NCBI GenBank assembly: GCA_013388545.1
Contig: JACAFB010000045.1
Span: forward strand, 1-64,000
Length of the DNA stretch: 64,000 nucleotides
Reading direction: 5' to 3'
From: Ignavibacteriaceae bacterium
GTDB lineage: Bacteria > Bacteroidota > Ignavibacteria > Ignavibacteriales > Ignavibacteriaceae
Positions within the stretch are counted from its first letter, which is position 1, and the number at the start of each line of letters is the position of its first letter. The position numbers were made by a program, and so were the translations under genes. Shown here in pieces: positions 1 through 64,000 of this stretch. The notes under the pieces were generated by a model, which saw only the letters and a list, made by a program, of their open reading frames with translations, was not told the origin of the DNA and did no database searches.

Positions 1-83
1 ATTTTCCATTAAAAGTGTAGAAATTTAATATGCAATTTATTTAATAGCGGGATGGGTTCAAATTTCATATATAAGAATAATGA

Positions 84-1043
84 TTACTTAAAGATTATAT
101 CCTCTTCAATTGTATTTAAAATACGCAGGTAACTGTCAAATCTTTCCGTTGATATCTTATTATTTTCTACGGCGTCTATTACAGCACAACCAGGTTCGTG
201 ATTGTGAGTACAAGTGTTGAACCTGCAATTCTTTATGAAATCTGCAAATTCTTTAAAATAATGTCCCAGATCTTCTTTTCTGATTCCAAATGGATCAATT
301 TCTCTGACTCCCGGTGTATCAATTACATAAGTGTCCGGTTCTACTTTGAGTAAAACGCTTGTAACAGTAGTATGAGTTCCCTTGTTTGAGTAAGAACTTA
401 CATCTTTTACATTAAGCTTCAAGTGCTGATATAACTTATTGAGGATTGACGACTTGCCGACACCTGATTGCCCCCAGAATAAATTTTTCTTTCCTTGCAT
501 CAATTGTCTGATTTTTTCTATTCCCTCACCGTTTACCGAACTTGTAAGAAAACATTCATATCCAATTCCCCGGTATAAACTTAACCATGCAGAATCAAAT
601 TTGTTTTGGTTCAAATCAGATTTGTTTATTATTATGATTGAATTAACGTGAGCACTTTCTCCAATAACAAGAAATCTATCAATTACTTTGTTGTTGAAAT
701 CGGGTTTGCATGTACTACTGATTATAAAAAAATTATCAATATTAGCAGCAACAATTTGCTCCAATCTTTCACCCCTGAAGCTGGCTCCTTTAATGCGAGG
801 CGATTTCCTGGAAAGATAATTTATTCTCTCTCCGATAGAAATAATCACCCCACTTCCATCCGGATTCTTCTCGTACTCAACCGAATCACCGACTGCTGCT
901 ATGTTGAGGCTGATTAATTTGTCCTTTTTGAGAGTGAATTCTTTTTTGATTTTTCCGCGTATACTGCAACGGATACTTTCACCGGTTTTTTCATCGAGCA
1001 CGTAGTAGTCTTTACTTTCTACTCTGCAAACTAATCCTTTAAT
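84..1043 (-). CDS. rsgA: Ribosome small-subunit-dependent GTPase A
   Basis: Circularly permuted GTPase that acts in late 30S ribosomal subunit maturation. Visible in order: an N-terminal OB-fold, the G4 motif NKSD placed before the P-loop GQSGVGKS, the G3 motif DTPG, and a C-terminal zinc knuckle with the Cys/His pattern C-x-H-x-H-E-P-G-C. The permuted motif order is diagnostic of RsgA/YjeQ. The first ATG would be at 1001, but the frame stays open upstream and encodes the conserved first OB strand (IKGLVCRVESKDYYVLD). An AAAGGAG ribosome binding site at 1056-1050 lies 6 nt before an ATT codon at 1043-1041, so I place the start at ATT, giving 319 aa. An ATT start is rare and deserves checking. 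The terminator of the upstream outer-membrane gene lies just before this site. Function is near certain; only the start is in question. Confidence 0.95.
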   Translation of the reverse strand: MKGLVCRVESKDYYVLDEKTGESIRCSIRGKIKKEFTLKKDKLISLNIAAVGDSVEYEKNPDGSGVIISIGERINYLSRKSPRIKGASFRGERLEQIVAANIDNFFIISSTCKPDFNNKVIDRFLVIGESAHVNSIIIINKSDLNQNKFDSAWLSLYRGIGYECFLTSSVNGEGIEKIRQLMQGKKNLFWGQSGVGKSSILNKLYQHLKLNVKDVSSYSNKGTHTTVTSVLLKVEPDTYVIDTPGVREIDPFGIRKEDLGHYFKEFADFIKNCRFNTCTHNHEPGCAVIDAVENNKISTERFDSYLRILNTIEEDIIFK

Positions 1044-1050
1044 ACTAATC

Positions 1051-1090
1051 TCCTTTAAAATTAAAAAGCGCCATCAAAAATAATGGCGCT
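1051..1090 (-). terminator. Intrinsic terminator after the FadL-type gene
   Basis: A perfect 8-bp stem, AGCGCCAT (1067-1074) with ATGGCGCT (1083-1090), and an 8-nt loop, is followed on the minus strand by a T-rich run over 1066-1051. It lies 31 nt beyond the stop of the FadL-type gene and directly before the rsgA ribosome binding site, so it should separate the two transcripts or attenuate rsgA. Confidence 0.75.
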
Positions 1091-1120
1091 AATAATTTTC
1101 AGTCAAATTATTAAGAAAAA

Positions 1121-2560
1121 TTAAAATCTATAATTAACCGAAAACGTTAATCTGTTGTATTTAATGTCCTGGAAAGTTCTTGAGACATTAACCCCGTAAT
1201 TATCGCCGATATTTTTCCACCAACCGTAAATATAAGCCAAATCCAGGCTCAAGGTTTCATCAGCCAAAAATCCAAGACCACCTGTTACAAACTTTCTGTC
1301 AAAATCATAACTGTCGGCTTTATATGCAGAAGGCTGGGTAAAATATCCGCCGCGAATTCTAATTCCTAAATCAGGAATAGTATATTCAGCACCAAAATTA
1401 TAGTTAAAGGCCGGAGCTAAGTTATCTTTTATTTCCTTATTTATATCTGCGACATATTGTTCTGTAAGCCCGTTATAATTTTCGAATTCCATTTGAGTAT
1501 AATCAATCAAAGTGCCTTCAGCCGAAAGAATTAAGCCTCTAAAGTTGAAAGAAAAACCGGCGGTAAATTCAAAAGGAGTTATGATGTCGTATTCTACTTC
1601 GTCACTGTACTTATCGGGATCTAAATTGTAGGATTGGCCGGTTCCAAATTCGCTTAAGCCATCAACAAAGAATTTTTCTTTAATCCTAATAACTTTTGGA
1701 AATTGAATCGATCCTCCGAACCGCGCAAAGTTTTTGAACTGATATAAAATTCCAACTTTGGCATTCCAGCCTTCGATATCCCAATCGAGAACAGTATTGA
1801 GGTTAAAGGTTTTGAAGTCGATAGTTTGAGGCTCTCCGGCTGCAGTTGTATCCTGATAAATGTTCTTGGTATCGTCCTCGTAATAATTATTTGTTGCTTT
1901 ATAAACACCGGAAAGAATATTCAGGTTGGCACCAACAAAAACATTCTTTGCTACTTCAATCGCTCCGGAAAATGTCCAGCTGTTTAATGAGCCGGAATTC
2001 AAAATATCTCCGCTCTGGTTTAACATTCCATTTATGATTGTATTATTTTGTTCATCAGTTAAATACAGATCATAAGGAACATCGGTAACAAGTAAATCCT
2101 GAATTTTGGAGTTGTTACCGGAATTGAAGGCATTGAATTTCAGTGCACCAGTGAAATCATGGGTTGACTGATAACCCAAACCGAAAACCAGGCTTCCTCT
2201 TTGGGTTGGAAATGGAAAGGCAAAACTTATATTGTTAAGTTTTGTAATACTGTTCGAATAATCATTTTTAGTGTTAAAGAAAGTTGCATCATTATTAAAA
2301 TTTATGTAATCCAAACCACCTGAAAATTCCATTCTCTTTAAAAGTCCTAATCCTGCTGGATTAAAGAAAAAGGCTGATGCATCATCGCTTAAGGCAACAT
2401 AACTGTTGCCCATTCCAATTGACCTGGCGCTGGAACCTAATCCCGGAATTGAAACTCTAAGTGCATCATTTATATTTTGAGGAAAAGAATAATCCGGCAG
2501 CAATAAAAAAGATATAAAAATAAAACCTGTTAAAAGGAAATTCTTATTAATTTTCATCAT
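1121..2560 (-). CDS. OmpP1/FadL/TodX-family outer-membrane protein
   Basis: Predicted outer-membrane beta-barrel of 479 aa, of the family that lets hydrophobic compounds such as long-chain fatty acids cross the outer membrane. Residues 1-28 form a signal peptide. The family signature follows: a Gly-Met-Gly-Asn stretch and the NPAGL block (about residues 67-71), where FadL proteins place their N-terminal hatch. The rest alternates aromatic and polar residues, as in amphipathic strands, and the protein ends in a strand finishing RF. The start codon overlaps the end of the upstream lipoprotein gene by 4 nt (ATGA), so the two are translationally coupled. The substrate cannot be read from sequence. 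Confidence 0.85.
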   Translation of the reverse strand: MMKINKNFLLTGFIFISFLLLPDYSFPQNINDALRVSIPGLGSSARSIGMGNSYVALSDDASAFFFNPAGLGLLKRMEFSGGLDYINFNNDATFFNTKNDYSNSITKLNNISFAFPFPTQRGSLVFGLGYQSTHDFTGALKFNAFNSGNNSKIQDLLVTDVPYDLYLTDEQNNTIINGMLNQSGDILNSGSLNSWTFSGAIEVAKNVFVGANLNILSGVYKATNNYYEDDTKNIYQDTTAAGEPQTIDFKTFNLNTVLDWDIEGWNAKVGILYQFKNFARFGGSIQFPKVIRIKEKFFVDGLSEFGTGQSYNLDPDKYSDEVEYDIITPFEFTAGFSFNFRGLILSAEGTLIDYTQMEFENYNGLTEQYVADINKEIKDNLAPAFNYNFGAEYTIPDLGIRIRGGYFTQPSAYKADSYDFDRKFVTGGLGFLADETLSLDLAYIYGWWKNIGDNYGVNVSRTFQDIKYNRLTFSVNYRF

Positions 2561-3063
2561 TTTCTCCGAGAGTCATTGTTTCGGGAACCATCATTATTTC
2601 TGATACCTGAGTTACTATTGTTGTCCGACCTCGAGGTAGATGTGCTTTGATTGGTGTTATTATTACCTGAATCATTCGTGCTTGGTTTATCTATATTATT
2701 CGAATCTGAATTGTTGTTTGTATTTCCATAATTAACATTTCTGGTCGGATTGTCCGGTAAAAGAATATCTCTGTTACTATCATTATTTCCTCTTCCGTCT
2801 CCCGAATTCCGGATATGACTTATATTTCCGCTTCTATCCCGCTGGTGATCATTAGTATTTGTAAAGGATGGATAAAGAATTCCAATCCACCAGGGATAAT
2901 CATAATAGTAGTTGTAGTCTCCAAAATATGCCTCTCCATAATAACCTTCATCTTCGGTATATTCATTTATTTCTTCATCCTCCGGAGACCAAATGACTGT
3001 ATAGCAGCCGGGAGAAATCAATAATAATATTAAAATCAATATGTAAAACTTTTTATAAGGCAT
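2557..3063 (-). CDS. Asn/Ser-rich lipoprotein of unknown function
   Basis: A 168-aa protein I do not recognise. A hydrophobic leader ends in a lipobox with Cys20 (SPGC), so it should be lipidated and probably placed in the outer membrane. The lipid anchor is followed by an acidic, Tyr-rich stretch (about 28-60) containing a WW pair, then a low-complexity tail of Asn, Ser, Asp, Gly, Thr and Arg to the end. It shares the motif GCYT after the lipobox and the acidic-then-aromatic layout with the neighbouring larger lipoprotein, so the two are probably paralogous. It overlaps the FadL-type gene by 4 nt and lies 5 nt after the larger lipoprotein gene, making a three-gene operon. Confidence 0.7.
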   Translation of the reverse strand: MPYKKFYILILILLLISPGCYTVIWSPEDEEINEYTEDEGYYGEAYFGDYNYYYDYPWWIGILYPSFTNTNDHQRDRSGNISHIRNSGDGRGNNDSNRDILLPDNPTRNVNYGNTNNNSDSNNIDKPSTNDSGNNNTNQSTSTSRSDNNSNSGIRNNDGSRNNDSRRK

Positions 3064-3068
3064 TCTAT

Positions 3069-4136
3069 TTACCTCGACTTTGTTCGCGGAGAATTTGATC
3101 CTCTGTTTGTACCTGAGTTATGAGGCGGATTTGTGTTATTCCGCGGCGGCGAATATGTTTTGGGAGTATTATTCGTTTTTGGTGGCGTATAATTTTTGGG
3201 AGGCTGTGTATTGTTATTCCTTCCTTTATTGTAATTACCATCATTACGCTGTGTATTCTGATCCTTCTTTATGTAAGGAGTTGTGTTCTTTTTCTTTTCG
3301 ATGTTTGTATCGTTTCGTTTTGTTTTATTATCCTTTGTATCGAAATCACGTAAAATCTTTTTTTCTCTGTCTGTATTATTCTTTTTATTTATTCCGAGAT
3401 CATTTCTTTTTGTCTCGGAGTCTTTAACATCTTTTTTGTCTTTAAGAATTATTTTATCCCGGGTCTTAATTTCTTTATCATTCAGATTCTTTTTCCTTGT
3501 ATCGGTTGTTTTATCAATCAAATCGAAATTTCTGTTTCTTTCCTTAACTATGATATCATTGCTATTTCGACTTCTGAAATCTCTTGTCAATTGATCACGA
3601 TTTGTGTAAGAATTCCTTAGCCCGTCTGAATTTCTAAGTCTGTAACCGTCATTTGATCTGTACCTGTATGCGAAGTTGGAATTATTGTAATAATAATAGT
3701 TATCGTAATACCACCATGGATAGTAGTTGTAATAGTGATATGGATACCAGGAATAATAATAGGTACTGCACCACGGATACCAGAATGGATCATACCAGTA
3801 GGGATCGTACCAATACAAATCTCCCCAATAAATTCCTATTGAGAAGGATGGATGATAATGCCAGAAATATCTGGAATAAAATGGATAGTAACCAAAATAG
3901 TAATTGTATTCGACCTCGGAATCACTATCGTAAGATTCTTCCTGCCAGATAGTATCTTCTTTAGTGATTTCATCTGATTCGTAATACTGATCGTCCTCAT
4001 TGTACTCTTTCTCCTGTTCATAGGATTTTTGTTTATGAGGAGGTCTTTCATAAATTGCTATTTGCGTATAACAACCTGAAATGAACAATGTGGCAGCAAT
4101 GATTATAAACAACTTGCATAAATAAATTCGATTCAT
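3069..4136 (-). CDS. Tyr/Trp-rich lipoprotein with charged repetitive tail
   Basis: A 355-aa protein of unrecognised family. The signal peptide ends in lipobox ISGC, Cys22. Residues 25-76 are strongly acidic. Residues 77-150 are extraordinarily aromatic: 43 of 74 are Tyr, Trp or Phe, in runs such as YWYDPYWYDPFWYPW. Residues 160-355 are low-complexity and rich in Asn, Arg, Lys, Asp and Thr, with Pro added near the end. A clear AAGGAG site precedes the ATG. It is first in an operon with a second lipoprotein and a FadL-type protein, so a role at the outer membrane is likely. The tract could be structural, adhesive or a polysaccharide-binding surface; nothing in the sequence decides this. Confidence 0.75.
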   Translation of the reverse strand: MNRIYLCKLFIIIAATLFISGCYTQIAIYERPPHKQKSYEQEKEYNEDDQYYESDEITKEDTIWQEESYDSDSEVEYNYYFGYYPFYSRYFWHYHPSFSIGIYWGDLYWYDPYWYDPFWYPWCSTYYYSWYPYHYYNYYPWWYYDNYYYYNNSNFAYRYRSNDGYRLRNSDGLRNSYTNRDQLTRDFRSRNSNDIIVKERNRNFDLIDKTTDTRKKNLNDKEIKTRDKIILKDKKDVKDSETKRNDLGINKKNNTDREKKILRDFDTKDNKTKRNDTNIEKKKNTTPYIKKDQNTQRNDGNYNKGRNNNTQPPKNYTPPKTNNTPKTYSPPRNNTNPPHNSGTNRGSNSPRTKSR

Positions 4137-4267
4137 CTTTTAACTCCTTAGATAAAACCAAATGGAAAGTCTGCAAAAAACGAGCCTGAAAAAAGTCAAT
4201 TTATTATGTTCTATTGAAGCAAAAAGCGGTCGAGATAAATTATTTTGTATATAATAATAAACTGTTT

Positions 4268-4285
4268 TGTACAACTATATGTACA
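4268..4285. promoter_or_regulatory. Paired TGTACA boxes
   Basis: Two copies of the self-complementary hexamer TGTACA (4268-4273 and 4280-4285) sit 12 nt apart in the 178-nt gap between two minus-strand genes. The spacing is close to one helical turn. A dimeric regulator site for the lipoprotein operon is possible; this is inference only. I see nothing else in the gap except the ribosome binding site of the lipoprotein gene. Confidence 0.25.
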
Positions 4286-4314
4286 CCATAAGGAATTTAA
4301 CTGTGATGTTCTTA

Positions 4315-5085
4315 TTAGAAAATTGCCTGAATATACTCAATCCTAATCCCTCGGTCCGCTGCCGACGGGCTCCACTTCTTATTTTCAAGTAAGTCTCTCA
4401 AGTCGAATCCCAGAGTAAAACCCTCACCGAGAGCAAGTCTTACACCTATGTTCAGATATCCCTGGCCTTCACCAAAAAATTCTTTTGCATTGTCATTGAA
4501 AGCAAAATCGTACTCAGCTACAACTGACACAGTCTTCCCTAATGTTTTTTCAACACCAAAGTTGAAATTCAGAAAATTATCTCCGTCTTTATTTTCAATT
4601 GAGTAGTTTGCTGTTCCGTGCAGACTCAAATAACCAAAGAATTCAAAATTCTTGCTTGCGGCAGCAAAAAATCCCGGTGATTTAATTCCGAACCTTCGGC
4701 TATCGTCGAAATACTCTCCTTTTCCTTGAGAATCAAAACCTAATGTTAGGGCAGGAAAGGTAACTGATTCATCCCACAACCTGAATCTGATATTTACTCC
4801 GGGATACTTATACCATCTTGGTGATCCTGAACCAATAATATTTGCACCTCCGTAAGATATTCCAAAGCTGATATTCTCGAATACACCTACTTCGAGTTTG
4901 GTAATTAAAAGTCCATCAGGAAGTACATCAGAGGTTACGCCGACATAACCTCGCTCTAAAATTCCTGCAGTAGGCATATCAATCAATGAACGATACTCAA
5001 ATTTAGCTTTTTCACCAGAAGTACCCTGGGCATTTAAGTTAAGAGTTAAAGCAGCAACCAAACAGATGAATAATAGTTTTTTCAT
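4315..5085 (-). CDS. Predicted outer-membrane beta-barrel protein (YjbH-like)
   Basis: A 256-aa protein with a signal peptide (residues 1-20, ending LNAQ). The mature part is a succession of short alternating strands (FEYRSLIDMPTAG, ISFGISYGGANI, FDLRDLLEN) that read as a small beta-barrel, ending in a strand with a terminal Phe. The N-terminal TAGILERGYVGV and the ISFGISYGG blocks recall YjbH-like outer-membrane proteins, but this is a resemblance only. A GAGGGA ribosome binding site precedes the ATG. On the minus strand it lies 92 nt after the ATP-grasp gene and has its own candidate -7 promoter element, so co-transcription is uncertain. Confidence 0.65.
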   Translation of the reverse strand: MKKLLFICLVAALTLNLNAQGTSGEKAKFEYRSLIDMPTAGILERGYVGVTSDVLPDGLLITKLEVGVFENISFGISYGGANIIGSGSPRWYKYPGVNIRFRLWDESVTFPALTLGFDSQGKGEYFDDSRRFGIKSPGFFAAASKNFEFFGYLSLHGTANYSIENKDGDNFLNFNFGVEKTLGKTVSVVAEYDFAFNDNAKEFFGEGQGYLNIGVRLALGEGFTLGFDLRDLLENKKWSPSAADRGIRIEYIQAIF

Positions 5086-5115
5086 AGTCCCTCGAAGGTT
5101 TTCATAATATTAATT

Positions 5116-5123
5116 CAAAAATA
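5116..5123 (-). promoter_or_regulatory. Candidate -7 element (TATTTTTG)
   Basis: The minus strand reads TATTTTTG, an exact match to the Bacteroidota -7 consensus TAnnTTTG, about 30 nt before the ATG of the beta-barrel gene at 5085. No -33 TTG is found at the usual distance, so this is weak. Confidence 0.3.
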
Positions 5124-5177
5124 ATAATAAATGATCATTATATCGTTGAAGAACTTAGTCCCGTAAATATAATTTGA

Positions 5178-6092
5178 TTATTTGTTTCGCCTTTTCTCTT
5201 TGAGGATAAAGTTCCCCAAATTATTTATTATTTGTTCAATTATTCGATCGGGAATTCCATCCTGATGCTGAGACTGAAGCCTCATATCGCACTGATCATT
5301 TACATAATCAATAACAACAAATTTGCCATCTCCCGTAAGAACTATTTCGGTTGAAAAAAAATCAAGCCTGGTTATTTTGTAAATTATCCTGAGAATCTGA
5401 TCGAGTTTTTTCAGTTTATAGTTTGAAATTTGCTCTGCAGTCAATTCGGAGTAAATATGAGTTTGGTCATCCCACCAGGTTGGAATGGGATTGCCGAATG
5501 CCCAGAAACAACGAAACCAGGCACGCTTACCATCAAGCAAAGCGGGGTAAACTTTTTCCTGTAAAAGGTATTTGTCATTTTTATTGGTAACTCGTTCTTC
5601 AAAAATTTCTTTCAGAGATTCAGCACCGGTAACAACACCAATACCTCCTCCGGTTGTGTTGCAGGGTTTGATTATAAATGGTCTGCCTAATACTGCAAGA
5701 TCATCAACAGAAATATAAAGCATCTCCTTTTCGCTGTGAGGCGGAATGATAATTGAATAAGGAACATTTAATCCGGCAGTAATAAATTCAAGATGCATGC
5801 TTGCTTTATCAATTGCGTGTTCAACATCTGAGTAAGCATTGAGTATTCTGATTTTTCTTCTTGTAAGCATTTTGGCAATTTCGGAAAAACGTTCATCAAC
5901 ATCAGATGCCCTGTCAAGATAAAAACCGAAATTTATTAAACGGGATTTGAGAAGCTCTGTTACTTCGTCAACATTATCTCCATGGATAATATAAGTCCTG
6001 ATGCCGGCAGGCTGAAGAATTTTTTCGATCAGAGAAACGAATTCAACATCGTATTCCCACACATAAGATACAGCTAAGTCGAAGTTTTCCAT
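5178..6092 (-). CDS. ATP-grasp domain protein of unknown substrate
   Basis: A cytosolic protein of 304 aa with the ATP-grasp fold used by enzymes that join a carboxylate to an amine, thiol or similar nucleophile through an acyl-phosphate. Visible are an N-terminal Rossmann-like part (FDLAVSYVW), the ATP-binding lysine strand with glycine loop (FIIKPCNTTGGGIGV) and the C-terminal metal-binding strand (FFSTEIVL then VVIDYVNDQCD). The frame can be extended to a TTG at 6140, but that TTG lies exactly where the -33 element of a good promoter is (see 6110-6140), so I take the ATG at 6092. The enzyme is not glutathione synthetase or D-Ala-D-Ala ligase by length or motifs. Substrate unknown. Confidence 0.75.
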   Translation of the reverse strand: MENFDLAVSYVWEYDVEFVSLIEKILQPAGIRTYIIHGDNVDEVTELLKSRLINFGFYLDRASDVDERFSEIAKMLTRRKIRILNAYSDVEHAIDKASMHLEFITAGLNVPYSIIIPPHSEKEMLYISVDDLAVLGRPFIIKPCNTTGGGIGVVTGAESLKEIFEERVTNKNDKYLLQEKVYPALLDGKRAWFRCFWAFGNPIPTWWDDQTHIYSELTAEQISNYKLKKLDQILRIIYKITRLDFFSTEIVLTGDGKFVVIDYVNDQCDMRLQSQHQDGIPDRIIEQIINNLGNFILKEKRRNK

Positions 6093-6109
6093 TTCAAATT
6101 GTCTTTTCA

Positions 6110-6140
6110 CAAAGATATAGTTTGCTATATTTGTAAACAA
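6110..6140 (-). promoter_or_regulatory. Promoter of the ATP-grasp gene, TTG-N20-TATCTTTG
   Basis: Minus strand: TTG at 6140-6138, a 20-nt spacer, then TATCTTTG at 6117-6110. Both elements and the spacing match the Bacteroidota housekeeping promoter (TTTG or TTG, 19-21 nt, TAnnTTTG). The expected transcript begins around 6103, giving a very short leader before ATG 6092. Confidence 0.6.
6126..6133 (+). promoter_or_regulatory. Candidate -7 element (TATATTTG) of the TPR operon
   Basis: An exact TAnnTTTG match on the plus strand, about 55 nt before the TPR lipoprotein start, overlapping the divergent promoter at 6110-6140. A TTG lies 24 nt upstream (6099-6101), a little too far for the consensus. 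The two divergent promoters share DNA and may compete. Confidence 0.4.
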
Positions 6141-6188
6141 GAAATGAGATTACAAGTCTCTTGATAATATATTTCTTAAAATGTGATA

Positions 6189-8009
6189 ATGAAAACAAAG
6201 CTTCTGATAAAATTATTTTTTACTTTTATTTCATTGTTGTTTTTTATAACGGGATGCTCATCTCAAAAGGAGGTTACCAAAAAGAAAAACAGTTTTGGTA
6301 ATGAGACAATCACTGACACTAAAAAAGCAGCATTAGAACATTTTGTAAACGGCTCTGTCGCTGAATCGAAAGGAAATTATAATGAAGCTATTATGGAATT
6401 TCAGCAGGCGCTGAGCTATGACTCTAGTGCAGGAATTTATTACGCCCTGGCAAAAAATTATCTTTTGCTGGGAAAAATACCTCAGTCGTTAAAGTATGCT
6501 GTTAATTCTGTAAAGCTTGACCAAAGTAATGTGGATTATCTTAAGCTATTAGCTGATATCTATTCCACAGCAATGCAACTTGATTCTTCTGCGTCAGTTC
6601 TTTCTAAAGTAATTCAAATTGATTCTTCCAGAATTGACGCTTACTACCAGCTTGCAAGGCTTTATGAAAACGGCAAACCTTTAAAAGCAATTGAAATCTA
6701 TGAAAAACTTCTGGCTAAAATCGGACCCGAATGGAATGTGTTGTTAAGAGTTTCTGAATTATACGAGCAGCTGGGTGAATATTCTTCTGCTGTAAATTCC
6801 GTGAATGCATTGCTCCAAATTGATCCTTCCAACATTGCTATTAAAAAACTAAAGTGTGATCTGAATATAAAAAACGGTAATTATGATGAAGCATTAACGA
6901 CACTTGATGACATTCTTGAATCTACCCCGGATGATCTCGATGCAAGAGAACGTAAAGCAAATCTTTTACTCAAGAATAATGACTGGCAAACTGCAGCAAA
7001 CGAATTTTCTTACATACTTAATCAGTCCGGAATCGATCTGGATATTAAGATACGTGTTGGTGCCGCTTACTTTGAAAAATCACTTGATGATTCAACTTTG
7101 CTGCCTGTTGCAAAAGAATTTTTCACACAGATTGATCAGGATACTTTGAACTGGCATGTAAAATTGTACCTTGGAACTATTTCACTGATGCAGAAAGATG
7201 AGGATTCCTTTCAGATTAATATGAATTATGCAGTAGAAAATTCAATATTTAATTCTCAACCTTGGATCAGATTGGGAGGCCTGCTTTTTGACAAAGGTAA
7301 ATATCAGATATCAGAACGATTGATGAACAGCGCAATTAAAAAATTTCCCGAAGACTTTGCGGTAAATTTAATTCTGGGACTTTCATATGCACAAAGAGGC
7401 AAACATTCAACCGCTGAGCCATTTTTGAAAAAATCTGTGGAATTAAGTCCATCTGACATTACAGCTTTATCAGCTTACGGTTTTACACTTCATCAGATAA
7501 AAAGGGACGATGAAGCTATTGAATATTTGAAGCGTGCACTACTAATTGATAAATCAAATGTGAATTTAATTGGGACACTCGCACTCATTTATGATGGGAA
7601 AAAAGACTTCCAACTTAGCGACAGCCTTTATGAAAAAGCTTTGACTCTTGATTCTGCCAATGCGTTAATAAATAACAATTTTGCTTATTCACTTTCTGAA
7701 AGAGATTTGCAGCTTGAAAGAGCGTTGAGAATGGCAGAAATCGCAATTACTGTTGAACCAAATAATTCCTCTTACCTTGATACTATCGGATGGGTTTACT
7801 TCAAGCTTGGAAATTATAATCAGGCTCAGGATTACCTTGAAAAGGCAATTGAATATGGAGGTGAGAGAAGTGTATTCTTTGATCATCTCGGAGATGTAAT
7901 GTTCATGAAGGGTGACATACAAAAAGCTCTTGAACATTGGAAAAAAGCGTTAAAGCTTGATCCTAATAATAAATTGATATCTGAAAAAATTGAGAAAGGT
8001 GGGATTTGA
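6189..8009 (+). CDS. TPR-repeat lipoprotein
   Basis: A 606-aa lipoprotein: the leader ends in ITGC with Cys23, followed by a long array of tetratricopeptide repeats from about residue 45 to the end, recognisable by A-x-x-x-Y/F, G-x-Y and the D/P-x-N/S boundaries (LDPNNKLI, IDPSNIAI). TPR arrays bind protein partners; this one probably faces the periplasm. I prefer ATG 6189 over the in-frame GTG at 6183 because it gives the cleaner signal peptide. It is first in a long operon and overlaps the next gene by 4 nt. The order TPR protein, DUF4292 lipoprotein, EnvC-like protein recurs in Bacteroidota, which suggests a shared cell-envelope job. Confidence 0.85.
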   Translation: MKTKLLIKLFFTFISLLFFITGCSSQKEVTKKKNSFGNETITDTKKAALEHFVNGSVAESKGNYNEAIMEFQQALSYDSSAGIYYALAKNYLLLGKIPQSLKYAVNSVKLDQSNVDYLKLLADIYSTAMQLDSSASVLSKVIQIDSSRIDAYYQLARLYENGKPLKAIEIYEKLLAKIGPEWNVLLRVSELYEQLGEYSSAVNSVNALLQIDPSNIAIKKLKCDLNIKNGNYDEALTTLDDILESTPDDLDARERKANLLLKNNDWQTAANEFSYILNQSGIDLDIKIRVGAAYFEKSLDDSTLLPVAKEFFTQIDQDTLNWHVKLYLGTISLMQKDEDSFQINMNYAVENSIFNSQPWIRLGGLLFDKGKYQISERLMNSAIKKFPEDFAVNLILGLSYAQRGKHSTAEPFLKKSVELSPSDITALSAYGFTLHQIKRDDEAIEYLKRALLIDKSNVNLIGTLALIYDGKKDFQLSDSLYEKALTLDSANALINNNFAYSLSERDLQLERALRMAEIAITVEPNNSSYLDTIGWVYFKLGNYNQAQDYLEKAIEYGGERSVFFDHLGDVMFMKGDIQKALEHWKKALKLDPNNKLISEKIEKGGI

Positions 8010-8794
8010 AGTTTTTTATTTTTCGATGTACTGTAATATTAACTCTGGGCATTTTATTATTTGAAGGATGCGTTCCTTCAAAACCTTTGGAAGAAGAAGA
8101 AAATCTGCCCCCGGAAAGATTGATAAATAAGCTTGAGGTTAATCGCAGAAGAATTAAAACCTTTGAAGGTACCGGAGTACTTTTTATTAAATCTAATCAG
8201 TTTGATAACAGCGCTTCATTCAGGGTAGTTCTTACCAAACCGGATTCTGTTTATCTGACGATTTTCGGACCTTTTGGAATTGAATTAGCTCAGGCATTAG
8301 TTACCGGTAAAGATTTCGTGTTCTATGATGCGCTGGAGAACATCGTTTACAAAGGTTTGGTGAGTGATGAAATTCTGCGGGGAATTTTCAAAATCGACCT
8401 GTCTTTTAATGATCTTATGGATGCATTTATAGGCTCGGTTAACCTTACGCAAAATCTTTACAGGATCCCCGATTCTTTTAATAAAAATCAGGATCAATAT
8501 TTTCTTAGTTATAAAGACTCGGTTACGAGTTTTTCTTCGGAGTATAAAATTGATTCAAAAGAATTTGCAATTGAAGAGTACAAGCTGATTAATCCAAGAG
8601 GTGAGGCAGTTATCAATGGGATGTACTCCCGTTTTGAGGTACTTGAAAATGTGCCGATTCCGAGCCATATTGAGGTGCAGAATTTAAAAGGCAATCAGAA
8701 AGTAGTTATTGATTACCGAGAAATTCTGATCAACAATAAAAATACTTTTATTGATTTTAATTATCCTGATGATGCAACAATCATAAAATGGTAA
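8006..8794 (+). CDS. DUF4292 lipoprotein (LolB-like fold)
   Basis: A 262-aa lipoprotein with lipidated Cys22 after LLFEGC. The mature part follows the DUF4292 pattern: a conserved start (LINKLEVNRRRIKTFEGTG), the strand FRVVLTKPDSVYLTIFGPFGIE and further antiparallel strands, reminiscent of the LolA/LolB half-barrel that handles lipoproteins. That homology is known for the family; lipoprotein transfer here is inference. The start is a TTG overlapping the previous stop (TTGA), supported by an AAGGTGGG ribosome binding site. The end overlaps the EnvC-like gene, so all three should be made together. Confidence 0.75.
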   Translation: MKFFIFRCTVILTLGILLFEGCVPSKPLEEEENLPPERLINKLEVNRRRIKTFEGTGVLFIKSNQFDNSASFRVVLTKPDSVYLTIFGPFGIELAQALVTGKDFVFYDALENIVYKGLVSDEILRGIFKIDLSFNDLMDAFIGSVNLTQNLYRIPDSFNKNQDQYFLSYKDSVTSFSSEYKIDSKEFAIEEYKLINPRGEAVINGMYSRFEVLENVPIPSHIEVQNLKGNQKVVIDYREILINNKNTFIDFNYPDDATIIKW

Positions 8795-10041
8795 TGAAAA
8801 AAGGAAATTTAATCGTCGTATTACTTCTTGCCTGTTCAATTATTATCACAGCGCAGGAGAAGCAGATAAAAGACAAGCAGGAAGAGCTTGATAAACTTAG
8901 AAAAGAGATAACAACTCTTGAATCTGAGTTAAAAAATATGTCACAGCAGGAGAAAGAATCCTCTAAAGCTCTTGAGAATTACAACAAGCAGAACTTTCTC
9001 ATCAACAAATTATTGAACTCAATTAAAGATGAAGAAAGAAAAAGGGAGCTTGAAATAATTCAAAATGAAGCCCGGATGAAGGAGCTTGAGTATAAAATCG
9101 ATTTGTTGAAAAACAATTACAGCAAATATGTAGTCGCAATTTATAAATACGGCAAAATCAATCAATACGAAAGCATTATTAATTCCGAGTCTTTCCAGCA
9201 AGCTTACCTCAGAATAAAATATCTTCAAAAATTTTCAGAGAAAAGACAAGCAGATTTATCTGAACTTCAGCAGAGTCAGCTTAGTTTAATTCAGGTGCGC
9301 GAGCAGCTTGAAAAAGAAAGAGGTGAAAAAATCATTTTAACTAAACAAAAACTGATAGAAGAAAAAGATCTTCAGTCAAAGTTGAATGAAAAGAAGAAGC
9401 TTCTTTCTAACATCAGGAAAAACAAAAATGAAGTCAGAAGAGAACTTACTCAGAAAAAAAGCGCTGAAAACCAGATAAAGAATTTGATCTCCCGATTGAT
9501 TACTGAAGGTGAGAACCGGAAAAAGCAGGAAGCTGATTTGATGAAGGAAGCAACGGATAAATATAAAGAACAAAGTTACAATAAGCAGGGAGTTATTGTT
9601 GGCGAAAACATTAACTTCAGCACAACCAGTTTCGCTTCGTTTAATGCTTTAAAGGGTAAGATGAACTGGCCAATATCAAAAGCAACCGTCTTCAGGAAAT
9701 TTGGTGAGAACCGTAATGAAAAGCTTAACACTGTTACAATGAATTATGGAATTGATCTGAAAGCCTCTTCAGATCTTAATGTTAAATCTGTTGCCGAGGG
9801 AGTTGTTTCGGCAATAGATTACATCCCGGGTTATGGCAGTGTTATTATTATAACTCATAGCGAAGACTACAGAACTGTTTACAGCCATCTGGCTGAAATT
9901 TATGTTAAAGAGGGAGACAAAGTTAAAGGCGGCGGTACAATTGCTAAAGTGGCTGAAAGTCTGGAAGGGCACATTTTGCATTTTGAAATTTGGGCGTCAA
10001 GAAATTTTCAGAATCCTGAAATCTGGCTAACTAAAAAATAA
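8788..10041 (+). CDS. EnvC-like murein hydrolase activator (LytM/M23 domain)
   Basis: A 417-aa exported protein: a signal peptide of about 23 residues, a long Lys/Glu/Gln-rich coiled coil (about 25-270) and a C-terminal LytM (peptidase M23) domain (about 290-417). This is the architecture of EnvC, which recruits and activates amidases during septum splitting. In the LytM domain the usual first zinc ligand His is replaced (MNYGIDL, Asn where His is expected) and the last motif reads GHILHFEIW rather than H-x-H, so it is probably a non-catalytic activator, as in EnvC. Either ATG 8788 or ATG 8794 could start it; both overlap the preceding gene. An FtsEX pair is not in the window. Confidence 0.85.
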   Translation: MVMKKGNLIVVLLLACSIIITAQEKQIKDKQEELDKLRKEITTLESELKNMSQQEKESSKALENYNKQNFLINKLLNSIKDEERKRELEIIQNEARMKELEYKIDLLKNNYSKYVVAIYKYGKINQYESIINSESFQQAYLRIKYLQKFSEKRQADLSELQQSQLSLIQVREQLEKERGEKIILTKQKLIEEKDLQSKLNEKKKLLSNIRKNKNEVRRELTQKKSAENQIKNLISRLITEGENRKKQEADLMKEATDKYKEQSYNKQGVIVGENINFSTTSFASFNALKGKMNWPISKATVFRKFGENRNEKLNTVTMNYGIDLKASSDLNVKSVAEGVVSAIDYIPGYGSVIIITHSEDYRTVYSHLAEIYVKEGDKVKGGGTIAKVAESLEGHILHFEIWASRNFQNPEIWLTKK

Positions 10042-10067
10042 TGTATTGAGCATAACTGAAAATTAAA

Positions 10068-11336
10068 GTGTTAGAATATGTTAAAGCTAAACTAATTTCT
10101 TACAATGCCCTTGTTAAGAATTTTGGCTCGCTAAGCGCTTTACAATTAGCCAATTATATCATTCCTCTAATTACGCTTCCGTATCTTGTCAGAACACTTG
10201 GCCCTGAAAAATATGGCCTTGTGAATTTTGCCATAGCTTTTACTTCGTACTTTGCAGTTGTTACCGATTATGGATTTTATCTGTCTGCAACAAAGGATAT
10301 TTCTATTCATAGACACGAGAAGGAAAAGATCTCGGATATTTTTGCTGCTGTTCTTCTGCTTAAAGCATCGTTCTTTATTTTGTCAGCAATAATTTTTCTT
10401 GTTCTACTATTTACAGTCAGAAAATTTTATCATGATGCTCTTTTATATTCAATAAGCTTTATTGGAATTATAGGTTCATTGTTATTTCCGATCTGGTTTT
10501 TTCAGGGCATTGAGAGGATGAAATATATTCTCTATATCAATGTGTCAGTAAGGGTTGTTTTAACGGCAGTTATTTTTATTTTAATTACTCAGCCATCAGA
10601 TTATATCACACTTGCCTTCTTGTATTCATCCGCTCAAGTAATTATTGGGATAGCAGGGATTTTAGTCGCGCTATCTAAATTTGACGTGAGATTAAAATTT
10701 CCCTCATCGATCACAATCAAGTCTCAGTTGAAGAACGGCTGGAATATCTTTCTTTCTACGTTGTTCATTAGCATTTATACGGTGTCAAATACATTTTTGC
10801 TTGGTTTGTTAACCAATAATACAATTGTAGGATATTTTACAGCTGCAGATAAAATCAGGCTTGCAGCCCAGGGAATTTTGGGGCCGCTATCCCAAAGCGT
10901 TTACCCATTCGTAACCAGCTTACTTGAAGAATCCAGTGAAAAGTTCAGATCATTTTTGAAAAAAATTGTGAGGATTGCATTCATAATTGGTTTAATAACT
11001 TCAGTTATGCTATTTGTTTTTTCAGGAGTATTGGTGGAGATAATTTTAGGCAATGGATATACCGAATCTGAAAAAGTACTCAGAATAATTTGCTGGCTGC
11101 CGTTAATAATTTATTTAAGTAATAGCTTTGGAATACAAGCGATGCTTCCTTTGAAATTTGACAGAGCTTTTGCAATAATAACTTTTAGTGCCGTTCTGTT
11201 AAATATTGTTCTGGCTTTGCTGCTTGTTCCTGAGTTTTTGGCCAGAGGAACTTCAATAAGCATGCTTATTACAGAAATGTTTATTACTGCTTCATTCTTT
11301 TTTTATCTGAGAATAAAAAAGATCAACATTATATAA
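10068..11336 (+). CDS. Polysaccharide flippase, Wzx/MATE-like
   Basis: A polytopic membrane protein of 422 aa with about twelve hydrophobic helices. The start (LANYIIPLITLPYLVRTLGPEKYGLVNFA) is the typical first helix of Wzx-type lipid-linked oligosaccharide flippases, which move undecaprenyl-PP-linked glycan units across the inner membrane. The start is a GTG, the only in-frame choice close to the conserved N-terminus, 26 nt after the EnvC-like gene and without a clear ribosome binding site. It is followed directly by Glf and four glycosyltransferases, which supports a role in surface glycan export. No O-antigen polymerase (Wzy) is present nearby. Confidence 0.88.
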   Translation: MLEYVKAKLISYNALVKNFGSLSALQLANYIIPLITLPYLVRTLGPEKYGLVNFAIAFTSYFAVVTDYGFYLSATKDISIHRHEKEKISDIFAAVLLLKASFFILSAIIFLVLLFTVRKFYHDALLYSISFIGIIGSLLFPIWFFQGIERMKYILYINVSVRVVLTAVIFILITQPSDYITLAFLYSSAQVIIGIAGILVALSKFDVRLKFPSSITIKSQLKNGWNIFLSTLFISIYTVSNTFLLGLLTNNTIVGYFTAADKIRLAAQGILGPLSQSVYPFVTSLLEESSEKFRSFLKKIVRIAFIIGLITSVMLFVFSGVLVEIILGNGYTESEKVLRIICWLPLIIYLSNSFGIQAMLPLKFDRAFAIITFSAVLLNIVLALLLVPEFLARGTSISMLITEMFITASFFFYLRIKKINII

Positions 11337-11342
11337 GCTGAA

Positions 11343-12440
11343 ATGAAATATGATTATCTGATTGTTGGAGCTGGTTTTGCCGGAGCTGTGCTGGCAGAAA
11401 GGCTTGCCTCTCAACGAAATAAGAAAGTGTTAATTGTCGAGAAACGAAATCACATTGGTGGAAACGCTTATGACGAGTATGATGAACAGGGAATTTTGAT
11501 TCATCGTTATGGCCCGCATATCTTTCATACAAACAGCGATGAAGTATTTAATTATTTATCTCAGTTCACCGGCTGGATTAAATACGAACATAAAGTGCTC
11601 GCAAAATCCGGCGAAGAACTTTATCCTATTCCAATTAACAGGATAACGCTTAATAATTTTTATAAGTTGAATCTTTCTACCGAAGCAGAAGCAGAAAATT
11701 TTTTAAATAGTAAAAAAGAAAATCGCCATCCTGTTCTTAACTCTGAAGATATAATTGTTAATCAGGTTGGTTATGACTTGTTTGAAAAATTTTTCAGGCA
11801 CTACACAAAGAAACAATGGAACCTTGAACCAAAGGAACTATCCTCTTCTGTATGTGGAAGAATTCCTGTCCGTTTTAACGAGGACTGCAGATATTTCACC
11901 GATAAATTTCAGTTTATGCCCGATGCAGGATTTACATCAATGTTTAAAAAAATGCTTGATCATAAAAACATTGAGGTGGCATTAAATCAGGATTATAAAG
12001 ATTTGATTCCTCATTTAAAGTTCAATCACTTAATTTATACAGGACCGATCGATCTTTATTTCGATTATTTGTTTGGCAGGCTTCCGTACCGGTCAATTTG
12101 GTTTGAATTTAAAAAGTTGAAGCAACCCGAACTTCAGAAGGCTTCTGTGTATAATTATGTTGATTCGTCCGTCCCATATACCAGGGTTACAGAATATAAG
12201 TTAATTACTGGTCAGATTTCTGATTTTACTACGGTCAGTTATGAATATACAATTGAAAATGGAGATCCTTTCTACCCAATTCCAAATGAAAATAACAGGA
12301 AATTGTATTTAATGTATAAGAAACAAGCTGATAAATTGAAGTCGGTAACATTTTGCGGAAGATTGGCCGAGTATCAATATTATAATATGGATCAGGTTGT
12401 TGCTTCAGTGTTAGCTTTGCTCAGGAAGAAAATTTTATGA
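11343..12440 (+). CDS. glf: UDP-galactopyranose mutase
   Basis: A flavoenzyme that interconverts UDP-galactopyranose and UDP-galactofuranose, the donor for galactofuranose in surface glycans. The 365-aa length is normal for bacterial Glf. Visible: the FAD-binding Rossmann loop GAGFAGAVLAERLA (about 8-21), the motif HIGGNAYD, the conserved RYGPHIFHTN, W-x-x-x-KELSSSVCGRIPVR and the C-terminal GRLAEYQYYNMDQVV that contacts flavin. It is placed 6 nt after the flippase and overlaps the first GT4 gene by 4 nt, implying that the glycan built here contains galactofuranose. Confidence 0.95.
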   Translation: MKYDYLIVGAGFAGAVLAERLASQRNKKVLIVEKRNHIGGNAYDEYDEQGILIHRYGPHIFHTNSDEVFNYLSQFTGWIKYEHKVLAKSGEELYPIPINRITLNNFYKLNLSTEAEAENFLNSKKENRHPVLNSEDIIVNQVGYDLFEKFFRHYTKKQWNLEPKELSSSVCGRIPVRFNEDCRYFTDKFQFMPDAGFTSMFKKMLDHKNIEVALNQDYKDLIPHLKFNHLIYTGPIDLYFDYLFGRLPYRSIWFEFKKLKQPELQKASVYNYVDSSVPYTRVTEYKLITGQISDFTTVSYEYTIENGDPFYPIPNENNRKLYLMYKKQADKLKSVTFCGRLAEYQYYNMDQVVASVLALLRKKIL

Positions 12441-13636
12441 AAGATCTTTTACTGGCGGCTTACAGTAAATTTCCTTCAATGGATGAAGGCGGGCCTAATA
12501 AAGTTATTTCGCAAATAATTTCGGGATTAGATTTTCCGAATTACCGGGTCAGATACATTTCCAAAGATGTAAATGCATTTTTAAGCTCGCAGTTAAAAGG
12601 AAATTACCCGAAAATATCTTTTAAGAAAAATGTCGGAAAATTTCTTCAGTCCAAATCAGCCTTATACAGATCAATAGTTACTCACCCCCTATACCTAAAA
12701 AAATATTTCAGGACAGCACAGAATAATTTTGTCCGTTTATTATCAGAAAAAATTGAAACAAATATCTTACATGCTCACGATGCCCGCGCCTTTTTTTTCT
12801 TAAAGGATATACCTGCAAGAAAAAAAATATTGTCAATTCATTCCAAGGGGAAATTGACCAACGACCTGAATGATTATTTTCGGTTTTCCGGTTCGTTAGA
12901 AGATGTTAAACAACAATTTGAGATTATGGAATCCGAGGCGCTGGAAAATGCAGATGTAATAACATTCCCGAGCCTCGCCGCAAGAGAATTATTTTTCAAG
13001 GAGAAACAATTTGATCTCTCTAAATCAAGAATAATTTATAACGGAATTAATTTCGAATCGATTCGAACATTCAATCTGGATTTAAAGGCAGCAAGGCTTC
13101 CGGTCACGAGTAAAGATTGTATTAAGATTCTTAATGTCGCAGATCATATTAAATCAAAAAACATAGAATTAATCATTGAAACAATCAGACACCTCAGAGA
13201 CGAGTATAAAAGAGAGATTTTGTTTGTAAATATTGGCGCAGGTCCTCTTACCGTAAATTACAAGCGACTGATAAAGAAATATAATCTTGATTTGTCAGTA
13301 GTTTTTCTAAGTCGACTTCCAAATTCTGCGGTAATTGGATTGATGAAAGCGTTTGATTACTTTATATCAGCAGGAGAGAGGGTAATTTTTGATTTAGTCA
13401 TTCTTGAAGCTATGGCCTGCGGAATGTGTATTATTGCCAGGGACGACGGCGGTAACAGAGAAGTTATTAATGATGGCGTGAATGGATATTTATTCAGCAA
13501 AAATGATCCGGAACAAATTGCCAGTCTTATAATTAAAACGGATTTTTCAATAAAAGTAAATGCAATCGAAACGGCTAAAAAATTTGATTTGAGGAATACT
13601 CTTCTTCCTTATTTTGAATTGTATGAATCTGCATGA
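12437..13636 (+). CDS. Family 4 glycosyltransferase (1 of 3)
   Basis: A 399-aa cytoplasmic GT-B enzyme. The N-terminal half begins with a strand followed by a Gly-rich loop (PSMDEGGPNKV) and carries HAHDARAF; the C-terminal half carries the GT4 nucleotide-sugar motif, here VILEAMACGMCIIARDDGG, where an E-x(7)-E is expected but the first Glu is replaced by an Asp/Leu stretch (ERVIFDLVILEAM). Donor and acceptor are unknown. It overlaps both neighbours (ATGA with glf, and the next GT). Conservation is lower than in the two following GTs. Confidence 0.8.
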   Translation: MKDLLLAAYSKFPSMDEGGPNKVISQIISGLDFPNYRVRYISKDVNAFLSSQLKGNYPKISFKKNVGKFLQSKSALYRSIVTHPLYLKKYFRTAQNNFVRLLSEKIETNILHAHDARAFFFLKDIPARKKILSIHSKGKLTNDLNDYFRFSGSLEDVKQQFEIMESEALENADVITFPSLAARELFFKEKQFDLSKSRIIYNGINFESIRTFNLDLKAARLPVTSKDCIKILNVADHIKSKNIELIIETIRHLRDEYKREILFVNIGAGPLTVNYKRLIKKYNLDLSVVFLSRLPNSAVIGLMKAFDYFISAGERVIFDLVILEAMACGMCIIARDDGGNREVINDGVNGYLFSKNDPEQIASLIIKTDFSIKVNAIETAKKFDLRNTLLPYFELYESA

Positions 13637-14769
13637 TGAAAAAAATCAAAATTTGTCATATCGTAAATCAGATTACCGGAAAAGCAGATGGAGTATTTTC
13701 ACACATAAAGATTTTATTGGAGGGCATGGATAAAAATCAATTTGAGCAAATTGTTGTATTTCAGGGTGCACCCGAAGTTGAATCAGCATTAAAAAAACTT
13801 GGAATCCGATATTATGTGCTCGACAACCTGAAAAAAAAGTTCTCACTTAAATTATTTTTTGATTTTGCCCGGATTATCAGGAAAGAAAATGTTCAGGTAA
13901 TACATTCTCATTTGTTAAAACCTTATTCAATTGCAGGGATTTGTAATTTGTTTCTTAAGAGAAAATTGATTTTTAATTATCACGGATATTTTATTAGTAA
14001 CGAGTATAATTCTTTATTTGAAAGAGCGATATACTCTTTTTTTAATTTTATAATAACAAGGTTCAATTCTCTTAATTTAACTTTAGTGCCTACTAATAAA
14101 TTAAAATCAGAAGTTCAAAGAAAAATTCCATCGCATAAAAATATTCAAGCATATTACACAGGCAGCAGCTTAAAAAATCAATTAAAGTTTGATGATGAAA
14201 TCCGAAACAGGCTTATGCAGATCAGGCAACAATATTTTCTGATCGGTGTCTTATCCAGGTTTGAAAGAGAGAAAAGAACTGATATCGCGCTTGAAGTTAG
14301 CAAAACATTAATTGAAAATGGAAATAATATTTTTTTGGTTTTGTTTGGAGATGGCAGACTTGAAAATCAATTAAAAGTTTTATCGCAAAGATTAAAAATA
14401 AATGAGTCGGTTTATTTTGCCGGCTATTCAGGGGTTGTTAATAATTATCTCGATCTGTTTGATCTGCTTTTAATTACATCTGACCGGGAGGGATTTCCAA
14501 TGAGTATCTGGGAGGCAATGGCCTCATCTGTTCCTGTAGTTTCAAGCGATGTTGGAGGAATTAGTGAAGTATTGAAAGAAAGTAACTGCGGTTTAGTATA
14601 TGAAAGAAGAAACATTCCGGATGCTGTTGCAAAAATTGAATCATTAATATCAGACGAAAAGTATCGTATAAACCTGGGAGAAAATGGAAAAGAAGCTATT
14701 AGAATAAAATATCCATTGCAAAACTTTATCTCATTCATGCAAAAAGTTTATTACGGATTAGCAGATTAA
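13633..14769 (+). CDS. Family 4 glycosyltransferase (2 of 3)
   Basis: A 378-aa GT-B retaining glycosyltransferase. The N-terminal part has the acceptor-side motif VFSHIKILLEGMDKNQFE and VIHSHLLKPYSIAG; the C-terminal part has GVLSRFEREKRTD and the complete donor motif SDREGFPMSIWEAMASSVPVV with both conserved glutamates, then DVGGISEV. It starts within the end of the preceding GT gene (overlap of 4 nt). It probably adds one sugar to the lipid-linked unit moved by the flippase; sugar identity cannot be predicted. Confidence 0.88.
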   Translation: MMKKIKICHIVNQITGKADGVFSHIKILLEGMDKNQFEQIVVFQGAPEVESALKKLGIRYYVLDNLKKKFSLKLFFDFARIIRKENVQVIHSHLLKPYSIAGICNLFLKRKLIFNYHGYFISNEYNSLFERAIYSFFNFIITRFNSLNLTLVPTNKLKSEVQRKIPSHKNIQAYYTGSSLKNQLKFDDEIRNRLMQIRQQYFLIGVLSRFEREKRTDIALEVSKTLIENGNNIFLVLFGDGRLENQLKVLSQRLKINESVYFAGYSGVVNNYLDLFDLLLITSDREGFPMSIWEAMASSVPVVSSDVGGISEVLKESNCGLVYERRNIPDAVAKIESLISDEKYRINLGENGKEAIRIKYPLQNFISFMQKVYYGLAD

Positions 14770-14771
14770 AA

Positions 14772-15854
14772 ATGAAAATCAATATTCTGCATATAACGCC
14801 TGATTTTAATCTTAACTGCGGAAGAAGCAAATATGTTTTTCGGCTTCTAAAATATTTTGAAAAACATCAGAATTTTGATTTGCACTTCATTACTAATGGC
14901 GGCGATGCACTATACAAGCTGAATGAATTAACAAACTGTAAAATAAAATATCTTGATTTTGGTAGAGGGATAAAAAACATTTTTAATATTTACAGAAACG
15001 TTAAAGAATTTAAAGATTACTGCATCTCAAATAACATAAATATTATTCATACGCATCACAGGTACCCTGAGTATGTTGCATCCCTTATTAAGAAAAAACT
15101 AAAAATTAAAACTGTTAGTTCTGCACTAAGCAGTGTAGAAGGGTTTAAGAGATTAAGCTTTAAGTCCGATCTGATAGTTGCGTGCAGCGAATCATTAAAA
15201 AAAAATCTTGTTGATGTCTTTGGAATTGAAGAAAACAAAGTGAAAGTACTTCATCATTGCATAGAACCCTTTCCTGAAATCTCCGATGATGACAGGAATT
15301 CATTTATCAAAAAAATAAATCTTAAAACGGGCGAGAAAATAATTTTATTTGTCGGAAGAATAACTCACATCAAAGGTTATGATGTAATTTTCGAAGCATG
15401 CCGGAAGTTAAGAATTTCAGGTGTGCCTTTCAGACTTGTAATGATGGGCAGTTTAATTGATCGGAAGAGCAGAGATATATTCAGAGAAGATTTTGTGACT
15501 TATATTAAACCTAATGAAAAATATTATTGTATGTATGATTTAGCAGATGTGATTGTTATTCCGTCGCGAGTTGATCCATATCCACTTGTAATGCTTGAAG
15601 CAGCGTTGTTTGCCAAGCCGATTATATCGTCTGACATTCCGGGAATAACAGAATTTGTTAAAGAAAATGAAACGGGTTTCTTAGTTCCGGCTGGCAATGC
15701 GGAGTTGCTTGCCAGGAAAATAAAGTTTGTTCTAGATAATGATGAGCTATCAACATTTATTGGATACAGGGCTCGTGAACAAGCTTTGAATCATCATTCC
15801 TGTAATAAGTTTTTTAATCAAATTGAAAAATTTTATATAGAATTAGTCTCTTGA
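14772..15854 (+). CDS. Family 4 glycosyltransferase (3 of 3)
   Basis: A 360-aa GT-B glycosyltransferase. The N-terminus carries the Gly-loop region DFNLNCGRSKYVFRLL and IIHTHHRYPEYVA; the C-terminal donor domain has LFVGRITHIKGYD and SRVDPYPLVMLEAALFAKPII, followed by DIPGITEFVKENETGFLV. In the donor motif the first Glu position is Asp-Pro, a common variant. It lies 2 nt after the previous gene and overlaps the next, so it belongs to the same translational unit. Substrate unknown. Confidence 0.87.
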   Translation: MKINILHITPDFNLNCGRSKYVFRLLKYFEKHQNFDLHFITNGGDALYKLNELTNCKIKYLDFGRGIKNIFNIYRNVKEFKDYCISNNINIIHTHHRYPEYVASLIKKKLKIKTVSSALSSVEGFKRLSFKSDLIVACSESLKKNLVDVFGIEENKVKVLHHCIEPFPEISDDDRNSFIKKINLKTGEKIILFVGRITHIKGYDVIFEACRKLRISGVPFRLVMMGSLIDRKSRDIFREDFVTYIKPNEKYYCMYDLADVIVIPSRVDPYPLVMLEAALFAKPIISSDIPGITEFVKENETGFLVPAGNAELLARKIKFVLDNDELSTFIGYRAREQALNHHSCNKFFNQIEKFYIELVS

Positions 15855-16573
15855 AATCATTCTTCAACAGGATTTTAGTTGCTGAGGAAGCAATATTAAA
15901 TTTACTCGCAGAAGCAATTCTTAGTCAAAACGGTGTTTTACTTACATATTTCAATCAGCACTGTTTTAATGTGTATTTTAAGAATGATAAGTACAGAGAA
16001 ATTTTAGAAAAACAGTCAGTTACATTTCTTGATGGATATGGGATTTATCTTTTTCTGAAATTACTTGGAAGAAGCCCTGAAAGAATTAACGCTTCTGACA
16101 TAAACGAGAAACTTTTCAAGCTGATTGGGGAAAAATATTATCGGACTTTTATTGTTGGTTCAAATCTTGACGAAAAGATTCTCAGTAAATATTTTGCATC
16201 ATTCAATCTGGCAGGGTATCAGAACGGATATTTCTCTGAATCTGAAAAAGAAACCATCCAAAAAAAGATTCAATCTGCAGATCCGCGGGTAATTCTTATC
16301 GGGATGGGAGTGCCGCAGCAGGAAATTTTTGCATCAGAACTGGCAGAACGACTTAATAACTCAGTCATAATTTGTGTTGGTAATTTTCTTGAATTTTTTA
16401 CCGAAAGAAAGAAAAGAATTCCAAAGAAGTTCCGAAATATCGGGATAGAATGGATTTTCCGTTTGATACAAGAACCAGCAAGATTATGGCGCAGGTATTT
16501 GATTGGTATCCCCATCTTTATCTTTAGGGCTGGATCGCTGATCATAAAAAGCTGGCTCTATAAAGATGAATAG
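15851..16573 (+). CDS. WecG/TagA/CpsF-family glycosyltransferase (GT26)
   Basis: A 240-aa protein of the GT26 family, whose members add the second sugar to undecaprenyl-PP-linked primers (ManNAcA in enterobacterial common antigen, ManNAc in teichoic acid linkage units). Visible: the early YFNQHCFNVYFKN and FLDGYGIYLFLK (the D-G region), then VILIGMGVPQQEIFASEL and a C-terminal GIEWIFRLIQEPARLWRRYL that is typical of the family and binds membrane. The start is a TTG overlapping the previous stop (TTGA). It is the last gene of the glycan cluster. The initiating phosphoglycosyltransferase is not in the window. Confidence 0.9.
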   Translation: MKSFFNRILVAEEAILNLLAEAILSQNGVLLTYFNQHCFNVYFKNDKYREILEKQSVTFLDGYGIYLFLKLLGRSPERINASDINEKLFKLIGEKYYRTFIVGSNLDEKILSKYFASFNLAGYQNGYFSESEKETIQKKIQSADPRVILIGMGVPQQEIFASELAERLNNSVIICVGNFLEFFTERKKRIPKKFRNIGIEWIFRLIQEPARLWRRYLIGIPIFIFRAGSLIIKSWLYKDE

Positions 16574-16611
16574 GATTTTTTTTTAATATTATTTTGCCTG
16601 AAAAATTGTTA

Positions 16612-16642
16612 TTGTTCGCGCAATGAATCTAAAATATATTTA
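16612..16642 (+). promoter_or_regulatory. Promoter of the C25 peptidase gene, TTG-N20-TATATTTA
   Basis: TTG at 16612-16614, a 20-nt spacer and TATATTTA at 16635-16642, one base from TAnnTTTG. It lies 23 nt before ATG 16666 in the 92-nt gap that ends the glycan operon. No terminator hairpin is visible in that gap. Confidence 0.5.
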
Positions 16643-16665
16643 CGTTAAAATCGAATTTAAATTAT

Positions 16666-19600
16666 ATGATAAACTACCTTAAGATTTTAGTTATTGTATT
16701 ATTACTTTTTTCTTTAAATAAATCAGCCGCTCAGGTTAAAATTGAAAACCTTCAAAAGAAGTCTGATGGAATGAATTTCTCAATCAGCTTTGATGAACCA
16801 AGGCATTCAATTAATATTATCAATGAAGAAAGAGTAATAAGCTTTCCAGATTATTTAGATGAAGGCAGCCCGGGATCACCAGTTGTCCCGTATTATGTTG
16901 CCTACATTGCAATTCCACCTTTTGCAAAGATTGAAGTTAAAGTTGAAGAAAAAAATGTTAACAGCTTTGCAAATGTCCGGCCCGAAATTAATAAGCAGCC
17001 GGTATTGGATTCCGATTCAACAATAAGCTATAAAGAGGTAGGTTTCGATCAAAAATATTTTTCTTTTGAACGTTATCCAGCCAATCAATTCGAATTACTT
17101 GGATACACCTGGATCAGGGATTACTATTGTGCAGTTATTAAGTTTAACTTTGCCAGATTTAACTGGAAGAAAAAAGAGGTAAATTATTTTCTTAAAGCCA
17201 ACGTAAGTATTGATTATCTGGATATAAAACCTTTTTCAGTTAATACCTCACCAAAATCGGATTTTGACGCTCACTTAAAATCTATAATACTTAATTACGA
17301 GAGTGCTGAGGATTATCGTTCATTCCCAAAATTCTCAATTGAAGTTGATACTTCAGGTAACTGGATTGATTACTCAAAAGAATATGTTAAGCTCCTTATT
17401 CATTCTGATGGCATTTATAGAATTACGTACAATGATTTGATTCAATATGGAGTTAACCCCGGTTCGTTTAACCCAAAAACTTTAAAGATATTTCTTAACG
17501 GTGCTCAGATTCCGCTTTATGTATCAGGAGAGGATGACAATGTTTTTAATCCGGAAGATTACATAGAATTTTGGGCTACAAGAAATTATGGTTCTCCGGA
17601 TTATCGTGATATTGTACCGGTAGGAGTTGACTATCTGGAATTTTTTAATCGTTACAATGATTCGTCATTTGTATGGCTGACCTGGGATGGAAATAATGGT
17701 GCCAGACTAAACACGGTTCAGCAATCACTTCCGGGTATTACAGATACTCTGACTTCCCATATAACAAAGATTCATCTGGAAGCTCAAACAAGGTTGTGGT
17801 ACTATGATGCAGTGGTGCCGCGAGTTCAGCTTCCATTCTGGCAGGAGAATAAAGTTTGGACCTGGGGATTAATCGGAAAATCGGGAAATGTATCTCATAG
17901 TTTCACAGTTAATAATTTTGTTCCGAACACCCCTTTAAAAACATATGTAAGATTAATAAGCAATGCTGCAAATATTGTCACCGATGCTCATAGACACGGA
18001 GTCGGAATTAACTCAAGTCCCATTCTTGATACTATAACATATGACTTCAGACAGACAGTTAATTTGTTTTCAACCTTCTCCTCAAATTTGTTGGTTAATG
18101 GAACTAATTCGTTAAAAGTTTATGGTTTGCAGACTGCTGCAACATTTCATCAATCTTTAATTGATTGGGTTGAAGTCGAATACTTCCGGGAGAATATTGC
18201 AGTTAATGATTCACTTTTCATTTTGCTGCCAGACAGTATTACTCAGGGAAATAAAGTAATCAAAATTTCTGGCATTATTGAAGAAGATTCAAATATTGTT
18301 TTTTACAGGATAAAACCGAATGTTGAAAGAATCACCGGTTATAATCTTACATCAGGTACCGGTAAGGTTTTAACATTCAGTGATACCGTTAAAGGAAAAG
18401 ATGCTTTTCTCTTTATTAAAAAAGCCTATTTAAAATCACCAATCTTCAAGGTAAAGAAACAGTTTGTGAATTTAAGGGATCCTAACCGCGAAGCAGATTA
18501 CATTATTATTACAAATTCGGTTTTGGAGCCTTCCTCAGCAGAGTATGAAAATTTTATTTCATCAAACTACGGCTTAAGAACTGAAAGAATTTTTATCAAT
18601 GATATTTATGATGAATTTGCTTACGGTTTAAATAACGCCGAAGCGGTCAGGGATTTTTTGATTGCAGCATATAATAACTGGGTATCACCAAAGCCAACTT
18701 ATCTCAATTTGCTTGGTGATGCAAATTATGATTATAAAAATGTTTTTAATACTACCCGAAAAAATCTTGTCCCATCTTTTGGAAATCCGGTCAGTGATTC
18801 CTGGTATACGATGTGGGATACCTCAAATGTCAATATTCAGCAAATGCTTGTTGCAAGAATACCTGCAAATACAAATGAAGAGGTCTTGTTTTACCTAAAC
18901 AAACATCAGAGTTATGTTACCCGCGGATATGATGAATTTAATAAACATTATTTATTCTTTAGTGGAGGTTTACCAAGCGATCCCGGATTGATGGCTTTGA
19001 TAAAAGCTGCTAACGATTCTTTGTTTGAGGGAGTTGTTAAACCAGCACCAATCGGCGGAGTAGGAAGACATTTTTATAAAACTATAAATCCCCCAACCAA
19101 CTTTGGCCCCTACACTCCTGAGGAAATTCGCGAATCCTTAGATGCAGGAGGATCATTTATTTCATATATTGGACACAGCGGAACACAAACTTGGGATAAC
19201 GGAATTAATGATGTTATCGATATTAAAAATGCATATAATGACAGGCATCCTTTAATTTCCGACTTTGGTTGTTCAACAGGGAAATATGCTGAACCCGATG
19301 TAGATGCGTTTGGCGAACTTTTTATTTGCTTATCAACTGATGGACAGGCAATTAATTATCTTGGTAATGCTAGCTGGGGTTATACCTCCACATCGTTAAG
19401 ATTTCCCGATTACTTTTATCGGAAGATTCTTCTTGATTCAACTTTAAACGTTTCTGAAGCTCACTTCTTATCAAAAGTAAGGCAGTTCAATGAAACCGGT
19501 TATTCAGATGTCAACCGTGTTTTCAATTATTGTAATATTCTTTTTGGAGATCCGATAATTAATTTCAATCTTCCTCAAAAGCCTAATCTGAAAATATACC

Positions 19601-22062
19601 CGAACTCTTTTAAGATAATAGGTGAAAACCCCAACAACCTCGATGACTCAGTAAAAATTAAATTCGATTTATTGAATCTGGGTAAAGTAAAGGGCGATAC
19701 CGTTCAGATTAATATTCAGGATTTTGTTAAGGATACATTATCCTTTGAGAGCAACTTTACGATAAATATTCCGCTTTATTCCGATGAAATAATTGTTAGT
19801 ATCCCGGTCAAAAACAAAGTAGGTGAACATAAATTGATAGTTGATGCCGATAAGCTCAACTTAATTGATGAAATTTATGAAAATGATAATACTGCTTTGT
19901 TTAACTATAATGTTTATTCAACTTCTGTCCGCCCGGTCGAGTTCGAAAAATATTATACTGCTTCCAGAAGTCTGATAAAACTTATCAATCCTGTTTCCCG
20001 TTTAGAAGGCATTCCTGAAACAATCAGATTTGAAATCTCTGATAATGATTCTTTCTTTAATCCAACTTTCTTGAGTTTGAATTTCGATACTCTTTACACA
20101 GACGTAAATCTTCCGTCTCTTACATCAGGCAAACGATATTGGTATCGCACAAAAATTGATGAACCTCTTTTAGACTGGTCTGAGTCATACTCGTTTTTCA
20201 ATTTACAAAATAATCGTTCCTGGTTTATTGGAGAGTCATTTAAAAATTCAGATATTATTTATGATGATGTTTTATATGATTCCACCGCAAAATCCTGGAA
20301 GTTAAAATCCGGAATGAATACACTTAAAATCGGGTCTGCCGGTGAAGATGCCGGAGATTTCGGTTCAATGGTTTTCAATGGTCAGGAAAGACTGCCCAAC
20401 ACATTTTACTGGGGAATTGCAACTGCATTTATTGATACTGTTACTCTTGAACCTCATACCTTCCGATATTTTGTTTATGGAACACCAGGCCAGGGGGATT
20501 CGCTGGCAAACTACATAAATAGCTTGCCTGAAGGTACAACATTAGCTTTAACAATTGGATCTGATGGGCAGCAATCAGTTCTTGGCGGAATTGGTTCGAA
20601 TGCAAGAGAAAAAATAAAAACTCTTGGCAGCTTCTACATTGACAGTGTTGGTTATAAAGACTCCTGGTGTATCATTGGGAAAAAAGGTGCTGCGACCGGA
20701 ACTGTTCCTGAAGCGTTCAAAGACCGCTATCAGGGCCCCGCATGGATTAATGTTTCTAAACTTGTTTTCAGTGACTCGGGTTTTGTAAAATTTCCGGTTG
20801 TTTCTAATGCAACCGAATGGAAAAGTATCTTTAAAAGTGATTCACTTCCAGCAGGTTCTGAAATTAAATGGATCCCCCTTGGCCTGAAGGAGAATGGTAC
20901 AATTGATACGCTGCAAACAATTTTATTTAACAGCGACTCATCTTCCATTTCTTTTATCGATGCTTCGCTCTATCCAAGAATTCAGATGCTTGCAGAATTT
21001 AAAGCCAATGAGTTTAAGCAATCTCCTTATTTGAAAAACTTTGGATTAGATTTTACTCCGCTTCCGGAACTTGCAATTAATTACCAGGTGGTATCAACGG
21101 ATCTTGACTCTGTTTACCAGGGGAACAGCATCAATCTTAACTTCTCATTTGCTAACCTGTCTTATGTTCCCACAGATACAACTAGAGTAAGTCTTTATTT
21201 AATTAAGCCGGACAATACAGAGAAGTTACTTTTGGACTCTGTTTATTTCTCTATAGATTCTCTGCAGATGAAAAATATTTTCTATCAGTACACATCAAAT
21301 AAGTATGATGGCTTTGGAAATATGAAGTTCAGAATTCTGATTGATGCTGACCAGAGAATCAAAGAGCTTTACAAAGACAATAACTTCTTTGAAAAATCTT
21401 TTTATGTTATCAGAGATACGCTTGCTTCGGTTTCTCCTTCGGCTATTACCGCCTTATTTGATGGTATTGATATTCTTGATGGAGATTTTGTAGCTCCCAA
21501 ACCAGAGGTTGAGTTAATAATAAATTATCCGGTTTGGTTCCCTGTTGAGGATACATCAGCAATTCAGTTTAAAGTTAATAATAACCTGATTCCTTATCAT
21601 CTGCTTAATTCAACATATGATTCGGTGAATCGAACTATTAACTATAAATATTCACCAAATCTTCCGGATGGCGAAAACTTTATTTCTCTTTACACTGTGG
21701 ATAACAATGGCTTGATGCAATCCACGCCCAGCTTTGAAAAGTATTTTAGGGTTTCCAGTGAATTAAAATTATTAGAAGTATTTAATTATCCTAATCCGTT
21801 TAAAGAGTCAACGGCATTTACATTCAAACTGACACAAATTCCCGATGAGCTTAGAATTAAAATTTATTCTATAGCCGGAAGGTTAATTCGCAATATCTCT
21901 CTCAAGGCTTCCCAGTTAAATTACGATTTTAACAGAATTACCTGGGATGGCAGGGATGAGGATGGTGATGTTGTTGCAAATGGTGTTTATATTTACAAAG
22001 TTATTATAACCAAAAGTGATAAGTCTGAGTCTATTACTCAAAAATTATCAATTGTAAGATAA
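16666..22062 (+). CDS. Large C25-family cysteine peptidase (gingipain/PorU-like) with CARDB-like and T9SS-type C-terminal domains
   Basis: A 1798-aa exported protein. Signal peptide 1-22 (SAAQ); a gingipain-type N-terminal region with GSPGSPVVPYYVAYIAIPP (about 70-90); peptidase C25 domain about 620-1000, with the catalytic pair His837 (SYIGHSG) and Cys869 (DFGCSTG), 32 residues apart as in gingipains; a CARDB-like domain near 1010-1110; and a C-terminal FlgD/T9SS-like domain starting at NYPNPF (1707-1712) and ending ITQKLSIVR. The C25 family includes both secreted proteases and PorU, the T9SS sortase that removes sorting domains and attaches cargo to lipid. PorU proteins are usually nearer 1100-1300 aa, so the extra length leaves open whether this is the sortase or a cargo protease. 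It has its own promoter. Confidence 0.85.
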   Translation: MINYLKILVIVLLLFSLNKSAAQVKIENLQKKSDGMNFSISFDEPRHSINIINEERVISFPDYLDEGSPGSPVVPYYVAYIAIPPFAKIEVKVEEKNVNSFANVRPEINKQPVLDSDSTISYKEVGFDQKYFSFERYPANQFELLGYTWIRDYYCAVIKFNFARFNWKKKEVNYFLKANVSIDYLDIKPFSVNTSPKSDFDAHLKSIILNYESAEDYRSFPKFSIEVDTSGNWIDYSKEYVKLLIHSDGIYRITYNDLIQYGVNPGSFNPKTLKIFLNGAQIPLYVSGEDDNVFNPEDYIEFWATRNYGSPDYRDIVPVGVDYLEFFNRYNDSSFVWLTWDGNNGARLNTVQQSLPGITDTLTSHITKIHLEAQTRLWYYDAVVPRVQLPFWQENKVWTWGLIGKSGNVSHSFTVNNFVPNTPLKTYVRLISNAANIVTDAHRHGVGINSSPILDTITYDFRQTVNLFSTFSSNLLVNGTNSLKVYGLQTAATFHQSLIDWVEVEYFRENIAVNDSLFILLPDSITQGNKVIKISGIIEEDSNIVFYRIKPNVERITGYNLTSGTGKVLTFSDTVKGKDAFLFIKKAYLKSPIFKVKKQFVNLRDPNREADYIIITNSVLEPSSAEYENFISSNYGLRTERIFINDIYDEFAYGLNNAEAVRDFLIAAYNNWVSPKPTYLNLLGDANYDYKNVFNTTRKNLVPSFGNPVSDSWYTMWDTSNVNIQQMLVARIPANTNEEVLFYLNKHQSYVTRGYDEFNKHYLFFSGGLPSDPGLMALIKAANDSLFEGVVKPAPIGGVGRHFYKTINPPTNFGPYTPEEIRESLDAGGSFISYIGHSGTQTWDNGINDVIDIKNAYNDRHPLISDFGCSTGKYAEPDVDAFGELFICLSTDGQAINYLGNASWGYTSTSLRFPDYFYRKILLDSTLNVSEAHFLSKVRQFNETGYSDVNRVFNYCNILFGDPIINFNLPQKPNLKIYPNSFKIIGENPNNLDDSVKIKFDLLNLGKVKGDTVQINIQDFVKDTLSFESNFTINIPLYSDEIIVSIPVKNKVGEHKLIVDADKLNLIDEIYENDNTALFNYNVYSTSVRPVEFEKYYTASRSLIKLINPVSRLEGIPETIRFEISDNDSFFNPTFLSLNFDTLYTDVNLPSLTSGKRYWYRTKIDEPLLDWSESYSFFNLQNNRSWFIGESFKNSDIIYDDVLYDSTAKSWKLKSGMNTLKIGSAGEDAGDFGSMVFNGQERLPNTFYWGIATAFIDTVTLEPHTFRYFVYGTPGQGDSLANYINSLPEGTTLALTIGSDGQQSVLGGIGSNAREKIKTLGSFYIDSVGYKDSWCIIGKKGAATGTVPEAFKDRYQGPAWINVSKLVFSDSGFVKFPVVSNATEWKSIFKSDSLPAGSEIKWIPLGLKENGTIDTLQTILFNSDSSSISFIDASLYPRIQMLAEFKANEFKQSPYLKNFGLDFTPLPELAINYQVVSTDLDSVYQGNSINLNFSFANLSYVPTDTTRVSLYLIKPDNTEKLLLDSVYFSIDSLQMKNIFYQYTSNKYDGFGNMKFRILIDADQRIKELYKDNNFFEKSFYVIRDTLASVSPSAITALFDGIDILDGDFVAPKPEVELIINYPVWFPVEDTSAIQFKVNNNLIPYHLLNSTYDSVNRTINYKYSPNLPDGENFISLYTVDNNGLMQSTPSFEKYFRVSSELKLLEVFNYPNPFKESTAFTFKLTQIPDELRIKIYSIAGRLIRNISLKASQLNYDFNRITWDGRDEDGDVVANGVYIYKVIITKSDKSESITQKLSIVR

Positions 22063-22086
22063 GCTGCTGAAAGACAAAGAGAAAAA

Positions 22087-22758
22087 ATGAAAAGAATATT
22101 TTTCCTGTTAAGTATAGCTGTTGTTTTTGGATTTCTTACTTTCAAAAACTACGGCTTTGATATTCTTCCCGTTCAGCTTATATATTTTTATGCAGTGAAC
22201 CAGGATAATGGCGTGTTACTGAAGTGGGGAACAGCAACTGAAGTCAATAACTACGGGTTCGATGTTGAACGAGCTCAGGATACACCAACAGCCTTCATCT
22301 ACATTGATTTTGTGCCTGGCAGCGGAAACAGCAATTCACCAAAGCATTATTCATTACTTGACACATCTGCAATACTGGGAAATCATTACTTTTACCGACT
22401 TAAACAAATAAATACCGACGGTACTTACGAATACTCTGACACCATTGAAGTAAATTATGTGCTTAATCTTGAGAGAGAAAATTCTCCAGTCCCGGAGACT
22501 TACTCTCTTTTTCAAAACTACCCCAATCCGTTTAATCCTTCCACAAAAATAAAATTTCAATTACCCGAACCCTCAGATTTGAAACTTTTGCTTTTCAATT
22601 CTCAGGGAGAATTAATAAAAGAATTACTTGTGCAATATCTTGATGCAGGCAGCTATATTTTTGATTTTAACGCCGGGACTATCAGCAGTGGCGTTTATTT
22701 TATAACCTTCACTTCAAAAAACTATACTCAAACCATAAAAGCTTTACTCTTGAAATAA
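22087..22758 (+). CDS. Small T9SS-targeted protein, little more than a sorting domain
   Basis: A 223-aa exported protein. A signal-like N-terminus is followed by a short domain (about 27-125) that reads WGTATEVNNYGFDVERA and HYFYRLKQINTDGTYEYSD, the module that commonly precedes the sorting domain in Ignavibacteria and Bacteroidota cargo. The T9SS type A sorting domain runs from about 139 to 223 (NYPNPFNPSTKI at 144-155, end SGVYFITF...KALLLK). There is no room for a catalytic domain. It lies 24 nt after the C25 gene and is probably co-transcribed with it. Confidence 0.85.
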   Translation: MKRIFFLLSIAVVFGFLTFKNYGFDILPVQLIYFYAVNQDNGVLLKWGTATEVNNYGFDVERAQDTPTAFIYIDFVPGSGNSNSPKHYSLLDTSAILGNHYFYRLKQINTDGTYEYSDTIEVNYVLNLERENSPVPETYSLFQNYPNPFNPSTKIKFQLPEPSDLKLLLFNSQGELIKELLVQYLDAGSYIFDFNAGTISSGVYFITFTSKNYTQTIKALLLK

Positions 22759-22816
22759 TTTTTATAAACTTACTGATGAAAAATCAACTTTATTCCAGTA
22801 ACACTAAGGAAACAAT

Positions 22817-24163
22817 ATGAAAAAATTATTTACTTTATTTTTTCTTATATCGACCATAACAGCATTTGCCCAATTAAACCAATATCCAAAACCTCAGGAA
22901 GGATATCTCACCGGGGGTCTTGGACTAAACTGGATTGATGGTGAATTGCATTACAGATTTAATTTTCGTCCCGAAGTATCCTTTGCAAACTTTGGAGTTG
23001 GTCTCGATCTGAACCTTGATTTTGACTCAAAAGGAAATCTGAGAAAAGAAAATTTCAATGAATTTTCCGATTACCTCAGCGTAATCCGATATGTAAGATA
23101 TGGAATGAAGAATGATCCTGTCTTCATCAAACTTGGAGCTCTTGACTATTATACCTTAGGTCACGGAAGTATTATTTATCAATATAACAATAGCCCTTCA
23201 TTCGATACCCGCAAAACAGGTCTTGTAGCTGATATAGATTTTGGCAAATTTGGATTTGAATCAATTTACAGCAGCTTTGGTGAGGCAGGGGTTATTGGAT
23301 TAAGAGGGTATGTAAAACCCCTTCAGTTTACAAGCGCTGCTGGTATCCCGATTATAGGAAATCTCGAAGTTGGCGCAACTTTCGCAACAGACATAAATGA
23401 CAAAGCCGGAATAGTTGTTGGCTCGCTGGACAGCGTTACAAATAAACTTTCAGTTGTTGATGATAAAGGCTCAATCAGCATTGTTGGAGTTGATCTTGGC
23501 TTACCTTTACTTGAAACTAATTTGCTTGGGATTATTTTATACTTTGACTATGCAAAAATCATTGAATATGGAAGCGGCATTTCAACAGGTATTAAACTGA
23601 ATTTTGAAGGTTTAGGATTAGTCAGTGCAACAGCTAAACTTGAACGCCGTTTCAACCAGGAGAAATATCTGCCATCATATTTTAATTCATTCTACGAACT
23701 TGAGAGATTCCAGGTTATGAATGATGGAACTGTTTTAAGCAAAGCTCAGGTGCTTAATTCTGCTACAACTGCGAGCAATGGTGTTTACGGAGAGCTTAGT
23801 ATTAATGTTCTTAAGCTCTTTGATATTATCGGAAGTTATCAGCGTCTTGATAAGTATCCGAACTCAGGTGCGCTGCATATAAACTCAGAAATTGCTCCTG
23901 AGGATATCCCCTTCCTCGTGAGAGCAGGTTATGATAAAGTAAATGTTGGAAATGAAACAGATCTCTTTAAACTTGACGACAGATCACTTTTATTTTTTGA
24001 ATTCGGTTATAAACCCGTTCAGTATTTGCTGGTTTCAATGCTCTATAGCTGGACCTTTACACCTCAAAGGGATGCAGATGATAAGGTTGTTGGGTATGAA
24101 CCTCAGAAAAGAATTGAGCCCAGAATTTCATTTGTTTATCCGATTAGTTTTGGCGGGAAGTAA
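22817..24163 (+). CDS. Predicted outer-membrane beta-barrel protein
   Basis: A 448-aa protein I cannot assign. It has a clean signal peptide (1-18, AFAQ) and a long series of alternating strands rich in Gly, Tyr and Phe (GYLTGGLGLNWIDGELHYRF, VPGLDLNLDFD-like repeats), ending in EPRISFVYPISFGGK, so it is very likely an outer-membrane barrel. An AAGGAAAC sequence precedes the ATG. It follows two exported-protein genes with a 58-nt gap. It does not resemble the T9SS protein PorV by its N-terminus. Confidence 0.65.
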   Translation: MKKLFTLFFLISTITAFAQLNQYPKPQEGYLTGGLGLNWIDGELHYRFNFRPEVSFANFGVGLDLNLDFDSKGNLRKENFNEFSDYLSVIRYVRYGMKNDPVFIKLGALDYYTLGHGSIIYQYNNSPSFDTRKTGLVADIDFGKFGFESIYSSFGEAGVIGLRGYVKPLQFTSAAGIPIIGNLEVGATFATDINDKAGIVVGSLDSVTNKLSVVDDKGSISIVGVDLGLPLLETNLLGIILYFDYAKIIEYGSGISTGIKLNFEGLGLVSATAKLERRFNQEKYLPSYFNSFYELERFQVMNDGTVLSKAQVLNSATTASNGVYGELSINVLKLFDIIGSYQRLDKYPNSGALHINSEIAPEDIPFLVRAGYDKVNVGNETDLFKLDDRSLLFFEFGYKPVQYLLVSMLYSWTFTPQRDADDKVVGYEPQKRIEPRISFVYPISFGGK

Positions 24164-24172
24164 TTTTCAAAT

Positions 24173-24201
24173 GGTGCTTTATCTGCTTCAGGTAAAGCAC
24201 C
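24173..24201. terminator. Bidirectional terminator between convergent genes
   Basis: A perfect 9-bp stem, GGTGCTTTA (24173-24181) with TAAAGCACC (24193-24201), and an 11-nt loop, followed by a T-run on the plus strand and an A/T-rich stretch on the minus strand. Its right arm ends on the first base of the HAD gene's stop triplet (24201-24203). Confidence 0.75.
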
Positions 24202-24851
24202 TAAACTTTTTCCATCAGAAATTTCTCTAACTCTTCTACAGAATAAAATACAAAATCACTATTAAGCTTTAGCACTTCTTCTTTCTTTGCATAATTATCC
24301 CATAAAACAGAGGCGACTTTAATTCCTGCAGATCGTGATGCTTTTATGTCTGAAGGTGCATCACCGATCATAAGCACTTCATTCTTTGAAAGATTATATT
24401 TCGTAAGGAAAACACTTATTCCCTCAGCAGAAGGTTTATGTTCTTTTACATCGTCACCGGAAACAATCAGATTAAAAAATTTATGAATGCCAAGTTTTTT
24501 CAGAGTAATTACTGCTGCCTTTCTTCCTTTCCCGGTATAAATTGAAAGCAGTACGCCCTTGTTTGTTAAGAATTCAAGAATATTTTTTATTCCCGGATAC
24601 AAATCAGCCATTGAATGATTTTCGGTATAAAATGAATAGTAGTCTTTTTTTGCATTATCAAATTGATCACCGCACATTTCTTTAAGAATAACATCCTCCG
24701 TCGGGCCAAAAAGAGCGGTTATCTCTTCGTTTGTAAATTTTTTATTCAGATATCTCCCCGCGATGTGATTAAATGTAGCGAAAATTAATTCGTTTGTTGA
24801 AGTGAGAGTACCGTCTATATCGAAAATTATTCCTTTGAATTTAATTTCCAT
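24201..24851 (-). CDS. HAD-superfamily phosphatase (phosphoglycolate phosphatase-like)
   Basis: A 216-aa soluble phosphohydrolase. Motif I is DIDGTL (nucleophile Asp and acid Asp), motif II lies at SIYTGKGRKA, motif III Lys in EHKPSAEG, and motif IV is MIGDAPSDIKASRSAG. The helical cap between motifs I and II is of the phosphoglycolate phosphatase/beta-phosphoglucomutase type. Substrate cannot be told; small sugar phosphates, phosphoglycolate or pyrophosphate are all possible. It is a lone minus-strand gene convergent with the barrel-protein gene, and its upstream region is shared with the divergent rRNA methyltransferase gene. Confidence 0.85.
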   Translation of the reverse strand: MEIKFKGIIFDIDGTLTSTNELIFATFNHIAGRYLNKKFTNEEITALFGPTEDVILKEMCGDQFDNAKKDYYSFYTENHSMADLYPGIKNILEFLTNKGVLLSIYTGKGRKAAVITLKKLGIHKFFNLIVSGDDVKEHKPSAEGISVFLTKYNLSKNEVLMIGDAPSDIKASRSAGIKVASVLWDNYAKKEEVLKLNSDFVFYSVEELEKFLMEKV

Positions 24852-24881
24852 TTTTTGCCTTTAATAAAATTTAATAGCTGA

Positions 24882-24889
24882 CAAAAATA
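24882..24889 (-). promoter_or_regulatory. Candidate -7 element (TATTTTTG) of the HAD gene
   Basis: The minus strand reads TATTTTTG, an exact TAnnTTTG match, about 31 nt before the ATG at 24851. No TTG stands 19-21 nt further upstream, so only half of the promoter is recognisable. Confidence 0.35.
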
Positions 24890-24962
24890 TCTATTATTAT
24901 CTCATGATTAAAAATTAGAATGTTGTTAGTAAATTACATTATTAAATCAAAGTAAAAATTTT

Positions 24963-26138
24963 ATGAAACCAAAGATAATACTGCGCAAAAATGAAGAACG
25001 AAGAATTTTATCCGGACACCAATGGATTTTCAGCAACGAAATTGATTTGATTGAAGGAGATACGGTCAATGGTGATCTTGTTGAAGTATTTTCGAATAAA
25101 AATTCATTTTTAGGTACAGGTTTTTATAATAAGAACAGCTTGATTTCTGTCCGATTGATTTCATCTCAAAAAGTTGACGACTTAAATCAGCTCCTAAAAA
25201 AATTACTTGTTGATGCTTTTGTCTTCAGGAAGAATATTTATCCCGGAAGAAAATCATACAGGGTTGTATTTAGCGAAAGTGATTTTCTCCCCGGTTTAAT
25301 AATTGACAAATACAACAATACATTTGTTGAGCAAATCTATTGCTTTGGAATTCAACGGAATATTCAGATGATAAACTCAGTATTAATTAACGAGTTTGGT
25401 GCTGAAAATATTTTTACTCTTCACGATTCACATTTCAGAAAACTTGAAGGGCTGCCTGAAGCAGATGAAATATATCTCGGGGAAAAGAATATCGAATTAA
25501 TAGACGATGGTGCGATTAAATATTCGGTTGATTTTAACCGGGCACAAAAAACGGGCTTCTTTTTCGATCAGGTGGAGAACAGGTTTTTCTCTTCAAGATT
25601 TGTTGAAGGCAAATCAGTGCTTGATGCATTTTGCAACTCAGGTGGATTTGGTTTGCATGCTTGCAAAGCCGGGGCTAAAAAAATTACTTTTATCGATTCA
25701 TCAAAATCTGAAATTGATTGTGCCAGAAATAATTTTGAGATTAATAATTTCAAATCACCGGCCGAATTTATTGTAGCTGATGTTTTCGATTATCTTGATA
25801 ATTGTTTTCATTCGGGAAAAAATTTTGACGTTGTAATGGTTGATCCTCCTTCATTCGCAAAATCAAAAAAATCACTTGCTTCCGCTGTAAAAGGATATGA
25901 AAAACTAAATAAAACTTCACTGCAGATAATTAATAAAAATGGATTTCTGATCACTTCTTCTTGCTCACATCATTTAAGTGAAGAAGAATTTTTACAAATC
26001 CTTTCCACAGCGTCGAAAAAGTCTGAACGAAGAATTCAATTAATTCACAAAGCTTCTGCAGCACTGGATCACCCATCTCTTCCTCAAATGGAAGAGACAA
26101 AGTATCTTAAGTTTGTAATCCTGCGGGTCCTGGATTAA
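24963..26138 (+). CDS. Class I SAM-dependent rRNA methyltransferase, RlmI-like
   Basis: A 391-aa protein with an N-terminal PUA domain (starting ILRKNEERRILSGHQWIFSNEI) and a C-terminal class I methyltransferase domain. The SAM site is VLDAFCNSGGFGLHACKAGA; the catalytic region MVDPPSFAKSKK holds the N/D-PP motif; the family Cys is in TSSCSHHLS. RlmI makes 5-methylcytidine in 23S rRNA; family assignment is firm, exact target base is inference. It has its own transcript region and no close downstream partner: the Bat operon promoter follows. Confidence 0.9.
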   Translation: MKPKIILRKNEERRILSGHQWIFSNEIDLIEGDTVNGDLVEVFSNKNSFLGTGFYNKNSLISVRLISSQKVDDLNQLLKKLLVDAFVFRKNIYPGRKSYRVVFSESDFLPGLIIDKYNNTFVEQIYCFGIQRNIQMINSVLINEFGAENIFTLHDSHFRKLEGLPEADEIYLGEKNIELIDDGAIKYSVDFNRAQKTGFFFDQVENRFFSSRFVEGKSVLDAFCNSGGFGLHACKAGAKKITFIDSSKSEIDCARNNFEINNFKSPAEFIVADVFDYLDNCFHSGKNFDVVMVDPPSFAKSKKSLASAVKGYEKLNKTSLQIINKNGFLITSSCSHHLSEEEFLQILSTASKKSERRIQLIHKASAALDHPSLPQMEETKYLKFVILRVLD

Positions 26139-26158
26139 CTGAAAGAATCTGACTTACC

Positions 26159-26189
26159 TTGATAAAAAAATACAACATTTATAAGTTTG
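26159..26189 (+). promoter_or_regulatory. Promoter of the moxR-bat operon, TTG-N20-TAAGTTTG
   Basis: TTG at 26159-26161, a 20-nt spacer and TAAGTTTG at 26182-26189, a full match to the Bacteroidota housekeeping promoter. Expected start of transcription is near 26196, leaving a leader of about 58 nt before the TTG start at 26254. Confidence 0.65.
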
Positions 26190-26253
26190 CCCCGTCTAAT
26201 CAGATTGATTACACATTTTCATTCATTTCGAAAACTTTAATAAGAGGTTAAAA

Positions 26254-27237
26254 TTGGATATATCTGCTTTAAATGAAAAAATAAGAAATGAAAGTGCCTT
26301 TATTGATATTCTGATGCAGGAAATTGGAAAGGTAATTGTGGGACAGAAGGCAATGGTTGAGCGGCTTGTAGTAGGGTTGCTTGGCAATGGTCATATTCTT
26401 ATTGAAGGCGTGCCCGGATTGGCAAAAACACTTGCTATCAAAACTCTGGCTTCTGCAATGAAAGCAAGATTTCAGAGAATTCAGTTCACGCCTGATCTTC
26501 TGCCTGCCGATTTAATTGGTACTCAGATCTATAATCAAAGAGAAGGCAGTTTTTTTATAAGGAAAGGACCAATCTTTGCCAACTTTATACTTGCTGATGA
26601 AATTAACCGAGCGCCCGCAAAAGTTCAGTCAGCTTTGTTGGAGGCAATGCAGGAACGACAGGTTACAATTGGGGAAGAGACATTTAAACTTGATGATCCT
26701 TTTATTGTACTTGCTACTCAAAACCCAATCGAGCAGGAGGGTACTTATCCGCTTCCTGAAGCTCAGGTTGACAGATTTATGCTTAAAATAAAAATTACCT
26801 ATCCTTTGAGAGACGAAGAGCAGAGAATAATGAAACAGAATGTAACTGACGTTGATTATGCTGTTCAGCCTGTGATTTCAATCGGTGAAATCATTAATGC
26901 CCGAAAGCTTGTTCGCGAAGTTTATGTTGATGAGAAAATTGAGAAATACATTCTTGATATTGTTTTTGCTACAAGAACACCAAAGGATTTCGGACTGGAA
27001 AAATTATCTGACCTGATAAGTTATGGCGCGTCACCAAGAGCTTCAATTTATCTTGCACTGGCAGCAAAATCACTTGCTTTTATTAAAAGGAGAGGATATG
27101 TCATACCCGAAGATGTCAGAGCAATTTGCATGGATGTATTAAGGCACCGTATTGCTGTAACATATGAAGCAGAAGCTGAAGAGCTGACCTCTGAATACAT
27201 CATTCAGGAAATACTTAATAAGCTGGAAGTTCCGTAA
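26254..27237 (+). CDS. MoxR-family AAA+ ATPase
   Basis: A 327-aa AAA+ ATPase of the MoxR group, thought to act as a chaperone on von Willebrand A partners. Walker A is GVPGLAKT (52-59), Walker B is ILADEINRAP, sensor 1 lies in LATQNPIEQEGTYPLPEAQVDRF, and the Arg-rich YGASPRASIYLALAAKSLA is the sensor 2 region. The start is TTG, preceded by AAGAGG. It leads the operon with DUF58 and Bat proteins, the standard arrangement in Bacteroidota; the system is linked to envelope and oxidative stress tolerance, though its mechanism is not settled. Confidence 0.95.
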   Translation: MDISALNEKIRNESAFIDILMQEIGKVIVGQKAMVERLVVGLLGNGHILIEGVPGLAKTLAIKTLASAMKARFQRIQFTPDLLPADLIGTQIYNQREGSFFIRKGPIFANFILADEINRAPAKVQSALLEAMQERQVTIGEETFKLDDPFIVLATQNPIEQEGTYPLPEAQVDRFMLKIKITYPLRDEEQRIMKQNVTDVDYAVQPVISIGEIINARKLVREVYVDEKIEKYILDIVFATRTPKDFGLEKLSDLISYGASPRASIYLALAAKSLAFIKRRGYVIPEDVRAICMDVLRHRIAVTYEAEAEELTSEYIIQEILNKLEVP

Positions 27238-27238
27238 A

Positions 27239-28114
27239 ATGCTTACGAAAGAAATCATAAGGCAGGTCCGCCAGATTGAAATAAGAACCAGAGGCCTTGT
27301 AAACCATGTTTTTTCGGGTGAGTACCATTCGGTGTTTAAGGGCAGGGGTATGGAATTTTCCGAAGTAAGAGAATACCAGTTTGGAGATGATATCAGAAAC
27401 ATTGATTGGAACGTTACAGCAAGGTTCGGGCATCCTTATGTTAAAATTTTTGAAGAAGAACGTGAACTTACAGTTTTGCTGCTTGTTGATCTGAGCGGTT
27501 CTCTGAGCTTTGGAACTTCAGGCAAAACCAAACAGAGAATTGCGGCTGAGTTGAGTGCAATTCTCGCATTCTCAGCTTTGAAGAATAATGACAAGGTTGG
27601 CCTGATACTTTTCACTGATAAAATTGAAAAGTTTGTACCTGCTAAAAAAGGTAAAAAGCATGTTTTAAGAATAATCAGGGAAGTTCTCTCTTTTGAACCA
27701 AAGGGAAAGCAGACTAACATAAAAGACGCACTTGAATACATGAATAATGCAATTAAAAAAAGAGCTATTGTTTTTTTATTGTCTGATTTTATAGATGAAG
27801 GCTATGAAAAAATACTCAGAGTGATTGGGAAAAAACATGATTTAATTGGGATAGTGTTGAAGGACAAACGTGAATCAGAAATCCCTTCATTGGGCTTGAT
27901 TAAATTCATTGATGCAGAAACGGGAGAGGAAAAATGGATTGATTCAAGCAATTCTTCTTTCAGAGAACAGCTTATAAAAAGAAGTGCTGCCATAGATCAA
28001 TCCCGCAAATCGCTGTTCTTAAGCAGCCGGCTTGATGCAATTGAAATTCAATCAGGTCAGGATTATATAAAACCTCTTGTTCAGTTCTTTAAGATGCGTG
28101 AGAGAAGATGGTAA
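27239..28114 (+). CDS. DUF58 protein with VWA-like fold
   Basis: A 291-aa cytoplasmic protein. The DUF58 signature GRGMEFSEVREYQFGDDIRNIDWNVTARFG stands at about residues 36-65, followed by a metal-ion-dependent adhesion site-like DLSGS in LLLVDLSGSLSFG (about 83-87). DUF58 proteins are the usual first partner of MoxR ATPases. The gene begins 2 nt after moxR ends and overlaps the next by 7 nt. Biochemical function of the family is not established. Confidence 0.9.
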   Translation: MLTKEIIRQVRQIEIRTRGLVNHVFSGEYHSVFKGRGMEFSEVREYQFGDDIRNIDWNVTARFGHPYVKIFEEERELTVLLLVDLSGSLSFGTSGKTKQRIAAELSAILAFSALKNNDKVGLILFTDKIEKFVPAKKGKKHVLRIIREVLSFEPKGKQTNIKDALEYMNNAIKKRAIVFLLSDFIDEGYEKILRVIGKKHDLIGIVLKDKRESEIPSLGLIKFIDAETGEEKWIDSSNSSFREQLIKRSAAIDQSRKSLFLSSRLDAIEIQSGQDYIKPLVQFFKMRERRW

Positions 28115-29109
28115 AAAGTTTTTTCTTTGTTTTATTTCATTCTTTGCTTTTTGTTAATAGCATATCTGCACAAACTATTTCTGCTAAATCATCAACAGAT
28201 AAAAATGATTACCTGATCGGAGATTATATTGATTTTACTGTTAAGATTGAATATGATCCTTCGATTTCAATAATAAATCCCGCTATTAAAGACAGTCTTA
28301 AAAATATTGATATCATAAAGTCGGAAGCACCGGTTAAAAAGGAAGAATCAAATAAGAAAGTTTTAGTGTACAAATTTATACTTTCAAGATATGATTCTGC
28401 TGAGGTTGTTATACCTCCAATTCCTATCTATTACAGAATTTCAAAGGAAGGCGAAGCACTGTCTCCTGTAATTTCAGATAATAATATCGCAAGCGATACA
28501 ACCATAAGATCAACTTTTACAAATGAAGTGCGTTTTACAGTACACTCGTTGAAAATTTCCAGGGAAGAAGAAATAAAAGACGTAAAAGCGCCAGTTAAAA
28601 TTCCACTTGACTGGAAGATAGTTGCCTTGTGGATATTAGCAGGACTGCTTCTGATTTCAGCAGTAATCTTCCTATACCTGAAATGGAAAAAGAATAAACA
28701 GGTTACTGAAGTCGAAGCTCCCAAAATTGATATTCCTCCGCATGTTGCTGCGTTAAACTCACTCAATTTGCTTGAAAAGAAAAAGCTTTGGCAGCAAGGA
28801 TTAGTTAAGGAATATCACACTGAAATAACAGAAATAATCCGAAACTATTTTGAAGCAGCTTTCAATCTGCCAGCACTTGAATTATCAACATCAGAACTTC
28901 TTGAAGAGTTATCAGTAAATCCCGAAGCAAAGAAAATAGCCGGAATTACTTCTGATTTTCTGAACAACGCTGATTTGGTAAAATTCGCAAAATTTCAACC
29001 GATTAATCAGGTTAATGAACAGATGATGATTCAGGCCAAAATAATTATTGAAGATACAATTCCATCCGGAAAAAATTTAACCGAGGAGAGCGGGAAACAT
29101 GTTCAGTAA
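28108..29109 (+). CDS. Membrane-anchored DUF4381/BatD-like protein of the Bat operon
   Basis: A 333-aa protein: signal peptide (about 1-22, SISAQ), a periplasmic domain with TDKNDYLIGDYIDFTVKIEYDP like the N-terminus of BatD, one transmembrane helix (about 171-191, WKIVALWILAGLLLISAVIFLYL) and a cytoplasmic tail. The tail carries the DUF4381-type pattern, a helix with EIIRNYFEAAF then ELSTSELLEELS and ADLVKFAKFQP. It overlaps both the DUF58 gene (7 nt) and batA (11 nt). The family name is from pattern resemblance; membership in the Bat operon is certain from position. Confidence 0.75.
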   Translation: MVKSFFFVLFHSLLFVNSISAQTISAKSSTDKNDYLIGDYIDFTVKIEYDPSISIINPAIKDSLKNIDIIKSEAPVKKEESNKKVLVYKFILSRYDSAEVVIPPIPIYYRISKEGEALSPVISDNNIASDTTIRSTFTNEVRFTVHSLKISREEEIKDVKAPVKIPLDWKIVALWILAGLLLISAVIFLYLKWKKNKQVTEVEAPKIDIPPHVAALNSLNLLEKKKLWQQGLVKEYHTEITEIIRNYFEAAFNLPALELSTSELLEELSVNPEAKKIAGITSDFLNNADLVKFAKFQPINQVNEQMMIQAKIIIEDTIPSGKNLTEESGKHVQ

Positions 29110-30094
29110 TGTTAGCTTTGCTTATCCCTGGGTTTTATATTTATTGATTATAGTTCCATTGATGTTGATATGGTATCTGTTCAAAGGGAAAAAACGCCAG
29201 CCTGCAATTACTTTCTCTTCATTCAGAATGTTTAAGGAGATCCCTGGAAACTGGAGAGAAAAATTCCGGCATCTTCCAATTTTTTTAAGGTTGCTTTCAA
29301 TATGCTTTTTAATAATTGCACTTGCCCGGCCGCAGTCATTTTCTTCCGGCGAATCTATATACTCTGAAGGAATTGATATAGCTATGGTACTTGATATTTC
29401 AAGCAGCATGCTTGCAGAAGATTTTAGACCCAACAGACTTGAAGCCGCAAAAAAAGTTATTGATGATTTCGTTTCAGGCAGAATTTCAGACAGGATCGGA
29501 TTGGTTATTTTTGCAAGAGAAGCCTTTACTCAATGTCCGCTTACAATTGATTATTCAGTATTGAGAAATTTATTGCGGGAAATAAAAAGCGGAATGATAA
29601 TCGATGGAACTGCTATCGGAAATGCGATTGCCAATGGTGTTAATCGTTTGAAAGACAGCGATGCAAAAAGCAAAATAATAATTCTTCTCACAGACGGTAT
29701 AAATAATAGCGGCGAGGTTGATCCTGTATCGGCAGCAGAAATAGCCAAAACTTTTGGAATCAGAATTTATACGATCGGAGTTGGTTCCAGAGGTGAAGCT
29801 CCTTATCCAATCAGCACTGCGTTGGGAATCAGGTATCAAATGGTTCCTGTTGAGATTGATGAAGCTCTACTGAAAGAAATTTCGGGATTAACTGCCGGTC
29901 AGTATTTCAGAGCTACGAACAACCAGGCTCTAAAAGAAATTTATGACAAGATTGATAAGCTGGAAAAAACAAAAATTGAAGTAACTTCTTACCGTAGTGC
30001 TAAAGAACTTTTTTATCCCTGGGCAGCTTTAGGACTCTTGCTGCTGTTAGTGGAATTTGGAGCCTCAAAAACAATTTTCAGAAGATTACCTTAG
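29099..30094 (+). CDS. batA: Membrane VWA protein BatA
   Basis: A 331-aa membrane protein: two N-terminal helices (about 9-25 and 56-76), a von Willebrand A domain and a C-terminal helix (about 305-322). The complete MIDAS motif is D-I-S-S-S in MVLDISSSMLAEDFRPNRLEAAK, with the distal Asp in IILLTDGINNSGEVDP. The N-terminal FAYPWVLYLLIIVPLMLIWYLF is the BatA/BatB family start. Paralogous to and adjacent to batB. It overlaps the preceding gene by 11 nt. Confidence 0.92.
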   Translation: MFSNVSFAYPWVLYLLIIVPLMLIWYLFKGKKRQPAITFSSFRMFKEIPGNWREKFRHLPIFLRLLSICFLIIALARPQSFSSGESIYSEGIDIAMVLDISSSMLAEDFRPNRLEAAKKVIDDFVSGRISDRIGLVIFAREAFTQCPLTIDYSVLRNLLREIKSGMIIDGTAIGNAIANGVNRLKDSDAKSKIIILLTDGINNSGEVDPVSAAEIAKTFGIRIYTIGVGSRGEAPYPISTALGIRYQMVPVEIDEALLKEISGLTAGQYFRATNNQALKEIYDKIDKLEKTKIEVTSYRSAKELFYPWAALGLLLLLVEFGASKTIFRRLP

Positions 30095-30101
30095 GCAGTT
30101 T

Positions 30102-31139
30102 ATGTTTCGATTTGCTCATCCTGAATATCTCAATGCGCTTTACATCGTTCCTGTTTTGATAGCGGTATACTTGATTTTGGTTTATTACAGAAATAAATCA
30201 GTTCAGAAATTTGCTGATAAAGAATTACTGAAATTTTTAATTCCGGATTACAGCAGCTTTAAAAGTTCATTGAAGTTTCTTCTCTTTCTTGCAACTGTAG
30301 TTCTGCTGATTATTTCACTTGCTAATCCACAAGTAGGGACACGACTAACTGAGGTTAAACAGACTGGAATTGATGTTTACATTGTCCTCGATGTCTCGTT
30401 AAGTATGCAGGCTGAAGATATAAAACCAAACCGATTGGAAAAAGCCAAGTATCAGATTTCGAGTTTGATACAGAAGCTGAGAGGAGACCGGATAGGTCTG
30501 GTTGTATTTTCAGGTGATGCATATATTCAGTTTCCATTAACTACAGATTATTCAGCCGCAAATTTATTTCTTTCTGCGGTTGGTGTATTTTCAGTTCCGC
30601 AGCCCGGTACTGCAGTTGCCTCTGCGATTGATCTTGCAAGAAAGTCTTTTGATACTTTAAGCACTCAGAAAGTAATTGTTGTTATTACTGACGGTGAAGA
30701 TCACGAAGGAGACATATCATCGTCAGTAAGTGAAGCTTCGGCTATGGGAATTAAAATTTATACTATCGGACTTGGTTCTCCCGAAGGCGCTCCTATTCCG
30801 GTTTATAACAACCGCGGTGAGATGATGGGATTCAAAAAAGACAGGGACGATAATACTGTAATTTCAAAACTTGATGAACAAGTCCTTATAAATATTGCTG
30901 AAGAATCTGGTGGAAAATATTTCAGGGGTAACAATTATGAAGATCATCTCCAGAAAATTTATGATGATCTTTCCCTTATTGAAAAATCGGAATTTGGTAC
31001 AAAGAAAGTAACTGACTTCGAAGACCGGTTTTACTATTTTTTAATACCAGCACTTTTATTGCTGATTATTGAATTTTTTATTTCAGAGATTAAATCTGTC
31101 TGGTATTCAAGGTTAAATAAAAAATTAGGAATAGAGTAA
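30102..31139 (+). CDS. batB: Membrane VWA protein BatB
   Basis: A 345-aa paralogue of BatA. It begins FRFAHPEYLNALYIVPVLIAVYL, the family N-terminal helix, then has a second helix (about 60-80), the VWA domain with MIDAS D-V-S-L-S in VYIVLDVSLSMQAEDIKPNRLEKAK and VVITDGEDHEGD, and a C-terminal helix. I choose ATG 30102 over the longer TTG-initiated frame from 30057, because that frame would overlap batA by 38 nt and adds 15 residues with no family counterpart. Confidence 0.92.
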   Translation: MFRFAHPEYLNALYIVPVLIAVYLILVYYRNKSVQKFADKELLKFLIPDYSSFKSSLKFLLFLATVVLLIISLANPQVGTRLTEVKQTGIDVYIVLDVSLSMQAEDIKPNRLEKAKYQISSLIQKLRGDRIGLVVFSGDAYIQFPLTTDYSAANLFLSAVGVFSVPQPGTAVASAIDLARKSFDTLSTQKVIVVITDGEDHEGDISSSVSEASAMGIKIYTIGLGSPEGAPIPVYNNRGEMMGFKKDRDDNTVISKLDEQVLINIAEESGGKYFRGNNYEDHLQKIYDDLSLIEKSEFGTKKVTDFEDRFYYFLIPALLLLIIEFFISEIKSVWYSRLNKKLGIE

Positions 31140-31140
31140 A

Positions 31141-31893
31141 ATGATCTGCAGATCGAAATCAATCTTATTTTTATTAATCGTGTTTTTAATTTGCCAATCA
31201 TATTCTTTTGCTCAAAGTAAAAGAGAGTTGATAAACGAGGGTGTTGATCTTTATAATGAAGGAAAGTATACCGATTCAGAGGTTAATTTCAGGAAAGGAC
31301 TTGAAAAGGAGCCAAAAAGTTTTGTGGCAAATTTTAATCTTGGAGATTCTTATTACAAACAGGGAAGGTACGATGAATCAGTAAAAGCATTTCAGAATGC
31401 GCTAAATCTAACTAATGATAAGTTAGACAAGGCGAAAGTCTTTCACAACATCGGCAATTCGCTGTTAAAATCAAACAGGGTGCAGGAAAGTATTGAATCA
31501 TATAAAAACGCTCTCAAACTTAATCCTGATGATCAGGACACAAAATATAATTTATCTTATGCCCTTTCTTTGCTGAACAAAAATCAGCAGAATCAGCAAA
31601 ATAAAAACGATAAGAATCAGCAGAATAACCAGAATCAAAATCAAAATAATCAGAATAAAAACGATCAGCAAAATAATAAGCAGGATAATAAACAAAATCA
31701 GCAGCAAAGTCCTCCTCAGCAAAATCAGACCACACAACAGGATAATCTGAAGCAGCCTCAGCAAAAAGAGAATAAAATTTCGAAAGACCAAGCTGAAAGG
31801 ATTCTTGATGCGCTTAAGAACAACGAAAAAGATTTGCAAAAACAGTTGAGAAAAAGAACGGGCAAAGCAACAAGAACTTCGAAGGATTGGTGA
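31141..31893 (+). CDS. batC: TPR protein BatC with Gln/Asn-rich tail
   Basis: A 250-aa exported or membrane-tethered protein: signal peptide 1-25 (YSFAQ), three TPR units (about 28-142), then a polar low-complexity stretch in which 44 of 63 residues (148-210) are Gln or Asn, and a basic C-terminal helix (about 213-245). BatC proteins of Bacteroidota often carry such a linker, and the last segment with KDQAERILDALKNNEKDLQKQ is a recognised BatC ending. It begins 1 nt after batB and ends 1 nt before batDE. Codons for Gln and Asn are mixed, so this is not a simple DNA repeat. Confidence 0.88.
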   Translation: MICRSKSILFLLIVFLICQSYSFAQSKRELINEGVDLYNEGKYTDSEVNFRKGLEKEPKSFVANFNLGDSYYKQGRYDESVKAFQNALNLTNDKLDKAKVFHNIGNSLLKSNRVQESIESYKNALKLNPDDQDTKYNLSYALSLLNKNQQNQQNKNDKNQQNNQNQNQNNQNKNDQQNNKQDNKQNQQQSPPQQNQTTQQDNLKQPQQKENKISKDQAERILDALKNNEKDLQKQLRKRTGKATRTSKDW

Positions 31894-31894
31894 A

Positions 31895-34468
31895 ATGATT
31901 CGGGCTTTGTTTGTTATTTTAATTTGCTTTGTTGAATTATATTCACAGACATTCACTGCTTCAACCAGCAGCAGCCGCATTGGTGAAAAGGACAGAGTGG
32001 AGGTTTCCTTTACTTTTTCCGGTGATGAAATAAACAGCCTTTCTAAATTTACCCCACCTGATTTTAATAATTTCGTAATCCTCTCTGGGCCAAACCAGTC
32101 ATCAAGTTTTCAGTACATAAATGGTGTTTCAAGTGCATCGATAACTTATTCTTACTATTTGCAGCCACGAGGTACAGGTAATTATTCAATTGGAAGCGCT
32201 TCGATAAATTATAAGGATAAAACATTACGAACATCACCAATTAAAATTGAAGTTGTTAAGGGATCTTTAAGCCCCCAGCAGGAAAAAACTGATGACCAGG
32301 TATCAACCGCTGAGATTGAGAAAAATTTATTTATCCGGGCATTTGCCGATAAACAGAAAGTTTATCAGGGCGAACAGGTTACAGTTACTTATAAACTTTA
32401 CACGAGGTTAGGAATTGCATCCCAGATGTCAGTGAACAAACTTCCTCAATATCAAGGTTTCTGGGCCGAAGAGATTGAAACATCACAGATGATTAACTTC
32501 ACAACTGAGGTTTATGAGGGGAAGCAATTTCGCGTAGGAATACTTAAAAAAGTTGCACTCTTCCCGACGCAGAACGGAGAGCTTTCGGTTACGCCGCTTG
32601 AATTGACAATTCCGGTACAGATTCAGAAAAAGAAAAAAAGTAAAAGTATCTGGGATGATTTTTTTAATGATCCTTTCGGGAGAGGAGAGACGGTTGAATA
32701 CAATGCAAAGTCAAACACTATTAAGCTTAATGTAATTCCATTGCCGCTTGATAAGAAACCCCAATCATTTAAGGGAGCCGTTGGCAGCTTCTCACTGAAT
32801 TCAAAGTTTGACAAAACAACCACTAAAACAAATGAGCCGGTTAATTTTGTGCTTGAAATTTCAGGTTCAGGAAACATAAAGCTTCTCGATGTGCCTGAAA
32901 TTAAACTACCAACAGGACTTGAAACTTTTGAACCGAAAACTTCGGAAGAAATTAACCGTTTGGGCAAAATTAATGGTAAAAAAGTTTTTGAGTTTTTAGT
33001 TGTTCCGAAATTGGCCGGAAGAATGGAAATTGAACCGGTGGAGTTTGCTTTTTTTAATCCCGAAAAGAAATCATATGAAATCTTAAAAACACCAGCTTAT
33101 ACTCTCAATGTTAATCAGGGTACAACTTCATCAGCTGAATACTCCGGAAAAGAAAGTGTCTCAATGCTTGGCGATGACATTAGATATATCAAAACTGATT
33201 TTAACGACATCGCCCTGGAGAAACAATTTTTGATTTTTTCATTTGGATTCTGGATTGCTGTCGTCTTTCCAGCTTTAGCTTTGACAGGGCTAGCCGGCTG
33301 GAAGATCAGAAAAGATAAATTATCCGGTAATCTGGAGCTAATGAAATTTCAGAAAGCTGAGAAGGTTGCCCGGAAAAGATTAAAAAATGCAAAGAATTTT
33401 CTGGAAACCAGGAAACCGGATGAGTTTTATGATGAAATTTCTTCTGCTTTATATGGTTATCTTCACGATAAGTTCGGTATCACAAGGTCAGAAATGTCAT
33501 TGGAAAGAATCATAGATGAACTTAATATCCGGCGTTATGATGACTCAACCAAAAATCAGATGGAAGAATATCTCCGAAATTGTGATTTCATCCGTTTTGC
33601 CCCCGGGTATGATGGAAAAGATAAAATGGATGAGATGTATTCGCAGATGACAACGCTGATAATTAATATTGAGAAAAATTTTCACGACAGGCAAAGATTC
33701 AAAATAAGTTCATTGAAAGTTTTTGCTGCATTACTATTTGTATTTTCTTTCAGCTCGTATCCCAATGAAGACTTTGTGAAAAAGACGATGGAAGAAGGAG
33801 GCAAATTTTACAAGCAGCAGCAATATGATCAGGCAATTGCATCTTATCAAAAGTTATTAGATAAAGGATACAAAGGAGAATCTTTATATTATAATCTGGG
33901 GAACGCATATTACCGAATCGGCAAGATTGGTTATGCAATTCTTTATTATGAAAAAGGATTAAAGCTTGCACCCGGAGATGAAGATCTTAATCATAATGCG
34001 GCTTTTGTAAGAAATAAAATTTCCGACAGGGTTGATGTGCTTCCGGCATTTTTTCTTTTTCAATGGTGGGAAAGTCTGCTTTCACTTTTTTCATCACAAG
34101 GTTGGACAATTATCTCATATATATTTTTTATACTTCTTCTGATAGTAATCGGTACATACTTTTTCGCTAGAAACATTAATCAGCAAAAAATATCTCTTTT
34201 TAGTGGTGCAGCTATCTTCGTGGTTTTTCTTTTTTGCATTTCAATTCTTATCGTTAAAATCAACAGGGATTTGAGTGAGAAAAATGGAGTAATCATCACA
34301 ACCTCCGTTACGGTAAAATCTTCACCGGATACAGGCAGCAGCGACGCTTTTATCATCCACGAAGGATTAAAAGTAAAAATTGAAGATAAAATTGATGAAT
34401 GGTTTAAAATCAGGCTGGCTGACGGAAAAATTGGCTGGATTCCCCGAAATTCGATAGGTGAAATTTGA
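31895..34468 (+). CDS. BatD-BatE fusion protein
   Basis: One 857-aa reading frame that joins two proteins normally encoded separately. Residues 1-590 are BatD: signal peptide, beta-sandwich domains (starting ASTSSSRIGEKDRVEVSFTFSG), a transmembrane helix at about 445-470 and a cytoplasmic DUF4381-type tail (FYDEISSALYGYLHDKFG). At about 600 a second hydrophobic segment (SLKVFAALLFVFSFSS), which looks like the former BatE signal peptide, opens the BatE part: TPR units, two more helices (WTIISYIFFILLLIVIG and AAIFVVFLFCISILIV) and a bacterial SH3 domain ending DGKIGWIPRNSIGEI. It is the last gene of the operon. Confidence 0.88.
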   Translation: MIRALFVILICFVELYSQTFTASTSSSRIGEKDRVEVSFTFSGDEINSLSKFTPPDFNNFVILSGPNQSSSFQYINGVSSASITYSYYLQPRGTGNYSIGSASINYKDKTLRTSPIKIEVVKGSLSPQQEKTDDQVSTAEIEKNLFIRAFADKQKVYQGEQVTVTYKLYTRLGIASQMSVNKLPQYQGFWAEEIETSQMINFTTEVYEGKQFRVGILKKVALFPTQNGELSVTPLELTIPVQIQKKKKSKSIWDDFFNDPFGRGETVEYNAKSNTIKLNVIPLPLDKKPQSFKGAVGSFSLNSKFDKTTTKTNEPVNFVLEISGSGNIKLLDVPEIKLPTGLETFEPKTSEEINRLGKINGKKVFEFLVVPKLAGRMEIEPVEFAFFNPEKKSYEILKTPAYTLNVNQGTTSSAEYSGKESVSMLGDDIRYIKTDFNDIALEKQFLIFSFGFWIAVVFPALALTGLAGWKIRKDKLSGNLELMKFQKAEKVARKRLKNAKNFLETRKPDEFYDEISSALYGYLHDKFGITRSEMSLERIIDELNIRRYDDSTKNQMEEYLRNCDFIRFAPGYDGKDKMDEMYSQMTTLIINIEKNFHDRQRFKISSLKVFAALLFVFSFSSYPNEDFVKKTMEEGGKFYKQQQYDQAIASYQKLLDKGYKGESLYYNLGNAYYRIGKIGYAILYYEKGLKLAPGDEDLNHNAAFVRNKISDRVDVLPAFFLFQWWESLLSLFSSQGWTIISYIFFILLLIVIGTYFFARNINQQKISLFSGAAIFVVFLFCISILIVKINRDLSEKNGVIITTSVTVKSSPDTGSSDAFIIHEGLKVKIEDKIDEWFKIRLADGKIGWIPRNSIGEI

Positions 34469-34487
34469 TACTAGTCAAAAAATGTCA

Positions 34488-34518
34488 TTTGTTAATTAGT
34501 AATTTATTTATAGCTTTT
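34488..34518 (+). promoter_or_regulatory. Promoter of the YHS protein gene, TTTG-N19-TAGCTTTT
   Basis: TTTG at 34488-34491, a 19-nt spacer and TAGCTTTT at 34511-34518, one base from TAnnTTTG. The gene starts 36 nt further on, at 34554. Confidence 0.5.
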
Positions 34519-34553
34519 ACTTGAATATTTAATAACAAACCAATGAGGTACAA

Positions 34554-34874
34554 ATGAAAATAATAACCTTTCTTGCAGTGATTGTAGTTTTTACTGCTAT
34601 GGTAACAATAACGGCAAATGCGCAGAATGATCCTACAAAAGTCCAGAAAAATGAACAGACAACTGTTCAGCAGGATTCAAATAAACCGGTCAACACTATC
34701 TGTCCCGTTTCAAAGGAAGAAGCCGATCCTGAAGTTACATACACCTACAATGGCAAAACTTATGCACTTTGCTGCAATAGTTGTTTGAAGAAATTCAAAG
34801 CTGATCCTGAAAAATATATTAGCCGCTTAAGCGATGACGGGAAATCCATTAAAAAGCAAAATCAGGAAAAGTAA
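34554..34874 (+). CDS. Exported YHS-domain protein
   Basis: A 106-aa protein with a signal peptide (about 1-23, TANAQ), a short polar linker and a YHS-type domain (about 46-93). The domain shows ICPVSKEEADPEVTY, then YNGKTYALCCNSCLKKFKADPEKYI, with three cysteines able to bind a metal such as copper. YHS domains occur in metal transporters and small soluble metal-binding proteins. A GAGG-containing leader precedes the ATG. It is a single-gene unit between its own promoter and a strong terminator. Confidence 0.85.
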   Translation: MKIITFLAVIVVFTAMVTITANAQNDPTKVQKNEQTTVQQDSNKPVNTICPVSKEEADPEVTYTYNGKTYALCCNSCLKKFKADPEKYISRLSDDGKSIKKQNQEK

Positions 34875-34896
34875 GTTTTAATAATATAATATCTCT

Positions 34897-34935
34897 AAAT
34901 CCCGCACCTGTTAAAAGGTTCGGGATTTTTTATTT
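34897..34935 (+). terminator. Strong intrinsic terminator after the YHS gene
   Basis: Stem AAATCCCG (34897-34904) with CGGGATTT (34921-34928), continued inside by ACCT/AGGT around a 6-nt loop, followed by a T-rich tail. One internal C/T mismatch. Confidence 0.9.
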
Positions 34936-34943
34936 CCTGCAAA

Positions 34944-34976
34944 TTGATTGATTGGCTTGAACAGGCTATATATTTT
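34944..34976 (+). promoter_or_regulatory. Candidate promoter of the M48 protease operon
   Basis: TTG triplets at 34944-34946 and 34948-34950 precede TATATTTT (34969-34976, one base from TAnnTTTG) by 22 and 18 nt. The predicted transcript start nearly coincides with ATG 34983, so the mRNA may be leaderless. The TTG at 34944 could otherwise be read as a start codon. Confidence 0.35.
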
Positions 34977-34982
34977 TATAAT

Positions 34983-36119
34983 ATGAATTCGAAAAAATAT
35001 AATAACATTAAGCTTGCGGTTGGAATCTTAAAAGGCGCTGCCGGATTCATTCTGCTCTTTCTTTTTGTCTGGCTGGGTTTTAGTTCGATGCTTACTTCCT
35101 GGATTTCCGATTTTACTGATAATAATTATCTGATACTTTTAGCTTTTGTATTTATTTCCGGAATATCTGCTTCGGTAATTTCATTTCCCTTAAGTTATTA
35201 TTCGTCATTTTATCTTGAGCATAAATTTAAATTATCGAATCAAACTTTCCTGAAATGGATATGGGAGTCTTTAAAGGGAGTTTTCCTTTCCATAATAATC
35301 GGAATACCACTGTTGTTTTTATTTTATTTCACTTTGCAGCAGTTTGACAGTCTGTGGTGGCTGCCGTTTGCCATTATTGTTTTTTTATTTTCAGTAGTAC
35401 TTGCGAAAATTTTCCCGGTCTTCATTTTACCTCTTTTTTATAAAATGACTCCACTCAATGATGATAAATTAAAAGAAAGGATAACGAGATTATCATCTGA
35501 GGCGGGGGTAGCGGTTGAAAATATTTTTCGTTTTAACATGAGCAAGAACACAAAAAAAGCGAATGCTGTGTTTACGGGAATCGGGAAAACAAAACGGATT
35601 TTACTCGGCGATACACTTCTGGAAAATTATTCAGATGATGAAATTGAAACAATTGTTGCTCACGAATTAGGTCACTACAAAAAGAAACATATAATCAAAA
35701 ATATTTTTACGGGAACCGTTTTCAGCTTTTTAACCCTGTACCTTATTTCTCTGCTTTATCAAAAATCTCTTCCATTTTTTGGATTCACGCAAATAACAGA
35801 AATCGCTGCACTTCCGATTTTATCTCTCTGGGCTGCATTGATTGGTCTTATTCAAACTCCGCTCACAAATATGCTCTCAAGAAAATATGAATATGAAGCT
35901 GATAAGTATGCTGTTTTGTCAACCAGTAATCCCTCGGCATTTATTTCTGCACTCGAAAAACTTACAGAGCAGAATTTGGCAGATAAATTACCCCATCCGT
36001 TTATCGAATGGTTTTTTTACAGTCACCCTTCAATGAGTAAAAGAATAGAGTCAATCAATAAAACTGTAAATGAAGGAACAATATCTTTGGTAACTTCATC
36101 AGGTAAGGAGCTATCCTGA
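34983..36119 (+). CDS. M48-family zinc metallopeptidase (CAAX protease 1/Ste24-like)
   Basis: An integral membrane zinc peptidase of 378 aa. Hydrophobic helices fill the N-terminal half and the segment after the active site. The catalytic motif is H-E-L-G-H in IVAHELGHYKKKH; the third zinc ligand Glu lies in YEYEADKYAV. Preceding NTKKANAVFTGIGKTKRILLGDTLL is typical of Ste24-type M48 enzymes. In bacteria such enzymes take part in membrane protein quality control. I use ATG 34983; an in-frame TTG at 34944 looks like a promoter element. It overlaps plsC by 1 nt. Confidence 0.9.
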   Translation: MNSKKYNNIKLAVGILKGAAGFILLFLFVWLGFSSMLTSWISDFTDNNYLILLAFVFISGISASVISFPLSYYSSFYLEHKFKLSNQTFLKWIWESLKGVFLSIIIGIPLLFLFYFTLQQFDSLWWLPFAIIVFLFSVVLAKIFPVFILPLFYKMTPLNDDKLKERITRLSSEAGVAVENIFRFNMSKNTKKANAVFTGIGKTKRILLGDTLLENYSDDEIETIVAHELGHYKKKHIIKNIFTGTVFSFLTLYLISLLYQKSLPFFGFTQITEIAALPILSLWAALIGLIQTPLTNMLSRKYEYEADKYAVLSTSNPSAFISALEKLTEQNLADKLPHPFIEWFFYSHPSMSKRIESINKTVNEGTISLVTSSGKELS

Positions 36120-36829
36120 TGCTGTCTTATTTAAAAGTTTTTCTGATTGCAATTTTTACTTTATTGTGTTCAATAGCTGCTTTGACTTCATTACTTATCG
36201 ACCGAACTTACTACACTTACTTTAAGCTTTCAAAGATCTTTTCGGGTGGAATCCTTTTTATCAGTGGAGTAAAACTCAAATTAGTCGGGCTTGAAAATAT
36301 AAGCCCTGGTGAAACTTATGTTTTTGCTTCCAATCATAGCAGCCAGTTTGATATTCCTGCTCTTCAATTCGGGGTCCCTAACCGCTTTGTAATGGTCTTT
36401 AAAAAAGAGCTTTCAAAAATTCCTCTGTTCGGATGGCAGCTTGCTTTAGGTCCATATATTATGATTGACAGAAAAAATCCGGACAGCGCACTAAAAAGTA
36501 TTGATAAAGCAAAGCAATTGATGGAAAACAGAAAAATGTCCGTTCTTCTCTTCCCTGAGGGAACTCGCAGCAAAACCGGCGAAGTTCAGCCGTTCAAGCG
36601 GGGAGCTTTTCATTTAGCTGCCAAAGTCGGTTATCCTGTTGTGCCTGTAACAATCACCGGCACCGCGAAAATACTTCCTAAAGGTTCCTTTAAATTGAGA
36701 AAAGGAACTATCACTCTTACATTTGAAAAACCAATTGATACATCAAATCTGAATTCAAAACAAGATGAGGTTGCATTAATGAACCGGGTACGTGATATAA
36801 TTATAGAAACCAAATCAAAGGCAGACTAA
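36119..36829 (+). CDS. plsC: 1-acyl-sn-glycerol-3-phosphate acyltransferase
   Basis: A 236-aa membrane-bound enzyme that acylates lysophosphatidic acid to phosphatidic acid. An N-terminal hydrophobic segment precedes the catalytic NHSSQFD (H-x4-D), followed by the substrate-binding block LFPEGTRSKTGEVQPFKRGAFHLA (F-P-E-G-T-R-S) and VPVTITGT. Length fits the PlsC family. Start ATG overlaps the previous TGA, and its stop overlaps gatC (TAATG). Confidence 0.9.
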   Translation: MLSYLKVFLIAIFTLLCSIAALTSLLIDRTYYTYFKLSKIFSGGILFISGVKLKLVGLENISPGETYVFASNHSSQFDIPALQFGVPNRFVMVFKKELSKIPLFGWQLALGPYIMIDRKNPDSALKSIDKAKQLMENRKMSVLLFPEGTRSKTGEVQPFKRGAFHLAAKVGYPVVPVTITGTAKILPKGSFKLRKGTITLTFEKPIDTSNLNSKQDEVALMNRVRDIIIETKSKAD

Positions 36830-37113
36830 TGGCAGTTACAAAAAAGGATGTCGAATACATTGCTGAGCTTGCTCGCCTAAAGTTTTCAGAGGATGAGTTT
36901 GAAATGTTTACCAGACAATTCAACCAGATTCTTGAATATATGGATAAGCTCAATGAACTTGATACTTCCAATGTTGAGCCATTGTCTCATCCAACTGGCG
37001 GGAGTAATGTTTTCAGGGAGGATATAGTTGAAAAGTCTGTTCCCAGAGAAGCCGCACTTAAAAATGCTCCAAAAAGAAATGAAGAATTTTTCAAAGTTCA
37101 TAAAGTTATCTGA
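36829..37113 (+). CDS. gatC: Asp/Glu-tRNA amidotransferase subunit C
   Basis: A 94-aa subunit of GatCAB, which converts misacylated Glu-tRNA(Gln) or Asp-tRNA(Asn) to the amides. The family pattern is complete: VEYIAELARLKFSEDE, FNQILEYMDKLNELDTSNVEP, an Arg-Glu-Asp segment and a C-terminal NAPKRNEEFFKVHKVI. Its partners gatA and gatB are not next to it. It overlaps plsC by 1 nt and shares 35 nt with the beginning of kdsB in another frame. Confidence 0.93.
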   Translation: MAVTKKDVEYIAELARLKFSEDEFEMFTRQFNQILEYMDKLNELDTSNVEPLSHPTGGSNVFREDIVEKSVPREAALKNAPKRNEEFFKVHKVI

Positions 37114-37897
37114 GGAAAATAATATCCCTCAGGTTATCGGAGTTATTCCAGCAAGATTCGGATCAACAAGATTAATTGCCAAACCGCTGGCTAACATTGG
37201 CGGCAAGCCAATGATACAACACACTTTTGAAAATGCCAGACATTCTCGTTTAATAAATAAACTAATAATCGCTGTTGATGATAAGAAAGTTGAATCTGTT
37301 GCAAAAGATTTTGGTGCTGAAGTAATGATGACTCCTAAAAAGATCGCTTCAGGTTCTGACAGAATTGCTTTTGTCGCAAAATCAATTTCACAGGCTAAAA
37401 TCATAGTCAATATCCAGGGAGATGAGCCGTTTATTAATCCAAGGATGATTGATGAAGCCATTGCACCTCTTCTTTTTGATAAAACAGTTATGGTTTCTAC
37501 TCTTGCAAAAAAGATTTCAACTGTTTCTGAATTAAAATCACCCTCAGTGGTGAAAGTAGTTTTCGATTATAACAGCAATGCACTTTACTTCTCGCGTTCG
37601 CCAATTCCCTACGTTAGAGATGCCCGTACAAATATTGATAGGATAATGAATGCTGAAATCTTTAAACATATAGGTTTATATGTTTTCAGAAGAGAAGCGC
37701 TGTTAAAGTTTACAGAAATGCCGGCTACAGATTTAGAGCAAACTGAAAAGCTTGAACAGCTTCGCTTGCTTGAGAATGGAATAAAAATAAAAGTTGTAGT
37801 TACCGAATTCGACAGCTTTTCTGTTGATACACCGGAAGATTTGCAGAAAGCTCGTATCTACTATGATCGATATTTGAAAATGAAAGCTGAAGAATGA
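37079..37897 (+). CDS. kdsB: 3-deoxy-manno-octulosonate cytidylyltransferase (CMP-Kdo synthetase)
   Basis: Activates Kdo with CTP for the lipopolysaccharide inner core. Motifs: VIGVIPARFGSTRLIAKPLANIGGKPMI (nucleotide-binding start), IASGSDRIAFV, NIQGDEPFI, YFSRSPIPY and KHIGLYVFRREALL, then SVDTPEDLQKAR. From ATG 37079 the protein has 272 aa, about 17 residues longer at the N-terminus than usual, and overlaps gatC by 35 nt. A still earlier ATG (37028) exists but would lie deep inside gatC. Indicates that the organism makes a Kdo-containing LPS. It overlaps the next gene by 4 nt. Confidence 0.93.
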   Translation: MKNFSKFIKLSEENNIPQVIGVIPARFGSTRLIAKPLANIGGKPMIQHTFENARHSRLINKLIIAVDDKKVESVAKDFGAEVMMTPKKIASGSDRIAFVAKSISQAKIIVNIQGDEPFINPRMIDEAIAPLLFDKTVMVSTLAKKISTVSELKSPSVVKVVFDYNSNALYFSRSPIPYVRDARTNIDRIMNAEIFKHIGLYVFRREALLKFTEMPATDLEQTEKLEQLRLLENGIKIKVVVTEFDSFSVDTPEDLQKARIYYDRYLKMKAEE

Positions 37898-38853
37898 AAA
37901 TACCTCTTAAAATTAAACTGGCAAATCTGCCAACACCTCTTCAGAAAATTTCGTTTCGCGGAAATCAATTTCTGATTAAAAGGGATGATTTATCAGGCTC
38001 TGAGCTTTCAGGAAATAAAGTAAGAAAGCTTGAATACCTGCTTTATGAAGCAAAGAGAGAAAAAGCTGATATAGTTTTTACTTGTGGAGGTGATCAGTCT
38101 AATCACTCAAGAGCTACAGTTATTGCTGCCGCAAATGTGGGACTTAGAACCCGGTTATTCCTTTGGGGAAAACCAAAGAAGATTCCGGATGGAAATAATT
38201 TTATTTATAATTATCTCGGAGCAGAAACTGTTTATCTTAACAAACAGCAGTATAAAGATGTGAATGAAATAATGTTCGGCGAAAAACTCAGGCTTGAAAA
38301 GAAGGGGAAGAGAGTTTATGTTATTCCGGAAGGTGGTTCAACAACCTTAGGTATTTTGGGCTATGTTGATTTTATTAGCGAACTTAATAATCAGTTTGAT
38401 TTAACAAAAATAAATGGAATTGTGTGTGCTGCCGGCTCAGGAGGTACTGCTGCCGGAATATTAGCCGGTATATCGCTTCTTAATCTTAATGTAAAAGTCT
38501 ATGCAGTTAACGTACTCTATCCTGAAAATGTTATCAGGAAAAAGACCTTACAGCTTGCTGAAGGCTGCATTCTTGATTTTAATTTGAATTGCAAAATAAA
38601 AGAGGAAAATCTTATAGTCCTTTCAGGTTATTCAACTGAAGGTTATAAAAAAATCAGATTAAAAAAATTAAACCTCATAAAAGAATTTGCTTTAGAAACC
38701 GGAATAATTCTCGATCCGGCTTATACTGGTAAAGCGTTTGCTGCATACCAGGAGAATTTTCTGAGGAAAAACTCAGGCTTAAAGAATATTTTTATTCATA
38801 CTGGCGGGTTGATGGGTGTTTTTGGAAGAAGAAGAGAATATCTTTCAATCTGA
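37894..38853 (+). CDS. PLP-dependent D-cysteine desulfhydrase/ACC deaminase-like enzyme
   Basis: A 319-aa fold-type II PLP enzyme. The Schiff-base Lys42 lies in LSGSELSGNKVRKLEYLL, followed by TCGGDQSNHSRATVIAAA, the phosphate-binding AGSGGTAAGILAG and the end IHTGGLMGVFG. The family includes D-cysteine desulfhydrase (D-cysteine to pyruvate, sulfide and ammonia) and 1-aminocyclopropane-1-carboxylate deaminase; the two cannot be told apart safely by eye. It overlaps kdsB by 4 nt. Confidence 0.85.
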   Translation: MKIPLKIKLANLPTPLQKISFRGNQFLIKRDDLSGSELSGNKVRKLEYLLYEAKREKADIVFTCGGDQSNHSRATVIAAANVGLRTRLFLWGKPKKIPDGNNFIYNYLGAETVYLNKQQYKDVNEIMFGEKLRLEKKGKRVYVIPEGGSTTLGILGYVDFISELNNQFDLTKINGIVCAAGSGGTAAGILAGISLLNLNVKVYAVNVLYPENVIRKKTLQLAEGCILDFNLNCKIKEENLIVLSGYSTEGYKKIRLKKLNLIKEFALETGIILDPAYTGKAFAAYQENFLRKNSGLKNIFIHTGGLMGVFGRRREYLSI

Positions 38854-38908
38854 AATTAAACGATGATTGCTGCTTTGCCCTTATCAATTATTAATTTTAT
38901 TTTTAAAT

Positions 38909-39340
38909 ATGGATTGTATCTTTTGTGATATAATTAAAAAACGGTCAAAAGCCGAAATAATTTTTGAGAACGAAAAGGTTATTTCATTTCTCGATATTCG
39001 CCCCGTAAATTCAGGTCACGCTCTAGTAGTCTCAAAAGAACATTTCGATAACTTTCTCACAATTTCTCCTGAATCTTTAAAGGAATTAATTGTGGCAACT
39101 CAGTTTATAGCCGGTGCTGTTAAAAGAGCAGTGAATGCTGAAGGTTTTAACATTGTATCAAACAATGGCACAGTTGCCGGGCAAACTATTTTTCATTTTC
39201 ATTTTCATATTATTCCCAGATTCAAAAATGACTTTCATTTTAGATTTGATACAAAACCATACAATGAAAGTTCACTAAAAGAATCCGGAAAATCTATTCG
39301 TCAGGTCATTTCAAAATATAAGGACATCTTTCATGGATAA
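38909..39340 (+). CDS. HIT-family nucleotide hydrolase/transferase
   Basis: A 143-aa HINT-type protein. It begins [11 protein letters not shown], with the two cysteines usual at this place, and has the histidine triad HFHFHIIPR preceded by [12 protein letters not shown]. Such enzymes hydrolyse AMP-linked compounds. I take ATG 38909, where the conserved N-terminus begins, rather than the in-frame ATG 38867. It overlaps the B12-binding protein gene by 8 nt. Confidence 0.92.
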
Positions 39341-39740
39341 AAGAATCAGAGTATTGGTTGCAAAAGCAGGACTTGATGGTCATGATCGCGGAGCAAAAGT
39401 TATTGCCGCTGCATTAAGAGATGCTGGAATGGAAGTTATTTATACAGGTTTGCGTCAAACTCCGGAGATGATTGTAGAGGCTGCGATTCAGGAAGATGTT
39501 GATGTAATCGGAATCAGCATTTTATCAGGTGCTCATATGACAATTCTTCCGAAAATTCTGGAGTTGATGAAAAAAAGAGGTGTTACAGACATATTGTTGA
39601 CTGGCGGAGGAATAATTCCTGAAGATGATCTTAAAACCTTAAAGCAAATGGGTGTTGGGGAATTATTCACACCCGGTACCCCAACTACAAAAATTATTGA
39701 GTATATAACTGAATGGTGTAAAGCTAATCCACGTTCTTAA
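39333..39740 (+). CDS. Stand-alone B12-binding domain protein (methylmalonyl-CoA mutase C-terminal type)
   Basis: A 135-aa protein equal to the cobalamin-binding part of methylmalonyl-CoA mutase. The B12 lower-ligand motif D-x-H-x-x-G is present ([14 protein letters not shown]), followed by SILSGAHM and [11 protein letters not shown], both contacting the cobalamin tail. Family members act as separate small subunits of acyl-CoA mutases. No large mutase subunit or MeaB GTPase is in the window. Last gene of the operon, overlapping the HIT gene by 8 nt. Confidence 0.9.
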
Positions 39741-39802
39741 AAATCTTCGGTATATTTATTATTGGGGGTTGAACATTATCTTCTTTATTCAAGGAGTCAT
39801 AC

Positions 39803-42800
39803 ATGAAAAAAATTTTACTAATTTGTATTGCATTCATTCCTTTCTTAATTCAAGCGCAAACGTTAATAGAAGTAATTGATCTTCCTACCGGAAACTACTG
39901 GAATTACGGATACGGGATGGTTTATGAAAATAATCGTTACTGGATTTCATCAAGTCATTCACCTTCGGGGAAGGGAATATTTTTTGCCGTCAACAGCAGC
40001 GGAAATCTGATTGATACCCTGGATATTCTTTATCCAAGCATGCGAGAATCGCAAGGATTAGCTTTTGATGGTACATATTTTTGGTACATTGAAAGAAAAA
40101 CTGCACGCTGCGAAATTTTTAAGGTTGATCAGGCAGGCAATGTGTTGGACTCAATTACATCTTCAAATTTGGGAGGCTCACTTTATATTGGTGGCGCAGC
40201 CTGGGATGGAACCGGTTTGTGGTTTTCAGTTTATTCTCCAAATGCTTCTGTTGCATTATATAAAGTTAATGTTTCAACAAAACAAATTATTGATACAATA
40301 AGTGTCTTTGGTTTACAGCCAATGGGAATTGCCGTAAAAGGTGATACTTTGTTCTACGTAATGGATGGGTTTGAAAATGATCCTGAAAAAATATATGCAA
40401 TTGATTTAGCTACTGAAGATACTTTATTTTCCTGGCATGTTCCTGAGCAGCCCGGAGTAAGACAAAATCCGCGTGGTTTAGCCTGGGATGGACAATATTT
40501 CTGGCTGCTTGCTGAACCAGTCGGCTCTTCTTCAGGAAGACAATTATTCAAGTATTCACTTTCCGGCAGCGGCAATCCTTCGATTAATCTGTTAACCAAT
40601 TCAATTAATTTCGGAAATGTATTAATTGATTCTACCTCTACACAATTCTTAGGAATTAATAATTTTGGCTCTGCTGATCTTATTATTGATTCGATGAGAT
40701 TCAGCAACAGTGTCTTTTATACAAATGTTCCTTTTCCGATTAGCATTTCGCCGGGATTAACAGTAAACATCCCGATTAAATTTACCCCCTATGCTAACGT
40801 TGTTTATGATGATTCGGTACAGATATTTCATAATGACTTAAATTATGAATATTCCAAAGTTACCCTTTCAGGAAAAGGCGTATATACTGCACCATATCTT
40901 GCTCTCTCTTCGGCTTCAATTTTCTTTGGTGATAAAAGGATTAATTCAACTTCATACAAAGAGCTGACTTTGATTAACGCTGGTTCAGAACCTTTGCTGA
41001 TTGATTCGATAAGTTTAAATACCTCAAATTTTTCTCTTCAGTTTTTTACAGCACCCTTAACATTAGATTCGCTTGAAGAGTCAGTATTCAGAATATGGTT
41101 TAATCCCGATAACACAGGAAACTATTTTGACTCGCTAATGATTTATTCAAATGCTTCAAATGGTAGTTTAATTTATGTCCCGCTTTCAGGAAATGGTGTT
41201 ACCGTCGATCCTGTACTGGGAAATGTTTTCTGGCAGGGACAAGTGCCGCCCAACCCTGCAACGTCGTATCAAAATTATCAGGTAAGAGCAATGACTTTGA
41301 TGGATGATATAAATCTGGATGGAGAAGAAGACCTTATCGTTTGTTCTGCAAATTACTGGGTGCTGGCTTTTAATGGCAATAGTTCAGGAACCGGCGACAT
41401 ATTATGGAAGTTTTCCACTTATGGAAGCAACAATGACGCAGGTTCGGTTGAATGGGTTCAGAATTTACAAATTGCTGCAGATCTTAACGGCGATAATTTT
41501 AACGATGTAGTTGCTGGAACAACCGGCGGTGGTGAAAGTGTATTTGCAATCGATGGTAAAACCGGAATAAAAATCTGGGAATTCGGTGATCCTGTTAATT
41601 ATAACAATGGCGACATCATGGGAGTTGACGTTAAACGTGATTTCAATAACGACGGTGTCCCCGATGTCCTTGCTTCTGCAAGTGGAAATGAATCAACAGG
41701 CGAAGGGAGATTTTCAGTTTATCTGTTGAATGGATTGAACGGCAGCGAGATCTGGAGAATAAACCAGGCTCCCGAACAAAAATTGAAATATATGATTACA
41801 TCAACCGATGATGGAGGTGCTGTTGGTTCACGGGTTGGTACTAATAACCAGGTTATCGGTTTTAATAAGACGGGTTCAATTATCTGGACTTATTCGACAA
41901 GTGGTTCACCCTGGACGGTGCGTGAGATTTCAAATATTGGCGGAGCTTTGACTTCGGATGTAATAGTTGGAACTACAACCGGAAATGTTTATGCACTTGC
42001 AGGAAATAATGGTTCACTTATCTGGTCGACTAATATTGGAAATGTATTTATTGAAGATCTAAGGATTGTCCCTGATGTTAATAACTCGGGTACTCCAGAC
42101 ATTCTTGTCAGCGGAATTAACCCCAACATTTTTATGCTTGAAGGTTCTACTGGCAGTGTAATCTGGCAAAACAATACCGGTGGTAATATTCTAGGTGTTG
42201 GGAGTGTTGGCGATCTTAATGCAGATGGAATTCCTGAAGTTGGTTCTGCATCATTAAATAATCTGCTTCACATTTATGAATCAAAACTTGGTTCAATTTT
42301 ATTTACTTATTCATTTGGAGGCGGTGGAAATTCAACAGCAGCAGAACATGTAAATAAAATGGCAGATATCGACGATAACCTAAGCAATGAATTTGCAGGT
42401 GCCTGCAGGGATGGAAGAGTTGTCGCTTTCTCGGGCGGAACTGATGTAATTCCTGTTGAGCTGGTTAGTTTATCTGCCGGGATAATTGGCAATGATGTTG
42501 AATTGAAATGGTCAACTGCATCTGAAACAAATAATCGTGGATTTGAAATTCAAAGATTATCCATAAATCACAAAGTCAAACAATGGCATAACGTTGGTTT
42601 CGTTGAAGGCAGTGGTACTTCAATAAATAATAATTCATATACTTTTATTGATCGAAACCTTACGCCAGGTGCTTATTCCTACCGGATAAAGCAGATTGAC
42701 CTTGATGGTCGCTTTAATTATACCGGAGAAATAGCTGTTGAGATTGGAATTCCTGTTAAATTTGCGCTTGAGCAGAATTATCCTAATCCATTCAATCCAT

Positions 42801-43033
42801 CAACTAAAATCAATTACTCTATTCCAAAAGAAAGTGATGTCAAACTTACAGTTTATGATTTGCTTGGGCGAGAGATTTACACACTTGTAGATGACATTCA
42901 AAAACCCGGTTACTATGAAGTTGAATGGAAGGGACTTAATAGTTCTCAAATACCGGTTACTTCCGGAACTTATTTCTTCAGGCTTCAGGCCGGAAGTTAT
43001 AGCGCTGTTAAGAAAATGCTTTTATTAAGATAA
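39803..43033 (+). CDS. T9SS-exported multi-domain beta-propeller protein
   Basis: A 1076-aa secreted protein. Signal peptide 1-19 (IQAQ). Residues 25-265 look like a propeller with repeated AFDGTYFWYIE / AWDGTGLWFS / AWDGQYFWLL blades. Residues 270-500 hold two choice-of-anchor-D-like immunoglobulin domains (INFGNVLIDSTSTQ, IFFGDKRINSTSYK). Residues 515-850 are FG-GAP/PQQ-like blades with calcium-loop D-x-N-x-D patterns (DINLDGEED, DLNGDNFND, DFNNDGVPD). The T9SS type A sorting domain runs from about 985 to 1076 with NYPNPFNPSTKI at 992. An AAGGAG ribosome binding site precedes the ATG. Cell-surface role is inferred; binding partner unknown. Confidence 0.85.
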   Translation: MKKILLICIAFIPFLIQAQTLIEVIDLPTGNYWNYGYGMVYENNRYWISSSHSPSGKGIFFAVNSSGNLIDTLDILYPSMRESQGLAFDGTYFWYIERKTARCEIFKVDQAGNVLDSITSSNLGGSLYIGGAAWDGTGLWFSVYSPNASVALYKVNVSTKQIIDTISVFGLQPMGIAVKGDTLFYVMDGFENDPEKIYAIDLATEDTLFSWHVPEQPGVRQNPRGLAWDGQYFWLLAEPVGSSSGRQLFKYSLSGSGNPSINLLTNSINFGNVLIDSTSTQFLGINNFGSADLIIDSMRFSNSVFYTNVPFPISISPGLTVNIPIKFTPYANVVYDDSVQIFHNDLNYEYSKVTLSGKGVYTAPYLALSSASIFFGDKRINSTSYKELTLINAGSEPLLIDSISLNTSNFSLQFFTAPLTLDSLEESVFRIWFNPDNTGNYFDSLMIYSNASNGSLIYVPLSGNGVTVDPVLGNVFWQGQVPPNPATSYQNYQVRAMTLMDDINLDGEEDLIVCSANYWVLAFNGNSSGTGDILWKFSTYGSNNDAGSVEWVQNLQIAADLNGDNFNDVVAGTTGGGESVFAIDGKTGIKIWEFGDPVNYNNGDIMGVDVKRDFNNDGVPDVLASASGNESTGEGRFSVYLLNGLNGSEIWRINQAPEQKLKYMITSTDDGGAVGSRVGTNNQVIGFNKTGSIIWTYSTSGSPWTVREISNIGGALTSDVIVGTTTGNVYALAGNNGSLIWSTNIGNVFIEDLRIVPDVNNSGTPDILVSGINPNIFMLEGSTGSVIWQNNTGGNILGVGSVGDLNADGIPEVGSASLNNLLHIYESKLGSILFTYSFGGGGNSTAAEHVNKMADIDDNLSNEFAGACRDGRVVAFSGGTDVIPVELVSLSAGIIGNDVELKWSTASETNNRGFEIQRLSINHKVKQWHNVGFVEGSGTSINNNSYTFIDRNLTPGAYSYRIKQIDLDGRFNYTGEIAVEIGIPVKFALEQNYPNPFNPSTKINYSIPKESDVKLTVYDLLGREIYTLVDDIQKPGYYEVEWKGLNSSQIPVTSGTYFFRLQAGSYSAVKKMLLLR

Positions 43034-43058
43034 CACATAGACATCTCTAAGAAAATTT

Positions 43059-43096
43059 AAAGGCTCCTGATATATAAACAGGGGCTTTTTTATTTT
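43059..43096 (+). terminator. Intrinsic terminator after the propeller protein gene
   Basis: Stem AAAGGCTCCTG (43059-43069) with CAGGGGCTTTT (43079-43089), 11 bp including two G-T pairs, 9-nt loop, then a T-rich tail. The rest of the 304-nt gap to 43338 holds a candidate promoter and no gene I can support. Confidence 0.85.
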
Positions 43097-43278
43097 CAGA
43101 TGAAGTGTTGGAGTTGCGAGTATCAAAAAGTCTTTAAAGATTTTATCAAAGTAATCTGAAAGAGTAATTTTATTCCTCCCGAAGTCAATAATTCTCCCTG
43201 CAGTGTTATTTCGATGTGACATTGAATCAAAATTTTATAAAATATTAAAAGAAAAAGCGATGAAAATCTGGCTCAAAA

Positions 43279-43311
43279 TTTGCCTAAATTAAAATTACTT
43301 GATGACCTTTG
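43279..43311 (+). promoter_or_regulatory. Candidate promoter of the cohesin-like protein gene
   Basis: TTTG at 43279-43282, a 21-nt spacer and GACCTTTG at 43304-43311 (TAnnTTTG with a first-base mismatch). ATG follows at 43338. Confidence 0.35.
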
Positions 43312-43337
43312 GAACAAGAGATCATATTTCTTAATCA

Positions 43338-46238
43338 ATGCAGAGATCAATAAAAATATTATTCACGTGGCTTGTTTTATCCGTAGCAGTTTTTCCTCAG
43401 GTTGTAATTAACCTGCCCGATACTTTGCTGGAGCAGCAGGGGATTCTATTCAGAGTGCCTTTAAACGTCAATAATTTCAATAATATTTCGGCAATAAGTT
43501 TAAAGATAAATTATGATCCTGCTTCAGTTGAGTTTGTAAATATTTATAATCCTGCTGCCGGTGGATTTTTCGTAAATGCCTCTGATGGAGTTATTAAAAT
43601 AGCGTGGGCTTCGCTCCAGAAGTTGAATATTCAAAGCGGGATACTTTTCGAGCTTGAATTCAAGCACTTGCAGGGAAACACGCAGCTTAATTTTATTGAT
43701 GGAGAATGTGAACTCGCAGATTTTTATGGAATGATTTTGAACCTCAGTCTGGGAAACGGCTCTGTTAATATTAATCCGCAAAACCTCTTAGCCTCTATCG
43801 GAAATAAAGTCTGGGTTGACTTAAATAAAAATGGCATTCAGAATTTTGGAGAACCCGGGCTTGCCTGGGTAACTGCTGAATTATATACCTGCACTGGAAA
43901 TTATCTTGGCTTTATTAATACCGATCAGAACGGCATGTACACGTTTGATAATCTGAATCCGGGTGGTTATTACATCCGCTTTACACTGCCCGCTGCTTAC
44001 AATGATTACATTTTTACAAGTAAGAATTCGGGCAACGATCCTGAAAAAGATTCAGACGCTGATCCTCAGACCGGGATGACAGAGTGTTTCACATTAAATG
44101 ATGGTCAAAATGAATTAAGTGTTGATGCGGGTGTTTATCAGCCGCAGGCACTTTATCCGCTTCCTGAAATTAAGGTTTCAGATTACCTTATTTTCAATCC
44201 GCCGCTCAATTCAATAAATACCTATCAGATCGTTTATAAAAATAAAGGCGAATCAGTTTTGCTTAACGCCGCAGTGATTGATACACTTCCACAAGGATTG
44301 ACATTTATTAATTGCAGCGGTGGAATAAACTGCGGTGAAACATCGCCGGGAAGTGGAATAGTAACAGCAGATCTTGGAAATTTAATTCCCTCTGATTCCG
44401 GAATAATATCTGTTACAGTAAAGACTTCCGACATCAAGTCAGATTATAAAAACATTTGCTGGTTAACTGGTAATAATTCAGCGGGTATGACTTTTTCAAG
44501 CATCGATTATGATTTAAATCTTTCGGATAGTTGTACATCTGCCGGTTTAAGTGGAATTGAGTCAAATTCTGATTTTGCAGAAAATATTTTGAAGACACAA
44601 AAGAACTTATTCCCGAATGATTACATTCATTCAATCCAACTTTCAAAGAGATTTAACCAATTTCAGCTTTCGGATTTTATTCCTGCTGAAGGACCTTTTA
44701 ATTCATTCGCAATCGAAACTACTCCTGCTGATATATATTCTGTTTCAAATGCAATAGATTGTTATGCGGTGGATTATTTTCTCAATGATAATGGAACTCT
44801 GCGAAGAGTCGGGGCAATTTTTTCAACAACAACTAATACTCCAGATATTTATGTTCATTCTAAAGCAGTTTGCGACAGATTGAAAGGTTACAAGCTCGAA
44901 GAGATTAATCTTTATAACGTAAACGGCTATGAATTTTTTATTGCTGAACTTAAAAACGAAAATAATCGGTTAACTGATTATTCGGTTTCGTTCAGTGCTT
45001 ATTATAACGGAAATGAATTTAAAGTTCAATCAAAGTGGACTAACGATGAGTATTATTGTCCAACGGATGCAATAATGATTTATAACTTCCAAATCTGGTC
45101 TTCATCTAAGGAAGAGGCAGCAAGTTTGCTGAAAAAAATTCTTGAGAAAATTCAAACTTATGGCAGCATAGTATATTTAAATACAAACCAGAAAGAACCG
45201 GTTGCATTTTTTAGTGAAGGAGCTTATAAACATTCCGGAAATTTTTTACTTCGCGTTAAAAACAAACAGCTTCCCGCTTCATTGCTGTTAAATTATAATT
45301 ACAGATTTTCACAAGGTGGGACAGTTTATGATTCACTGCAGACAATAAATATTTCTGAAGGGGATAATGAGTTTAATATTCCTTTTGGGATAGTTGCTGA
45401 TTCAAAAATCAAATCGGTTCATGCCGGTGGTTTCAAAGATGATTTGTTTCTTAGCGGCGGTACTTATATTCATTATGAAGGCGAAACCAGCCTGGTTGAT
45501 TCATTCCATACAGCCGGTTATCCAAAAATTGATTTGCAGGAGTTTCCTCAAAACTCTCTGGTTTTGTCTGGTGGTGCCAAAATATCCGGTCAGTTGAATG
45601 ATTGGGTTTGCATTTTACGAAGTTTAACCTCCGACGGTTCAGCTTATGATTTGAGCGATTGTTATGCCGTAAGATTTAATATAACAGGCAGCGGCTTAAT
45701 AGATGTCTTTCTTGAAATGACCAATACGCAAAACTACAATTACTATACTCATACCGCAGAAATGAATCCATCCGGAATTGAGATCCAAATTAATTTCAAT
45801 GAGTTTCAGGAAAGATTCGGTCAGCAGACTCCATTCGACGCAAGCCTTATCAATGCAGTCGGATTTATTTATGATAAGGATAAAAATCCTGCGGTTAATA
45901 ATTTCTCGTTTGAAATAAAAAATATTGCATTTCTAAGGGAAATATCTTCAACCGGAAATGAAGAAAAATTGCCCCAAGAGTTTAAACTTTCGCAAAATTA
46001 TCCAAATCCGTTCAACCCGGCTACAAAAATTGATTTCAGCGTGGCAAAAAAAGAAAGAGTTGTGATAAAGATTTTTGATATAATCGGGCAAGAGGTCAGC
46101 GAATTAGTTAACGAAGAACTAAATCCCGGTTATTACTCGGTAACTTTTAATGCAGAAAATCTTTCTAGTGGGATTTATATATACAGTATGATTTCACCAT
46201 CAATAAGTATCTCAAAGAAAATGATACTTTTAAAGTAA
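43338..46238 (+). CDS. T9SS-exported protein with cohesin-like, SdrD-B-like and DUF11-like domains
   Basis: A 966-aa secreted protein. After the signal peptide (about 1-20), residues 22-150 resemble a cohesin domain (ISAISLKINYDPASVEFVNI, SDGVIKIAWAS, LFELEFKHLQG). Residues 154-260 match the SdrD B-type repeat (IGNKVWVDLNKNGIQNFGEPG, TDQNGMYTFDNLNPGGYYIRF). About 270-380 is DUF11-like (YQIVYKNKGESVLLNAAVIDTLPQGL). The middle (400-690) is not recognised. About 700-865 may be a carbohydrate-binding beta-sandwich. The sorting domain lies at 880-966 (NYPNPFNPATKI at 887). Cohesin domains bind dockerins in cellulosomes; no dockerin is visible here, so that role is not shown. Confidence 0.8.
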   Translation: MQRSIKILFTWLVLSVAVFPQVVINLPDTLLEQQGILFRVPLNVNNFNNISAISLKINYDPASVEFVNIYNPAAGGFFVNASDGVIKIAWASLQKLNIQSGILFELEFKHLQGNTQLNFIDGECELADFYGMILNLSLGNGSVNINPQNLLASIGNKVWVDLNKNGIQNFGEPGLAWVTAELYTCTGNYLGFINTDQNGMYTFDNLNPGGYYIRFTLPAAYNDYIFTSKNSGNDPEKDSDADPQTGMTECFTLNDGQNELSVDAGVYQPQALYPLPEIKVSDYLIFNPPLNSINTYQIVYKNKGESVLLNAAVIDTLPQGLTFINCSGGINCGETSPGSGIVTADLGNLIPSDSGIISVTVKTSDIKSDYKNICWLTGNNSAGMTFSSIDYDLNLSDSCTSAGLSGIESNSDFAENILKTQKNLFPNDYIHSIQLSKRFNQFQLSDFIPAEGPFNSFAIETTPADIYSVSNAIDCYAVDYFLNDNGTLRRVGAIFSTTTNTPDIYVHSKAVCDRLKGYKLEEINLYNVNGYEFFIAELKNENNRLTDYSVSFSAYYNGNEFKVQSKWTNDEYYCPTDAIMIYNFQIWSSSKEEAASLLKKILEKIQTYGSIVYLNTNQKEPVAFFSEGAYKHSGNFLLRVKNKQLPASLLLNYNYRFSQGGTVYDSLQTINISEGDNEFNIPFGIVADSKIKSVHAGGFKDDLFLSGGTYIHYEGETSLVDSFHTAGYPKIDLQEFPQNSLVLSGGAKISGQLNDWVCILRSLTSDGSAYDLSDCYAVRFNITGSGLIDVFLEMTNTQNYNYYTHTAEMNPSGIEIQINFNEFQERFGQQTPFDASLINAVGFIYDKDKNPAVNNFSFEIKNIAFLREISSTGNEEKLPQEFKLSQNYPNPFNPATKIDFSVAKKERVVIKIFDIIGQEVSELVNEELNPGYYSVTFNAENLSSGIYIYSMISPSISISKKMILLK

Positions 46239-46245
46239 TGTCTGC

Positions 46246-46270
46246 TAATTAAATTCTGCGGAATTAATTA
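46246..46270. terminator. Possible weak hairpin between convergent genes
   Basis: AT-rich inverted repeat, TAATTAAATTC (46246-46256) facing GAATTAATTA (46261-46270) with one bulged base and a 4-nt loop TGCG. It covers the stop of the minus-strand gene. Weak because it lacks G/C pairs. Confidence 0.35.
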
Positions 46271-47778
46271 CCCTTATACTTAATAAGTCCCTTGCCCATT
46301 GACCCAATCCACTTAATATTTTTTGAATCAACCGCTACTGAAGTCAGTCTGTTTGTTCCTATGAGTGAATTAGTAACGTTATAGTGTGTCCACTTTCCAT
46401 TGGTTTTGGGATAACCTATTCCGGTAAATTTTGAAAGACCATCCCAGGCATTAGCAAACCATTTTACATTACTATTATCAACGGCAATGTCCCAGACTTC
46501 GGCACTGGGAGTACCAACCCAGGTTGTCCAATAGCCAACTCCTCTGAAAGTTGCTATACCTCCAATTAATCCGGGCTGTTCACCCAAAGCAATCCAAAGC
46601 ATTCCCATTGGTGTTACGCCGTCAGTTACAAGTAATGCTTCAATATTATCATTCGGAATTCCATTTTGCGGGTTCATGGGTTGCCCTGGAAGTCTTGTGT
46701 TGCTTTTATTATAAATCTTCCAGGTATTGTTTGAAGGAGAGTGTTTGGTAACTCCGCCAAACCGGGTGCCTATCCAGACAATTCCAACTCTATCTACCGC
46801 AATAGAACGCACGTCATTTGTGGGTAAAATTGAATTTGAAGAATTGTAAACAGTCCAGTTACTTCCATCAAACTTTGCAACACCGGCATCAAATGTTCCC
46901 ACCCAGCTATTTCCTATGCTGTCAAAAGTTATGCAGCTTATAAGATTTGTTGGCAAACCTGAATTAGAAGAATTATAAATTGTCCAGTTAAAATTATCAA
47001 AAACAGCTAAACCATTATCGGTGCACAACCATTTCTTGCCATACTTATCAATTTCAATATAATTTACATTATCACTTGGCAAGGGTGAATTGGAAGTGTT
47101 GTAAGATATCCAGTTGACGTCATCAAATTTAATCAGCCCTTTTCCCTGTGTTCCAAGCCACTTTATGTTTCCTTCAACTGCAATCTCGAGAATATAATCT
47201 GTTGGGATGTCACATCTTTTGGTTTCGTACTTTATCCAAACTAAAGTATCCTCAAGGGTTACTTTTGCATACGATGCATAAACACTTTTTACAACAACAT
47301 CAACTGATCCATCCCAATAGCCTGTTTTTTTATATTTAACGGTATATTGTCCGGGGAACAGATTATCGATGCTTGCCGGAGTAATTTTCCCGGTTGCAGA
47401 ATCGTTGATAAATATTTCTGCACCTCTTGGAGTTGTATCACAGCTGATCGATCCTCTCATTTTCTTCAAAGTTGTATAGTCGATAAATAGTTTTGTCGTG
47501 TCATTTTTTATTACTTCAAATTCAAAACTGTAATCACTGAATAATTCTTTTTTTAATGTAAGGATGTGCTTTTCTTCATCAACCCATTTTATGGTTGATG
47601 GAGTAACTTCTCCTGTGTGTACTCCGTCAATATAAATTTTAGCGCCCTGCGGATAAGAGTCGACGTTTAAAACACCGTACTGAGGAATAACATCATCAGG
47701 ACTAACCGTAACGTCCTTTTGGCACGAATTGAACAATATTGTTAAAGATCCAATGATGATAGTAAGTGATTTTTTCAT
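46264..47778 (-). CDS. Lipoprotein with two PEGA domains and a two-component-regulator-type propeller
   Basis: A 504-aa lipoprotein, Cys19 in LFNSCQKD. Residues 34-110 and 110-180 are PEGA domains (GVLNVDSYPQGAKIYIDG; GSISCDTTPRGAEIFIND). From about 190 to the end runs a propeller of blades about 42-45 residues long, each with the pattern W-x-x-YN-x-SNS-x-LP then I-x-x-D-x-x-G-x-x-W-x-G-T; at least five are clear. Such blades normally form the sensor of hybrid two-component proteins, but no kinase domain follows. It is the third gene of a minus-strand operon, 39 nt after the DUF4249 gene. Confidence 0.85.
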   Translation of the reverse strand: MKKSLTIIIGSLTILFNSCQKDVTVSPDDVIPQYGVLNVDSYPQGAKIYIDGVHTGEVTPSTIKWVDEEKHILTLKKELFSDYSFEFEVIKNDTTKLFIDYTTLKKMRGSISCDTTPRGAEIFINDSATGKITPASIDNLFPGQYTVKYKKTGYWDGSVDVVVKSVYASYAKVTLEDTLVWIKYETKRCDIPTDYILEIAVEGNIKWLGTQGKGLIKFDDVNWISYNTSNSPLPSDNVNYIEIDKYGKKWLCTDNGLAVFDNFNWTIYNSSNSGLPTNLISCITFDSIGNSWVGTFDAGVAKFDGSNWTVYNSSNSILPTNDVRSIAVDRVGIVWIGTRFGGVTKHSPSNNTWKIYNKSNTRLPGQPMNPQNGIPNDNIEALLVTDGVTPMGMLWIALGEQPGLIGGIATFRGVGYWTTWVGTPSAEVWDIAVDNSNVKWFANAWDGLSKFTGIGYPKTNGKWTHYNVTNSLIGTNRLTSVAVDSKNIKWIGSMGKGLIKYKGN

Positions 47779-47817
47779 AATACAGTTTAAATTTTAATGC
47801 TAAATAGTCAAATAAAA

Positions 47818-48780
47818 CTAATTGGTCAATCCAGATTTATAGCCGAATGACTCAACATATTCTTTTTTAATTAATGCACCTGAATTCTGTTTAATATAAG
47901 AGGCAAATATTCCGAAGCCTCCTTCAATATTTGAATAATCAGGTTCATTTAATATGATTGTAAAATCATCAAGGAAGCCATTTATGCTGGAATAATAATT
48001 TGTCAGATTTCTGTCGAATACAAGCAGCTCAAGGTTAGCACCGAAAATTTTATAGTTGTTCTTATTTGGATCACCTTTGGATATTTCGGCCATAGCAGAA
48101 TCAAGAGCAGAGTTCTGATAGATTATTTTGTTATTACTGCTGATGATGGGATAAACGGGTTCCCATTGATTACCGTTCTGAACAAATTTTATAGGCACAA
48201 CTTTGCTCATTAACGTAGTTGTTGAATCTGTTTTTTTCTCATAAAAAAATCTAAGTCGCGGCAGATAGTAAGTGAAAAGTTCTTCTGACTGCCAGGTAAA
48301 AATAAAGGTTGACTTATTCTCGGGCGGCAAACTTTTATCTGAATCCAACCCGAATTTGATTTCAGAAGGAATTCTTGTTGATGCAAAAAGCTTTTTGCCG
48401 TTATTTAAAACCACTCTCACCGCAATCGAATCATTAGAGGCCGGTTGAAAATTCTTTAGGTAATAAAATTTTATTGGAGTATTGTATCGCGAAGTATCAC
48501 TTCTTTGAATTGAGGAATCTCTTAGCTTGTAAACATTATCACCCTGCCAAATCCTGAAATCTGCAGCCGTAATAAATGGATCATCGGTATTTGCATATCC
48601 ATCATAGCCGGGAACATTATAACTTCGTAAAATAGTTGCAGTTTGAAAAGCTGTATCTGTTCTTAAAATGCAGTTGAGAATGTATCTTTCTTTGAACTCA
48701 GATCGTGGACTAAAATCTTCTTCGCAGGAAACAAATAAAAGGCTTAAAAATATTCCGGTAGTAATCAGTAATTTTTTCAT
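47818..48780 (-). CDS. DUF4249 lipoprotein
   Basis: A 320-aa lipoprotein (Cys19, LLFVSCEED) with the DUF4249 course: YILNCILRTDTAFQTATILRSYNVPGYDG, then ADFRIWQGDNVYKLRDSS, and a C-terminal PDYSNIEGGFGIFAS. In Bacteroidota this family is encoded next to TonB-dependent receptors and is thought to serve as their surface partner; here its ATG overlaps the receptor's stop (ATGA). Ligand unknown. Confidence 0.88.
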   Translation of the reverse strand: MKKLLITTGIFLSLLFVSCEEDFSPRSEFKERYILNCILRTDTAFQTATILRSYNVPGYDGYANTDDPFITAADFRIWQGDNVYKLRDSSIQRSDTSRYNTPIKFYYLKNFQPASNDSIAVRVVLNNGKKLFASTRIPSEIKFGLDSDKSLPPENKSTFIFTWQSEELFTYYLPRLRFFYEKKTDSTTTLMSKVVPIKFVQNGNQWEPVYPIISSNNKIIYQNSALDSAMAEISKGDPNKNNYKIFGANLELLVFDRNLTNYYSSINGFLDDFTIILNEPDYSNIEGGFGIFASYIKQNSGALIKKEYVESFGYKSGLTN

Positions 48781-51038
48781 AATTCCACTTTTAATGTAGC
48801 TGTTGGCATAAAAGGCAGCATGTTTACCCGTGCACCTGTGTCCCTTTCAAAGTAAAAAATATTCTTTCGGTTATAAACATTTAGAACATTTACGCTTAAT
48901 GAAATTTTTGTAAAAGCTAAAATGAACTGTTTTGTTAATCCTAAATCAAGTCTATGATAAGTGGGAAGTCTTCCAAGGTTTTTATCTGCCAGAACTGTAA
49001 ATGGTAAGTAGTAACCATAAAGCCCGCCACTGAAAAACAGATCATCAAAATACAGCTTATCATAAAATCCTTCAATTTGTGTAAAAGGCAACCCGGAATT
49101 AAAAAACCAGCTCAGGCTGGTTTGCCAGCCGTTTCCGAGATTGATATTAAGGTTTGAAGTAACCGAATGCCGTGTATCATATTTAGGATAATAAATCCAA
49201 CCATTTACTTCTTTGTAAGACCAGCTTAACGAATATGACAAAGTTAATTGTATAATGTCTCTGTTATAATTCATCAGCATTTCAATGCCGTAAGCTTCAC
49301 CTTTACCTGCAACAAAATCAGGATCAGATGAACTTGCTTTATTCTCATTCATTTCGGCAGTGTTTTTCAGAAATTTGTAATATGCTTCCCCGCTGATTGT
49401 AAGATTATCAATTTGATTAATCTCCATTCCCAGTACATAGTGAATCGCTTCAGGAATTCTTAAATAATCAGGAGTAATCAGCCAGGGTTCAAAAATGGTA
49501 ATGATCTCATTATCATTTACCAAAGTTATGAGATCCTGAGTATAAATACCCCACGCAGCTTTTACAGCAATTGTTGGTAATGGTCTGAAAGTAAGATTAA
49601 CTCTTGGCTCTAAAACTGAGCCTTTATTTTTTGCAAGTGTAAGCACATTTACTCTGGTTCCTATATCCACTCCAAAATCTTCCCATCGAAGGAGTTTATA
49701 TTTTGCATAAATGTTCAAATGTAATCCATTATCGCTTAGGTTTGTTCTTGTTCCTTGCAGGTTTTCAAACTTAGTCTCGGTTTTAATTGATTTTATGCTC
49801 ATTCCAACTTTTATTTCGTCGGAAGATTCAGAAACGTATGTTATATCAGCAAGGAAGCTTACATCCTTAACTTTATTATATCTCTGCTTGGCTTCACTCT
49901 CATTTGGTTTTATTTCACCGGTAAATGAACTTAATGAAGCCGAAGTCTCTGAATAAATAGGAACATCTTCCCATTCCTGAAACCAATAAGCACTGTAAAT
50001 GTTGTTTATCCACTCGTAATCAGCTTTTAACGGGTCTTCATTTTTAATTTGATCAAGGCTGTTAAAGGTTGAGATAGATATTTTCGTCAGGTCTTTAGTG
50101 TTCTGTGACAAAAAATTAATTTTACCGGAGAAGTCATAAAAATCAAAAGGAGCATTTTTATAATTAATGAATTTTCTGAGAATATCTCTGAACAAGCTTT
50201 TCCTTCCTGTAAAAATAAATGAACCCTCCGGAATCGGACCTTCTACTGAAGCTTTCCCGGTAAGAAAGCTTATTGTCGCACTGGTTCCATAACGATTTTT
50301 ATTCCCATCTTTAGTGACAAGATTCAGAATTGAAGAAAGCCTTCCGCCATAATCCGCAGTAAATCCTCCTTTATAAAACTCAAGTGCGTTAATCATTTCA
50401 GGATCGATTATGCTAAACAACCCAAATGCATGAAATGGATTGTAAACCGAAACTCCATTAAGTAAAACCAGATTCTGATTTGATCCTCCGCCACGAACAT
50501 AGTACCGGGCGGAAACGTCTCCGGTGTTTTGAACACCCGGGACAAATTGTAAAGACCTGAATATATCAGTTTCTACTCCTTTTGGTAAGAGTTCTATGTC
50601 TCTTACATTTATTTTCTGTAAGCCAAGGTCTGTTTCATTTGGACGGTTATATTTTTCTCCTATTTTTTCAATAGCTTGTAGTTGTATGTTTATTGGGGAG
50701 AGTTGAATCCGAATTACGCTAATTCGATCGGCATCAATTTTTACTTCCTGGGTTAATGTTCTGTAACCCAGAAATGAAACATTAACAGTATAAGTTTTGC
50801 CTCCGGTTAAGCCTCTAATAATAAAATTGCCATTCAGATCAGCAGTTGCACCTCTTTCGGTGCCTTCAAGAATTATATTTGCATAAGGTAAGGCTTCACC
50901 ATTCAGTGAATCGACAACATTTCCGCGGAGACTGCCGTAACCTTGGGCAAAACATATGCCCGAAACTGAAAGCATAATTAAAATAGAAATGAAAATTCTT
51001 GAGGGAGCCAGGTATTGAAAAAAGAACAGATAGGTCAT
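48777..51038 (-). CDS. TonB-dependent outer-membrane receptor with carboxypeptidase-like N-terminal domain
   Basis: A 753-aa outer-membrane receptor. Signal peptide of about 32 residues (GICFAQ), then a carboxypeptidase-regulatory-like domain (about 35-115, LRGNVVDSLNGEALPYANIILEGTERGATADLNGNF), a plug domain (about 140-260) with YYVRGGGSNQNLVLLNGVSVYNPFHAFGLFSIIDPE and EFYKGGFTADYGGRLSSILN, and a 22-strand-type barrel ending TATLKVEL. I do not see a clear TonB box. It heads an operon with DUF4249 and the PEGA/propeller lipoprotein, probably one uptake or sensing unit. Ligand cannot be inferred. Confidence 0.92.
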   Translation of the reverse strand: MTYLFFFQYLAPSRIFISILIMLSVSGICFAQGYGSLRGNVVDSLNGEALPYANIILEGTERGATADLNGNFIIRGLTGGKTYTVNVSFLGYRTLTQEVKIDADRISVIRIQLSPINIQLQAIEKIGEKYNRPNETDLGLQKINVRDIELLPKGVETDIFRSLQFVPGVQNTGDVSARYYVRGGGSNQNLVLLNGVSVYNPFHAFGLFSIIDPEMINALEFYKGGFTADYGGRLSSILNLVTKDGNKNRYGTSATISFLTGKASVEGPIPEGSFIFTGRKSLFRDILRKFINYKNAPFDFYDFSGKINFLSQNTKDLTKISISTFNSLDQIKNEDPLKADYEWINNIYSAYWFQEWEDVPIYSETSASLSSFTGEIKPNESEAKQRYNKVKDVSFLADITYVSESSDEIKVGMSIKSIKTETKFENLQGTRTNLSDNGLHLNIYAKYKLLRWEDFGVDIGTRVNVLTLAKNKGSVLEPRVNLTFRPLPTIAVKAAWGIYTQDLITLVNDNEIITIFEPWLITPDYLRIPEAIHYVLGMEINQIDNLTISGEAYYKFLKNTAEMNENKASSSDPDFVAGKGEAYGIEMLMNYNRDIIQLTLSYSLSWSYKEVNGWIYYPKYDTRHSVTSNLNINLGNGWQTSLSWFFNSGLPFTQIEGFYDKLYFDDLFFSGGLYGYYLPFTVLADKNLGRLPTYHRLDLGLTKQFILAFTKISLSVNVLNVYNRKNIFYFERDTGARVNMLPFMPTATLKVEL

Positions 51039-51112
51039 AATAAATTTTTATATCTCAAAAACAATTGGGCGAATTTTTACATAACGAACATAAGTTTTTG
51101 AATTGGAATTAA

Positions 51113-51328
51113 CAAGCAAGTAAATTTGTCCGTTACCAGCTTGGAGATAAAGACATTAGAATTTCTCAGAAATCAGATGGCTATACTTCTTCTGACTTTA
51201 TTTTCTACAGAGAAAAAGATTCTGCTTTAAACGCCCAATTAACAGCGCTGCAAACGAATCAGATTCCTTTTTTATACTTCATTATTTCTATATATTTGCA
51301 AACTAAATTTTCAAATTTTACAATATGA
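51113..51328 (+). pseudogene. Possible remnant of a peptidase-like reading frame
   Basis: The 286-nt gap between the TonB receptor and uvrD holds an open frame of 71 codons without a start, ending at TGA 51326-51328 (overlapping the uvrD ATG). It reads ...GDKDIRISQKSDGYTSSDFIFYREKD... and later QIPFLYF. The SDGY-x-SSD-x-x-FY ... IP-F/V pattern faintly recalls the C-terminal part of M28 peptidases (GPSDHxxFY...IPVLFF), with the His replaced. It may equally be chance. A promoter-like element lies inside its end, so it is not part of a live gene if real. Confidence 0.2.
51291..51298 (+). promoter_or_regulatory. Candidate -7 element (TATATTTG) of the uvrD-type gene
   Basis: Exact match to TAnnTTTG 27 nt before ATG 51325, in the sequence TATATTTGCAAAC, nearly the same as TATATTTGTAAAC at 6126. 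No TTG at the standard -33 position. Confidence 0.4.
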
Positions 51329-53508
51329 TCAGCTTAAAATCACTAAATGCAGCACAAAAAGAAGCAGTACAATACGATGGCGGTCCTCACATAATTATTG
51401 CCGGTGCGGGATCGGGTAAAACTAAAGTGCTTACTTACAAGGTTGCATTCTTAATTGATTCCGGTTATGAAACTGATAGTATTCTTGCTCTGACCTTTAC
51501 CAACAAAGCTGCCAATGAAATGAAAGATAGGATCAGGGAATTGGTGGGTGTAAAAGCAAATTCTATCTGGATGGGGACTTTTCATTCTATTTTTGCCCGT
51601 ATTTTACGAATTGAAGCTAAGAAAATTAATTTCGGAAGCAATTTCTCAATTTATGATACCGAGGACTCCCTTTCTCTTGTTGAAAACATTATGCAGGATT
51701 TCAATCTTGAGATTGAAGGTTTAACGGCTAATTCTGTAAGACATCGGATCAGCTTTATGAAGAATCATATGGTCCTTCCCGATGAATTCAGGAAAAAACA
51801 CGTTCATTCTTTTCGCGATGAAAAAATTGCAGATGTATTCAGCGAATATCAAAAAAGGCTGGTTGAAAATAATTCCATGGATTTCGATGATCTGTTATTG
51901 AAGCCAATCGAGCTTTTTAATGCACACCCTGCAGTTCACCAAAAATACAGAAAGAAATTCTGCTACCTGCTTGTTGACGAGTTCCAGGATACTAATAAAG
52001 CTCAGTATGAACTGCTTAAGATGCTTGTTACTCGCGAAGGTAAAATTGCCGTTGTGGGTGATGATGCACAAAGTATCTATAGCTGGCGCGGAGCTAATCT
52101 TGGTAACATGCTTGATTTTGAAAAAGATTTTCCAAGGCATAAAGTTTTCAAGCTTGAACAAAATTATCGATCTACTAAAATGATTTTGAAAGCTGCCGAT
52201 TCTGTTATTAAATATAACAAAGATCAAATGCTTAAAACTCTATGGACTGAAAACGATACGGGTGAACAGCTAACAATAATAAAATGCGCAGATGAAAAAG
52301 ATGAAGCATATCAGATTGCTAAGTGCATTAAACACGACGTTACCAAGAAAAAAATTGCGTTGAAAGATTTTGTGATTCTTTACCGCACCAATGCTCAGTC
52401 CCGCGCACTTGAGGACGTTCTTAGAAGAGAAAAAATTCCTTATGTAATTGTTGGGGGAGTTGAGTTCTACAAAAGAAAAGAAGTTAAAGATCTGATTGCA
52501 TATTTAAGGGTAATAGCTAACCAGAGGGACGAGGAAAGTTTGCTGCGGATTATGAATTTCCCTCAGAGAGGCATCGGAACAACTACAGTAAAGAGAATGA
52601 TAGCATTTGCCCGAAAGCACGAGTTGACCTTGTTTGATACTATGTCAAGGGTTTTTGAGGTGATTGATATTAAAGAAAGAATTCAGAAGAATGTAAAACA
52701 GTTTAAAATTCTTCTCGATAAATACACAATGTTAAAAGACAAGCTATCGGTCGGGGAGTTGAGTCGTGCTTTGGTTGATGAACTCGGACTGCTTAGAATA
52801 TTTAAAGAAGAAAATACACCCGAATCAATTTCAAGATGGGAAAATATTAATGAACTACTCTCTGCTCTGACTGAATTCTCGAATGCTAATAAAGAGGCAA
52901 AACTTGAGGACTTTCTTGAGGAAGTATCACTTATCGCAGATATTGATATGTACCAGGGTGAAAAAAATGCTGTTACTTTAATGACGATGCACAGCGCAAA
53001 AGGTCTTGAGTTTCCTGTTGTCTTCGTTTCAGGTTGTGAGGAAGAAATCTTTCCTCTTTCAAACAGATTTAATTCCGATGCATCTGTGGACGAAGAAAGG
53101 CGTTTATTCTATGTTGCACTTACTCGCGCTAAGAAAAAAGTTTATATATCTCATGCCAGATCCAGATACCGTTTTGGTGAAGTAGCTTATCAGAGCCGGT
53201 CAAGATTTATAGATGAAATTGATCCATCAACATATTCTGAGATAAACGGCGGAATTGGTCGTAAAGCTGCTCATAGAAAATCAAAAAAAGAAATTTATTA
53301 CGAATATTTTGAAAAAGTTGATTACGAAGATTTCAGCCAGGAAAATATAATGCTTCGACCGGGAAGCAGAGTTATGCATGAAAAATTTGGGCTTGGAAAA
53401 GTAATCGATGTTTCAGGTTCCGGCGATATGCTTAAAGCTACTGTCAATTTTGAAGGAAATAATCTGAAACAATTGATGCTGAAATTTGCCCGCTTAAAAG
53501 TTCTGTAA
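51325..53508 (+). CDS. UvrD/PcrA-family superfamily 1 DNA helicase
   Basis: A 727-aa ATP-dependent 3'-5' helicase for repair and replication restart. The Q motif (LNAAQKEAVQY), Walker A AGAGSGKT (26-33), TFTNKAANEMKDRI (motif Ia), Walker B LLVDEFQDTNKAQYELL, motif III VVGDDAQSIYSWRGA, motif IV YRTNAQSR, motif V VTLMTMHSAKGLEFPVVF and motif VI LFYVALTRAKK are all present in order. The C-terminal tail ends in a short SH3-like piece (RPGSRVMHEKFGLGKVIDVSGSG) that is typical of PcrA/UvrD and binds RNA polymerase. Naming as pcrA or uvrD is not decided by sequence alone. Confidence 0.95.
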   Translation: MISLKSLNAAQKEAVQYDGGPHIIIAGAGSGKTKVLTYKVAFLIDSGYETDSILALTFTNKAANEMKDRIRELVGVKANSIWMGTFHSIFARILRIEAKKINFGSNFSIYDTEDSLSLVENIMQDFNLEIEGLTANSVRHRISFMKNHMVLPDEFRKKHVHSFRDEKIADVFSEYQKRLVENNSMDFDDLLLKPIELFNAHPAVHQKYRKKFCYLLVDEFQDTNKAQYELLKMLVTREGKIAVVGDDAQSIYSWRGANLGNMLDFEKDFPRHKVFKLEQNYRSTKMILKAADSVIKYNKDQMLKTLWTENDTGEQLTIIKCADEKDEAYQIAKCIKHDVTKKKIALKDFVILYRTNAQSRALEDVLRREKIPYVIVGGVEFYKRKEVKDLIAYLRVIANQRDEESLLRIMNFPQRGIGTTTVKRMIAFARKHELTLFDTMSRVFEVIDIKERIQKNVKQFKILLDKYTMLKDKLSVGELSRALVDELGLLRIFKEENTPESISRWENINELLSALTEFSNANKEAKLEDFLEEVSLIADIDMYQGEKNAVTLMTMHSAKGLEFPVVFVSGCEEEIFPLSNRFNSDASVDEERRLFYVALTRAKKKVYISHARSRYRFGEVAYQSRSRFIDEIDPSTYSEINGGIGRKAAHRKSKKEIYYEYFEKVDYEDFSQENIMLRPGSRVMHEKFGLGKVIDVSGSGDMLKATVNFEGNNLKQLMLKFARLKVL

Positions 53509-53559
53509 TTAAAAACCAGATTCTCAAGAAATGATATAGATTTAGAATTAGGAGAAATT

Positions 53560-54939
53560 ATGTCTACCATTGCCCCGAAAAAATTGGCTATACTTGTAGG
53601 AGGAGGACCAGCTCCCGGAATCAACAGCGTTATCGGAGCTGCAACAATCAGAGCTGTCCTCGAAGGAGTTGAGGTTCTTGGAATCAAGGATGGCTTTCAA
53701 TGGATTATGGAAGGAGACATTTCGCACGTAAAAGAGCTTACAATACAGAATGTCAGCAGGATTCATTTCCGTGGCGGTTCATACATTGGAATTTCCCGCT
53801 CTAATCCAACAAAGGACAATAAACATCTTGAAAATACAGTTACTTCACTTTTAAGACTCAATGTAGATAAACTCATCACAATCGGAGGTGATGATACTGC
53901 TTATAGCGCATTAAAAGTTAATGAAATGGCCGCTGAAAGAATAAGGGTTGTTCACGTCCCTAAAACTATCGATAATGACCTTGATCTGCCGCATGGAATT
54001 CCAACTTTTGGTTTTCAAACCGCCCGGCATATCGGAGTTGAAGTTGTTAAAAACCTTATGGTTGATGCTCAAACAACTTCACGTTGGTATTTTGTTGTTT
54101 CGATGGGAAGAAAAGCAGGGCACCTTGCTTTAGGAATAGGTAAAGCGACTGGTGCAACTTTAACATTAATTCCTGAAGAATTTCCAGGCAAGATTATTAA
54201 ACTCTCTCACATAGTTGATATTCTGGTTGGTGCCATAATAAAACGGCTCAGCTATGGAAGATCTGATGGTGTAGCTATTCTTGCCGAAGGACTTGTTGAA
54301 CATCTCGATCCAAAAGATCTTGAAATGCTGGTAAATGTTGAGAGAGATGCTCACGACAACATCAGGCTTGCTGAAGTGAACTTTGGTGAAATTCTTAAAT
54401 ACAAAGTTCAGGAAAGATTGAAAGAATTCAAGTTGAAATCCACTATTGTTGCAAAAAATATCGGTTACGAACTTCGTTGTGCTGATCCTATTCCTTTTGA
54501 TATGGAATATACCAGAGACTTAGGTTATTCCGCTGCAAGATTTATTTTGAAGGGTGGAAGCGGTGCAATGGTATCAATTCAGAATGGTCACTTTGTTCCT
54601 TTATATTTTAAGGATATGCTTGATCCAAAAACAAATAAAACCCGCGTTCGTATGGTTGATCCTGCGTCAGAAACTTTTTACATTGCCCGCAAATACATGC
54701 TCAGGCTGAATGAAGCTGATTTTGAGGATCCTCACGAGTTAGCAAAGTATGCAGCCACCTGTGGTATTTCTTTGGATGATTTCAGAAAGCAATTCCATTA
54801 TTTGATTGAAAATGATCTTCTGTATCGTAACATTCAAAACGGGAAAATTGCTTTAACTTCTTCAGAAACTAATAAAGCTTTTAATGAAACCGGCAAGAGT
54901 TTTGGTGATGTTGAAGCTTCAGGTGGAATGTTGTTATAA
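53560..54939 (+). CDS. Phosphofructokinase, pyrophosphate-dependent type
   Basis: A 459-aa glycolytic enzyme converting fructose 6-phosphate to fructose 1,6-bisphosphate. N-terminal phosphate loop GGGPAPGINS (14-23); the donor site reads GGDDT (109-113) where ATP enzymes have GGDGS/T, and PKTIDND (134-140) where ATP enzymes have PGTIDND. Asp and Lys at these positions are established markers of PPi use, which makes the step reversible. MGRKAGHLA (182-190) is the sugar-phosphate region. Preceded by TTAGGAGAAATTATG, a good ribosome binding site. ATP use is not excluded but is unlikely. Confidence 0.88.
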   Translation: MSTIAPKKLAILVGGGPAPGINSVIGAATIRAVLEGVEVLGIKDGFQWIMEGDISHVKELTIQNVSRIHFRGGSYIGISRSNPTKDNKHLENTVTSLLRLNVDKLITIGGDDTAYSALKVNEMAAERIRVVHVPKTIDNDLDLPHGIPTFGFQTARHIGVEVVKNLMVDAQTTSRWYFVVSMGRKAGHLALGIGKATGATLTLIPEEFPGKIIKLSHIVDILVGAIIKRLSYGRSDGVAILAEGLVEHLDPKDLEMLVNVERDAHDNIRLAEVNFGEILKYKVQERLKEFKLKSTIVAKNIGYELRCADPIPFDMEYTRDLGYSAARFILKGGSGAMVSIQNGHFVPLYFKDMLDPKTNKTRVRMVDPASETFYIARKYMLRLNEADFEDPHELAKYAATCGISLDDFRKQFHYLIENDLLYRNIQNGKIALTSSETNKAFNETGKSFGDVEASGGMLL

Positions 54940-55012
54940 AGAATTTTATTGATTTTAATTTTAATAATTAATTTTTATTTTCGATTAAGTTGAATTCAGA
55001 AGGAAAATTATT

Positions 55013-55645
55013 ATGCCCAAAAATTTTGTTTCAAATAAAGACGAAACAGTGAGAATGTTTGAAAGTAATTTACTTGAAGCACTCTCCAGAGTTCATTGGA
55101 CAGTCCCTTTATGGATTTATGTTCCTGTTATTTTGTTTTTTCTTTACAGAGCAATAGCTGTGCTGCAATTACCAGCTTCAAATATTATTTTGCTTATAGT
55201 AATTGGAGTGTTCATCTGGTCTTTTACAGAATATATGCTTCATAGATTTGTATTCCACTACGAACCAAAAAGCAATTGGGGCCAAAGGCTTCACTTCATT
55301 TTGCATGGTGTACATCACGACTATCCAAACGATTCAAGAAGACTTGTAATGCCTCCATCTGTCAGTCTTCCGCTTGCAGTAATATTTTATTTTTTATTTC
55401 TATTATTATTGGGAACTTCTAATGTAGCACCGTTCTTTGTAGGCTTTTTAATTGGATATTTGTTTTATGACATAACTCACTATGCTGTTCATCATTTCAA
55501 CATGCACAACAAATTCTGGCTTGCTATTAAGAATCATCATATGCGGCATCATTATTTGGACTCAGCCCGCGGCTATGGAGTTAGTTCCCCGATTTGGGAT
55601 ATAATTATTGGTACAAACTATACTAAAGCCGAAACTAAAAAGTAA
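55013..55645 (+). CDS. Fatty-acid hydroxylase superfamily protein (FA2H/sterol desaturase type)
   Basis: A 210-aa integral membrane di-iron enzyme. About four hydrophobic helices (two at 29-46 and 57-74, two near 120-155). The histidine boxes are complete: HRFVFH, HGVHHDYP, HYAVHHFNMHN and HHMRHHY, which bind two irons. The layout fits fatty-acid 2-hydroxylase (Scs7/FA2H), which alpha-hydroxylates acyl chains of sphingolipids, rather than sterol enzymes. It follows the phosphofructokinase gene by 73 nt and has an AAGGAAA ribosome binding site. The acyl substrate cannot be read from sequence. Confidence 0.88.
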   Translation: MPKNFVSNKDETVRMFESNLLEALSRVHWTVPLWIYVPVILFFLYRAIAVLQLPASNIILLIVIGVFIWSFTEYMLHRFVFHYEPKSNWGQRLHFILHGVHHDYPNDSRRLVMPPSVSLPLAVIFYFLFLLLLGTSNVAPFFVGFLIGYLFYDITHYAVHHFNMHNKFWLAIKNHHMRHHYLDSARGYGVSSPIWDIIIGTNYTKAETKK

Positions 55646-55679
55646 TAAACAGCAACTGGCATAATTTTTTCATTTCTTT

Positions 55680-55707
55680 AAGGGAGGATTGATCGTCCTC
55701 CCTTTTT
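55680..55707 (+). terminator. Strong terminator hairpin 12 nt before the GH9 start
   Basis: Perfect 9-bp stem AAGGGAGGA (55680-55688) with TCCTCCCTT (55696-55704), 7-nt loop, T5 tail (55703-55707). It ends the hydroxylase transcript, but its position just upstream of ATG 55719 means that the GH9 gene must start within or after it, or be attenuated by it. Confidence 0.9.
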
Positions 55708-55718
55708 CAATTTAAAAA

Positions 55719-57383
55719 ATGAATCAAATGAATTTTGTGAATAAGACTGTTTTAATTCTTTTCTTCTTAATGATAACTTTTTCAAGCTGTGGTGCGGAAG
55801 ATCCCGGCAGAATTTATATCAGGTGTAACCAGGTGGGTTTTCTACCGAATGATGTAAAAACTGCTGTTGTCTTCTCCCGATTACCAATTAAAGAAAAACA
55901 GTTTTTAATTAAAAGCAATTACAATAACGAAGTTCTATTTAAAGATATTATTTGGGATAGCTTATATACTTACGATAAATTCGAGTATTGTTATAAAATA
56001 GATTTCAGCGAGTTGAATCAACCGGGTTCATACCGGATTGAGATTGACGGCCAGGTTTCTCATTCATTTAATATATCCGCAAATGTATTTAATCACATTG
56101 TTGATTCGTTAATGCTGTTCTTTAAAGTTCAGCGATGCGGGCCAACTGATCCTTTACTTCATAAGGTTTGCCATCTTTATGATGCCAGCAAAGTTCCGGG
56201 AAAAGAAGAGTTGGGTGTGGTCGATTTGACAGGTGGCTGGCATGATGCCGGTGATTATATAAAGTTTTTTTCGACAACTGCTTTTGCAACGTATATGCTT
56301 TTGTTTTCATATGATTTTAACAGAGAAAAGTTTGACTTCGATAATGATTTTAATTCCGTCCCCGATATTCTTGAGGAAGCAAGAGTTGGATTAGATTGGA
56401 TGCTGCGTTGCAATTTTGAGGGTATTAATTTAGTTACTCAGGTTCAGGATTTAAGAGATCACGAGGTTGGCTGGCGCTTGCCCGAAAAAGATAAACTTAT
56501 GTTTGATAGACCCGGGTTGATGAGCATTGGTAAAAATCAAATTGGCATGTTTGCCGCGGTAATGGCATTAGCTTCAAGAATATGGAAAGAAAGATTTTTC
56601 GATAACGAATTCTCAAAAAAACTTTTAAAGGCCGCAGAGAATTTATACTCATTCAGGAATCAGGCTCCCGATATAGATAAGGCTCCAACAGGATTTTACC
56701 AGGATCAATCATTTTTCGGTAAAATTGCCCTGGGTGCAATAGAACTTTACAACTCTACCGGGAACCTGGAGTATCTGAGGGATGCAATCACTTATGGAGA
56801 TAGTGCGAAAGCCGACTATTGGTGGAGCTGGGGAAACATAAATTCTCTTGCACACTACAGAATTTCAAAGTATCAGCCCAGATTTATTGAGTATATTAAA
56901 ATGAATTTATCCGGATTTCAGTTGGCCAGCAGCAAATCAGTTTTTAGTGAAGGTGCAGCATTTACTTGGGGTACAACTAATGCGATTTTGGGCGTTGCTC
57001 TTCAAACAATTTTATATGAAAAACTTACAGGAGATTATTCTTACGATTCATTAAAAACTTTTCAGAGAGATTATATTCTTGGCAGAAATCCCTGGGGCAT
57101 TTCGTTCATTTATAATATTGGAGAGGTTTACCCCAAATACTTTCATCACCAGATAGCGTTTTTTCACAATGGATACTTGCCGGGTGGCCTGGCTGCTGGA
57201 CCTGCACCTGCCTCTCTTCTCGATGATTTTGAAATTGAAAGAGAAAATTTTACTTATAATCTTTTTAATACCGATTCAACTATGTATTTTGACGACCGGA
57301 ATGATTATATCACCAACGAGCCGACTATTGTTGCAAATTCAACGGCTGTTTTTGTATTCGGAAACTATTCCGGAAAAAGATAG
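55719..57383 (+). CDS. Glycoside hydrolase family 9 lipoprotein (cellulase-like)
   Basis: A 554-aa surface or periplasmic lipoprotein, lipidated at Cys24 (TFSSC). An N-terminal Ig-like CelD-type domain (about 30-120, RIYIRCNQVGFLPNDVKTAVVF) precedes the GH9 (alpha/alpha)6 catalytic domain (about 125-545). The nucleophile-activating aspartates lie in GGWHDAGDYIKF (Asp176, Asp179), the conserved middle in GVALQTILYE, GRNPWGISF and YLPGGLAAGPAPA, and the acid Glu534 in DYITNEPTIVANS. GH9 enzymes cut beta-1,4-glucans and related chains, so cellulose, cello-oligosaccharide or chitosan-like substrates are possible. A terminator hairpin lies 12 nt upstream. Confidence 0.92.
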   Translation: MNQMNFVNKTVLILFFLMITFSSCGAEDPGRIYIRCNQVGFLPNDVKTAVVFSRLPIKEKQFLIKSNYNNEVLFKDIIWDSLYTYDKFEYCYKIDFSELNQPGSYRIEIDGQVSHSFNISANVFNHIVDSLMLFFKVQRCGPTDPLLHKVCHLYDASKVPGKEELGVVDLTGGWHDAGDYIKFFSTTAFATYMLLFSYDFNREKFDFDNDFNSVPDILEEARVGLDWMLRCNFEGINLVTQVQDLRDHEVGWRLPEKDKLMFDRPGLMSIGKNQIGMFAAVMALASRIWKERFFDNEFSKKLLKAAENLYSFRNQAPDIDKAPTGFYQDQSFFGKIALGAIELYNSTGNLEYLRDAITYGDSAKADYWWSWGNINSLAHYRISKYQPRFIEYIKMNLSGFQLASSKSVFSEGAAFTWGTTNAILGVALQTILYEKLTGDYSYDSLKTFQRDYILGRNPWGISFIYNIGEVYPKYFHHQIAFFHNGYLPGGLAAGPAPASLLDDFEIERENFTYNLFNTDSTMYFDDRNDYITNEPTIVANSTAVFVFGNYSGKR

Positions 57384-57412
57384 GAATTTCCTTCAATTTC
57401 CCATTATCCAAT

Positions 57413-57448
57413 CAGTAGAGAAGAGTTTTATTCTACTGTTTCATTTTT
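57413..57448 (+). terminator. Terminator after the GH9 gene
   Basis: Perfect 7-bp stem CAGTAGA (57413-57419) with TCTACTG (57432-57438), 12-nt loop, tail TTTCATTTTT. Separates GH9 from the KaiC-like unit. Confidence 0.7.
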
Positions 57449-57524
57449 AGACGTAAATTATTGACCTGTCCTATTCCAAACCACTTATTATTTTCCAATA
57501 CATACACTAGAGAAAATTACGTCT
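57449..57524. promoter_or_regulatory. Inverted repeat AGACGTAA / TTACGTCT upstream of the KaiC-like gene
   Basis: Two perfect 8-bp inverted arms, AGACGTAA (57449-57456) and TTACGTCT (57517-57524), separated by 60 nt in the 199-nt gap before ATG 57583. The first arm abuts the GH9 terminator. Possible paired regulator sites; inference only. No good TTG/TAnnTTTG promoter is seen in this gap. Confidence 0.3.
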
Positions 57525-57582
57525 CATTTTTCGGCATAAAATTTGGGAAAAAGTAAAAAAAACACAAGGTTATGACAGACTA

Positions 57583-58842
57583 ATGAAGAAAAAAATACAA
57601 CTCCTGCCTTCTGGAATTCCATTAATTGATTACGCCTGGGGCGGCATGTATAGAGGTGGAACTTATTTCCTGATTGGTTCAAGAAAGACAGGAAGGACAC
57701 TTCTTTCGCTGCAATTTGCACTGCAAAGCACAAAACAAAATGAGGTTTGTTTATTCTTTACAAACATGCGTCCCAAAGATCTTATGATTCAGGCTGCTGC
57801 TATAGATTTTGATATCGAGCATCAAATGAATCAGAATCGGATTATTGTAATAAGAGTTGCTGCGCCTGTTAATATTGATGAATCTGAATTCCCGGATGAA
57901 GTCCTCAAAGAATATTTTCAGGATATTGTCTCCGTGGTTGAACAGTACAAACCTTCAAAAATGGTATTTGATGAAATAACCCCATTCATTGGGTTCCAGT
58001 CACTTGAGCAGCTTGAAAATTCCTTTTTAGAGATGGTTGAGAAAATTGAAGACGCGGGTGTTACAAGTATGTTTGTTGTGGCTGATCCTGCTACACAACC
58101 TGCGAAGGATGTTCTTAATGTAATGGTTAATAATTCAACAGGTGTGATTTATCTTCAGAAGAAACAGGAAGAAGAAGGAATAGCTTCCGGAGGTTTTATG
58201 ACTATCACGCCTAACATTGGTCATACCGAAGGTCAGTTTAAATCCGGCTATTTCATTGAACCATATAAGGGTGTAGCTGTAGATTTTCAAAAACCCCCTG
58301 AAGAAAAACTTCCTCATTTAATTGAAGAAGAAAAAAATGAACTGGAATTTGAGTTTGAAAAGAAATACATAACCCTGGCTGATATCAAGCTTCCTGAAAA
58401 TAAATTCTATTATTCAAACATCTACCCTGAGGCAGATTTTTATCTTATCGTTAATAACCAGATTGCCTTTTATAAAAGCACTGGTCAGAAATTTACTTTG
58501 ATTTCCATCAAACTTAACCAGCCCGAAGAAGAAGACTTTCTTTCTCTGGATCAGTTGAAGAATGCAGTCAGGCTTTCGGTTGATAAGAAAGACAAGATTT
58601 GCATAATGAAAAACCGGGTGGTTGTTCTTATGACAAGAGATGATAATAAGAGTTTAAGAAGCCTTGTCGCCAGAATTAAAAACAATCTCCCCAATAATGA
58701 TCCCGATTACTTAAAAAAAGTTATCCAATATGTTTCGGTTTATGCGGTGAAAGTAGATGACTCTATCAACAAAGCAGAGGATTTAATTGAGCAATTGCTG
58801 ATTAATGAGTCCAAAGAACAGACAGAATTAGACCACAACTAA
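57583..58842 (+). CDS. KaiC/RadA-like RecA-fold ATPase with C-terminal degenerate GGDEF-like domain
   Basis: A 419-aa soluble protein. Residues 1-235 form one RecA/KaiC-type ATPase domain: LPSGIPLIDYAWGGMYRGGTYFLIG, the P-loop GSRKTGRT (32-39) and the Walker B stretch KMVFDE (126-131). Residues 282-405 follow the secondary-structure course of a GGDEF domain (FYLIVNNQIAFYKSTGQKFTLISIKL ... KDKICIMKNRVVVLMTRDD), but the signature GGDEF position reads KNRVV, so it cannot make c-di-GMP. This second assignment is pattern reading, not proof. No KaiA or KaiB is present, so a clock role is not supported. The gene starts the export-like operon and is 12 nt from the next gene. Confidence 0.7.
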   Translation: MKKKIQLLPSGIPLIDYAWGGMYRGGTYFLIGSRKTGRTLLSLQFALQSTKQNEVCLFFTNMRPKDLMIQAAAIDFDIEHQMNQNRIIVIRVAAPVNIDESEFPDEVLKEYFQDIVSVVEQYKPSKMVFDEITPFIGFQSLEQLENSFLEMVEKIEDAGVTSMFVVADPATQPAKDVLNVMVNNSTGVIYLQKKQEEEGIASGGFMTITPNIGHTEGQFKSGYFIEPYKGVAVDFQKPPEEKLPHLIEEEKNELEFEFEKKYITLADIKLPENKFYYSNIYPEADFYLIVNNQIAFYKSTGQKFTLISIKLNQPEEEDFLSLDQLKNAVRLSVDKKDKICIMKNRVVVLMTRDDNKSLRSLVARIKNNLPNNDPDYLKKVIQYVSVYAVKVDDSINKAEDLIEQLLINESKEQTELDHN

Positions 58843-58854
58843 TACGGTTTTAAG

Positions 58855-61713
58855 ATGAAATACCTGAAGAATATATCATTTGTACTTTCGCTAATAGTTC
58901 TGTTTAGTTGTTTGGGATTATCGCAGAACAAATCAGGTGACCTAAAAAAAGAAGCAATTCAGCAGATGAAATTTGGCCGTTATGGTGAAGCAATTGATTT
59001 ATTAAACCGCTACATTTCAGCAAATCCCCAGGAACCCGAAGGTTACAATCTCCGGGGTTTATGTTATGAAAAAAGAGGCCAATATGAATATGCCGTTTAT
59101 GATTTTAAAAGTGGCTTGAAGTTGGCTCCTAATAATAAAGAAATTTCTGAAAACCTTAGAAGAACTACAGAATCCTGGCAAGCACTTCTTTACAATAAGA
59201 TTGAAGGACACAAAAGGGAAATCGCAATCAATCCAAATAAAGCTGTCAATTACCTGGAAATTGGGAAGAGTTATAAGCATCTTGGCGAGTGGCTTGAGGC
59301 AGAGGATTGGTACGATGAATATTTGAAAAGGGAAGAAGCATCAGCGGATGAAATAATCAGGTATTCTGAAATTCTTGCAAAGAACAACCATATCTCGAAA
59401 GGTGAACCAATATTAAAACGATATTGTGAAAAATATCCTGATGATCAGAGACTTTGGTCGCGCTATGGCTATTTCACTTTGTGGCTTGGCAAAAATAAAA
59501 TTGCAATAGATGCATTTGAAAATGCATTAAGAATAAAGCCTTATTTTAAGGAAGCAATGGATGGACTAGATCTTGCCCGGGGCAAAGGGTATATCTACTC
59601 GGTCAATGACACAACAGCAAGATTTAATTACGGGTTACCCGGCAGCGGCAAGGAATATATTATTGACAAGTATTTTAGAATGCTTAAAAGTAATCCCGGT
59701 GATGATGCAACAAGGTTTTCGCTTGTAAGAGAACTAATGAAAGTGAATCGTTTCGAGGAAGCGCTTGAACAATTAAAAATTTTATCGGTGAGAAATTCAG
59801 AAAACCCGGAATTTAAATCTCTTTGGGATGATTTAAATAATAAAAGGATCGACTATTATTCAGGCAGAATTCAGGAGTTCGAAAAAAAGCTTTCAACATC
59901 TCCCGGAAATCGTGAGGCAATTATGGAGCTTGGGAAATATTATTCATATTCAAATCAGCTTGATCGGTCAACTGATTTGTTTGAAAAGTATTTAAATGAT
60001 CATCCTGAAGATAATGAAGTAAGGTTTCAGCTTGCACTTCACTCAGCCTGGCGGAATGACTACTGCAAGGCAATGAACGAATGTGATTTATTATTAGAGA
60101 AAGATCCTCAAAATAAAAATTATCAGCTGCTGCGTGGTCAACTTGGAGTTTGGTTGAATGATAATCTCGATTACTCTGAACAGCTCCTAAATTCTGTGGT
60201 TTCCAAAGATCCACAAAATCTGCAAGCAATATTGACTTTGGCTTCTTTGAATCTGCAAAAAGAAAATTATACCAGCGCAGCAAATTATCTCAATACAGCC
60301 ACATCAATTAATAATAGCAATCCTGAGCTGATAAATTTACAGCAATCACTTGATGAACTTAAAAAACGAAATGATAGAGATGAACTGTTCGCATTGGTTG
60401 AGAAAGCAAGAAAAAATTTATATGAGAAAAATTGTGATGAAGCAATCGAGATTTTTAATGAATATCTGGCTAATCCTGAATCTGATCAATCTGTTCGCAA
60501 AGAACTGGCAGATGCTTACATCTGTAAAGGTGACTTGAAAAATGGAATGAAGATTTATGATAAACTGCTTCAGGAGAATTATGACTATCAGCTTGATCTT
60601 GAAAAAGCAAAAATTTATTTGTGGCAGAAAGATTCGATAAATGCTTTAAGAGAATTTAAAAGATTAGCATCCAAAAATCCTGATGACTTCGAGACAAGGC
60701 TTTATTTAGGAGATGCTTTTCTGCTTGCTAATCAGTATGATAACGCCCGCGAAGTGTTCACTGAGCTGCTAAAAGTTTCTCCGAATTCGCAGATAGTCAA
60801 AACAAGATTGAACTGGCTTGGCGCTGAAGGTATTAGCGGGATTTCATTTTATACATTCCCGGCTTACCTGCTTGTCTCACCACAAGCTTTCATTTTTGAT
60901 GATAATATTGGATTGAATTACAGCCAAATTGGTTTGCAGCTTGAAGTCGGCATTACAAATTTTCTTTCTTTAGGTGGCTCAGCCTTCAGAGGAAAATTAA
61001 AATCTGATATCGAGAACGACAATTTTACACTTCTTAAAGGAAATGTTATTCTTAAGTTCGCAAAGATTTTTTCTCTTAATGCAGGGTTTGGAAATTCAAC
61101 ATTCTCAAATAGTATAAACAGCAAAATCTCCGAAGTTTCTTTGAAGGCTGAAAAAGAAAAACTTTACAGGATTTCTGCAGGCTTCATTTCTACTGACGCA
61201 GCACAGATGCTTTATTCTCCTTTCCTTGTTAAGAAACGTCTTCAGGCAAACCAATTGTCATTTGTCGGAGAATATAACGCACCTGCCGGAGTTTATTTAT
61301 CTGGTAAATATTTTTACTACACTGTTCCGGATGATAAGGATAATAAAGGAAACTCTTTCGAGTTCAGAGTTGGTAAATCATTTGCCCCGGATTTCAGAGC
61401 CGGATATGAATATTATTTCAACAACTGGGAAATGCAATCAGCTCTTTATTGGTCACCTGCCGGATTTGAATCACATAGTATCTGGTCTGATTGGACAATA
61501 GCCAAAAACAGTGAGGTTAATTTTGTTATTGGTGGAAAAGTTGGTCTGATCCCGAATGAAAATTATGTTCTTCGTGAGTTATATGGCGATATCAGATATG
61601 TTTTTGCAAGGAGTTTTACGGTGTCCGCCCGGTTAACAGGTTCAGGAACTGTTCAGCAAAAAGTTGGCTACAGTTCGCTGGCATTTCAGGTCTCAGCGTT
61701 CTGGAGTCTTTAA
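58855..61713 (+). CDS. TPR protein with C-terminal outer-membrane barrel (BcsC/PelB/YaiO-like)
   Basis: A 952-aa exported protein. Signal peptide about 1-24 (FSCLGLSQ; the Cys could even be a lipobox Cys). Residues 27-650 form an array of TPR units (GEAIDLLNRYISANPQEPEGYNLRG and many similar). From about 660 to 952 it becomes a run of amphipathic strands (VGITNFLSLGGSAF, VGEYNAPAGVYLSGKYFYY) and ends in an aromatic strand FQVSAFWSL. TPR plus barrel is the layout of polysaccharide exporters such as BcsC, PelB and PgaA. It follows the KaiC-like gene by 12 nt and is followed by a GT2 synthase. That it exports a glycan is inference from architecture and neighbours. Confidence 0.8.
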   Translation: MKYLKNISFVLSLIVLFSCLGLSQNKSGDLKKEAIQQMKFGRYGEAIDLLNRYISANPQEPEGYNLRGLCYEKRGQYEYAVYDFKSGLKLAPNNKEISENLRRTTESWQALLYNKIEGHKREIAINPNKAVNYLEIGKSYKHLGEWLEAEDWYDEYLKREEASADEIIRYSEILAKNNHISKGEPILKRYCEKYPDDQRLWSRYGYFTLWLGKNKIAIDAFENALRIKPYFKEAMDGLDLARGKGYIYSVNDTTARFNYGLPGSGKEYIIDKYFRMLKSNPGDDATRFSLVRELMKVNRFEEALEQLKILSVRNSENPEFKSLWDDLNNKRIDYYSGRIQEFEKKLSTSPGNREAIMELGKYYSYSNQLDRSTDLFEKYLNDHPEDNEVRFQLALHSAWRNDYCKAMNECDLLLEKDPQNKNYQLLRGQLGVWLNDNLDYSEQLLNSVVSKDPQNLQAILTLASLNLQKENYTSAANYLNTATSINNSNPELINLQQSLDELKKRNDRDELFALVEKARKNLYEKNCDEAIEIFNEYLANPESDQSVRKELADAYICKGDLKNGMKIYDKLLQENYDYQLDLEKAKIYLWQKDSINALREFKRLASKNPDDFETRLYLGDAFLLANQYDNAREVFTELLKVSPNSQIVKTRLNWLGAEGISGISFYTFPAYLLVSPQAFIFDDNIGLNYSQIGLQLEVGITNFLSLGGSAFRGKLKSDIENDNFTLLKGNVILKFAKIFSLNAGFGNSTFSNSINSKISEVSLKAEKEKLYRISAGFISTDAAQMLYSPFLVKKRLQANQLSFVGEYNAPAGVYLSGKYFYYTVPDDKDNKGNSFEFRVGKSFAPDFRAGYEYYFNNWEMQSALYWSPAGFESHSIWSDWTIAKNSEVNFVIGGKVGLIPNENYVLRELYGDIRYVFARSFTVSARLTGSGTVQQKVGYSSLAFQVSAFWSL

Positions 61714-61801
61714 ACAAAAAAATAGTCTGAGATTTACTCGCTTTTTCTTGTTTGATTCTGATACAAGCTTTTTGCGGAATCCTATAGTGTTACAAGTAAT
61801 T

Positions 61802-61821
61802 GGTAATAAACAGCTATTACC
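61802..61821. promoter_or_regulatory. Short palindrome upstream of the GT2 synthase gene
   Basis: Perfect 7-bp inverted repeat GGTAATA (61802-61808) and TATTACC (61815-61821) around 6 nt, in the 173-nt gap before ATG 61887. No T-run follows, so it reads as an operator rather than a terminator. No convincing promoter accompanies it. Confidence 0.3.
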
Positions 61822-61886
61822 TCAAATATGAATTGTATTCTGGTGGCACCATAATTGTGAAATGATTAAAAACAAAAGAAAATGAA

Positions 61887-63287
61887 ATGCAGTTAAACCA
61901 AAAAGTACAAAAATCGCACGTAGTGCTAAGAGACATTGAGGAAGACAAAGTCGAGGAAAATTATCAGCGAAAATACCTAAAGCGTATTTTCATAAGCGGA
62001 TTTATTTCACTGATACTGATAGCTATAATACTTTATACTTTACCGCTTACTGTTCTTTCTTTCAGTTCCCTGTTAGAATATTCCACAATTGTAGCACTTG
62101 TTATTTTCCTTTTCATTTTGCTGCTGAGATACTTTGGTATACTCTCTTTCGCATATCTATACATAAATGAATATACTTTCACACCTGAAGATGGATATTT
62201 CCCATTCGTCTCTATAATTGTTCCTGTTTTCAATGAAGAGAAGATGCTGAAGAATTCCATCAATTCGTTGCTTGAAATTGATTATCCAAACTATGAAATA
62301 ATAATTGTTGATGATGGTTCGAAAGATAAGACTAAGGAAGTTGCTGAGTCATTAGTTGGTTTTCAAAAAGGAAAAACGAGCGATGTTAAAGTATCACTGA
62401 TAAGTAAACCCAATGGAGGTAAAGCAAGGGCATTAACTGCAGGTATAAGTTTGTCGCAGGCAGAGTTTGTTTTATGTATGGATGGAGATTCTCAGCTTTC
62501 TCCTGATTCGCTTAAAATGGCTGTACGTCACTTTAAGAATCCTGAAATCGGCGCAGTTGCCGGAAACGTAAAAGTTTTAAACAGAGGCAGATTTCTTACA
62601 GATCTTCAGGCTCTTGAGTATATAGAAGGTTTGAATATGGCCCGCGCTGCTCAGAGTTTTATGAGGCTGGTAAATATTATTCCCGGGCCCATTGGTCTTT
62701 TCAGGAAAAAGGCAATCGAACAAGTAGGATACTATTCAAGTGACACTTACGCTGAAGATGCTGATTTAACATTGAAAATCCTGGCCAAAGGCTGGAAGAT
62801 TTATTACGAACCACGGTCAATTTCATACACAGAAGCACCCGCAAAGCTTCAGCAATTATTAAAACAGCGTTACAGATGGACACGCGGGATTATTCAGTCT
62901 ATACGTAAACATAAAAAGCTGATGATAAATCCAACCATCAACTTTGGTGATACATTTATTCTTTGGTCAATGTTTTACGAAGCATTAATCTGGCCGGCGA
63001 TGAACATTGCAGCAAACGCTTTTTTCATTTTTGCGGCGCTGGTTTTTGGATTCAGCCAGTTGATTTTTTTCTGGTGGGCAGGTTTAGCATTGCTTGATCT
63101 TACTACAGCCCTTTATTGTATTGCTGTTGAAAAGGAAGAATTCCGTCTGGTTGTTTATGCAATCATTTACCGAATGTTCTTTATTCTCCTGATTGATATT
63201 TGTAAAGCAATGTCTACAATTGAAGAATTTCTCGGGATAAGAATGACCTGGGGAAAGTTAGAGAGATTAGGCACAGCAAAAGTTTAA
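61887..63287 (+). CDS. Membrane family 2 glycosyltransferase (processive polysaccharide synthase type)
   Basis: A 466-aa inner-membrane enzyme with two N-terminal helices (about 34-55 and 66-92) and three or four C-terminal helices (from about 353). The GT-A catalytic set of processive synthases is complete: VDDGSKDKT (141-149), MDGDSQL (198-204), TYAEDADL (287-294) and the Q-x-x-R-W signature in KQRYRW (326-331). This set is shared by PgaC/IcaA (poly-GlcNAc), NodC, hyaluronan and cellulose synthases; the length and N-terminal helices favour a PgaC-like enzyme, but no PilZ domain is seen. Sugar unknown. Confidence 0.88.
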   Translation: MQLNQKVQKSHVVLRDIEEDKVEENYQRKYLKRIFISGFISLILIAIILYTLPLTVLSFSSLLEYSTIVALVIFLFILLLRYFGILSFAYLYINEYTFTPEDGYFPFVSIIVPVFNEEKMLKNSINSLLEIDYPNYEIIIVDDGSKDKTKEVAESLVGFQKGKTSDVKVSLISKPNGGKARALTAGISLSQAEFVLCMDGDSQLSPDSLKMAVRHFKNPEIGAVAGNVKVLNRGRFLTDLQALEYIEGLNMARAAQSFMRLVNIIPGPIGLFRKKAIEQVGYYSSDTYAEDADLTLKILAKGWKIYYEPRSISYTEAPAKLQQLLKQRYRWTRGIIQSIRKHKKLMINPTINFGDTFILWSMFYEALIWPAMNIAANAFFIFAALVFGFSQLIFFWWAGLALLDLTTALYCIAVEKEEFRLVVYAIIYRMFFILLIDICKAMSTIEEFLGIRMTWGKLERLGTAKV

Positions 63288-63312
63288 TAGAAAATAAATT
63301 AAGAGGTTACCG

Positions 63313-63696
63313 ATGGAACTAATTCCAATTTTATCTACAATCATACTTGTTGCAACAATAAGCACTTTTATTCTTGCAATAGGTGCTTATGTTCTGTACA
63401 AAGTGCGTGAGAGAAGAGGCACTCAACAAACTGTACAAACACAAACTACGGTTCAGGCAGAAGTTTTATCACCAATCACTGCACCGGTGCAGCAGCCTGT
63501 TTATGTTGAACCGAGGAAAGGTCAGCAGCCTATGCAGTCTGTACACACTCCTAAACCAAAAGAGTATCCGGGCCCTGAGCAGCAGCAGGCTCCGGAGCAA
63601 AGAGTCTCTTCAGATGGAAAAATATTGCGATATACTTCTGAAGGTTATGTTTCAACTAAAGAAGATAAACGCGGCGGAGAAATAAAGTGGCGGTAG
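63313..63696 (+). CDS. Small single-helix membrane protein with Pro/Gln-rich tail
   Basis: A 127-aa protein I do not recognise. It has one N-terminal transmembrane helix (about 5-30, ILSTIILVATISTFILAIGAYVLY), a basic cluster (KVRERR), a Gln/Pro/Val-rich linker (about 36-98) and a polar C-terminus (SSDGKILRYTSEGYVSTKED). An AGAGG sequence precedes the ATG. It lies 25 nt after the GT2 gene and overlaps the next gene by 10 nt, so it belongs to the same operon and is likely an accessory or scaffold protein of the synthase. Confidence 0.65.
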   Translation: MELIPILSTIILVATISTFILAIGAYVLYKVRERRGTQQTVQTQTTVQAEVLSPITAPVQQPVYVEPRKGQQPMQSVHTPKPKEYPGPEQQQAPEQRVSSDGKILRYTSEGYVSTKEDKRGGEIKWR

Positions 63697-64000
63697 ATCC
63701 GAAGCCAAAAGGAAGAATAAATCAATTACTGATTGTTGTTACCGGTTCGGTAATTCTTATCGGGGCGGTACTCATTTACTTTTTAATCCTGAGGGGTGTT
63801 TACGGCAGAATTGATGAAAACACCTTTATGCCCGATTCAAAAATACTTAAAGACTTTTTTCTTGGCGGAAAACCAAAGATTGCAATCTTATATTCAAAGT
63901 ATACGGAGAATATGCTGCCTGAAGGCAGTACCTGGTTGAATGACAACATTACCACCTGGGAAAAATTTCTTGGAAATCTCAAATATGAGTTTGATATAAT
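63687..64000 (+). CDS. Membrane-anchored protein, cut by the window end
   Basis: The frame opens at GTG 63687 (overlapping the previous stop) and is still open at the window end: 104 codons seen. It has a basic cytoplasmic start, one transmembrane helix (about 14-38, LLIVVTGSVILIGAVLIYFLIL) and the beginning of a periplasmic domain (KPKIAILYSKYTENMLPEG ... NITTWEKFLGNLKYEFDII) that looks like a Rossmann-type or ThuA-like start. Its position after the synthase suggests a polymer-modifying or anchoring function, such as a deacetylase, but the visible part cannot show that. Confidence 0.6.
   Translation, partial: MAVDPKPKGRINQLLIVVTGSVILIGAVLIYFLILRGVYGRIDENTFMPDSKILKDFFLGGKPKIAILYSKYTENMLPEGSTWLNDNITTWEKFLGNLKYEFDI

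Follow-up and report, generated by a model that had tools for sequence, protein, structure and literature searches.

A degenerate KaiC-type protein with a predicted GGDEF-fold module in an exopolysaccharide-type locus of Ignavibacteriales

Gene order and domain layout

The window is a 64,000-nucleotide stretch of DNA from an Ignavibacteriaceae genome. It carries an open reading frame encoding a 419-amino acid (aa) protein (Table 1) that is present in a single copy in this genome. The whole-protein model (pLDDT 85.9, pTM 0.59) predicts a RecA-like domain extending to approximately residue 236, then a disordered linker and a compact C-terminal module. Because the whole-protein pTM is 0.59, the placement of the two halves relative to one another is uncertain.

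The gene stands first in the order KaiC-GGDEF protein, tetratricopeptide repeat (TPR) protein, PgaC-like glycosyltransferase family 2 (GT2) synthase, small membrane protein and deacetylase-like protein, and the TPR gene begins 12 bp after it. This locus looks like an exopolysaccharide-type (sugar-polymer export) operon: a GT2, a TPR export protein and a modifying enzyme, the components by which synthase-dependent exopolysaccharide operons are recognized, are all encoded, although the outer-membrane barrel is inferred and the deacetylase match is weak. The deacetylase-like protein (p632, 632 aa) matches PF01522 with an E value of 5.6e-5 and 23.5 bits (cut-off 23.1), while PF09822 falls below its cut-off. 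A QRYRW motif is visible in the GT2, and we take it to support the synthase label. Neighbour counts in Table 1 refer to loci with enough flank in a set of 38 genomes (described below). At two of these loci (L038 and L039, from G028 and G030), the glycoside hydrolase family 9 (GH9) gene, the gene for the protein and the TPR gene are kept and the GT2 gene is absent from the stretch examined; at a third (L036, from G013), the GH9, TPR and GT2 genes are all absent from the stretch examined.

Table 1. Positions in the window of the gene, its domains and motifs, and its neighbours
Feature	Position	Strand	Evidence or conservation
GH9 glycoside hydrolase, upstream neighbour	55719..57383	+	PF00759 269.6 bits; adjacent in 32/35 loci with flank
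Whole gene, degenerate KaiC-linker-degenerate GGDEF protein, 419 aa	57583..58842	+	full-length in 38/41 genomes
KaiC/RecA-like domain, residues 1-236	57583..58290	+	PF06745; VIA-align Z 27.1 to KaiC 7s65
P-loop GSRKTGRT, residues 32-39, Walker lysine replaced by R38	57676..57699	+	position 38: R67 K13 of 80
M62-R63 at KaiC catalytic-glutamate position	57766..57771	+	M70, R80 of 80
Walker B F129-D130-E131, intact	57967..57975	+	80/80 at each position
Variable linker, mostly disordered	58291..58416	+	residues 242-276 pLDDT <50
Degenerate GGDEF-fold module, residues 279-409 (about 280-409 in model)	58417..58809	+	predicted structure
NNQIAFYKSTGQ, residues 291-302, highest conservation within module	58453..58488	+	alignments
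KKDK, residues 335-338, in place of I-site (RxxD would be 334-337)	58585..58596	+	80-sequence alignment
KNRVV, residues 343-347, at GGDEF signature site	58609..58623	+	80-sequence alignment
TPR protein, putative C-terminal outer-membrane barrel, PgaA/BcsC-like layout	58855..61713	+	adjacent in 36/37
GT2 synthase, PgaC-like	61887..63287	+	PF00535; TIGR03937 209 bits (cut-off 422.3); downstream in 26/29
s127, proposed BcsF-like anchor with a single membrane helix, a variable linker and a conserved C-terminal tail	63313..63696	+	downstream in 26/29
p632 start, deacetylase-like, runs beyond window end	63687..64000	+	downstream in 25/29

Two degenerate halves

Both halves of the chain are degenerate. 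By profile, the N-terminal half is a KaiC domain: PF06745 scores 80.9 bits (cut-off 26.6) over residues 9-198, nothing else exceeds its Pfam cut-off, and the NCBIfam models that match, of KaiC and RecA type, all score below theirs. The fold agrees with this, with a VIA-align Z of 23.8 to FlaH (4yds) in addition to the KaiC match in Table 1. Within the P-loop, K35 and G37 are invariant in 80/80 aligned sequences. The Walker A lysine and catalytic glutamates of the KaiC family are not intact, however: position 38 is mostly arginine, and M62-R63 occupies what we take to be the site of the KaiC catalytic glutamate pair. KaiC and ArlH-type RecA ATPases thus share the fold of this domain and differ in that it occurs here as a single domain fused to a degenerate GGDEF module, with P-loop lysine and catalytic glutamates replaced, in a different operon context. 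A main role as a circadian or signalling KaiC was considered and rejected because of the single domain, the degenerate motifs and the polysaccharide-type operon.

The C-terminal module runs through helix 283-300, strand 305-311, helix 322-332, strands 338-342 and 345-350, helix 355-367, strand 384-390 and helix 398-406 in the whole-protein model. Helix alpha-1, which is expected after the first strand of the GGDEF course, is missing from the predicted module. Folded alone, the module gives a pLDDT of 83.8 and a pTM of 0.76. A Foldseek search with this model returned a best E value of 3.3e-5, and all 29 matches at E<=0.001 were GGDEF-bearing, as were 47 of the 50 matches listed (the other three being eIF2). 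VIA-align gave a best Z of 13.0 (6khu, rmsd 3.5, 129 residues aligned), with GGDEF-bearing entries throughout the top 50 listed, and a Z of 11.9 over 122 residues to PelD (4dmz); BcsE chains were absent among the VIA-align matches listed for either half. The predicted model therefore contains the GGDEF core, and the sequence-only reading of a degenerate GGDEF-like C-terminus on a KaiC-family protein is confirmed by PF06745 for the N-terminal half and by Foldseek and VIA-align for the module.

Profile searches at the sequence level do not recover this relationship. PF00990 (GGDEF) is not listed for the 419-aa protein at E<=1 in the Pfam search, Pfam and NCBIfam name no family over its C-terminal part (NCBIfam gives one chance-level row there, E 0.12), and hhalign shows no relation of the module to GGDEF (probability <=2.1%). 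The assignment consequently depends on the fold and on the RxxD motif found in relatives (described below).

Conservation within the module was assessed in an alignment (A2) of 80 sequences, comprising the window and 79 of 80 loci; the one omitted, L138, is truncated at a contig end. Alignment A3 lacks L120, and A4 includes 35 of 37 candidates, without L095 and the 37th. The strongest conserved stretch is NNQIAxYKSTGQ, followed by KKDKIC. The pentapeptide KNRVV had been proposed to occupy the GGDEF signature site; its location holds, at the turn between the central strands, but strict conservation does not, as the 80 sequences vary at position 344 (N58/D16), 345 (K62/R3) and 346 (V42/I35). The signature site mostly reads [x][ND]K[VI], without GG[DE]EF. 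The absence of an RxxD inhibitory site at its expected place, also noted previously, extends to all 80 sequences (0/80 with RxxD). Instead, this position reads x[KR][KR]DK in all but two sequences, of which one carries I and the other E (335: K66 R13 I1; 336: K76 R4; 337: D79 E1; 338: K80). The aspartate of the I-site, D337, is kept in 79/80, and D or S mostly stands in place of the arginine; the register follows a profile alignment with the second class described below, which places RxxD on these residues. Elsewhere in the module, RxxD occurs in 7/80 sequences.

Distribution and the small membrane protein

In the genome set, made up of the window's own genome and 40 relatives, 38 of the 41 genomes have the full-length protein, which argues against a chance arrangement and bears out the expectation that homologues would share the module. 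G001 and G023 have no match to the protein, and G017 has distant KaiC matches alone (21-23% identity). Scanning the contigs of named genomes with the alignment produced 119 relatives, of which 80 loci were kept, titled Ignavibacteria, Ignavibacteriales, Melioribacter, Bacteroidetes and similar; the same scan with the single protein as the query gave no match, nor did a search of viral contigs with the N-terminal 200 aa. Operon counts use the 38-genome set because the 80 named loci overlap the 38 genome loci (L078 and L034, for example, are the same contig). No paper on the protein or operon was found in open-licence PubMed Central. KaiC-only paralogues of approximately 250-360 aa, without the GGDEF module, adjoin the gene just upstream at six loci (L034, with two copies, L048, L094, L096, L098 and L106), which suggests mixed assemblies.

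In the small membrane protein s127 (127 aa), the membrane helix is almost invariant, the linker varies and the end is conserved as KFxxYTxEGYV ... WR; no family exceeds its cut-off over it in Pfam or NCBIfam. Its distribution follows that of the 419-aa protein in the 41 genomes: both are present in 37, neither in 3, and one genome is a mismatch (Fisher p 3.8e-4, uncorrected for kinship). s127 is missing from G001, G017 and G023, which also lack the full-length protein, and from G004, a 76% complete assembly that has it. In G013 and at L095, an s127-like gene directly follows the gene for the protein, the TPR and GT2 genes having gone from that spot; these two loci look alike and may reflect one event. 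In two genomes of the f3 family (G028 and G030), s127 lies on another contig.

Relatives were also found in a second class of the phylum. Of 296 genomes sampled phylum-wide, 39 have matches at E<=1e-20, including 12 outside the order; a sample of 146 genomes from the class of G160 gave 26 with matches at E<=1e-10, among them the same 12. Profile-profile comparison places the module at the end of ten second-class proteins (probability 96%, E 4.3e-9), and a profile built on those ten detects it in 23/26. The exopolysaccharide-type gene order recurs: among 11 second-class loci read, seven have the order protein-TPR-GT2 (two of these from one genus), two are cut by contig ends and two lack it. The s127 versions in this class end with the related EYTDxGFVPV, whereas relatives of p632 have no deacetylase match. 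The P-loop lysine is lost in 26/26 second-class proteins, and the following Ser/Thr in most.

Of 21 relatives in this class, 14 carry RxxD at the I-site. These 21 were drawn from the 26 by leaving out L231, L248 and L249 (no in-frame C-terminal module) and L225 and L226 (near copies of L224). PF00990 is found in 5/26 second-class genomes, and in 3 of the 14 RxxD carriers versus none of the 7 relatives without RxxD, numbers too small to carry meaning. PilZ is absent from all 12 second-class genomes searched.

Cyclic dinucleotides, known systems and interpretation

PF00990 genes occur once per genome in the 41 genomes, with one extra in G010. The common gene encodes a TM-GAF-GAF protein with a degenerate GGDEF domain, in which GG[DE]EF is absent in 41/41. 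This protein has a PelD-like layout (G000:C71:91061-91522; L150, L156), and in the window's own genome its gene is flanked by genes for a GTPase and a Metalloenzyme-superfamily protein. hhalign detected no relation between it and the 419-aa protein (probability <=1.3%); in a control comparison with one canonical GGDEF, the TM-GAF-GAF protein scored 95.6%. PilZ is found in none of the 41 genomes and EAL in one, G010. A high-scoring GGDEF and EAL lie side by side in G010 (G010:C10:4458-5690), the sole such pair in the 41 genomes; as this assembly has 8% contamination, the pair is possibly foreign sequence. The PF00990, EAL and PilZ searches gave matches in control genomes such as E. coli. With PilZ absent and intact GGDEF and EAL confined to one doubtful assembly, c-di-GMP is an unlikely ligand of the protein in the related genomes. 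According to a 2005 census, diguanylate cyclases were absent in four Bacteroidetes (PMC1183210). The sequence-only reading had cautioned that any nucleotide would be bound differently from standard receptors. This was well judged and can be strengthened: c-di-GMP binding is unlikely, beyond merely unusual, because the I-site has lost its arginine, alpha-1 is absent, and neither intact c-di-GMP enzymes nor PilZ were found in the related genomes (with the one doubtful exception).

A c-di-AMP cyclase is present in 20/21 genomes. A second c-di-AMP cyclase gene occurs in three f3-family genomes (L221 10580-12025; G028:C7:134811; G032:C91:2415); it encodes CdaA_N-DAC-YbbR in G030 and lies approximately 10 kb from the locus in two of the three. 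The cyclase near the locus (G028 and G030) was not counted as an operon member because it lies beyond a transporter, two TPR genes and a kinase, as read in G030.

Among known systems, the closest analogue is BcsE, the c-di-GMP-binding subunit of E. coli cellulose synthesis. Both proteins combine an N-terminal degenerate RecA/KaiC-like NTPase with a C-terminal degenerate GGDEF domain lacking alpha-1, and both are encoded with a GT2 synthase system and a small membrane protein nearby. BcsE differs in having a degenerate REC domain between its NTPase and GGDEF domains, where the 419-aa protein has a disordered linker, and in having a c-di-GMP-binding RxxD, which the 419-aa protein lacks. The present protein is found in genomes without recognized c-di-GMP machinery, beside a PgaC-like synthase with no PilZ match. 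An hhalign comparison with a single BcsE sequence, a weak query, gave a probability <=0.3%. The conserved tail of s127 would resemble BcsF in role: in BcsF, a short peptide of the membrane, the cytosolic tail contributes a strand to the sheet of the BcsE NTPase domain (PMC11470070).

PelD of Pseudomonas aeruginosa (TM-GAF-degenerate GGDEF) also carries a degenerate GGDEF domain in an exopolysaccharide operon, and the structural match to 4dmz was given above; the 419-aa protein has a KaiC domain instead of membrane helices and a GAF match, and no RxxD. Loss of helix alpha-1 in PelD and BcsE has been reported (PMC7439463). The Pga (PNAG) system, pgaABCD, shares a GT2 nearest to TIGR03937 (PgaC/IcaA), a TPR protein weakly matching TIGR03939 (PgaA) and a deacetylase-like protein, but all of these matches are below equivalog cut-offs here and Pga contains no KaiC-GGDEF protein; in Pga, c-di-GMP acts at PgaC-PgaD (PMC8461298). 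Since the protein lacks the degenerate REC domain and RxxD of BcsE and the GAF domain and membrane helices of PelD, it is filed in no named receptor family.

Our preferred reading, which we hold with moderate confidence by analogy, is that the protein may act in the cytosol, without enzymatic activity, as part of a synthase-dependent exopolysaccharide export machine, working like BcsE; its GGDEF-fold domain has probably been kept for a structural role in that machine. The KaiC half would self-assemble and dock on the cytosolic tail of s127, as the BcsE NTPase domain does on BcsF, and the GGDEF half would be a protein-contact module holding or gating the GT2 synthase. In Ignavibacteriales, this half would no longer sense c-di-GMP, the former I-site having perhaps turned into a fixed basic patch for protein contact. 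Several observations weigh against such a BcsE-like scaffold. No BcsE sequence relation was detected and the REC domain is absent; the invariant K35 and intact Walker B leave room for nucleotide binding by the KaiC half in Ignavibacteriales; and 11 of the 14 second-class RxxD carriers have genomes lacking PF00990, a pattern that simple loss of the ligand would not predict.

The fixed form of the I-site position, which shows no free drift, could also be explained if KKDKIC and NNQIAxYKSTGQ allowed the module to sense a small molecule, such as c-di-AMP, a different nucleotide or a nucleotide sugar, and to signal to the synthase; the near-universal c-di-AMP cyclase fits this. We regard such a switch of ligand as rather unlikely, as no c-di-AMP receptor of GGDEF fold appears among the structural matches or papers examined, and a fixed basic patch would serve protein contact equally well. 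Somewhat less credence goes to the proposal that the KaiC half functions as a nucleotide switch, using ATP via K35 or R38 to drive assembly of the complex. Nucleotide binding by this half is possible in Ignavibacteriales, given the invariant K35 and intact Walker B, and G37, D130 and E131 are invariant in the 80 sequences as well; against a switch are the arginine at the Walker lysine in 67/80, the replacement of the glutamate pair by M-R and the more advanced P-loop loss in the second class.

It is very unlikely that the protein is still a c-di-GMP receptor with a non-canonical site, supplied by an enzyme that the searches missed. Its closest analogues, BcsE and PelD, do bind c-di-GMP (PMC7439463, PMC8461298), and RxxD is in the right place in two thirds of the second-class relatives (14/21), but the complete absence of this motif from the 80 aligned sequences, together with the lack of PilZ and of any intact GGDEF outside the extra G010 gene in searches whose controls were positive, speaks strongly against it. 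Least probable of all, and to our minds barely tenable, is a module that only looks like GGDEF and is of other descent: the failure of every sequence method to link the two and the three eIF2 rows in Foldseek would suit this, whereas the GGDEF-bearing entries that fill the VIA-align list and nearly all of the Foldseek list, and the RxxD of second-class relatives at the expected place, would not.

Synthase-dependent exopolysaccharides are usually presented as being under c-di-GMP control. If the protein does work like BcsE, the locus suggests that another phylum has the BcsE plan of an inactive NTPase and an inactive GGDEF next to a synthase, and retains it where c-di-GMP enzymes are missing. 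The structural role of the GGDEF fold would then be separable from its messenger. A broader scenario is offered tentatively and as a doubtful one: an export-machine family kept a c-di-GMP receptor fold after its lineage lost c-di-GMP, the I-site in Ignavibacteriales being rebuilt as a fixed [KR][KR]DK that either responds to a different signal or holds the synthase in place, while a peptide tail like that of BcsF would bring an inactive KaiC assembly to the membrane. Compared with what had been read from the sequence, the analysis adds the exopolysaccharide-type synthase operon, the degeneracy of the KaiC half and the parallel to BcsE. It also names a candidate partner, the small membrane protein with the conserved tail, and provides a hypothesis of function for proteins that family libraries see as KaiC alone.

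A 966-aa protein encoded elsewhere in the window (43338-46238) matches cohesin and SdrD_B and carries a Por secretion tail; we presume it to be a type IX-secreted surface protein.
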